In this document: positions 1 to 43,914 of the stretch, piece by piece
Layout of the letters: the number at the start of each line of letters is the position of its first letter
Position numbering within the stretch: the stretch's first letter is position 1
DNA from: Pseudomonadota bacterium
GTDB lineage: Bacteria > Pseudomonadota > Gammaproteobacteria > Xanthomonadales > Rhodanobacteraceae
DNA length: 43,914 nt
Direction of reading: 5' to 3'
NCBI GenBank assembly: GCA_028873095.1
Contig: JAGWMU010000005.1
Span: 1 to 43,914, forward strand
Program-made: the position numbers and the translations under genes
Notes under the pieces: model-generated
The model's input: only the letters and a program-made list of their open reading frames with translations
What the model was told of the DNA's origin: nothing
The model's database searches: none

Positions 1-44
1 TCAATTGCCGTACGGCCACCGGGGCCGCCATCTTACCGTGTCGC

Positions 45-1490
45 TCAGGACGCGCCGCGATGGCGCGCAAGAGCATGCTGCAAGGGTGAAACGTCGACGC
101 CCGCGGCGACCGTGGCCGTGAATGCCGCCGGGCATCGTCCGGCAATCTCCATCGCCCGATCGCATGATCGCGTTTCCAGAAACACGCAGCCGCCGCTGCC
201 GGAAAGCCGCGCCTGGCCGAAACCGCCCAGCCAGTCCAGCGCCGCCGCCACCCGCGGGTGGCGCGCGCGCACCACCGGCGCGAAGGCGTTTTCCGTGGTT
301 TCGCCCGAAGCAAAGGACGAAATTGTCGCCCGCGGTGCATTTCGTGTCAATTCAGGCGCTTGAAAAAGCGCCGCGGTCGGCACCGGCTCGTGCGGGTCCA
401 CGACCACGTAATGCCGCCGCGGCAGGTCGAGCGGCGTGAGCTTGTCGCCGATACCCTCGGCCCACGCCGAACGCCCGCGCACGAACACCGGCACGTCGGC
501 ACCGAGCTGGCGACCCAGCCCGGCCAGCACTTCCTCGTCCAGATCGAGCTCCCACAGCAGGTTCAACGCCACCAGCACGGTCGCCGCATCGGAGCTGCCG
601 CCGCCCAGGCCGCCACCCATGGGGATGCGCTTATCCACCTCGATATCGACACCGGCGGTCGTGCCGGCGTGCCGTTGCAGCAGTTGCGCCGCGCGCACCG
701 CCAGATCCGCGTCCGCAGCCACTCCCGGCACCTCGCGCAGCCGCCGGACCCGGCCGTCGTCGCGCCGCCGCAGACGGATCTCGTCACCCCAGTCGAGCAA
801 CCGGAACACGGTCTGCAGCTCGTGATAACCATCCGCGCGGCGGCCACGGATGCGCAGGAACAGATTCAGCTTGGCCGGCGCCGGCCAGACCGTCCATTCC
901 CCGCCGGCAGGGGCCGACAGGGGCCGGCTCATGAACACCCGCAGGTGGTCGGGGAAGCCGTTTTCCCGATCCCGCTGGCGAGCCCACGCGAACGCGGGTT
1001 CGCGCTTGTCGACGATCCGGAAACCATGCCGGGCGTAGAACGGCGCATTCCAGCGCACATCGGCCAGCGTCCCCAGGTCGACCCGCCGGTACCCGGCCGC
1101 GCGGGCCCACTGGCAGGCATGTTCGAGCAAGGCCGCGCCGATGCCGCGCCGGCCGTGTTCGGGCAGCACGTCGATTTCGGCGATGCCGATGACGCCACGA
1201 TCGTCCGATTCGGCATCGAGCCAGACAAAGCCGACCGGCTCGCCCGTCTCGTCCGACGCCACCCAGACCAACCCCCGACTGACCGCCTGCTGCAGCAATT
1301 CGGGCGGGATCGACATGGCCGAATAGCTTGGCCATGCCGGATGGCCGCGGAACAGCTGGACCGCCTTGCGTTCGATTGCGCACAAGGCATCGATCCGGAC
1401 CAAATCCGCACGTTCGATCGAACAAGGCATCGCAACTCCAGGCATCGCCGAGATGGCCGCATCTTTCCAGCCGACCGCAAGAGGCCGCAC
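45..1490 (-). CDS. ispE: GNAT-family N-acetyltransferase fused in frame to 4-diphosphocytidyl-2-C-methyl-D-erythritol kinase (IspE)
   Basis: One 481-aa ORF. N-terminal ~190 aa has GNAT features (IAEIDVLPEHGRRGIGAALLEHA, FYARHGFRI). C-terminal part has IspE features (PAPAKLNLFLRIRGRRADGYHELQTVF, PMGGGLGGGSSDAATVL, ARLSGSGGCVF). Confidence 0.9.
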   Translation of the reverse strand: MRPLAVGWKDAAISAMPGVAMPCSIERADLVRIDALCAIERKAVQLFRGHPAWPSYSAMSIPPELLQQAVSRGLVWVASDETGEPVGFVWLDAESDDRGVIGIAEIDVLPEHGRRGIGAALLEHACQWARAAGYRRVDLGTLADVRWNAPFYARHGFRIVDKREPAFAWARQRDRENGFPDHLRVFMSRPLSAPAGGEWTVWPAPAKLNLFLRIRGRRADGYHELQTVFRLLDWGDEIRLRRRDDGRVRRLREVPGVAADADLAVRAAQLLQRHAGTTAGVDIEVDKRIPMGGGLGGGSSDAATVLVALNLLWELDLDEEVLAGLGRQLGADVPVFVRGRSAWAEGIGDKLTPLDLPRRHYVVVDPHEPVPTAALFQAPELTRNAPRATISSFASGETTENAFAPVVRARHPRVAAALDWLGGFGQARLSGSGGCVFLETRSCDRAMEIAGRCPAAFTATVAAGVDVSPLQHALARHRGAS

Positions 1491-1519
1491 AGCCTAACCC
1501 ATCCGGCGCGGCGACGGCC

Positions 1520-2125
1520 TCACTGGAAATGCCACGATTCGATCGACAGTCGCACCCGGTACGGCAACTTCCTGGCGAACACCTTTTTCGGCAAGGGCGG
1601 CGCGCGCGCCGTGTCCCACTCGCGATAGTCGACCACCCAGCCATCCTGCTGCAACAGGGAAGGCAGGCGGTTCGTGCCGAAACTCAGCGTGGCCGCACCG
1701 CCGTCGGCACGCAGGCCCAGCACCCAGGCACGCAGGTCGTGCAGCGGCACTTCCCAGCCCAGCGCCTTGCGCATCAGGGCCTCGGCATCCGGACCGCGCA
1801 GCGGGCCCTGCTTCAGGCCTTCCAGCAGGGCGCCGCCCGGGCCGCCGCTGAGGCGGAAACTCATGCCGCTGATCGCCGGCCCGCGCAGCACGAACTGGTA
1901 CTGCTCGCCGTCCTGGGTCCAGCTGAAACTGCCGCTGCCGCCGCTGTGGCCGTCGGAAACCCCCAGCCGTCCCTGCAGGACCCAGTGATCGGCATGGCTC
2001 AGTGCCAGCTCGCGCGCCCGCTGGTCGTGCAGCATGCCGGCATCGCCGGCGAGGCGAACCGCCGGCGCGCAGGCGGCAAGCAGCAGCGGCAGGGCCATGG
2101 CGAGGAGCCGCAGGCATCGTTTCAT
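1520..2125 (-). CDS. lolB: outer-membrane lipoprotein insertion protein LolB
   Basis: MKRCLRLLAMALPLLLAACAP lipobox signal, LolB-like body (HWVLQGRLGVSDG...GSFSWTQDGEQYQF), position between ispE and hemA. Start overlaps upstream stop (ATGA). Confidence 0.88.
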   Translation of the reverse strand: MKRCLRLLAMALPLLLAACAPAVRLAGDAGMLHDQRARELALSHADHWVLQGRLGVSDGHSGGSGSFSWTQDGEQYQFVLRGPAISGMSFRLSGGPGGALLEGLKQGPLRGPDAEALMRKALGWEVPLHDLRAWVLGLRADGGAATLSFGTNRLPSLLQQDGWVVDYREWDTARAPPLPKKVFARKLPYRVRLSIESWHFQ

Positions 2126-3861
2126 CGGTGCAGGCGCTTCAAGGTATCGCGCAGACTGCTGCTGTGCGGATCGATCTTGCGTACCTCGTCGAAGACGCGC
2201 TGCGCTTCCTGCCGATGCCCCTGTTTCCACAGCACCTCGCCCAGATGCACGCCGATGTCGGCATCCTTGCGCGCCAGCCATGCGCCGCGCAAGATCCGTA
2301 CCGCCTGTGCCAGATGGCCCAGGCGGTACTGCAGCCAGCCCCAGGAATCGGCGATCGCCGGGTCATCCGGCTTGGCCGCGCGGGCGGCAGCGATCAGCCG
2401 CTCGGCCTCGGGCAGGTCGCGATCGGCGTCGGCCAGAGTGAAGCCCAGTGCGTTGCTGGCGTCGACGTCGCCCGGCTTGATTTTCAGCAGATGCTCGAAA
2501 TCCTGCACCGCCGGATCGACCTGGCCCGCTTCGGCATAGGCCAGGCCGCGGCCGTACAGCAGGCCCGGATCGTTCGGCATCACCTGCAGCGCCCGGTTGA
2601 ATGCCACGATGGCCTGGGTGTCCTGGTGTTCCTGCAGGTACAGCTCGGCATCGACCTGCCATGCCTGGCGCAGCTGTGCCGGCTGATCGATGTAGTCCAG
2701 TTGCAACTGGCCAAGCAATCGATGTGCGGCGGCCACCTTTCCCTGCGACTGCAGGATTATCGCGCTGCGCAGATCCGCATCGAATGCGTGCCCGTCGTCA
2801 TCGCCCACCTGGCGATACCAGGCCAGCGCCTCGGCCTCGCGATGCTGCATCTCGGCCAGCTGCCCGAGCAGGTAGGCATTCTGCTTTTGCACATCCGGCG
2901 CGGCGTGCTGCAGCTGCCGATACAGCGCCGCCAGCGCCTTGGCGTCCTTCATGTGGGCGGCCAGCGCCGCCCGCAGCGCGTAGGTGTCGGCATTCTGCGC
3001 GCCGTGGCCGAGCAGCCGGGAGGCCGCGGCGTAGTCGCCGGCCTGGCTGAGCAGGCTGGCGTAGGCCAGCCGCAGCGGGATGTTCTGCGGCGCCTTGGCG
3101 ATCGCCTTCTGCAACAGCTTGCGCGCTCCGTCGCGATCACCGTCCCTGAACTTCATCCGCGCCGCCCAGGCGTACGTTTCGGCGGTCTTGAAATGCTGCA
3201 TGGCTGCTTCGGCGATCCGCATCGCATACGCATGCCGGCCGAATTTTTCGCCCAGCTCGCTCATCGCTAGCCACGCCTGGGCATCGTCGGGCAGGCGTTG
3301 CGGCACCGCCAACTGCTCCAGCAGGCGGGCGGCCTGGGCCTGATCGCGGGCACCCAGCAGGACACGGCCGAACTGGCGCCAGGCATCCCCGGTTCCGCTG
3401 CCGGTCAGCAGCAGCAGCTGACGGCGCGCATCATCGGCGTCACCCCGATCGAGCGCCAGCTCGGCACGCGCCTGGGCCATCTGCGCCGGCTTGGCTCCGA
3501 GCGCCTGCCAGCGGCTCAGCGCCCGCCCGGCGGCGGCGCTGTCATGCACGGCAATCGCCAGCCGGGCGGCGCGCTCGGCCACCCGCGGGTCCTCGCTCAG
3601 CACCATGGCGCTGCCATAGAAGCCCGCCGCGGACTTCAGATCGTTGCGCGCGAGCGCCATTTCGCCGGCCAGCAGCTGGGCCAGCAGATCGTGCCGGGCG
3701 TCGGACGTGGCCACCACCAGATGCGACAGCGGCTGCGGCGCGACGGCCGTCGTCGGCGTCTTTCGCAACGACGCGCTGGTGCAGGCACTGGAGACCAGCG
3801 CCAGCACCGACACTGTCGTAAAATGCCGCAGCTTCTTGTACTTGGCCGCGCTGCTCCGCAC
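2122..3861 (-). CDS. tetratricopeptide-repeat lipoprotein
   Basis: 579 aa, signal with lipobox-like LVSSAC, multiple TPR-like helical repeats (ALQVMPNDPGLLYGRGLAYAEAGQVDPAVQDFEHLLKIKPGD). Confidence 0.85.
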   Translation of the reverse strand: MRSSAAKYKKLRHFTTVSVLALVSSACTSASLRKTPTTAVAPQPLSHLVVATSDARHDLLAQLLAGEMALARNDLKSAAGFYGSAMVLSEDPRVAERAARLAIAVHDSAAAGRALSRWQALGAKPAQMAQARAELALDRGDADDARRQLLLLTGSGTGDAWRQFGRVLLGARDQAQAARLLEQLAVPQRLPDDAQAWLAMSELGEKFGRHAYAMRIAEAAMQHFKTAETYAWAARMKFRDGDRDGARKLLQKAIAKAPQNIPLRLAYASLLSQAGDYAAASRLLGHGAQNADTYALRAALAAHMKDAKALAALYRQLQHAAPDVQKQNAYLLGQLAEMQHREAEALAWYRQVGDDDGHAFDADLRSAIILQSQGKVAAAHRLLGQLQLDYIDQPAQLRQAWQVDAELYLQEHQDTQAIVAFNRALQVMPNDPGLLYGRGLAYAEAGQVDPAVQDFEHLLKIKPGDVDASNALGFTLADADRDLPEAERLIAAARAAKPDDPAIADSWGWLQYRLGHLAQAVRILRGAWLARKDADIGVHLGEVLWKQGHRQEAQRVFDEVRKIDPHSSSLRDTLKRLHR

Positions 3862-3967
3862 ACTATTCTCCAGTCACAATGTTCGTTTCGACCGTGCCTG
3901 CCGCCACACCGGACGTTGCAGCAAGCTTAGCCCATGCCACCGCTACCGCCGTGATATCGCCCACACC

Positions 3968-5257
3968 ATGCCGCTGATCGCCCTCGGACTCAATCACCTC
4001 ACCGCGCCGGTCAGCCTGCGCGAGCAGGTGGCGTTCGATGCCGACACCGCGGGTCCGGCGCTGCTCGAGCTGACCCGCGAGCCGGGCGTGGAGGAGGCGT
4101 TGATCCTCTCCACCTGCAATCGCACGGAATTGTATGTGGGGGTGAGCGCCGGTGCCGAGGGCATTCCACGCGCATGGTTGAGCCGGCATCACCGTCTGAC
4201 CCCCGGCAAGCTGGACGAGTTCCTGTATCAGCATGACGAACAGGATGCCGTGCGCCACATGTTCCGGGTTGCCACCGGGCTGGATTCGATGGTGCTGGGC
4301 GAGCCGCAGATCCTCGGTCAGGTGAAGGATGCCTATCAGCAGGCGCGCGAAGCCCAGGCCTTGCGCGCGCCGATGGATCGCCTGCTGCAGCAGACCTTCT
4401 CGGTCGCCAAGCGCGTGCGCACCGATACGCGCATCGGTGCGCATACGGTATCGATCGCGTTCACCGCCGTGCGGCTGGCCGAACAGGTATTCGCCGACCT
4501 CAAGCAGGCCTGCGTGCTGCTGGTCGGCGCCGGCGACACGATCGAACTGGCCGCACGGCACCTGGCCGACAAGCAGGCCCGCCGCCTGATCGTCGCCAAC
4601 CGCACGCTGGAAACCGCGCAGGAACTGGCCGGCCGCTACGGCGGCTACGCGATCGCGCTGGCCGACCTGCCGCAGCATCTGGCCGAAGCCGACATCGTGG
4701 TCTCCTCCACCGCCGCCCGGCAGCCGGTGCTGACCCGCGCCATGGTCGAACAGGCGATGGCGGCACGCCGCCGCAAACCGATGTTCATGGTCGACATCGC
4801 GGTGCCCCGCGACATCGAAGCGAGCGTGGGCGAACTGCCCGACGTTTATCTGTACGGCATCGACGACCTGCGCCAGGTGATCGACGACAACGTGCGCTCG
4901 CGCGAAGCCGCCGCCCGCGAAGCCGGCGCGATCATCGATCTGCAGGTGGAACGCTACATGGCGTGGCGCTACGCGCTCACCCTGAAGAATCCGGCGCTGG
5001 ACATCCGCCTGCATGCGGAGACCTATCGCGACGAGGTGCTGGAAAAGGCCCGCTCCATGCTCAACCGCGGCAAGTCGCCCGATGAGGCGCTGGCCTTTCT
5101 CGCCAACACCTTGACCAACAAGCTGCTGCACCACCCCAGCGCACGCCTGCGTGCCGCGGCACTGAGCGGCGACCTGGATCTGCTGCACGCCGCCGGCCAG
5201 CTGTATGGGCTGGACGAAGACGAGGCGCCGCCCTCGCGGGACTCCGAGCGGTCGTAG
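3968..5257 (+). CDS. hemA: glutamyl-tRNA reductase
   Basis: MPLIALGLNHLTAPVSLREQVAF, STCNRTELY, GLDSMVLGEPQILGQVKDAY; followed by prfA as in many proteobacteria. Confidence 0.97.
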   Translation: MPLIALGLNHLTAPVSLREQVAFDADTAGPALLELTREPGVEEALILSTCNRTELYVGVSAGAEGIPRAWLSRHHRLTPGKLDEFLYQHDEQDAVRHMFRVATGLDSMVLGEPQILGQVKDAYQQAREAQALRAPMDRLLQQTFSVAKRVRTDTRIGAHTVSIAFTAVRLAEQVFADLKQACVLLVGAGDTIELAARHLADKQARRLIVANRTLETAQELAGRYGGYAIALADLPQHLAEADIVVSSTAARQPVLTRAMVEQAMAARRRKPMFMVDIAVPRDIEASVGELPDVYLYGIDDLRQVIDDNVRSREAAAREAGAIIDLQVERYMAWRYALTLKNPALDIRLHAETYRDEVLEKARSMLNRGKSPDEALAFLANTLTNKLLHHPSARLRAAALSGDLDLLHAAGQLYGLDEDEAPPSRDSERS

Positions 5258-5329
5258 CGGCGCCCCCGTGCGCGAATGCTCCCTGCGCAGTTGACGTGGA
5301 AAGCATTCGCGCACAAGGTGCGCTCCTAC
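5254..5329. repeat. REP/GTAG-type palindromic repeat, copy A
   Basis: GTAGCGGCGCCCCCGTGCGCGAATGCT...AGCATTCGCGCACAAGGTGCGCTCCTAC; inverted arms with variable centre; related copies at 10354, 12193 and 17773. Confidence 0.85.
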
Positions 5330-5348
5330 TCTCACGCCTGCACCTCCA

Positions 5349-6428
5349 ATGACCCCATCGATACGCCGCAAGCTCGAAGCGTTGGCCGAACGCCACCAGG
5401 AAATCGGCCTGCTGCTGTCGCAGCCCGACGCGCTCGCCGACAACGCGCGCTTCCGCGAGCTGTCGCAGGAATACGCCAGGCTCGAACCGGTGACCGCCTC
5501 GCTGCGCGAACACGACCAGGCCGAACACGAACTGGCCCAGACCCGCGCCATGCTGGGCGACCCCGAGCTGCGCGAGATGGCGGCCGACGACGTCCGGCGA
5601 CTGGAACAGCGGCTGCTCGACCTGGACCGCGAACTGCAGCTGCTGCTGTTGCCGACCGATCCGCGCGACGAGGCCAACCTCTACCTCGAAGTGCGCGCCG
5701 GCACCGGCGGTGACGAGGCGGCGATCTTCGCCGGCGACCTGTTCCGCATGTACGTGCGTCATGCCGAGAGCCGCCGCTGGCATGTCGAGGTCCTCAGCGA
5801 ACATGCCGGCGAGCATGGCGGCTACCGGGAAATCGTCGCCCGCGTCGAGGGCAAGGGCGCGTATTCGCAGCTGAAGTTCGAATCCGGCACCCACCGCGTG
5901 CAGCGCGTGCCGGAAACCGAATCGCAGGGACGCATCCACACCTCGGCCGCGACCGTGGCGATCCTGCCCGAACTCGACGAGATCGACGAGATCGAGATCA
6001 ATCCGGCCGACCTGAAGACCGACACCTTCCGCGCCTCCGGCGCCGGCGGCCAGCACGTCAACAAGACCGACTCGGCGATCCGCATCACCCACCTGCCCAC
6101 CGGCACCGTGGTGGAATGCCAGGAGGAACGCAGCCAGCACAAGAACCGCGCCCGCGCGATGAGCCTGCTCAAGGCGCGCCTGCTCGACGCCGAGCGCGGC
6201 AAGCAGAGCGCCGCCCAGGCCGAATCGCGCCGGCTGCAGGTCGGCTCCGGCGACCGCAGCCAGCGCATCCGCACCTACAACTACCCGCAGGGCCGGATCA
6301 CCGACCACCGCATCAACCTCACCCTGTATCGCCTGCCCGAAATCATGCAGGGCAATCTGGACGAATTGATCGACGCGCTGACCCGCGAACACCAGATGGA
6401 CCAATTGAAATCGCTCACCGCCGGCTGA
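5349..6428 (+). CDS. prfA: peptide chain release factor 1
   Basis: GGQ motif in [25 protein letters not shown]; full-length 359 aa. Confidence 0.97.
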
Positions 6429-6470
6429 TCCCGGCGCCGGCGTACCGGCAACCCACCCCGCGAGGCACGC

Positions 6471-7235
6471 ATGAACGCTCGTTACCGCAAGGCGCTCAAG
6501 GAACTGCAGCTCGAACTGACCCGGCTGCAGCAGACCCTGCACGGCACGGGCAAGCGGCTGGCGGTGATCTTCGAGGGGCGCGATGCGGCCGGCAAGGGCG
6601 GCGTGATCAAGCGCATCACCGAAAGCCTGGATACCCGCGGCTACCGCATCGCCGCGCTGCCCAAGCCCGGCGAGCGCGAGGCCACGCAGTGGTATTTCCA
6701 GCGTTACGTGGCGCACTTGCCGAGCGCCGGCGAATTCGTGCTGTTCGACCGCAGCTGGTACAACCGCGCCGTGGTGGAGCCGGCGATGGGTTTCTGCAGC
6801 CAGGCCGAGTACGCGGCGTTTCTCGAAGCGGTGCCGGCGTTCGAGAAGCTGCTGACCGACGACGGCATCATCCTGCTCAAGTACTGGCTGGCGGTGGATC
6901 AGGCCGCGCAGGAGCAGCGCTTCGCCGAACGCGTCGACAACCCGTTGAAACGCTGGAAAATCTCGCCGGTCGATCTGGCCGCACGGCAGAAATACAGCGA
7001 GATGGGGCGGCTGCGCGACGTGATGATCGAGCGCACGCATACCGAAAAAGCGCCGTGGTTCGTGGTCGATTTCAACGACCAGAAGCGAGGCCAGATCAAC
7101 CTGATCCGGCACCTGCTGCAGCAGTTGCCGCAGCATGACGGGCCGACGCCCAAACTGAAGCTGCCCAGGCTCAAGGGCAAGCCGAAACTGGAACACGTCA
7201 CCGACCGGGCCCGGTGGGTGCCCGATACGTTTTGA
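6471..7235 (+). CDS. ppk2: polyphosphate kinase 2 family protein
   Basis: FEGRDAAGKGGVIKRITE (Walker A), FDRSWYNRAVVEPAMGFC, QKYSEMGRLRDVMIERTHTEKAPW. Confidence 0.93.
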   Translation: MNARYRKALKELQLELTRLQQTLHGTGKRLAVIFEGRDAAGKGGVIKRITESLDTRGYRIAALPKPGEREATQWYFQRYVAHLPSAGEFVLFDRSWYNRAVVEPAMGFCSQAEYAAFLEAVPAFEKLLTDDGIILLKYWLAVDQAAQEQRFAERVDNPLKRWKISPVDLAARQKYSEMGRLRDVMIERTHTEKAPWFVVDFNDQKRGQINLIRHLLQQLPQHDGPTPKLKLPRLKGKPKLEHVTDRARWVPDTF

Positions 7236-7238
7236 CCC

Positions 7239-7505
7239 TCAGCCGACCTGGAATCCGTGCAGCTCCTGCGCGGGCAGGTCCTGCCGCGTCACCGTTTCGA
7301 CCCGTGCCGCCGGCGGGCCGTGCCGCAGCCAGCGTTCGAGAGCGTCCAGCGCATCGGCGGAGCCGCTGGCCAGCACATCGACGCCGCCATCGGGCAGGTT
7401 CCGCGCATGTCCGGCCAATCCCAGCTCCAGCGCCAGCGCCCGGGTGCTGGCGCGAAAGCACACGCCCTGCACCCTGCCGCCGACGATGAACCTGGCGGTG
7501 GACAC
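7239..7505 (-). CDS. acylphosphatase
   Basis: 88 aa, FIVGGRVQGVCFRASTRALALELGLAGHARNLPDGGVDV. Confidence 0.93.
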   Translation of the reverse strand: MSTARFIVGGRVQGVCFRASTRALALELGLAGHARNLPDGGVDVLASGSADALDALERWLRHGPPAARVETVTRQDLPAQELHGFQVG

Positions 7506-7994
7506 TTACTTGCCGTCGATCAGCCGGGTCAGATCGGCGATCGTGACCGGTCCCAGGAAGCCCTTGGCCACCTTGCCATCGGGGCCGATCACCCAGGTGG
7601 TGGGCAGCCCACGCGGCACGTCGAAGTCCTTCGCCGGATGGTCCAGCGTGACCTGGGCGACCGGATACACCACCGGATGACGGACAAGGAAGGCCTTGAT
7701 CGCGGCCGGCTTGCTGTCGTCGAACGCCAGCCCGATCGCCGTGACATTGCTGTGGCTGGCGACAAAACGGGAAATATCCGGCATTTCCTTGATGCACGGC
7801 CCGCACCAGGTCGCCCAGTAGTTGACGATCACCCACTTGCCGCGCTGTGCGCCAAGATCGAACGTCTTGCCATCCAGCGTGGTGACATGCAGCGTCGGCC
7901 GCACCGGCATGGCGGCACGTGCCGGCGCGGCGAAAGCCAGCACGGCGGCCAGCGCGATCGCGGATTTGACGACGGCGGATTGCAACACGGTCAT
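7506..7994 (-). CDS. TlpA/ResA-like exported thioredoxin-family protein
   Basis: Signal peptide, VIVNYWATWCGPCIKEMPDI active site, GLPTTWVIGPDGKV. Confidence 0.9.
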   Translation of the reverse strand: MTVLQSAVVKSAIALAAVLAFAAPARAAMPVRPTLHVTTLDGKTFDLGAQRGKWVIVNYWATWCGPCIKEMPDISRFVASHSNVTAIGLAFDDSKPAAIKAFLVRHPVVYPVAQVTLDHPAKDFDVPRGLPTTWVIGPDGKVAKGFLGPVTIADLTRLIDGK

Positions 7995-9268
7995 GCAGGC
8001 AGGTCCTCGGCATTGGCCATGGGGATGGCGGCGGAAGGGGGATAAACCTGGTCCAGCGTGGCACCCAACCGGGTTCCCATCGACTCGGCCAGCGCGGCCA
8101 GCAGCGCCAGCAGCGCCGCCGGCAACTCGATGCCGAGTGCCGCCGCCTCTTCCACCGGATGCAGCGGCAAACGGTAACGGGTATGCCGGTACACCCGCAA
8201 CAGTTCGGTGCTGTCCAGGCTGCGGCTGAGCAGCCAGCCGCCGGAGTCGGCGCGCCGGATCAGGCCGGCCTCCCGCAGGTCGTCGAAATAGCCCGCCACC
8301 GAGGCGCTGCGCAGGTACGGTTCGCACGCCAGCACGCCGGCCGGATCCACGCTGCCGCCTGTGCGCTGGGCATCGACGAAATGCCGCAACACCACCAGCA
8401 GGCCGAGAAACTCGGCTCCTTCCGGCAGCGTGGCGGTCGCCGGGCGGTACTCGAATGCCGACACCGAGGCCGCGATCGACGCGGCCAGGATCACGATGAC
8501 CCAGGCCAGGTAGATCCACAGCAGGAAAATCGGGATCGCCGCCAGCACGCCGTAGATCTGCTGGTAGCTTCGCGCACTGTGCACGAACAAGGTGAAGCCC
8601 CAGCGGACGATCTCGAACAGCACGGCGCCGATCAATGCGCCGATCGCCGCATCGCGCCGGCTGACCTTGCAGTTCGGAACCACCATGTAGATCAGCCACA
8701 GCGTGACCAGGGTCACCCCGAACGGCAACGCGCTCCACAGGTGCTCGCCGTTGCCGAACTGCCCCGCTGCCGCATGCAGCAAGGGTATCGCGGTGACATA
8801 CGATGTCGCCGCGATGCCTCCGGCGACCAGGATCGGCCCCAGCGTCAGCGACGCCCAGTACAGCATCAGGCGCGCGCTCCAGCTGCGCGCCTGACGCACG
8901 CGCCAGATCCGGTTCAGGCGATCCTCGATGCTGACCATCATCGACAGCGCGCTGAACAGCATCATCAGGATGCTGATGCTGGTGAGCTTGCTGGCATTGG
9001 CGGCGAAACCCAGCATGGTCTCCTGCACCTTTTCGCCGGTCGCCGGCACGAAGTTCGCAAAAACGAAATTGATCAGTGTGTTGCGCGCATCGGCAAACAT
9101 CGGGAAAGCCGAGAACATGGCGAACGTCGCCACCGTCAGCGGCACCAGCGACACCAGCGTGGTATAGGACAACGCGCCGGCCGTCTCGAAGCACTTGTCG
9201 TCCAGAAAGCGCCGCCAGCAGAAATGGCCGAAGCTCAACGTGCGGTCGTCTTTGATGCGCAAGACCAT
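7991..9268 (-). CDS. YihY/BrkB-family inner-membrane protein
   Basis: GALSYTTLVSLVPLTVATFAMFSAFP, SIEDRLNRIWRV, GFTLFVHSARSYQQIYGVLAAIPIFLLWIYLAWVIVILAA. Stop overlaps the start of the downstream tlpA-like gene (ATGA). Confidence 0.92.
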   Translation of the reverse strand: MVLRIKDDRTLSFGHFCWRRFLDDKCFETAGALSYTTLVSLVPLTVATFAMFSAFPMFADARNTLINFVFANFVPATGEKVQETMLGFAANASKLTSISILMMLFSALSMMVSIEDRLNRIWRVRQARSWSARLMLYWASLTLGPILVAGGIAATSYVTAIPLLHAAAGQFGNGEHLWSALPFGVTLVTLWLIYMVVPNCKVSRRDAAIGALIGAVLFEIVRWGFTLFVHSARSYQQIYGVLAAIPIFLLWIYLAWVIVILAASIAASVSAFEYRPATATLPEGAEFLGLLVVLRHFVDAQRTGGSVDPAGVLACEPYLRSASVAGYFDDLREAGLIRRADSGGWLLSRSLDSTELLRVYRHTRYRLPLHPVEEAAALGIELPAALLALLAALAESMGTRLGATLDQVYPPSAAIPMANAEDLPA

Positions 9269-9347
9269 CGTCTTCCTCTCGTCCGCCGGACATGCGGTCG
9301 CCGACGTAGCGCCGGCGTCGGCCGGTACACTAGCGTATCGGCAGTGA

Positions 9348-10353
<1,006 letters not shown>

Positions 10354-10357
<4 letters not shown>

Positions 10358-10430
10358 GAGCGCCCCCTCTGCGCGAATGCTTTTGCCCGACCGTCGCGAA
10401 AGAGCATTCGCCCACAAGGTGGGCTCCTAC
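10354..10430. repeat. REP/GTAG-type palindromic repeat, copy B
   Basis: GTAAGAGCGCCCCCTCTGCGCGAATGCTTTT...AGAGCATTCGCCCACAAGGTGGGCTCCTAC. Confidence 0.85.
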
Positions 10431-10537
10431 ATGGTGAGTACGCGCGGGTATGCGGTTGGAGCGGCGCGCACGAAACGTCCACAATAGGACGGACGCCAGA
10501 CGAACCGCGCACAGGGCGCGCTGCCGGGAGAACGCCC

Positions 10538-12181
<1,644 letters not shown>

Positions 12182-12192
12182 CCCGCTTTCCC

Positions 12193-12263
12193 GTAGGAGC
12201 GCACCCTGTGCGCGAATGCTTTTGCTTTTCGTGGGGCCGATCGCCCACAAGGTGGGCTCCTAC
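12193..12263. repeat. REP/GTAG-type palindromic repeat, copy C
   Basis: GTAGGAGCGCACCCTGTGCGCGAATGC...TCGCCCACAAGGTGGGCTCCTAC. Confidence 0.88.
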
Positions 12264-12279
12264 AGGTGCGGCTTGGGTG

Positions 12280-12304
12280 CCGGAGCGCACCCTGTGCGCT
12301 CCGG
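12280..12304. repeat. minimal hairpin derived from the same repeat family
   Basis: CCGGAGCGCAC-CCT-GTGCGCTCCGG: 11-bp perfect arms, 3-nt loop, containing the GGAGCGCACCCTGTGCGC core. Confidence 0.75.
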
Positions 12305-12375
12305 CGCGGGTGCGGAATGGTCGCTACCGCGCCACAACGGACTAAAATGCGGCAACCCCCCCTACGGCCACCAGC

Positions 12376-12861
12376 ATGCAGCATCTGACCATCGTCACCA
12401 CCGGCGGCACGATCGACAAGATCTATTTCGACGACAAGTCGGACTACAAGATCGGCGCACCGCAGATCGGCGAAATCCTCAGCCAGCTCGGCGTGGCGTT
12501 CCAGTTCGACGTGATCCCGATCCTGCGCAAGGACAGCCTGCACATGAGCGCCGAGGACCGCGCGCTGGTGCGCTCGACGATCGAGGCGCAGCCGCATCGC
12601 CACGTGCTGGTCACCCACGGCACCGACACCATGGTCGAGACCGCCCGCGAACTGGCGAACGTCAAGGGCAAGGTGATCGTGCTCACCGGCGCGCTGAACC
12701 CGGCGCGCTTCCAGGGCTCCGATGCGGTGTTCAACGTCGGTTGCGCCGTGGCCGCCGTGCAGACCCTGCCCGATGGCGTCTACATCGCCATGAACGGCCG
12801 GGTGTGGGATCCGGCCAAGGTGCGCAAGAACCGCGACGCCAATCGCTTCGAGGAAGCCTAG
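12376..12861 (+). CDS. single-domain asparaginase-like protein (N-terminal domain only)
   Basis: TIVTTGGTIDKIYFDD and VLVTHGTDTMVETAREL match the two conserved asparaginase motifs; only 161 aa, no C-terminal domain. Confidence 0.85.
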   Translation: MQHLTIVTTGGTIDKIYFDDKSDYKIGAPQIGEILSQLGVAFQFDVIPILRKDSLHMSAEDRALVRSTIEAQPHRHVLVTHGTDTMVETARELANVKGKVIVLTGALNPARFQGSDAVFNVGCAVAAVQTLPDGVYIAMNGRVWDPAKVRKNRDANRFEEA

Positions 12862-12909
12862 CGTTGCGAAATCAGCCGGCCCCGCGCTGAAATCTCCGCT
12901 GGGCGGCCG

Positions 12910-13989
12910 TCAACGGGCGCCATCCAGCAACGCCTGCAAGGCCCGGCTGCGCGCCCCCTTCGGCTCCCGCGCCAACGCGCGCACGCTGGCGTAGAACGCA
13001 TGCCAGTGGCGTCCGGCGCGCTGGAACAGCACGCCGAATGCCGGGGTCCACTGGTCGTACAGGCCGAACGGCAGCAACCGCGCATTGTTGATCGGCTGCG
13101 CCACCCAGGCATCGTAGCGATGGTCGTCGGGCCAATCGCGCCGCTGCCATCGCCGGTAACGCACGCGGAACGCCTCGATCTCGCGCCGCTTGCCGGCGGC
13201 CATGGCCGGCTCGTCCGCGCCGCTGGCATACAGCGTCTTCAGGCGCTCGCGCAGCTCCAGCACGCGCCGGGTGAAGCCGCGTTCCATCGCCTGCGCGCGA
13301 TCGTCCTGCGGGGGCAGGCCGCGCGACTGCCGCCATTCGCGCAGGCCTTCGGTCTGCACGAAGGTGGCGAAGGATTCGTTGAACGCGGTATCGCCCTTCA
13401 CGTAGATCAGCTGGTGCGCCAGCTCGTGGAAGATCGTGCCGGCCAGTTCGTCGTCGTCCCAGCGCAGCATGCTCGAGAGGATCGGATCGGCGAACCAGCC
13501 GAGGGTGGAATACGCCGGCACGCCGCCGACCCAGACGTCGTCTCCGCGCCCCCGCAGGCGCGCGGCGTCGGCCTGCGCGGCGGCCTGGTGAAAGTAGCCG
13601 CGATAGGCGACGCAGCCGGCAATCGGAAAACACTGCGGAATCGCCTCCACCGAATAGCGCGGCGCGGCAAACACGTTCCACACCACGTAGGGCCGGTGCA
13701 GGTCGACGTAGCCGGTGTAGCTGCGGTTGTCCGGCAGGCCCAGGCGCTGCGTGGCGAATCGGCGCGCCTGCTGCGCCAGCGACAGCCGGGCGGCAAGTTC
13801 CGGATCCGTGGCCGGGTCGCGCACCACCGCGCTCACCGCGCGCCGGTGCAGGACCAGCGCACCCTGCCCGCGGGCAGCCTGCGCGTAGTAGCGCAGGCTG
13901 CTGCAGGCGCAAAGCACAAGGCCCACCGCCGCGAAGCCGATGAGCCTTGGAAAACGGGTGCGCCGGGGCACGAAATGGGATCGGGACAT
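12910..13989 (-). CDS. putative lipoprotein aminopeptidase (zinc metallopeptidase)
   Basis: Lipobox (LVLCACSSLRYYAQAARGQ), HELAHQLIYVKGDTAFNESFATFVQTEG zinc-site motif. Confidence 0.87.
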   Translation of the reverse strand: MSRSHFVPRRTRFPRLIGFAAVGLVLCACSSLRYYAQAARGQGALVLHRRAVSAVVRDPATDPELAARLSLAQQARRFATQRLGLPDNRSYTGYVDLHRPYVVWNVFAAPRYSVEAIPQCFPIAGCVAYRGYFHQAAAQADAARLRGRGDDVWVGGVPAYSTLGWFADPILSSMLRWDDDELAGTIFHELAHQLIYVKGDTAFNESFATFVQTEGLREWRQSRGLPPQDDRAQAMERGFTRRVLELRERLKTLYASGADEPAMAAGKRREIEAFRVRYRRWQRRDWPDDHRYDAWVAQPINNARLLPFGLYDQWTPAFGVLFQRAGRHWHAFYASVRALAREPKGARSRALQALLDGAR

Positions 13990-14067
13990 CCGCCGATTGT
14001 GCCTCAAACGTCGGCAGCGCCTGGCCGCCTTCCGGACTTGGGCCGACCGGAGCGCCGGCAGTAATGG

Positions 14068-14460
14068 CTAGTGGCGATCATGATCGTCGCCATGCCTGCG
14101 ATGTCCGCGGTCGCGATGGTCGCCATCGCGTGCGCGGTCATGGCCGCGACGGGAGTGGTCGTCGTCGCGGCGATAGCGGCCCCCGTCATCGCGATACCGC
14201 GCGCCGCCGTACCAGACGCTGCTGACGCCCACGCTCACGCCCGGCGCATAGCAACAGCCGTAATAGCCGCCACCGTAATATGCCGGGGCGCCGTAATAGC
14301 CGTAGTAGCCATCGTCATAGACCGCAGCCGACCGACCGTAGTAGGCGCTGCCGCTGTAGCCCGGAGTCCCGCGCACATAGCTGTAGTCCGGATCGTAGTA
14401 ACAGCCCGACAACGCCGCGGCAGCGACGGCGGCAACCAGGGCAAGCTTCAGGAATTTCAT
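14068..14460 (-). CDS. small Tyr/Gly-rich lipoprotein with Asp/His/Arg-rich C-terminus
   Basis: MKFLKLALVAAVAAAALSGCYYDPDYSYVRG..., low-complexity YYG repeats and an HDRARDGDHRDRGHRRHGDDHDRH tail. Confidence 0.7.
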   Translation of the reverse strand: MKFLKLALVAAVAAAALSGCYYDPDYSYVRGTPGYSGSAYYGRSAAVYDDGYYGYYGAPAYYGGGYYGCCYAPGVSVGVSSVWYGGARYRDDGGRYRRDDDHSRRGHDRARDGDHRDRGHRRHGDDHDRH

Positions 14461-14591
14461 GATCCGTCTCCGGCGGGGATGGCAACGCCACACTAGACCC
14501 GCCGGTTTGAATGCGCACTGAGTTTCCGCGCCTGCCCGATCGGCGTTCACCTGCCAGCCAGCGACCGGGGAATCGGCCCCTGGCGCACGCG

Positions 14592-14999
14592 CTAACGCCG
14601 GGCGGCGAGCAATGCCTGGATGTGCGCCACCGCCTCCTCGGGACTGATGTGCCGGAGCGGCGCGTCCACCGCCCGGCCGGACGCGGCCTTCCGTGCGGGT
14701 CTGCCCGGCGCGGGTTTGGCGACCGCCGGGCCGGCGGGTTTCCGGGCCGGCGGTTTGCCGTTCGACGACTTGGCGGCAGCTTTCTTCACGACGCTCTTGC
14801 GGGCGACCGGTTTTGCCGCCGGGGCTTTCTTCGCTGCGACTTTCTTCGCCGGAGCCTTCTTCGCAGCGACCTTCGCGACCTTCTTCGCCGCCACCCTGCC
14901 GGCTGCCGCTGTCCTGGCCATGCTGCGCACCGATGTCTGGCCGGCAGACGCCTTCTTTGCCGCGGGCTTCTTCGCGGCCGACTTGCGGATCATGACCAT
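14592..14999 (-). CDS. histone H1-like/AlgP-like Lys-Ala-Pro-rich DNA-binding protein
   Basis: Repeated AAKK/PAKK motifs (AAKKVAKVAAKKAPAKKVAAKKAPAAKPVARK) and a short C-terminal helix (HISPEEAVAHIQALLAARR). Confidence 0.8.
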   Translation of the reverse strand: MVMIRKSAAKKPAAKKASAGQTSVRSMARTAAAGRVAAKKVAKVAAKKAPAKKVAAKKAPAAKPVARKSVVKKAAAKSSNGKPPARKPAGPAVAKPAPGRPARKAASGRAVDAPLRHISPEEAVAHIQALLAARR

Positions 15000-15126
15000 G
15001 CGTTCGTTCTCCTGCAGCAGTCGACGGAATCGCCGTCAGTATGCTCGCCTGGACGACGCAGGGCATCTGCGACCGCAGCATGGCCGGGTCATCGGCAAGC
15101 GCAGGCCGCGGCGACCGCCGTCCTCG

Positions 15127-15729
15127 CTACCCCGGGTGCGACAGCGCATTCAGGAAGTACGGCAGCACCCGGGGCTCCACCAGCAGGGTGAACAGCACGC
15201 CATATGCCGCGCCCCACAGGTGCGCGCTGTGGTTGACGTTGCCCTGTCCGCGCCGGTCCATGTAGATCGAGTAGACGGTGTACAGCACCGCGTAGACGAT
15301 CGCCGGCATCGGTATCACCAGCACGATGATCCGGGACCACGGCGAAAACAGCACGTAGGTGAACAGCACCGCCGAAACCGCACCGGAGGCGCCGAGGCTG
15401 CGGTACTTCGGGTTGTCGCGGTTCTTCAGATAGGTCGGCAGGATCGACGCCACCAGGCCGCCGATATAGAACAGCACGAAACCGAACGTGCCCAGCCGAT
15501 CGGTGAAGAACCCCTCGACCGCGCGGCCGAAGAAGAACAACGTGAACATGTTGAACAGCAGGTGGCCGAAATCCGCATGCACCACCCCGTAGGTCACCAG
15601 CCGGTGATATTCGCGCTGGCGGGTGATCGCCGGCGGCCACAGGATCAGGTCGTTCATCAGCCTGCTGTTGTTGAACGCCATGAATGAGACGATGCAGGTG
15701 ATGGCGATGATGACCAGGGTGATCGGCAT
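15127..15729 (-). CDS. rhomboid-family intramembrane serine protease
   Basis: GHLLFNMFTLFFFGRAVE, SLGASGAVSAVLF (GxSG), NVNHSAHLWGAAYGVLF (catalytic His). Confidence 0.93.
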   Translation of the reverse strand: MPITLVIIAITCIVSFMAFNNSRLMNDLILWPPAITRQREYHRLVTYGVVHADFGHLLFNMFTLFFFGRAVEGFFTDRLGTFGFVLFYIGGLVASILPTYLKNRDNPKYRSLGASGAVSAVLFTYVLFSPWSRIIVLVIPMPAIVYAVLYTVYSIYMDRRGQGNVNHSAHLWGAAYGVLFTLLVEPRVLPYFLNALSHPG

Positions 15730-15959
15730 GGGCGGTTCCGTGACGGCAGTGCAAAGCTTGGCATCTTGGCGCGCCGGCCCGGCCTTGTCGACCTCGCCGG
15801 ATACAGCCCCGGCCAGCAGCGCATGGCTGTCATGCGCAATCGCGCGCGGTCTCCCTCCGCCGCCGAGCGGCATTCACCAGCCCGCTTCGCCATCCGCATC
15901 CGGACGCCCTTGCCGCCACCCCGGGCGGCGACGAATCGGACTGGACCTAGCGCCCCTTC

Positions 15960-17180
15960 TCACGCCGCCCCGCCCGCCGCCTGCCCCGACGCCCACGCCC
16001 ACTGGAAGTTGTAGCCGCCCAGCCAGCCGGTGACGTCGACCACTTCGCCGACGAAGTACAGCCCCGGCACCCGCTTCGACTGCATCGTGGCGGAGGACAG
16101 GCCGTCGGTATCGACCCCGCCCAGGGTCACCTCGGCGGTGCGGTAGCCTTCGCTGCCGCTGGCGGTGATCGGCCAGGCCTTGAGCCGCTCGCCGATCTGC
16201 GCCAGCTCGGCTTCGCGGTACTGGCGCATCGGGCGGCTGTCGCACGCGGGGAGCGGCCCGGAATGGCCGCCTTGGGGAGCGAGGAACCATTGCTCGCACA
16301 GCCGCTGCGCCAGCCGTTTCGGCAGCGCGTCGCCGAGCACGGTCTTCAGTTCGGCCGCCGGTCGTGCGCTGCGCTGCCCGATCAGCCATTCGCCGACATC
16401 CCGATCGGGGACCAGGTCGATGCGCAGATCGTCGCCGGGTTGCCAGTACGAGGAGATCTGCAGGATGGCCGGCCCGCTGAGGCCCCGATGGGTGAACAGC
16501 AGCCCGCCGCGGAAACCCCGCCTGCCGACGCGCGCCTCCACCATCGGCAGCGCCACGCCGGCCAGGTCCAGGTAGTGCTCCTGATGCCTGCCGCTGAGGG
16601 TCAGCGGCACCAGGCCGGCGCGGGTCGGCAGCACGTTGTGGCCGAACTGGCGCGCCAGTTCGTAGCCGAAGCCGCTGGCGCCCATGCCGGGAATCGACAG
16701 TCCGCCGGTCGCGACCACCAGCGACTCGGCATGCACCTCGCCGCGCGCGGTGGCGATGCCGAAACCCTCCGGCGTCTTGCGCACGCCCTGCACGCCGCAG
16801 CTCGCTTCCACCGTGACGCCGGCGGCGGCGCACTCGTCCAGCAGCATGCGCACGATCTGCTTGGAGGAATCGTCGCAGAACAGCTGGCCCGGTTCCTTTT
16901 CGTGCCAGGCGATGCGGTGCTTGTCGACCAGCGCGATGAAATCCCACGGCGTGTAGCGCGCCAACGCGGACTTGGCGAAGTGCGGGTTGGCCGACAGGTA
17001 GTTGGCCGGGGTCGTGCCGGTGTTGGTGAAGTTGCAGCGCCCGCCGCCGGACATCAGGATCTTCTTGCCGACCTTGTTGGCATGGTCGACCAGCAGCACC
17101 CGCCGGCCGCGCTGGCCGGCGGCGATCGCGCACATCAGGCCCGCCGCGCCGGCGCCGATGATCACCACGTCCACCTTCAT
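15960..17180 (-). CDS. NAD(P)/FAD-dependent oxidoreductase, HI0933/YhiN-like
   Basis: VDVVIIGAGAAGLMCAIAAGQRGRRVLLVDHANKVGKKILMSGGGRCNFTN. Confidence 0.93.
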   Translation of the reverse strand: MKVDVVIIGAGAAGLMCAIAAGQRGRRVLLVDHANKVGKKILMSGGGRCNFTNTGTTPANYLSANPHFAKSALARYTPWDFIALVDKHRIAWHEKEPGQLFCDDSSKQIVRMLLDECAAAGVTVEASCGVQGVRKTPEGFGIATARGEVHAESLVVATGGLSIPGMGASGFGYELARQFGHNVLPTRAGLVPLTLSGRHQEHYLDLAGVALPMVEARVGRRGFRGGLLFTHRGLSGPAILQISSYWQPGDDLRIDLVPDRDVGEWLIGQRSARPAAELKTVLGDALPKRLAQRLCEQWFLAPQGGHSGPLPACDSRPMRQYREAELAQIGERLKAWPITASGSEGYRTAEVTLGGVDTDGLSSATMQSKRVPGLYFVGEVVDVTGWLGGYNFQWAWASGQAAGGAA

Positions 17181-17277
17181 TCGGCCATTGCCCCGCCCGT
17201 TCCGCTGCGCGTCGCAGCGCGGCATTATCGCTCAGCCATCGCTTACACTGACTCACCGTTCTGCACGAGCCGCCGCC

Positions 17278-17760
17278 ATGCCTTCCTTTGACGTGATCTC
17301 CGAAGTCGACAAGCACGAGCTGACCAATGCGGTCGACCAGGCCAACCGCGAGCTGTCCACCCGCTTCGATTTCAAGGGCCAGGACGCGTCGTATGCGCTG
17401 GACGACTTCGTGATCACGCAGAGCGCGCCCAGCGAATTCCAGTTGCAGCAGATGCTGGACATCCTGCGCGGGCGGCTGGTGGCGCGCAAGATCGACATCC
17501 GCGCGCTGGAGATGGCCGATCCGGAGACCAACCTGGGCGGCTCGCGGCAGAAGATCACCATCAAGCAGGGCATCGAGCAGCCGGTGGCCAAGAAGCTGGT
17601 CGCCGCGCTGAAGGCGGCCAAGCTCAAGGTCGAGGCGCAGATCAACGGCGACAAGCTGCGCGTCAGCGGCAAGAAGCGCGACGACCTGCAGCAGGCGATG
17701 GCGGTGCTGCGCAAAGCCGAGGTGGAACTGCCGCTGCAGTTCGACAACTTCCGCGATTGA
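17278..17760 (+). CDS. YajQ-family cyclic-di-GMP-binding protein
   Basis: MPSFDVISEVDKHELTNAVDQANRELSTRFDFKGQDA...; 160 aa. Confidence 0.96.
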   Translation: MPSFDVISEVDKHELTNAVDQANRELSTRFDFKGQDASYALDDFVITQSAPSEFQLQQMLDILRGRLVARKIDIRALEMADPETNLGGSRQKITIKQGIEQPVAKKLVAALKAAKLKVEAQINGDKLRVSGKKRDDLQQAMAVLRKAEVELPLQFDNFRD

Positions 17761-17772
17761 GCCATCGTCCCA

Positions 17773-17843
17773 GCAGCGCACTCTCTGCGCGCAAACACGT
17801 TACCGCGTCGTATCGTGTTTTCGCGCACAGGGTGCGCTCCTAC
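17773..17843. repeat. REP/GTAG-type palindromic repeat, copy D (diverged)
   Basis: AGCAGCGCACTCTCTGCGCGCAAACACG...CGTGTTTTCGCGCACAGGGTGCGCTCCTAC. Confidence 0.75.
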
Positions 17844-17862
17844 AGGTAACCGTCGTCGCCGA

Positions 17863-18525
17863 TCAGGCCCTGGACAGCAGCCGCCCGCCCATCATCGCGT
17901 TGGCGGCCACGACCAGGGCCACCGCCGCCGCATGCGTCAGCAGGTCGGTCGCCGCGGCATCGTATTTGTGGCAGATGTTCAGCAGGGTGGCCGAGGCGGC
18001 CGCGCTGGCCAGGCCGACCAGCACCGCTGTCAGCATCGGGCGCAACGGGCAGGCGCGGCGCAGCAGCACGATCAGCAGGGCGGACAGCGGGATCGAGAAG
18101 CTGACGATGAAGACCAGGCAATCGGTGGACTGGTGCAGGGTCGAGATCGTGGTGCCCGGCGCGAGCCAGGTGCGCAGACAGCCCAGCCCGCTGGCGCCGA
18201 TCCACAACACGGCGCCGGGCAGCGGCAGCAGGGCCCAGCGCGCATCCCGCCCCGGCACGCCCAGCGCAAACGCGGCCCACGCCGCGCCGATGGCGGTGAT
18301 CAGCGCGCCCAGCGCGGCCCACGCCAGATCCGGCGCACCGTCCCAGCGCCGGAGCATCGGATGCACGCCATAGTGCAGCAGCAGCACCGCGCCGATCGCC
18401 GCCACCGCCAGCAGCCAGCCCACGGTGCGCCGCCACGGCGACGGCAGCCGGCGCACCGGCACCAGCGCGGTGCCGAGACGATCGATCAGTAGCTCATGCG
18501 GTTGCGAGTCGGACATGCTGTTCAA
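17863..18525 (-). CDS. NrsF/DUF1109-family membrane anti-sigma factor
   Basis: Six predicted TM segments, downstream of and overlapping an ECF sigma gene; conserved-looking HQSTDCLVFI and NICHKYDAAATDLLTH. Confidence 0.85.
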   Translation of the reverse strand: MNSMSDSQPHELLIDRLGTALVPVRRLPSPWRRTVGWLLAVAAIGAVLLLHYGVHPMLRRWDGAPDLAWAALGALITAIGAAWAAFALGVPGRDARWALLPLPGAVLWIGASGLGCLRTWLAPGTTISTLHQSTDCLVFIVSFSIPLSALLIVLLRRACPLRPMLTAVLVGLASAAASATLLNICHKYDAAATDLLTHAAAVALVVAANAMMGGRLLSRA

Positions 18526-19187
18526 GGCTCTCCAAGAAAACGTTCGCGCAGCGCTTTCAGCGCACGATGCAGGTTCACCTTCAGCGCGCCGGTGTTGCGG
18601 CCGGTGAGTTCGGCGGCCTCGCTCAGCGAACGCTCGCGCAGGCCGAGCTGTTCCACCGCCTCGCGCTGGCCGGGCGGCAACGCGGCGATCGCCGCATGCA
18701 GGCGCCGTGCCCGCTGCAGGCTCTCGGTGGCCGTGCCGGCGTCGTCCGGACCGGAGTGGCTGTCCAGCGCGGCATCGTCGTGCAGCTCGCGACTGTCGCG
18801 GCGGCCGCGGCGGCGCAGCGCGTCGATCGCGCGGCGGCTGGCGATCGCGGTGAGCCAGGCGTCGTAGGACCGGCCCGGGTCGTACGTGTGGCGCACGCGA
18901 TGCACGGTGATCAGGGTTTCCTGCACCACGTCATCGAGATGATCGTGGGCCACGCCCTTGCGTCGCGCCGCCGCACGGATCAGCGCGACCGACTCGGCCA
19001 GCACCTGCTCGTAGGCACGCCGGTCGCCGGCCTGTGCGGCGGCCATCCGCGCCGCCCGGCGCCGGTCGGGCGAATCGCTGGCATCGACATCGGTTGATTC
19101 GGCTGACACGGACGGATCGACACTCACCCAGCTGGAAAGGTCACTATCTAGACCCATGCAGCCGGTTGCGGTCAAGGCTTGCGGCAC
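18522..19187 (-). CDS. ECF RNA polymerase sigma factor (SigF-like)
   Basis: HDHLDDVVQETLITVHRVRHTYDPGRSYDAWLTAIASRRAIDALRRRGRR (sigma region 2) and LPPGQREAVEQLGLRERSLSEAAELTGRNTGALKVNLHRALKALRERF (region 4). GTG start preceded by GGAG; an ATG at 19157 is an alternative. Confidence 0.93.
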   Translation of the reverse strand: MPQALTATGCMGLDSDLSSWVSVDPSVSAESTDVDASDSPDRRRAARMAAAQAGDRRAYEQVLAESVALIRAAARRKGVAHDHLDDVVQETLITVHRVRHTYDPGRSYDAWLTAIASRRAIDALRRRGRRDSRELHDDAALDSHSGPDDAGTATESLQRARRLHAAIAALPPGQREAVEQLGLRERSLSEAAELTGRNTGALKVNLHRALKALRERFLGEP

Positions 19188-19220
19188 AATCGCTCCGGTT
19201 CTGGCGACACTGCATCTCCA

Positions 19221-19246
19221 TTCGCCGCATCCGGACAGGGAGTTAC
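19221..19246 (-). promoter_or_regulatory. candidate ECF sigma promoter for the sigma/anti-sigma operon
   Basis: On the minus strand: GTAACT-N16-CGAA (plus strand TTCG-N16-AGTTAC). Confidence 0.6.
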
Positions 19247-19286
19247 ATCGTCTTCACGAAACCGGCCTGACGGCACGGACGCCGAG

Positions 19287-19312
19287 GTAACCGCCGCCGG
19301 CAGGCCGGCGAA
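19287..19312 (+). promoter_or_regulatory. candidate ECF sigma promoter for the dipZ-like/msrB operon
   Basis: GTAACC-GCCGCCGGCAGGCCGG-CGAA (16-nt spacer), 32 nt before the ATG at 19345. Confidence 0.65.
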
Positions 19313-19344
19313 TAACCCCACGACCCCACACTGGACCTTGCCCC

Positions 19345-21066
19345 ATGCTCGTGTTGATCCTTGCCTACCTCGGCGGCGTACTGACCATCCTCAGCCCCTG
19401 CATCTTGCCGGTGCTGCCGTTCGTGTTCGCGCGCTCCGACCGGCCGTTCATGCGCAACGGCCTGCCGATGCTGCTGGGCATGGCGGTCACCTTCGCCGCG
19501 GTGGCCACGCTGGCCGCGCTCGGCGGCGGCTGGGCGGTGCATGCGAACCAGTACGGTCGCGCCGTCGCCCTGGTGGTGCTGGCGCTGCTCGGCCTGACCC
19601 TGCTCTCGACCCATCTGGCCGAATGGATCGCCCGCCCGTTCGTGGCGCTGGGCAACCGGCTGTCGCAGCGTTCGTCCGGCGATGGCGATTCGATCTGGGG
19701 TGCGGCCGGCCTGGGCGTCGCCACGGGCCTGCTGTGGGCGCCGTGCGCGGGGCCGATCCTCGGCCTGCTGCTGACCGGCGCGGCCCTGAACGGCGCCAGC
19801 GTGCAGACCACCTTGCTGCTGCTCACCTATGCCGGCGGTGCGGTGACGTCGCTGGGTTTCGCGCTGCTGATCGGCGGCAAGCTGTTCGCCGCGATGAAGC
19901 GCTCGCTGGGTGCCGGCGAATGGGTGCGCCGCGCGCTCGGCGTGCTGGTGCTGGCCGGCGTGGCGGCGATCGCGCTGGGGCTGGATACCGGCCTGCTCAC
20001 CCGCGTGTCGCTGGCCAGCACCAGCGGCATCGAGCAGAAGCTGATCGACGCCGTGCGCCCGGCCCCGGCGCCCGCGCCGAGGCTGAAAGCCGGCGAGCCG
20101 TTGCCGGTCGAAGGCCGGATGCCGTCGCTGGCCGGCGCCACGCAGTGGCTCAACAGCCCGCCGCTGAGCGCCCGGTCGCTGCGCGGCAAGGTGGTGCTGG
20201 TGGATTTCTGGACCTACTCCTGCATCAACTGCATCCGCACGCTGCCGTACGTGCGCGGCTGGGCCGACAAGTACCGCGATCACGGCCTGGTGGTGATTGG
20301 CGTGCACGCGCCGGAGTTCGCCTTCGAGAAAGACCCGGCCAATGTCGCCAGGGCCATCCGGGAGCTGGGCGTGGATTATCCGGTGGCGCTGGATAACGAC
20401 TACGCGATCTGGCAGGGCTTCAACAACGAATACTGGCCCGCGCATTACTTCATCGATGCGCAGGGGCGGATCCGCCATCATCATTTCGGCGAAGGCGGCT
20501 ACCACCAAAGCGAGGATGTGATCCGCCAGCTGCTGGCCGCGGCCGGCCAGAAAAACCTGCCCACCGGTTACGTCGACGACAACCGCCACGGCGTGGAAGC
20601 CGCCGCGTCGGACGACCCGACCCGCTCGCCGGAAACCTATGTCGGCTACGCCCGCGCCGAGAATTTCGCGGGCGGCCGGGTGGCGCACGACGAAGCGCTG
20701 GACTACCGTGCACCGGCCAGCCTGGCCACCAACCAGTGGGCGTTCGACGGCCGCTGGAGCGTGCGCGACGAATACGCGCAGCTGGACCGGGCCGACGGGC
20801 GCATCGTCTACCGTTTCCGCGGCCGCGACCTGCATCTGGTGCTGGGCCCCGGCAGTGCGGGCAAGCCGATCCGCTTCCGTGTGCGTATCGACGGCAAGCC
20901 GCCCGGCGCCGATCACGGCGTGGATACCGATGCCGACGGCAACGGCACCGTCACCGCGCAGCGCCTGTACCAGCTGGTGCGCCAGGCTGACGGCAGCGGC
21001 GAGCGCCTGTTCGAGATCGAGTTCCTCGACCCCGGCGTGCGGGCGTATGCCTTCACGTTCGGCTGA
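19345..21066 (+). CDS. DipZ-like fusion: CcdA-type membrane domain, periplasmic thioredoxin domain and C-terminal beta-rich domain
   Basis: ILAYLGGVLTILSPCILPVLPFVF, GLLWAPCAGPILG (CcdA cysteines), VDFWTYSCINCIRTLPYVRGWADKY (Cys-x-x-Cys), C-terminal ATNQWAFDGRWSVRDEYAQLD...DLHLVLGP. Confidence 0.93.
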   Translation: MLVLILAYLGGVLTILSPCILPVLPFVFARSDRPFMRNGLPMLLGMAVTFAAVATLAALGGGWAVHANQYGRAVALVVLALLGLTLLSTHLAEWIARPFVALGNRLSQRSSGDGDSIWGAAGLGVATGLLWAPCAGPILGLLLTGAALNGASVQTTLLLLTYAGGAVTSLGFALLIGGKLFAAMKRSLGAGEWVRRALGVLVLAGVAAIALGLDTGLLTRVSLASTSGIEQKLIDAVRPAPAPAPRLKAGEPLPVEGRMPSLAGATQWLNSPPLSARSLRGKVVLVDFWTYSCINCIRTLPYVRGWADKYRDHGLVVIGVHAPEFAFEKDPANVARAIRELGVDYPVALDNDYAIWQGFNNEYWPAHYFIDAQGRIRHHHFGEGGYHQSEDVIRQLLAAAGQKNLPTGYVDDNRHGVEAAASDDPTRSPETYVGYARAENFAGGRVAHDEALDYRAPASLATNQWAFDGRWSVRDEYAQLDRADGRIVYRFRGRDLHLVLGPGSAGKPIRFRVRIDGKPPGADHGVDTDADGNGTVTAQRLYQLVRQADGSGERLFEIEFLDPGVRAYAFTFG

Positions 21067-21104
21067 TCCGACCCGACACGCCCATTTCGGCCACGGAGGT
21101 TCCC

Positions 21105-21707
<603 letters not shown>

Positions 21708-21743
21708 GACCGGCCCGACACCGCGAGCAAGGAAGGCTGCCGC

Positions 21744-21781
21744 AGCGCTGCCCTGCCGCGGCATGCCGGCAGGGCAGCGCT
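21744..21781. repeat. long perfect inverted repeat (possible terminator hairpin without T-tract)
   Basis: AGCGCTGCCCTGCCG-CGGCATGC-CGGCAGGGCAGCGCT: 15-bp perfect arms, 8-nt loop, 37 bp after the msrB stop. Confidence 0.8.
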
Positions 21782-21875
21782 CCGCCCGCCCTGATCGCGT
21801 GACGGTGATGCCGCGGGCACCCTTTGCCGTCGGGCATCGGACGATGAATACTCTGCCATCGCAACTGCCGACGAG

Positions 21876-22985
21876 ATGCGCATGACCAGCCTGCTCGCTC
21901 CGGACGCACTCGCCCCGCAGCCGCTCGACCACGCGCTGGCGTTGCCTGCCCGTTTCTACACCGATCCGTGCGCCTCGGCGCTGGATGCCGCAGCGGTGTT
22001 CGCGCAGAGCTGGCAACTGGTCTGCCACCAATCGCAGCTGGCCGGCGTGGGCGATCACGTGGTCGGCGAGATCGCCGGGCTGCCGCTGCTGATCGTGCGC
22101 AGCGACGAGGACACCCTTCGCGCCTTCCACAACGTGTGCCGCCATCGTGCCGGCCCGATCGCCAGCTGCGACGGCCGTGGCGCGACGTCGCTGCGCTGCC
22201 GCTACCACGGCTGGACCTACGGACTGGACGGCGTGCTGCGCGGCGCGCCGGAGATGGGCCGCGCGCCGGACTTCGACCCGGCCGCCATCCGCCTGCCGGA
22301 AGTGTGCGTGCAGGCATGGCAGGGACTGGTGTTCGTGGCCACCGGCGAGGCGCCGCCGTTCGGGGATTTCGTCGCCGGCATCGACGCGCGGCTGGGGCCG
22401 CAGCGCTCGCTGGCCGGCTTCGAATTCCACCATCGCGTCGGCTACGACGTGGCGTGCAACTGGAAGGTGTACGTGGACAACTATCTGGAGGGCTACCACG
22501 TGCCGTGCATCCATCCGGGCCTGAACAGCCTGCTCGATTACCGCAGCTACGTCACCGAGACCGCCCAGTGGTATTCGTTCCAGTTCAGCCCGCTGGAAAG
22601 CGGCGCCGACCTCTACGGCAGCGGTGAGGCGCTGTACTACTTCCTCTATCCGAACACGATGCTCAACATCCTGCCCGGCCGCCTGCAGACCAACCGCGTG
22701 CTGCCGCTGGGCGTGGACCGCTGCCGCGTGGAATTCGACTTCTACTACGCACCCGATGCCAGTGCCGAAGCCCGGGCGCGGCGCGCCAGGGACATCGCAT
22801 TCAGCGACGAGGTGCAACGGGAAGACGTGACCATCTGCCAGGACGTGCAGCGCGGCCTGGCTTCGGGTTCCTACGAGGCGGGCCGGCTGAATCCGCTGCG
22901 CGAGAATGCCGTGCATCACTTCCACGAGCTGCTGCGCCGCGCCTACCGCGATGCCGCCGGTCACCGCCGACACGGCGGCGCATGA
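21876..22985 (+). CDS. Rieske-type ring-hydroxylating/choline-monooxygenase-like oxygenase alpha subunit
   Basis: Rieske C-x-H-x17-C-x2-H (NVCRHRAGPIASCDGRGATSLRCRYHGWTYG) and mononuclear iron site NWKVYVDNYLEGYHVPCIHPGL. Confidence 0.92.
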   Translation: MRMTSLLAPDALAPQPLDHALALPARFYTDPCASALDAAAVFAQSWQLVCHQSQLAGVGDHVVGEIAGLPLLIVRSDEDTLRAFHNVCRHRAGPIASCDGRGATSLRCRYHGWTYGLDGVLRGAPEMGRAPDFDPAAIRLPEVCVQAWQGLVFVATGEAPPFGDFVAGIDARLGPQRSLAGFEFHHRVGYDVACNWKVYVDNYLEGYHVPCIHPGLNSLLDYRSYVTETAQWYSFQFSPLESGADLYGSGEALYYFLYPNTMLNILPGRLQTNRVLPLGVDRCRVEFDFYYAPDASAEARARRARDIAFSDEVQREDVTICQDVQRGLASGSYEAGRLNPLRENAVHHFHELLRRAYRDAAGHRRHGGA

Positions 22986-24280
22986 GCACCGCACGCCGCG
23001 CGTTCGGCCCATGGACGCTGATCGCGCTGGTGGTCGGCAACATGATCGGTTCGGGCGTGTTCCTGCTGCCGGCAACGCTGGCGCCCTACGGCGCCGCCAG
23101 CCTGCTCGGCTGGGGCCTGACCCTGGGCGGCGCCCTGCTGCTGGCGCTGGTCTATGCGTGGCTCGCGCAGATGATCCGCAACCACGGCGGTGCCTACGGC
23201 TATGCGCGGCGCGCGTTCGGCGACGGCACCGGCTTCATGGTGGCGTGGAGCTACTGGGTCGGCACCTGGGTCGGCAATGCGGCGATCGCGGTGGCATTCG
23301 CCGGCAGTCTCGGCGGCGTGTGGCCGCCGGCCACGGCCACGCCGGTACGCGGCGCCGCCTGCGCGCTGGGGGCTTTGTGGCTCTGCACGGCGGTGAACCT
23401 GGCCGGCGTGCGCGAGGCGGCCCGGCTGCAGCTGCTGACCACCCTGCTCAAGCTGGTGCCGCTGCTGCTGTTCGGCGTGATCGGCATCGGCTGGATCCAT
23501 GCCGGCGCCTACCGGCCGTTCAATCCCAGCGGCAAACCGCTGCTCGACGTCGCCACCGCGGTGGCGGCGCTGACGTTGTGGGCCATGCTCGGGCTGGAGG
23601 CGGCGACCGTACCGACCGGCGTGGTGGCCGACCCGCAGCGCACGGTGCCTCGCGCCACCGTGATCGGCATGCTGATCGCGGGCCTTGCCACCATGCTCGC
23701 CTGCACCGTGGTGATCGGCCTGCTGCCGGCCGAGGTGCTGCACAATTCGGCCGCACCGATGGTCGAGGCCGCGCGCCGCCTGTGGGGGCCGGCCGCCGGC
23801 CTGGGCCTTGCGGTGGTGGCGACGATCTCCAGCTTCGGCGCCCTCAACGGCTGGGTGCTGCTGCAGGCGCAGACCCCGCTGGCGCCGGCGCTGGACGGGC
23901 TGTTTCCGCGCTGGTTCGCGCGGCTGGATCGCCATGCCACGCCATGGTTCGGCCTGCTGCTCGGCAGCATGCTCGCCAGTGCGCTGATCCTCGCCAACTA
24001 CAGCCGCTCGCTGGTCGCGCTGTTCACCTTCTCGATCCTGCTGTCCACGGCCACCACCTTGTTGCCGTACGTGGTGACCATGCTGGCGTGGTGGCGCATC
24101 GATCCCGCCGCCGGCCGGGTACGCAAGCTGGTGGCGGCCGGTGCGCTGCTCTACAGCCTGTGGGCACTGATCGGCACCGGCGCCGAGTCGCTGCTGTGGG
24201 GCCTGCTGCTGCTGGCGGCCGGCGTGCCGATCCACCTGTGGCAACGTCAACGCCGACGGACGGCGGCGGCGACGCCTTGA
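22982..24280 (+). CDS. APC-superfamily amino acid permease
   Basis: LIALVVGNMIGSGVFLLPATLAPYG, 12 hydrophobic segments; ATGA-type overlap with the Rieske gene. Confidence 0.9.
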   Translation: MSTARRAFGPWTLIALVVGNMIGSGVFLLPATLAPYGAASLLGWGLTLGGALLLALVYAWLAQMIRNHGGAYGYARRAFGDGTGFMVAWSYWVGTWVGNAAIAVAFAGSLGGVWPPATATPVRGAACALGALWLCTAVNLAGVREAARLQLLTTLLKLVPLLLFGVIGIGWIHAGAYRPFNPSGKPLLDVATAVAALTLWAMLGLEAATVPTGVVADPQRTVPRATVIGMLIAGLATMLACTVVIGLLPAEVLHNSAAPMVEAARRLWGPAAGLGLAVVATISSFGALNGWVLLQAQTPLAPALDGLFPRWFARLDRHATPWFGLLLGSMLASALILANYSRSLVALFTFSILLSTATTLLPYVVTMLAWWRIDPAAGRVRKLVAAGALLYSLWALIGTGAESLLWGLLLLAAGVPIHLWQRQRRRTAAATP

Positions 24281-24370
24281 CCGGCGAAGCACCCGCTCCG
24301 GCACCAGCCCGCTTGCATCTCCCGACGCCGCCGCCATTTCAGGGCCACGCCATTCCCGCCGGAGCCCGCC

Positions 24371-24802
24371 ATGAGTACCCCGCTGGCCATTCCCTGCCCG
24401 CATTGCACCGCACTGAACCGCGTGCCGGCCGAACGGACCGGCGAACGGCCGAGCTGCGGCCGCTGCAAGCAGCCGCTGTTCGACGGACACCCGGTGGAAC
24501 TGACCGCCGCGAACTTCGACGCGGTGGCCGGCCGCGGCGACCTGCCGGTGCTGGTGGATTTCTGGGCGCCGTGGTGCGGCCCGTGCCGGGGCTTCGCGCC
24601 GGTGTTCGACGAGGCCGCCCGCCGCTTCGAACCGCGCCTGCGGCTGGCCAAGGTGGATACCGAGGCCCAGCCGCAACTCGCCCAGCGCTTCGGTATCCGC
24701 AGCATCCCGACCCTGTTGCTGCTGCGGCAGGGTCGCGAGGTCAAACGCCAGGCCGGCGCACTCAACGCCGCGCAGTTGCAGCAGTTCGTCGCCAGCGTGT
24801 AA
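24371..24802 (+). CDS. trxC: thioredoxin 2 (TrxC) with N-terminal zinc-finger cysteines
   Basis: CPHCTALNRVPAERTGERPSCGRCKQPLF then VDFWAPWCGPCRGFAPVF. Confidence 0.95.
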   Translation: MSTPLAIPCPHCTALNRVPAERTGERPSCGRCKQPLFDGHPVELTAANFDAVAGRGDLPVLVDFWAPWCGPCRGFAPVFDEAARRFEPRLRLAKVDTEAQPQLAQRFGIRSIPTLLLLRQGREVKRQAGALNAAQLQQFVASV

Positions 24803-24897
24803 TCGACAGCACCCCGCGCCGGCGCCGTGGTCCGACCCTTGCCGGTTGCGCCGGACACCGCCCGGGCAGGCCCGGCGACGCATTCCCCGTGCCGGCA

Positions 24898-24911
24898 TGA
24901 ATACGTATGCA
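24898..24911. promoter_or_regulatory. candidate LacI-family operator upstream of the glycosidase
   Basis: TGAATACGTATGCA, near-palindrome centred on ATACGTAT; identical 14-mer at 31469-31482. Confidence 0.6.
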
Positions 24912-25038
24912 GCAGCTGGTTGCCGCACCTCGACCCTCCCTACCATGCAGGGTCGATGCGCATGACCGTGCCGTTCGATGTTGCACCTGCAACATGCAGG
25001 GGGCGCCGCGCCATGCCATAACAGCCCCAGGAGAACTC

Positions 25039-25092
25039 ATGCCGATGAATCAGACCCAGCATTCAGGAACACCCGCGGTGCGCGCATGCTGA
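25039..25092 (+). CDS. short upstream ORF (MPMNQTQHSGTPAVRAC) overlapping the glycosidase start; coding status uncertain
   Basis: ATG preceded by CCAGGAG; stop TGA at 25090-25092 overlaps ATG at 25086. Confidence 0.4.
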   Translation: MPMNQTQHSGTPAVRAC

Positions 25093-27275
25093 GCCTGCTG
25101 CTGACCGCGGCGATGGCGGCCAGCGCCAGCGCACCGGCCTGGCAGGACGGACTCGACTGGCACGGCGTGCACGTGGGCATGAGCGAGGACGCGCAGCGAC
25201 GCTACACGCTGGACTGGCCGTTCGGGCAACGCGTGATTCCCGCGCCGCCGCTGCGGGCGGATACCGCCAGCGTGCTGTTCGACGGCCTCTACGCGATGGC
25301 GCAGGACGACCTGAAGCTGGACTCGGTCGGCGCGATCCGCGACGGCGCGTTCGACCATGGCCGGCCGATTCCCTGCCACTGCTTCGAGACCGGCCTGAAG
25401 TGGCCGTACGTGTGGACGCGCGACCTGTCCTATGCGATCGACCTGGGCCTGTGGCGCTTCGACGCGGCACGCGCCCGCAACGGGCTGGAGTTCAAGCTGT
25501 CCGGCGTGCGCGTGCCGTCGGCGACGCAAGGCCTGTACGTGATGCAGGACACCGGCTCGGGCGGCAGCTGGCCGATCAGCACCGACCGCGTGGTGTGGTT
25601 CCTCGGCGCGCAACACCTGCTGGGCGACCAGGCGTTCGCGGGCAAGGTCTACACCGCGCTGCGCGACACCCTGGCGCAGGACCGGCAGTACGCCTTCGAC
25701 GCCACATTCGGCCTGTATCGCGGCGAGACCTCGTTCATGGACTGGCGCCAGCAGAGCTACCCGGCCTGGACCGCCGACAACGTCAGCTTCATCGCCCAGT
25801 CGTACGCGCTGTCCACCAACGTGCTGCACTACCAGGCGCTGCGGCTGGCCGCGACCCTGGCCGATGCGCGGCACGACGCGCCGGCCGCCGCCGCTTACCG
25901 CGACCAGGCCGCCGCGCTGAAGACGGCGATCAACGCGCACTTCTGGCGCGCCGACCGCGGCATGTACATGAGCTACATCGGCGGCGACGGCATGCCGGTG
26001 GACAGCTACGACCTGCTCGGCATCTCGCTGGCGATCACCAGCGGCGTGGCCGACGGCGCGCGGGCGCGGCAGGCACTGGCGAACTACCCGACCTGGCCGG
26101 CCGGCAGCCCGGTGATGTGGCCCGAGCGCGTCGACCAGCCGATCTACCACAACCGCGCGATCTGGCCGTTCGTCAGCGCGTATGCGCTGCGCGCCGCGCG
26201 CGCGGTGGACGACCCGGCGCGGATCGCGCACGAGATCCGTTCGGTGATGCGCGGCGCCGCGCTGTACGGCTCCAACCTGGAGAACTACGAGCTGCTGACC
26301 CAGGGCCAGCACGTGGACGAGGGCGAGCTCAGCGGCCCGGTGGTCAACTCGCCGCGCCAGCTGTGGTCGGTGGCGGCCTACCTCGACGTGGTGACCGAAG
26401 GCGTGTTCGGGCTCGACGAGGACGGCCGCGTGCAACCGAAGCTGCCGACCTCGCTGGTGCCGATGCTGTTCGGCTCGCGCACCTCGATCACGCTGAACCT
26501 GCCCGATCGCCGCATCACCCTGGAACTGCCGAAGCGGCGCACGGGCAACCTGCTGGTCGCCGATCGCATCCGCACCCGCGGCACCGCCACCACGGTGACG
26601 CTGAAGTCGATCCAGGTCGACGCCGCGCCGCTGCGCACCGGCGCGCCGCTGTATGCGCCGACCGCACCGGCCGCGCCGACGCTGACCGCCGCGGGCGACC
26701 ACTGGCAGGTCGCCGGCGAGGGCCGGCTGCAGCTTTACGTCGACGGCCGGCGCGCGGGCGCGATCGACGGTCACGGCACGCTGCCGCGCAGCGGCGCGCT
26801 GACCTGCGTCAGCGCCACCCGGGTGGATGCGCACGGGTTGGAGTCCCTGCCCAGCCCGGCGACCTGCGCCGGCGACATCGCCCGCGTCGCCGGCTCCTGG
26901 CCGCGGCAATGGACCGCGCCGGCCAGCGGCCGCTATCGGGTCTGGGTGGATTACCGCAACCCGCACGGCCCGATCAGCACCGGCGTGACCGCCGCGGTGA
27001 AGATGCTGCTGGTCCGTTGCGGCGACGCCGGCGTGCAACGGGTGCCGCTGGTGATGCCGCACAGCACCGGCACGCAGCGCTCCACCTACGGCGCGTTCGA
27101 TGCGTCGGCGCACGCGGCCTGCCGGTTCGCGCTGGCAGACGGCTTCAACATGAGTTACCTGCAGCACTTCGCGCATTACACCGGCGGTGCCGGCGGCATC
27201 GACGGCCCCTTGAACGACGCCGGCATCGACGCCTTGCGGATCGCACCGCTGGCCAGGGGAAACACCACACCATGA
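25086..27275 (+). CDS. exported six-hairpin (alpha/alpha)6-type glycoside hydrolase, exact GH family not assigned
   Basis: 729 aa; LKWPYVWTRDLSYAIDLGLWRFD, DWRQQSYPAWTADNVSFIAQSYAL, MWPERVDQPIYHNRAIWPFVSAYAL; adjacent sugar transporter and LacI regulator. Confidence 0.75.
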   Translation: MLSLLLTAAMAASASAPAWQDGLDWHGVHVGMSEDAQRRYTLDWPFGQRVIPAPPLRADTASVLFDGLYAMAQDDLKLDSVGAIRDGAFDHGRPIPCHCFETGLKWPYVWTRDLSYAIDLGLWRFDAARARNGLEFKLSGVRVPSATQGLYVMQDTGSGGSWPISTDRVVWFLGAQHLLGDQAFAGKVYTALRDTLAQDRQYAFDATFGLYRGETSFMDWRQQSYPAWTADNVSFIAQSYALSTNVLHYQALRLAATLADARHDAPAAAAYRDQAAALKTAINAHFWRADRGMYMSYIGGDGMPVDSYDLLGISLAITSGVADGARARQALANYPTWPAGSPVMWPERVDQPIYHNRAIWPFVSAYALRAARAVDDPARIAHEIRSVMRGAALYGSNLENYELLTQGQHVDEGELSGPVVNSPRQLWSVAAYLDVVTEGVFGLDEDGRVQPKLPTSLVPMLFGSRTSITLNLPDRRITLELPKRRTGNLLVADRIRTRGTATTVTLKSIQVDAAPLRTGAPLYAPTAPAAPTLTAAGDHWQVAGEGRLQLYVDGRRAGAIDGHGTLPRSGALTCVSATRVDAHGLESLPSPATCAGDIARVAGSWPRQWTAPASGRYRVWVDYRNPHGPISTGVTAAVKMLLVRCGDAGVQRVPLVMPHSTGTQRSTYGAFDASAHAACRFALADGFNMSYLQHFAHYTGGAGGIDGPLNDAGIDALRIAPLARGNTTP

Positions 27276-28738
27276 CCAGGAAACCCGAGCTGTCGTTCTG
27301 GCAGATCTGGAACATGTGCTTCGGCTTTCTCGGCATCCAGTTCGGCTTCGCGCTGCAGAACGCCAACGTCAGCCGGATCTTCCAGACGCTGGGCGCCAAC
27401 GTCAACGACATCCCGATCCTGTGGGTGGCCGCGCCGCTCACCGGGCTGATCGTGCAGCCGATCATCGGCCACTACTCCGACCGCACCTGGAACCGGCTCG
27501 GCCGGCGCCGGCCGTATTTCCTGGCCGGCGCGATCCTCGCCACGCTGGCCTTGCTGGCGATGCCCAACTCGCCCGCGCTGTGGGTGGCCGCCGGCCTGCT
27601 GTGGATCATGGACGCCTCGTTCAACGTGTCGATGGAGCCGTTCCGCGCCTTCGTCGGCGACCAGTTGCCCGAGCATCAGCGTCCGCTGGGGTTCTCCATG
27701 CAGAGCGTGTTCATCGGCGTCGGCGCGGTAGTCGCCTCGGTGATGCCGTGGCTGCTGGCCAAGGTCGGCGTCAGCAACGTCGCGCCGAGCGGCGCGATCC
27801 CGGACACGGTGAAGTACGCGTTCTATGCCGGCGGTGCGGTGCTGCTGGGCACGGTGCTGTGGACGGTGCTGTCGACCCGCGAATATCCGCCGGAACAGCT
27901 GCGGACATTCGACGATCCGGTCGAACCGGCGGTGGTGGATGCCTCGAAAGCCTGGTTGCCGGGCGTGCTGCTGCTGCTCGCCGGCCTGCTGGTGCTGCTG
28001 GCGATCCGCCACTTCGCGCTGGAGAAGGAGTTGTACGTGCTGGCCGGCGGGCTGGCCGTCTTCGGTACCCTGTTCGTGTGGCTGTCGACGACCCGCAGCC
28101 GCGGCATGCTGCGCGAGGTGATGGGCGACCTGTACGGCATGCCCGACGCGATGCGCAGGCTGGCGGTGGTGCAGTTCTTCTCGTGGTTCGCGCTGTTCGC
28201 GATGTGGATCTTCACCACCCCGGCGGTCACCGCGGTGCAGTTCGGCAGCAGCGATCCGCACTCGGCCGCCTACAACACCGGCGCCAACTGGGTCGGCGTG
28301 CTGATGGGCGCCTACAACGGCTTCGCCGCGCTGGCGGCGATCGTGATTCCGCTGCTGGTGCGCCGCATCGGCCTGCGCTGGAGCCACCTGGTCAACCTGT
28401 GGCTGGGCGGTGCGGGGCTGCTGTCGTTCCTGTTCATCCGCAACCCCGATTACCTGCTGGTCTCGATGGTCGGCGTGGGCTTCGCCTGGGCCTCGATCCT
28501 GTCGCTGCCCTATGCGATGCTGTCGGACAACCTGCCGGCGCAGAAGATGGGCGTGTACATGGGCATCTTCAATTTCTTCATCGTGATCCCGCAGCTGATG
28601 GCCGCCAGCCTGCTCGGCCTGCTGCTGCGCCTGTGCTTCCACGACCAGCCGATCTGGGCGCTGGGCCTGGGCGGCGCCAGCCTGCTGCTGGCGGGCCTGT
28701 TCACCCTGCGCGTGCGCGAACCGGCGCTGCCTGGCTGA
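27272..28738 (+). CDS. MFS sugar transporter (SLC45/maltose-type)
   Basis: SFWQIWNMCFGFLGIQFGFALQNANVSRIFQTLGA, PIIGHYSDRTWNRLGRRRPYFLAGAI; start overlaps the glycosidase stop (ATGA). Confidence 0.88.
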   Translation: MTRKPELSFWQIWNMCFGFLGIQFGFALQNANVSRIFQTLGANVNDIPILWVAAPLTGLIVQPIIGHYSDRTWNRLGRRRPYFLAGAILATLALLAMPNSPALWVAAGLLWIMDASFNVSMEPFRAFVGDQLPEHQRPLGFSMQSVFIGVGAVVASVMPWLLAKVGVSNVAPSGAIPDTVKYAFYAGGAVLLGTVLWTVLSTREYPPEQLRTFDDPVEPAVVDASKAWLPGVLLLLAGLLVLLAIRHFALEKELYVLAGGLAVFGTLFVWLSTTRSRGMLREVMGDLYGMPDAMRRLAVVQFFSWFALFAMWIFTTPAVTAVQFGSSDPHSAAYNTGANWVGVLMGAYNGFAALAAIVIPLLVRRIGLRWSHLVNLWLGGAGLLSFLFIRNPDYLLVSMVGVGFAWASILSLPYAMLSDNLPAQKMGVYMGIFNFFIVIPQLMAASLLGLLLRLCFHDQPIWALGLGGASLLLAGLFTLRVREPALPG

Positions 28739-28799
28739 GCCGGCCCGATCCGGCAGCAGTCCGCGCGCCGGGACAACACCGGCGGTCGCGACGCGTGGT

Positions 28800-29822
28800 T
28801 CAGCGCAGGCTCGAGCGCCGCACCATCAGCTTCACCGGCAGCACTTCGCTTTCGACCGGCTCGCCGCGGATCAGGCTCAACAGCCGGTCGACCAGCACTT
28901 CGCCGGCCTGGCGGGTGTCCTGCAGCACGGTGGTCAGTGGCGGGTTGACGAAGCTGGCGATGGCGATGTCGTCGAAGCCGGCCAGGGCCACGTCCTGCGG
29001 TACGCGCAGGCCATGGTCGCCGAGCGCGCGCATGGCACCGATCGCGATCAGGTCGCTGGCCGCGAACACCGCGTCGAAACCCGTTTCGCGCAGGATCAGC
29101 GTGCGCATCGCCTCGTAGCCGGAATACTCCGTGCTTTCGGCGTTTTCCTGCAGCTGCGGATCGACCGCAATGCCGGCCTGCTCCAGCGCCTCGACGTAGC
29201 CGCGGTAGCGGCCGAAGAACTCCGGATAGTGGCTGGACGCATCGCCGAGGAAGGCGATGCGTCGGCAACCGCGCTCGAGCAGGTGGCTGGCCACGGCGCG
29301 GCCGCCGAAAACATTGTCGCTGCCCACCGACACGCCGGGCTGGTCCGCCAGCACGGCGCCCCAGCGCACGAAGCGGGTGCCCTGGGCGACCAGCTTTTCC
29401 AGCTTGTCGCAATAGGCCAGGTAGTCGCCGTAGCCGAGCAGGATGATGCCATCGGCTTTCTTGCTGTCGGCGAAATCGGCATGCCAGTCCGCGGACAATT
29501 GCTGGAACGAGATCAGCAGGTCGTAGCCCTGGCGCGCGCAGGCGTGGGTGATCGAGCCGAGCATCGACAGGAAGAACGGGTTGATGTGCGACTCGTCGGC
29601 AGTCGGGTCCTCGAAGAACAGCAGCGCCAGCGTGCCGGTATGCATGCGGCGCAGGTTGGACGCGTTCTTGTCGAGCTTGTAGTTGAGCCGCTCCGCCGCC
29701 GCCTGGATGCGCCGCCGCGTTTCCTCATTGACCAGCGGACTGCCGCGCAAGGCACGCGACACCGTCGCCTGGGAGACCCCCGCCAGGTGAGCAATGTCGA
29801 ACGATGTGACCTTGCCTTTCAT
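28800..29822 (-). CDS. LacI-family transcriptional regulator
   Basis: N-terminal HTH TSFDIAHLAGVSQATVSRALRGSPLVNEETRRRIQAAAERLNY; periplasmic-binding-like effector domain (SDLIAIGAMRALGDHGLRVPQDVALAGFDD). Confidence 0.95.
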   Translation of the reverse strand: MKGKVTSFDIAHLAGVSQATVSRALRGSPLVNEETRRRIQAAAERLNYKLDKNASNLRRMHTGTLALLFFEDPTADESHINPFFLSMLGSITHACARQGYDLLISFQQLSADWHADFADSKKADGIILLGYGDYLAYCDKLEKLVAQGTRFVRWGAVLADQPGVSVGSDNVFGGRAVASHLLERGCRRIAFLGDASSHYPEFFGRYRGYVEALEQAGIAVDPQLQENAESTEYSGYEAMRTLILRETGFDAVFAASDLIAIGAMRALGDHGLRVPQDVALAGFDDIAIASFVNPPLTTVLQDTRQAGEVLVDRLLSLIRGEPVESEVLPVKLMVRRSSLR

Positions 29823-29973
29823 CCGCAACCTGATCCGGCCCCCTGTCTGCTGAAACAGTGCGGCACCGGCCATGGGATGGCCGCCGCTGGTTCCGAATCC
29901 TAACCGGTTTGCCGGACGCCTGCCGCCACCGGCCCGCGCGCGCCGGGCCGGCGACCCCGCCGCGGCACGGCGC

Positions 29974-31395
29974 TCAGGCGTGCATGTCTTCCAGTTCCAC
30001 GCCCTTGGTCTCGCGCACCGCATAGAGCACGAAGCCGAAGGACAGCAGCGCAAAGGCGGCGTACAGGCCATAGGCGAAGGTCAGCCCGACCTGGGCCAGG
30101 GCCGGGAAGGTGCTGGTGATCGCGAAGTTGGCCAGCCACTGCGCCGAGGCGGCGACCGCCAGCGCCGTGGCGCGGATGCGATTGGGAAACATCTCGCCCA
30201 GCAGCACCCACACCACCGGCCCCCAGCTGACGCCGAAGAACACCACGTAGGCATTGGCCGCCACCAGCGCGACCATGCCGACCGACCCGGGCAGCACCAG
30301 GTCGGCGCCGCTGCCGGTGGCCTGCGAGAAGCACCAGGCCATCGCGCCGAGGGTGATCGCCATGCCGGCCGAACCCACCAGCAGCAGGGGTTTGCGCCCG
30401 ATCTTGTCGACCAGGGCGATCGCCACCAAGGTGACCAGCACGTTGACGATCGAGGTGACCACGGTGATGGTGAACGAATCGGCTTCGCTGAAACCGACCG
30501 AATGCCACAGCGTGGCCGAGTAGTAGAAGATCACGTTGATGCCGACGAACTGCTGGAACACCGACAGCAGGATGCCGATCCACACCACCGGCAACAGCCC
30601 GGCCGCCTTGCCGCACAGGTCGCTCAGGCGCGGCTTGTGCTCCGCCCGCAGGCTGCCCTCGATATCGGAAAGCTTCTTGTCCAGGGCACCGTCGTTGTGC
30701 ATGTCCAGCACTTCCTGCAGCACCACCCGCGCCTCGGCCATGCGGCCCTTGGCGACCAGGTGGCGCGGGGATTCAGGCACCAGCAGCACCAGCAGGCCAT
30801 AGATCAGCGCCGGCAGCACCGCGGCGAGGAACATCCAGCGCCATGCCGCCAGCCCCAGCCACAGGGTCTGCGCGGCGCCGCCGGCCGAGCCGGCCAGCCA
30901 GGTGTCGCACAGCAGCGAGGCGAAGATGCCGAGCACGATCGCCAATTGCTGCATCGAGCCGAGGCGGCCGCGAATCCGCGCCGGCGCGACTTCGGCGATG
31001 TAGGTCGGCGCGATCACCGATGCCACGCCCACGCCGATGCCGCCGACCAGGCGCCACAGCACCAGGTCCCATACCGCCGTCGCCAGGCCCGACCCCAGCG
31101 CCGCGGCCACCAGCAGCACCGCCGCCACCTGCATCGTGCGCACGCGACCCCAGCGGTTGGCGAGCATGCCGGCATACCAGGCACCGAGGGCCGAGCCCAG
31201 CAGGGCGCAGGACACGGCGAAGCCGATCTCGCCCGCGTTCAGCGCGAAATGACTGCGGATCGAATCGACCGCGCCGTTGATCACGGCGGTGTCGTAGCCG
31301 AACAGGAAGCCGCCCAGTGCCGCCGCCGCCGATATCAAAACCACCCGCACGGTAGCGTGCTGGCCGAAACCTTCTGTCGCTTTCACTGAGCTCAT
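29974..31395 (-). CDS. sugar porter (MFS) family transporter
   Basis: GGFLFGYDTAVINGA, RWGRVRTMQ, PESPRHLVAKGR, QQFVGINVIFYY, DKIGRKPLLL; ATG preceded by GGGGGAG. Confidence 0.94.
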   Translation of the reverse strand: MSSVKATEGFGQHATVRVVLISAAAALGGFLFGYDTAVINGAVDSIRSHFALNAGEIGFAVSCALLGSALGAWYAGMLANRWGRVRTMQVAAVLLVAAALGSGLATAVWDLVLWRLVGGIGVGVASVIAPTYIAEVAPARIRGRLGSMQQLAIVLGIFASLLCDTWLAGSAGGAAQTLWLGLAAWRWMFLAAVLPALIYGLLVLLVPESPRHLVAKGRMAEARVVLQEVLDMHNDGALDKKLSDIEGSLRAEHKPRLSDLCGKAAGLLPVVWIGILLSVFQQFVGINVIFYYSATLWHSVGFSEADSFTITVVTSIVNVLVTLVAIALVDKIGRKPLLLVGSAGMAITLGAMAWCFSQATGSGADLVLPGSVGMVALVAANAYVVFFGVSWGPVVWVLLGEMFPNRIRATALAVAASAQWLANFAITSTFPALAQVGLTFAYGLYAAFALLSFGFVLYAVRETKGVELEDMHA

Positions 31396-31468
31396 TGCGT
31401 CTCCCCCAACGTCATGGCGTTTAGTTGTTCGTTCCCGATTCTGGGTTGCCACGGCAGCGCTGTCCGGT

Positions 31469-31482
31469 TGAATACGTATGCA
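31469..31482. promoter_or_regulatory. candidate LacI-family operator upstream of the sugar porter
   Basis: TGAATACGTATGCA, identical to 24898-24911. Confidence 0.6.
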
Positions 31483-31547
31483 TGATCCCGCACCGGCGCC
31501 AGGACTGAGCTTGCCCGCTGGTCGCGGCGCGTCACCGGCGACGGTTG

Positions 31548-31561
31548 TGACAGCGCTGTCA
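31548..31561. promoter_or_regulatory. second candidate operator (perfect palindrome) upstream of the sugar porter
   Basis: TGACAGCGCTGTCA, perfect 14-bp palindrome with central CG. Confidence 0.5.
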
Positions 31562-31650
31562 GTCCGTACCGAAGCATAGCACTCGCCGACCCCTGGCCGG
31601 GAAGCGGCACCGCATCCGCCGGTACCATGGTGCCCGCCCGGACGCGGGGC

Positions 31651-33486
<1,836 letters not shown>

Positions 33487-33578
33487 GCTAGCAAACCGCC
33501 GCCCCCGGCCTGTCGGCGCGTGCCGTCCGCGCTGTCAACCATCGCCGGGAAAGTCTGCCGGTGAACACCGGCCTGCGC

Positions 33579-34613
33579 TCAGCGGCGCATGAAGAAATCC
33601 CGGAACGCCGCGACGGTGCGCTCGATGCCGTCGTCGTCGATGTCCAGATGCGTGACCAGGCGCAAGGTCGGCAGGTAGCCGATGCTGATGCGGATGCCCG
33701 CCTGGCGCAGGTGCGCGTCCAGCTCGCGCAGGCGCGGCGCCGGCACGTCGATGAAGACCATGTTGGTGTGCTGGCCGAGCAGGTCGATGCCGCCGACCTC
33801 GCGCAGGCAGCCGGCCAGGTAGGCGGCGCGGCGATGGTCGTCGGCCAGTCGTGCCACATGGTGATCCAGTGCGTGCAGGCCCGCGGCCGCCAGCATGCCG
33901 GCCTGCCGCCAGCCGCCGCCGGTCACCTTGCGCCAGCGCCGCGCCTTGTCGATCAGGGCGTGCGGGCCGACCAGCACCGAACCCACCGGCGCGCCGAGCC
34001 CCTTGGACAGGCAGATCGACACCGTGTCGAAATGGCCGGCGATCGCGCGCGGCGGCACGCCGCAGGCCACCGCCGCGTTGAACAGTCGCGCGCCATCCAG
34101 GTGCAGGCCCAGGCCATGGGCGCGCGCCAGCTCATGCGCGCCGGCCAGGTAGTCCAGCGGCAGGCTGCGGCCATGCCAGGTGTTTTCCAGCGCCAGCAGG
34201 CGGGTACGCGCGAAATGCGGATCGAGCGGCTTGATTGCCGCCTCGACCTGCGCCAGCGGCAACGAACCGTCCGCGGCCTGCACGATCGGCTGCGGCTGGA
34301 TCGAGCCCAGCACCGCCGCGCCGCCGCCCTCGAACTTGTAGGTATGGGCATCCATGCCGACCAGGTACTCGTCGCCACGTTCGCAATGCGCCAGCAGCGC
34401 CAGCAGGTTGGACTGCGTGCCGCTGGGGACGAACAGGCCGGCGTCGAAACCGAGCTCGCCGGCGAGCCGCTGCTGCAGCACGATGACGGTGGGGTCTTCG
34501 CCGTAGACGTCGTCGCCGACCTCGGCCGCCAGCATCGCCGCGCGCATGGCGGCGGTGGGCCGGGTGACGGTATCGCTGCGCAGGTCAACAAGACTCGTGG
34601 CGGTCGACGGCAT
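33579..34613 (-). CDS. ltaE: low-specificity L-threonine aldolase
   Basis: [61 protein letters not shown] (PLP Lys). Confidence 0.94.
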
Positions 34614-34919
34614 GGCGGGTATTCCCTCGGGTGGGCAGGACGCAGGACGTCGCGGAGGCGGCCAACGCCGCCGCGCCTAAGGTAGCGAAAACCGCGGCGG
34701 CTTTGCGCACCTGCCAACGGAACGGCCGCCTGCATTCCCTGATCGGGCGCCCGGCGATGCGCCGCCGGGGTCGCCACCCAGCCGGGCAAACGGCGGCGTA
34801 ACAAGAGGCTACGCAGGCCTGTGATATGGTCCGCCGCCGCTGCCCGCCCCGACCCTGGTCGCGCCGGTGCCCGGCACTCACCCCTTCGAACCCTTGCCAG
34901 CCCGGAACCCGCCAAGCCG

Positions 34920-35183
34920 ATGACCAACAGCACTTTTTGGCTGGCCGTGGGTTTTGCCGGACAGGCGCTGTTCGGCATGCGCTTTTTCGTGCAGTGGCTG
35001 CACAGCGAATCGCGGCGCAAGAGCATCATCCCGCTGACCTTCTGGCACCTCAGCGTCGCCGGCGGCGTGGTGCTGCTGGCCTATGCGATCCACCGGCGCG
35101 AGCCGGTGTTCATCGTGGGCGAAACCGTGAGCCTGATGATTTTCCTGCGCAACCTGCAATTGCTCCGCAGAAAGACCGATTGA
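34920..35183 (+). CDS. LAB_N (lipid-A-disaccharide synthase N-terminal domain-like) small membrane protein, copy 1
   Basis: TFWLAVGFAGQALFGMRFFVQWLHSESRRKSIIPLTFWHLSVAGGVVLLAYAIHRREPVFIVGE. Confidence 0.87.
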   Translation: MTNSTFWLAVGFAGQALFGMRFFVQWLHSESRRKSIIPLTFWHLSVAGGVVLLAYAIHRREPVFIVGETVSLMIFLRNLQLLRRKTD

Positions 35184-35230
35184 CGCCCCCCCAGTCCCGC
35201 TTGAACGCCCTTTCCGAAGAATCCCACCGC

Positions 35231-36757
35231 ATGCCCGGCACCTACGCATCCCCCCTGTCCCCGCCTCCACTCCAGCCGCAGCGGAACCGTTCCGCCCTGA
35301 TCTGGCTGTTCTGCCTGTCCCTGCTGCTCGGTTTCGCGTTCCAGGGCACGCGCGGCATGTGGAACACCGACGAGGGGCGCTATACCGAAAACGCGCTGCA
35401 GATGGTCGATTCGGGCAACTACCTGGTGCCGGCCTACGGCAGCGACCGCCTCAACTTCACCAAGCCGCCGATGCACTACTGGGCGATCGCCGCGTCGGTG
35501 AAGGCCTTTGGTCCCAACGAGTGGGCGGTTCGGGCGCCCAATGTGCTGGCTTTCGCGCTCACCGCCCTGCTGCTGTGCCTGATGGGAGAGCAGCTGATGC
35601 TGCGCAGGCCCTGGCTGCCGGGCCTGGTCTACGTGCTGACGCTGGCGCCGCTGATCGCCGCCAACGTGGTCAGCACGGACACGCTGCTGACGCTGTTCGA
35701 GGCACTGGCCATGTTCGGCTTCGTATCGGCGCGGATGGGGCCGCCCGCGCGGGCGCGCCGTGGCTCGATCCACCTGATGTGGCTGGGCTTCGGCCTGGCG
35801 TTCCTGACCAAGGGGCCGCCCGGGCTGCTGCCCCTGCTGGCGATCGTCCCGTTCATCGCCAAACGCGATGGCTGGCGCGCGCTGGGTCGCCTCTTCCCGC
35901 TGGGCGGCCTGCTCGTCTTCATGCTGAGCGGTTTCCTCTGGTACCTCGTGGTGATCCTGCGCTACCCGGGACTGCTGCACTATTTCGTCTACGTCGAGGT
36001 CTACCAGCGCATCCTGACGTCCGCCCAGCACCGCAACCCGCAGTGGTACGGCTGGCTGGTCGCCTACGGGCCGGTGTTCGCCTTTGCCAGCATGCCATGG
36101 ACCCTGGAGCTGCTGCGCGGGCTGAACCGCGCCCGCTCCATCGCGCGCTGGCGCCAGTGGTGGCGCGACGCCTCCGCGCCGTTGCTGCTGGCGCTGTGGT
36201 TTGCCTTGCCCTTGCTGGTCCTGTGCGTCTCGCGCTCGCGGCTGCCGGTGTACGCGCTGCCGCTGTTCCTGCCGCTGTCGCTGATGCTCGCGCTGCAGCT
36301 GGACAGCCGCGTCGACCTGGCCCGCACGCGCCAGCGGGTCCTGCTGGGGTTCTGGATCGTGGTGCTGATCGTGCTCAAGGGCGCCGGCAGCCTCTACCTG
36401 AAGTCGCCCGCGGACAGCCGCGTGCAGGCGCGCCAGCTGGACGCGACCGCCGCCGGCAACGGCTACGCCGCGCTGGCCTTCGTGCAGAAGACCGATGACC
36501 ACGTCGGGATCGAGGAACACACGCCCTGGGGCGTGCGCCTGTATCTGCACAAGCCCATCGTCGGCATCGCCTGGAGCAAGCCGGACAGTGGCGAGCGCCT
36601 GTGCGCCACGCTGCGCGAGTACGGCAGTGTGCTGGTGGTGATCGACCCCGGCATCGCATCGGATGCGTTCGGCGCGGCCGTCCAGCGGTGCCGCCCGCAG
36701 GCCGTGCTGGATCTTGGCCCCTGGCAGCATCACCAGGTGGTGCTGCTCCGCCGCTGA
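35231..36757 (+). CDS. ArnT-like/GT39-family polyprenyl-phosphate-sugar glycosyltransferase
   Basis: MWNTDEGRYTENALQMVDSGNYLVPAYGSDRLNFTKPPMHYW (DE motif in first periplasmic loop), many TM segments. Confidence 0.9.
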   Translation: MPGTYASPLSPPPLQPQRNRSALIWLFCLSLLLGFAFQGTRGMWNTDEGRYTENALQMVDSGNYLVPAYGSDRLNFTKPPMHYWAIAASVKAFGPNEWAVRAPNVLAFALTALLLCLMGEQLMLRRPWLPGLVYVLTLAPLIAANVVSTDTLLTLFEALAMFGFVSARMGPPARARRGSIHLMWLGFGLAFLTKGPPGLLPLLAIVPFIAKRDGWRALGRLFPLGGLLVFMLSGFLWYLVVILRYPGLLHYFVYVEVYQRILTSAQHRNPQWYGWLVAYGPVFAFASMPWTLELLRGLNRARSIARWRQWWRDASAPLLLALWFALPLLVLCVSRSRLPVYALPLFLPLSLMLALQLDSRVDLARTRQRVLLGFWIVVLIVLKGAGSLYLKSPADSRVQARQLDATAAGNGYAALAFVQKTDDHVGIEEHTPWGVRLYLHKPIVGIAWSKPDSGERLCATLREYGSVLVVIDPGIASDAFGAAVQRCRPQAVLDLGPWQHHQVVLLRR

Positions 36758-37007
36758 CCCAGCGCACCATGTCACATGGCGCACCGGCGGCTCCGCTGCG
36801 GTTATGCTTCGCACCATGCCGGGCGCGCCATGATGGCCGACAGGGACGGATCCGGGAGAGCGTGTGCGGCAAGATGCCGAGCGCCGGGCTGGCGACCCCG
36901 GCGAGCGGGCATCGCTGCCGGGCCTCCTTTCCCCGGAGCATCACCACCGACACCCACCGCCATCGCCGCGCGGCTTCCCTGGCGTCCTCCCAACAGGCAA
37001 CGAGATC

Positions 37008-38912
37008 ATGTGTGGAATTTGCGGGACCGCGGCGCCAGGCCAGCCTGCCGACACCCTGCTGCTGGCCGACAGGACCGCGCGCATGCTGGCGCAACTGGCG
37101 CATCGCGGGCCCTCCGGCGGTACCCAGCGCGACTGCGGCCAGGCGGTGATGGCGGCCAATCGGTTGACGATCCGCAGCACCGGCGACGACCAGCCGCCGC
37201 TGATGGAAGCGGCCGGCGGCATCGTGGTGGTTTGCAACGGCGAGATCGACAATCACCGCGAACTGCGCGGCTGGCTGGAGCAGCGCGGCCACCGCTTCGA
37301 TCGCAGCACCGACGTGGCAGTCATCGCGCCGCTGTACCTGGAGACCGGGCTGGCCTTTGTCGAACGCCTGCAGGGCGTCTTCGCGCTGGCGATCTGGGAC
37401 CCGCGCACGCAACAGCTGATCCTCGCCCGCGACCGCGCCGGCGAGCGGCACCTCTACTATGCCCATGCGCCGGACGGCATCACCTGCTTCGCCTCCGAAC
37501 TGAACGCACTGCAGGCGGCGCACGACGGCCCCGCGGCCGTCGACGCCACCGCGATCGCCGACTATCTCGCCCGCGGCTATTGCCCCGCGCCGGAGAGTCC
37601 GATCCGCGGAGCCTGCAAGGTGCGGCCGGGGGAACTCGTCGTCGTCGACGAAAGCGGCGTCACCCGCCAGACCTGGTGGCGCAACCCGATCGGCCGCGTG
37701 CCGCACCGGCGCGGGGACGGCGCGGCCTTTGACGACATCTTTCGCGGCGCGGTGAGCCGACAGAGCGAGGCCGACGTCGACTACGGCGTGCTGCTGAGCG
37801 GCGGCGTCGATTCCGCCCTGCTCACCGCCGTGGTGCGCAGCGTCCGGCCCGACAAGCACCCCACCGCCTACAGCATCCGTTTCAACGAGGCCTCCTTCGA
37901 CGAAGGGCAGCAGGCCGCCGAGGTGGCGCAGTTGCTCGATTGCCCCTTCGTGCCGGTGACGGTCGCGGCGCAGGACGTGCCGGCCACGCTGAAGGAGCTG
38001 ATTGCCGGCACCGGCGAACTGATCGCCGACCCCGCCTGGGTACCGCTGGCGCTGGTCGCCCGCCGCGCCGCGCAGGACGTGCGCATGGCCCTGGCCGGCG
38101 AAGGTGCCGACGAATTGTTCGGCGGCTATCCCACCTATCTCGGCGCGCGCCTGGCCGGCCACTACGCCGCGCTTCCCGCGATCGTGCGCGATGCCTTCCG
38201 TAGCCTGGTCGAGCGGCTGCCGACCAGCGACCGGAAGGTGGCGATCTCCTTCCTGCTCAAACGCTTCGTGCAGGGACAGGAGCTCGACGGCCTGGCCAGG
38301 CACCTGCTGTGGACCGCCAGCATCCGCCCCGACGTGGTGCAGCGGCTCGGCATGCAAGCTTCCGCCGCGCCGCCGGCCCAGGGCCTGGACGAGCTGCTCG
38401 ACGAGGTGCAGTTGCATGACTTCTCGCAATCCCTGCCCGAGGCGCTGCTGGTCAAGGCCGATCGCGGCGGCATGCTGCACGCGCTGGAAATCCGCGCCCC
38501 GTTCCTGGACCAGGCGGTGATCGATTTCGCCGCCACGCTGCCGCCCCACGAGCGCGTGCGCGGCCTGCACACGAAGGTCTTCCTCAAGCGCTACGCGCGG
38601 CGCTACCTGCCCCGTTCGGTGGTGTACCGGCGCAAGCGCGGCCTGTCCGTGCCGCTTGCCAGCTGGCTGCGCGGGCCCCTGCTCGACTGGGCGCAGGCGC
38701 GACTGGCCAGCCCGGTACTTGGCGATGCCGGCATCGACCATCGGGTCGCCCTGGCGCTGCTGGACGAGCACCGGGCCAGGCACAGCGATCATTCGCGCGC
38801 GCTGTGGACCCTGATCGTGCTCAGCGAGTGGCTCGAATGGGCGGCACGACCCGTGGCCGAAGCGCCCCTCGCCCGCGGCGCACCCGCGACGACGCAGGTC
38901 GCACTCGCCTGA
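37008..38912 (+). CDS. asparagine synthase (glutamine-hydrolysing)-family amidotransferase
   Basis: MCGICG N-terminal Cys nucleophile, LAHRGPSGG, YGVLLSGGVDSALLTAVV (PP-loop), GEGADELFGGYPTY. Confidence 0.93.
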   Translation: MCGICGTAAPGQPADTLLLADRTARMLAQLAHRGPSGGTQRDCGQAVMAANRLTIRSTGDDQPPLMEAAGGIVVVCNGEIDNHRELRGWLEQRGHRFDRSTDVAVIAPLYLETGLAFVERLQGVFALAIWDPRTQQLILARDRAGERHLYYAHAPDGITCFASELNALQAAHDGPAAVDATAIADYLARGYCPAPESPIRGACKVRPGELVVVDESGVTRQTWWRNPIGRVPHRRGDGAAFDDIFRGAVSRQSEADVDYGVLLSGGVDSALLTAVVRSVRPDKHPTAYSIRFNEASFDEGQQAAEVAQLLDCPFVPVTVAAQDVPATLKELIAGTGELIADPAWVPLALVARRAAQDVRMALAGEGADELFGGYPTYLGARLAGHYAALPAIVRDAFRSLVERLPTSDRKVAISFLLKRFVQGQELDGLARHLLWTASIRPDVVQRLGMQASAAPPAQGLDELLDEVQLHDFSQSLPEALLVKADRGGMLHALEIRAPFLDQAVIDFAATLPPHERVRGLHTKVFLKRYARRYLPRSVVYRRKRGLSVPLASWLRGPLLDWAQARLASPVLGDAGIDHRVALALLDEHRARHSDHSRALWTLIVLSEWLEWAARPVAEAPLARGAPATTQVALA

Positions 38913-38931
38913 CCTAACCGGCCCGTGCGGC

Positions 38932-39231
38932 TCAGCCGTCGCTGCCGAGCTGGCGACGCTCGCGCAGGCGGAACTGCAGGTTGCGCAGGTAGACCAGCAA
39001 GCCGCCGGCCTGGCCCACGATGAATACCGGATCGCGCTTGTAGATCGCGTACGCCAGCAGGATCGCCCCGCCGAGCAGGCTGGCGTACCAGAACGCCATC
39101 GGAATCACGCTGCGTTTCCTGCGCTCGCTGTAGAACCACTGCAGCAGGAAACGCCCGACGAACACCACCTGGCCGGCCAGGCCGACCACCAGCCAGATTG
39201 AACTCGATGCGATGCTCATGGTGTTCCGCAT
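38932..39231 (-). CDS. LAB_N-like small membrane protein, copy 2
   Basis: IWLVVGLAGQVVFVGRFLLQWFYSERRKRSVIPMAFWYASLLGGAILLAYAIYKRDPVFIVGQ; clear similarity to copy 1. An alternative ATG lies at 39219. Confidence 0.87.
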   Translation of the reverse strand: MRNTMSIASSSIWLVVGLAGQVVFVGRFLLQWFYSERRKRSVIPMAFWYASLLGGAILLAYAIYKRDPVFIVGQAGGLLVYLRNLQFRLRERRQLGSDG

Positions 39232-39301
39232 GTAAGGGGCAGGCCCGGGTTTTGCGCCCGGCGCGGGGTTACGGGGCAGCGCGGGCGTGGATCCGGCACC
39301 G

Positions 39302-40426
39302 TCAGCGACGGCGGCGGAAATACAGCCACGCCGACAGCGACAGGATCGTGGCGGGAAGCAGGTTGGCCAGCATCGGCCCGATCCCGTAGACGATGGCGAA
39401 GTTCACGATCACCCGTTGCAGGAAATACCAGGCGACCGCCAGCAGCATACCAATGAAAATGCGCTTGCCCAGCCCACCCGAGCGCAAGGTGCCGAACGCG
39501 AACGGCATCGCGCACAGCACCAGCACCAGCACGTTGAGCGGATAAAACACCCGCGCCCAGAACGCCACCGCATAGCTGGCCGGGCTCTCGCCGTTGCTTT
39601 CCAGGTAGGTCATGTTGCGGTACAGGTCGCGCATCGACAGGTGTTCGGGCTGGATCGCCGACTGCGCCAGCACCTGCGGATTGAGGCTGGACTGCCAGCG
39701 CTCGGTCGGCAGCAGCGTGGTGTGCACGCCCTGCGCGTCGAGCGTGCTCCTGCGCACGCCGTGCATGATCCACTGGTGGCCGTCGTGCTCGGCCGTCTTC
39801 GCCCATTCGAAGCGGCTCAGTTGCCCGTCCGGGGTCAGCGTGAACACGCGCACGTCGGTCAGCTGCACGCTGCCGGCAACGCTGCCGACGCGCAGCACCG
39901 CGCCGCGCGCATTGATGATGTTGTCGCCGTCGCGCGCCCACAGGCCGCTGCTGGTCGAGCCGAGCGAGGAGGCCCGCATGCGCAGATCCATCGCCTGCGC
40001 CTGCTGATCACCCCACGGCGCCAACGTCTCGCCGAGGATCACCACGCCCACCACCAGTATCGCCACCACACCCGCCGCCGACGCGGCGATCCGCAGGCGC
40101 GACAAGCCCGCCGCCCGCAGCGCCGTCAATTCGCCGCTGGCGGCTAGGCCGCCAAGCCCGAGCAGGCCGCCGATCAAGGCCGCGTTGCCGAACATCTCGT
40201 AGGCGCGGCGCGGCAAGGTCACCAGCACGTACAGCACCGCGTTGCTTGCCGTGTAACCGTTGCGCCCGACATGGGCCAGCTGCCGCACCAGCTGCGTGCT
40301 CGCCTGGAATCCGGTCAACACCAGCCAGGCGGTCAGCACCGCGCCGAGCATGCTCAGCGCGACCAGCCAGTCGACCCGCTTGATGGTCGGGACGGCGAAC
40401 GGGAAACCGCGTGCACGCCCGCTCAC
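39302..40426 (-). CDS. lptG: LPS export ABC transporter permease LptG
   Basis: GELTALRAAGLSRLRI, C-terminal TM bundle; GTG start overlapping the lptF stop. Confidence 0.92.
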   Translation of the reverse strand: MSGRARGFPFAVPTIKRVDWLVALSMLGAVLTAWLVLTGFQASTQLVRQLAHVGRNGYTASNAVLYVLVTLPRRAYEMFGNAALIGGLLGLGGLAASGELTALRAAGLSRLRIAASAAGVVAILVVGVVILGETLAPWGDQQAQAMDLRMRASSLGSTSSGLWARDGDNIINARGAVLRVGSVAGSVQLTDVRVFTLTPDGQLSRFEWAKTAEHDGHQWIMHGVRRSTLDAQGVHTTLLPTERWQSSLNPQVLAQSAIQPEHLSMRDLYRNMTYLESNGESPASYAVAFWARVFYPLNVLVLVLCAMPFAFGTLRSGGLGKRIFIGMLLAVAWYFLQRVIVNFAIVYGIGPMLANLLPATILSLSAWLYFRRRR

Positions 40427-41532
40427 GCCAGCGCCCTCGCGGACGGCTTGCGCGCGCTGTATTGCCTGCGCAGCAGCCACAGCGCCAGCCCCAGGCCCAG
40501 CAGGTGCAGCAGCCACATCGACTCCTGGTTGTGCCAGTGGCCCTTGCCGATCTGCGCGCGGCACAGCATCAGCAGCAGGAAATACAAGTAGAACAGCGCC
40601 ACCGCCAGCATCAGCCGGCCGTAGCGCGGCTCCCGCGGGTGCTGTCGCGACAGCGGCAAGGCCAGCAGCAGCAGCACCAGGGTCATCGGCGCGGCGCTGA
40701 GGCGCCAGGCCAACTCGGCGCGCGCCGTCGGGTCATCCGAGCGCGCCAGGGTCAGGCTGTCCTGCCCGTAGATCTGGTCGTCGTCCGACCCGTCCGGCTG
40801 CACCGCCGACAGCGAGGTGTCGTTGCCCTCGTACTGCATCCGCCGCCAGTTGTCGCCGCCCAGCGGCACGTCGTATTGCCAGCCGTGGCGGAACGCGATG
40901 AAGCGGCCGCTGCCGTCGCTGTCCTGGTACAGCTCGCCGCTGGCGGCGGTGATGATCCGCAGGTGCGCCGGGCCGCCCTTGCTGCTGCGATCGCCGGCGA
41001 CAAACGTATTGCCCAACTTGCGACCGTCGCTGCTGAGGCGGTCCACGAAGATGACGCCGCCCTTGCCCGGCAGGTCGGTAAAACGCCCCGCGTCCAGGCC
41101 GGCGGCAACCACCGAGCGGTTCGCCGCCGCCACCATGGCGTCGCTGGTGCGCACCGCCCACGGCCCGAGCCACAGCGACACCGTCGCGGTGAGCGTGAAC
41201 AGCACCATGCCCAGCAGCAGCACCGGCCGCAACAGCCCGGCCGGCCCCATGCCGGAGGAAGCCAGCACGTGCATCTCGCTCTCGCGATACATGCGCCCCA
41301 ACCCCATCAGCACGCCGACGAAGCTGGCCAGCGGCATCATGCTGGCGAGCCCGCTGAGGGTCTGCAGCCCCAATACCTGGAACATCACGCTCGCCGGAAA
41401 GCTACCGTTGGCGACCTGCTGCAGCACCTTGGCGAACGCGCTGCCGACGACGATCACCAGCAGCACCGCCACCGTGGCCGCCACGGTCTGCGCCAGTTCA
41501 CGCAGGAAATACCGGTCGAGAATGCTCAGCAT
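40423..41532 (-). CDS. lptF: LPS export ABC transporter permease LptF
   Basis: MLSILDRYFLRELAQTVAATVAVLLVIV, RMYRESEMHVLASSGMGPAGL; divergent from pepA. Confidence 0.94.
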   Translation of the reverse strand: MLSILDRYFLRELAQTVAATVAVLLVIVVGSAFAKVLQQVANGSFPASVMFQVLGLQTLSGLASMMPLASFVGVLMGLGRMYRESEMHVLASSGMGPAGLLRPVLLLGMVLFTLTATVSLWLGPWAVRTSDAMVAAANRSVVAAGLDAGRFTDLPGKGGVIFVDRLSSDGRKLGNTFVAGDRSSKGGPAHLRIITAASGELYQDSDGSGRFIAFRHGWQYDVPLGGDNWRRMQYEGNDTSLSAVQPDGSDDDQIYGQDSLTLARSDDPTARAELAWRLSAAPMTLVLLLLALPLSRQHPREPRYGRLMLAVALFYLYFLLLMLCRAQIGKGHWHNQESMWLLHLLGLGLALWLLRRQYSARKPSARALA

Positions 41533-41628
41533 GCGATAAACTTGTCCGCTTACCCGCCAACCGATCGGGTTGGCAAACCGCAAGTCTAGCCTGTCCGGCC
41601 ATGGCCGGGCTCATGCAGGAAACGCCCG

Positions 41629-43119
41629 ATGACACTTCAGTTCAGCCTTGCCACCGCCGCTCCGGAAACCATTGACAGCGCATGCATCCTGGTCGGCGTG
41701 TACGAACACGGGGTGCTGTCCAGCGCCGCCGCTCGGGTGGACAGCGCCACCGACGGCCTGATCAAGCGCCTGGTCGACGCCGGCGACATCAGCGGCAAGG
41801 CCGGCAGCAGCAACCTGCTGTTCGCCCCGGCCGGCATCAACGCCAGGCGCGTGCTGGTGCTGGGCCTGGGCGCGCAAAAATCGTTCGACGCCGCGCGCTT
41901 CCAGAAAGTGAACGTCGAGGCGGCGCGTGCGCTGGGCCGCGTGCCGGTGGACGGCGCCACCTCCTACCTGACCGAACTCGACGTGAGCGGTCGTGACAGC
42001 GGCTGGCGCGTGCGCGTGGCCGCGCTGGCCAGCGACTATGCCGCCTACCGCTACACCGCCACCTTCAAGCCGCGCGACAAGAGCAAGCAGCCCGAGCTGG
42101 CCACGCTGGCGTTTGCCGCCGGCGACGACGCCCGGGCCGGTCTGGACCAGGCCGTCGCCATTGCCGAAGGCGTGCGCTTCGCCCGCGAGCTGGCCAACCT
42201 GCCGCCCAACATCTGCAACCCGGCGTGGATCGCCTCGCAGGCGCAGGCCTTTGCCGAGGCCCAGGCCAACACCAGCTGCCGCGTGCTCGATCACGTCGAG
42301 ATGGAGCAGCTCGGTTTCGGATCGCTGCTGGCCGTGGCCCGCGGCTCGGTCAACAAGCCCAAGCTGGTGGTGCTGGAATACAAGGGCGGCAGCGAAGGCG
42401 ACAAGCCGTACGCCTTCGTCGGCAAGGGCGTCACCTTTGATTCCGGCGGCATCAGCCTCAAGCCCGGCCCGGGCATGGAGGAGATGAAGTTCGACATGGG
42501 TGGCGCCGCCGCCGTCCTCGGCGCCTTCGTCGCCGCGGTGAAGATGGGCCTCAAGCTCAACCTGGTCTGCGTGGTGCCCGCGGTCGAGAACATGCCCGAC
42601 GGCGACAGCTACCGGCCCAGCGACGTGCTGACCAGCCTGTCCGGCCTGACCATCGAAGTGCTCAACACCGACGCCGAGGGCCGCCTGATCCTGTGCGACG
42701 CGCTGACCTGGACCGCCCGCACCTTCCAGCCGCAGGCGATGGTCGACGCCGCCACCCTCACCGGCGCCTGCGTGATCGCGCTGGGCAAGCATGCGTCCGC
42801 GGTGATGAGCAAGCACGACGACCTCGCCGCCGAACTGGTCGCCGCCGGCGAGGAAACCCTCGACCGCGCCTGGCGCCTGCCGCTGTGGGACGATTATCAG
42901 GCCCAGCTCGAATCCGGCTTTGCCGACGTCGCCAACATCGGCGGCAAGAGCGCCGGCGCGATCACCGCGGCCTGCTTCCTGTCGCGCTTCACCGAAGGCC
43001 AGCGCTGGGCCCATCTGGATATCGCCGGCACTGCCTGGGAAGAAGGCCGCAAGGGCCTGGCCACCGGCCGCCCGGTGAACTTGCTGGTGCAGTGGCTACT
43101 CGATCAGAGCAAGAAGTGA
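41629..43119 (+). CDS. pepA: leucyl aminopeptidase
   Basis: GKGVTFDSGGISLKPGPGMEEMKFDMGGAAAVLGA, NTDAEGRLILCDAL. Confidence 0.97.
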   Translation: MTLQFSLATAAPETIDSACILVGVYEHGVLSSAAARVDSATDGLIKRLVDAGDISGKAGSSNLLFAPAGINARRVLVLGLGAQKSFDAARFQKVNVEAARALGRVPVDGATSYLTELDVSGRDSGWRVRVAALASDYAAYRYTATFKPRDKSKQPELATLAFAAGDDARAGLDQAVAIAEGVRFARELANLPPNICNPAWIASQAQAFAEAQANTSCRVLDHVEMEQLGFGSLLAVARGSVNKPKLVVLEYKGGSEGDKPYAFVGKGVTFDSGGISLKPGPGMEEMKFDMGGAAAVLGAFVAAVKMGLKLNLVCVVPAVENMPDGDSYRPSDVLTSLSGLTIEVLNTDAEGRLILCDALTWTARTFQPQAMVDAATLTGACVIALGKHASAVMSKHDDLAAELVAAGEETLDRAWRLPLWDDYQAQLESGFADVANIGGKSAGAITAACFLSRFTEGQRWAHLDIAGTAWEEGRKGLATGRPVNLLVQWLLDQSKK

Positions 43120-43219
43120 GTGAACAGGAGTGATGAGTGAGCAGGAGCAGGCAACTGCCGCCGACTCACCTCACCCCCGCTCCTCCTCTCGTTTTCCACT
43201 CATCTCCACTCGTTCCTCG
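43117..43219. repeat. GA-rich direct/imperfect inverted repeats between pepA and holC
   Basis: GAGTGAACAGGAG / GAGTGAGCAGGAG direct repeats, with an imperfectly complementary CACTCATCTCCACTCGTTCCTC about 50 nt further on. Confidence 0.55.
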
Positions 43220-43223
43220 CCTT

Positions 43224-43646
43224 ATGCCCCGCGCCGATTTCTACCTGATCGACAAGCCCCGCTTTCGCGAGCAGCCCTTGCTGCTGGTGTGCGAGCTGGC
43301 GAAGAAGGCGCTTGCCGCGCGGCAGCCCACGCTGATCCTGGCGCGCGACCACGAGCAGGCGCATGAGCTGGACGAACTGCTGTGGGCGTTCGACGACGAC
43401 GCGATGATTCCGCACCAGCTGGCCGGCGACGACGACGACGACGAGACCGCCGTGCTGATCGTGCCCCCCGGCGTCGACACCGCCGATCGTCCGCTGCTGA
43501 TCAACCTGCGCGATGCCTGCCCCGGCGGCCGCTACCAGCGCGTGCTGGAAGTGGTGGCCGCCGACCCGGCCGCCCGCGACGGCTCGCGCGCACGCTGGCG
43601 CGAATACCAGCGGCTGGGTTTCGAACTGCACAAGAACGACATGTAG
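43224..43646 (+). CDS. holC: DNA polymerase III chi subunit
   Basis: MPRADFYLIDKPRFREQPLLLVCELAKKALAARQPTLILARDHEQAHELDELLWAFDDDAMIPHQL; follows pepA. Confidence 0.93.
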   Translation: MPRADFYLIDKPRFREQPLLLVCELAKKALAARQPTLILARDHEQAHELDELLWAFDDDAMIPHQLAGDDDDDETAVLIVPPGVDTADRPLLINLRDACPGGRYQRVLEVVAADPAARDGSRARWREYQRLGFELHKNDM

Positions 43647-43647
43647 C

Positions 43648-43914
43648 TCAGGCCGGTTCGGCCTCGACCGGATCGGCCGAACCGACCATCCTCGCCAGCG
43701 CGTCGCCAAGCTGCTCGCCGGTCAGCGGCTTGCGCAGGAAACCGTCCATTCCCGCCGCCTGCGCGCGCGCCTCGTCCTCGCCGCCCGAACGCGCCGTCAC
43801 CGCCACGATCGGCAGGTGCGCGCCGGCACGCTCGCGCTGGCGGATCAGCCGCGCCACCTGGAAACCGTCCACCCCCGGCAGGTCCAGGTCCAGCAGCACC
43901 GCGTCGAAGCTGCC
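43648..43914 (-). CDS. response-regulator receiver domain, C-terminal part of a gene truncated by the window edge
   Basis: GSFDAVLLDLDLPGVDGFQVARLIRQRERAGAHLPIVAVTARSGG...DGFLRKPLTGEQL; the reading frame stays open to the window end. Confidence 0.9.
   Translation of the reverse strand, partial: GSFDAVLLDLDLPGVDGFQVARLIRQRERAGAHLPIVAVTARSGGEDEARAQAAGMDGFLRKPLTGEQLGDALARMVGSADPVEAEPA

Follow-up and report, generated by a model that had tools for sequence, protein, structure and literature searches.

In the ECF16 or SigF-NrsF kind of system, NrsF ties its sigma factor to the membrane and lets it go when an oxidant or a metal acts on NrsF; the freed sigma factor then turns on its target genes and the operon in which it is itself encoded. 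The prototype is that of Caulobacter, in which the SigF motif GTAACC-N16-CGAA was mapped by 5′ RACE and lacZ fusions and the system is induced by chromate and cadmium (PMC3511200). Caulobacter NrsF has two conserved cysteines, C131 and C181, that matter for signalling (PMC3511200), and both cysteines of Bradyrhizobium OsrA likewise matter (PMC3420878). Brucella BcrS is autoregulated and HOCl-inducible, with a promoter motif that matches the one described below (PMC8315932). Hypochlorite is also the stress tied to the system found in perchlorate islands, some of which bear exported MsrA and MsrB (PMC4623255).

Here we compare these systems with a locus in the window, by which we mean the whole stretch of 43,914 bases that was analysed. 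By its predicted domains, its NrsF neighbour and its promoter motif, the window system probably belongs to the ECF16/SigF-NrsF kind. We consider it very probable that two back-to-back motifs at this locus serve as independent promoters for the neighbouring, NrsF-held sigma factor, which would drive both itself and a dipZ-msrB operon for methionine repair.

The ECF sigma gene, probably of the SigF/ECF16 kind, lies on the minus strand at 18522..19187, and its product has region 2 and region 4 domains only (Sigma70_r2 and Sigma70_r4_2). Its start codon is probably GTG 19187 rather than ATG 19157, the GTG lying 30 nt further upstream, because ATG or GTG occupies the equivalent place in 39 of the 43 orthologs that align from ATG 19157. 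Behind it on the same strand, at 17863..18516, is the gene for a membrane anti-sigma factor of the NrsF (DUF1109) family, which scores 71.3 bits against Pfam PF06532 (cut-off 26.8) and has cysteines at 113, 133, 156, and 182. On the plus strand, 19345..21066 encodes a DipZ-like protein with DsbD-type membrane, TlpA/redoxin, and Thioredoxin_10 domains. The Redoxin (43.2 bits) and Thioredoxin_10 (169.9 bits) matches are over their cut-offs, and the DsbD_TM match, at 25.3 bits, is slightly under its cut-off of 27.1. The features of DipZ, a CcdA-TlpA type reductase, are nevertheless present: two membrane cysteines (19 and 134) and an extracytoplasmic redoxin domain with C293-x-x-C296. The next gene, at 21105..21707 (+), encodes an MsrB (TIGR00357) with predicted twin-arginine export (DRRRFLRAAL), and a twin-arginine-like motif is found in 74 of 76 MsrB orthologs.

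A pattern search of the window for GTAACY-N16-CGAA gave exactly two matches, both in the spacer between the sigma gene and dipZ. The minus-strand match, GTAACTCCCTGTCCGGATGCGGCGAA at 19221..19246, reads GTAACT-N16-CGAA and points to the sigma gene, as the predicted promoter of sigma-nrsF; its CGAA lies 33 nt from the sigma start codon if that start is GTG 19187. The plus-strand match, GTAACCGCCGCCGGCAGGCCGGCGAA at 19287..19312, reads GTAACC-N16-CGAA and points to the dipZ-like gene, as the predicted promoter of dipZ-msrB, with 32 nt between CGAA and the start codon. By chance, 0.04 matches would be expected in the window, and none of 100 shuffled versions had two. We looked for a sigma-70-like promoter in this spacer and found none. 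The promoter of the ECF16/SigF-NrsF kind, (T/C)GTAAC-N16/17-CGAA, is thus present before both the sigma gene and its putative targets. The first-pass annotation had placed the two motifs at these positions, facing these genes, with exactly 16 nt between the boxes, and had pointed to a similar GTAACC/CGAA promoter in the Caulobacter SigF/NrsF system; each of these points held, and the published SigF sequence, GTAACC-N16-CGAA, is identical (PMC3511200).

Both motifs are conserved in orthologous loci. Searching for proteins related to the sigma factor gave 80 such loci, mostly from Rhodanobacter, Dyella, and Frateuria. The sigma-side motif stands upstream of the sigma gene in all 80, solely with N16; each other spacer length from 8 to 26 nt matched at most one locus. 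On the divergent side, the motif lies within 400 nt of dipZ or msrB in every one of the 79 loci that have those genes, with N16 in 75 and N15 in 4, and the distance from the G of the -35 box to the divergent start codon is 53-62 nt in 74 of the 79. The only locus without dipZ and msrB, L083, has no second motif. In five loci (L037, L041, L048, L082, and L087) dipZ has shifted 0.4-4.5 kb away from the sigma gene, and the motif moves along with it and lies ∼58-60 nt 5′ of the displaced gene. Six others (L014, L017, L024, L031, L069, and L084) lack dipZ and begin with msrB, and there the motif precedes msrB. The bases between the boxes vary, the commonest base mostly reaching 40-80%, and GTAAC and CGAA are invariant; the pattern required those bases, yet no locus failed it. 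Almost certainly, both motifs are true start sites, used by a stress sigma factor to turn on itself and the divergent genes, whose products would repair oxidised methionine outside the inner membrane. The first-pass annotation had counted a lack of conservation in orthologous spacers as evidence against an autoregulated sigma factor; with an ECF-type protein, an NrsF neighbour, the Caulobacter motif, and conservation of both promoters, the sequences support the proposed autoregulation.

Which sigma factor reads these promoters? The promoters could be real and read by another ECF sigma factor, the adjacent one having other targets. Cross-talk is possible among ECF sigma factors, and in Caulobacter, sigF retains some promoter activity without SigF (PMC3511200). 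However, the motif is the one that belongs to the NrsF-linked group and it precedes the sigma gene in all orthologs, and just one NrsF gene was found in the window's own genome, so we regard a different sigma factor as very unlikely. The sigma protein is 23-39% identical to NrsF-adjacent sigma factors in other families; because identity is this low, we infer shared recognition of the motif from its presence before both kinds of sigma gene.

The mirrored boxes could also be the halves of a single palindromic operator, bound by a dimeric repressor or activator, instead of two promoters. They are inverted copies in one spacer, as the first-pass term “mirror-image pair” conveys, and in about half of the loci the copies are just 12-16 nt apart. 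Yet they do not behave as a fixed unit. Across the 80 loci the gap between the two can be as short as 12 nt or exceed 2 kb, whereas the distance from each to its own start, like the 16 nt from GTAAC to CGAA, stays constant, which argues that the predicted promoters are independent and arranged back to back. Most gaps fall into two groups, 12-16 and 20-25 nt. Helical phasing between the promoters was considered and rejected, with no 10.5-bp periodicity over the distinct gap values (p ∼0.63) and with off-phase differences between near relatives. In addition, the msrA, MxKDx, and msrP-like genes described below each have just one copy of the motif in front of them. A palindromic operator is largely refuted by these comparisons, and we give it very little credence.

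The predicted regulon is wider than the local pair, and most of its members would protect methionine outside the cytoplasm. A pattern search of the assembly that contains the window, which has 2.88 Mb and is 82% complete, gave seven exact motif matches, six of which lie upstream of a coherent gene set: sigma-nrsF, dipZ-msrB, an exported MsrA whose signal is lipoprotein-like (L089), a methionine-rich MxKDx peptide (L091), an MsrP-like molybdoenzyme with cytochrome b (a cytochrome b561 and Oxidored_molyb pair, L088), and a DUF2282-BufB-DUF2063 bufferin operon (L088). The seventh (C101, L090 3810) was rejected as a promoter, as it falls within a long open frame and probably arose by chance. On L088 (5177-9867), the bufferin-type and MsrP-like operons are divergent and ∼0.9 kb apart, with a motif on each. 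Across as many as 30 genomes from the genus, 27 of 30 MsrA orthologs, 19 of 20 MxKDx peptides, and 8 of 8 MsrP-like operons have the motif upstream, with a single control match for the three sets combined. The Caulobacter counterparts of the bufferin-operon genes are SigF-dependent. Within the genus, only 1 of 21 BufB loci has the motif, so the bufferin operon is unsupported there as a conserved member of the regulon. Separately, motifs lie on both sides of a BufB/HvfB-like cluster in genome G014 (L190, 660 and 3469; similar in G004 and G006), one before a predicted periplasmic thioredoxin-like protein and one before a protein that by eye resembles AraC.

A third motif lies behind nrsF in 16 of the 80 loci, and in 15 of these it precedes MxKDx-like methionine-rich peptides; two of these peptides were compared with TIGR02953, and one scored over and one under the cut-off. 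MxKDx peptides with signal peptides occur under the motif either alone or directly behind nrsF (L091 3193-3556, L053 6202-6575, and others). The first-pass annotation had taken the divergent methionine sulfoxide repair operon as the local regulon, and this is supported, with the distant predicted targets to be added to it.

The raw count is not enriched in the genus, with 205 motif sites against 187 reversed-motif sites in 24 members, and we rejected a definition of the regulon by motif count. Genome scanning alone would therefore have misled, and it is the position of the motifs, not their number, that constitutes the evidence. A motif equally frequent genome-wide had been named at first pass as a sign against the reading; the raw count does come out equal, and the conserved position before specific genes overrides it. 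The idea that the motif pair is chance or a remnant of drift in a GC-rich spacer has next to no probability. In its favor, the motif, with 9-10 fixed bases, is short, and in the genus it is about as common by raw count as the reversed control; but conservation of position in 80/80 and 79/79 loci, with inter-box bases free to vary, has already refuted it.

The NrsF proteins of this clade differ in their cysteines from many distant members. C133, the first known cysteine, is present in 80 of 81 clade rows of the alignment, including the window protein (one row is gapped), and in all 12 distant rows. At the second position the window protein has C182, followed by H183, and 8 of the 12 distant members have the cysteine one column on, often as H-C. 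Compared with classical NrsF, the second, putatively sensing cysteine of the window protein is thus shifted by one residue. The 80 clade rows that have C133 all have an extra cysteine, C113, as well, and C156 is common in the clade. The altered cysteines of the Rhodanobacteraceae branch offer a natural comparison for the question of what NrsF senses.

Across the class, PF06532 genes over the cut-off were found in 15 of 370 genomes. In other gammaproteobacterial families, the motif precedes a divergent cytochrome b561 gene (L122 and L123), a divergent gene for a BufA-like peptide (L124 and L125), or a divergent gene for an exported Cys/Lys-rich peptide (L128 and L129), and in L122, L123, and L124 it is on the sigma side too. 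Since divergent genes of other families carry the motif, the layout is not peculiar to the Rhodanobacter clade, and the local target has been exchanged. On balance, we favor the view that the Rhodanobacteraceae have a diverged SigF-NrsF branch devoted to extracytoplasmic methionine repair by three routes together, MsrA, DipZ-MsrB, and an MsrP-like enzyme, plus a sacrificial methionine-rich peptide; that its NrsF has CH in place of HC and has gained a near-invariant third cysteine; and that the divergent target is exchangeable between families (cytochrome b, bufferin-type peptide, or dipZ-msrB) while the mirrored layout is kept.

How might the system work? In the unstressed cell, NrsF, a six-helix membrane protein, would hold the sigma factor. 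When NrsF is oxidized or attacked by a metal on its periplasmic side, the sigma factor would be set free and would bring RNA polymerase both to its own promoter, a case of positive autoregulation, and to the dipZ-msrB promoter on the other strand. It probably also drives the distant exported MsrA, the methionine-rich sacrificial peptide, and the MsrP-like molybdoenzyme. We infer promoter recognition by the sigma factor, inhibition by NrsF, and the signal from characterized relatives. DipZ would take electrons from thioredoxin in the cytoplasm and pass them through the membrane to a thioredoxin-like domain of its own in the periplasm; this domain would recycle the exported MsrB so that methionine sulfoxide is repaired. 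To our knowledge, the electron acceptor of DipZ is often not known, and here DipZ and an exported MsrB are in one operon under one predicted oxidant-type switch. The flow of electrons from DipZ to MsrB is suggested by the operon and by a similar proposal for Bradyrhizobium. If these predictions hold, this is a sequence-defined regulon for defence against periplasmic methionine oxidation in a common soil and groundwater genus, and it carries the connection of SigF-NrsF with methionine sulfoxide repair past the studied species.

Our literature search found no paper combining DipZ, MsrB, and ECF, and comparison with the described systems shows what is shared and what is not. Caulobacter crescentus SigF-NrsF, the ECF16 prototype, has the same order of sigma gene then nrsF, with the motif before sigF and also before the SigF-dependent operon CC3254-3257, and its regulon likewise includes a YedY/MsrP-type molybdoenzyme and DUF2282-DUF692-DUF2063 genes (PMC3511200). 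In contrast, no MsrA change was seen in Caulobacter, and its local target is a bufferin-type operon rather than dipZ-msrB. Brucella melitensis BcrS-AbcS also pairs an ECF16 sigma factor with an NrsF-family anti-sigma factor, and has a methionine-rich peptide and an MsrQP-type operon adjacent (PMC8315932). Its local target uses MsrPQ chemistry, whereas here the local route is the thiol route of DipZ-MsrB, and the MsrP-like enzyme, MsrA, and methionine-rich peptide are encoded at distant sites. EcfF-OsrA of Bradyrhizobium japonicum, also ECF16, controls three methionine sulfoxide reductases together with a DsbD-like/thioredoxin pair that is proposed to supply one of the three (PMC3420878); however, its motif spacing is N14-15 and its genes are scattered, unlike the single divergent operon here. 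The SigF-NrsF system of Azospira and other perchlorate islands, with MrpX and YedYZ, shares the methionine-rich peptide and a methionine sulfoxide reductase (PMC4623255), but it is mobile and found in perchlorate reducers, whereas the present locus is widespread across Rhodanobacter and relatives. In Haemophilus influenzae, RpoE2-HrsE is similar in that an ECF sigma factor controls periplasmic MsrAB, under HOCl (PMC7907618); it differs in being ECF13-type, with a small soluble anti-sigma factor unrelated to NrsF. Altogether, this is a known kind of system with a new predicted target set, of which the local dipZ-msrB operon is the distinctive part.
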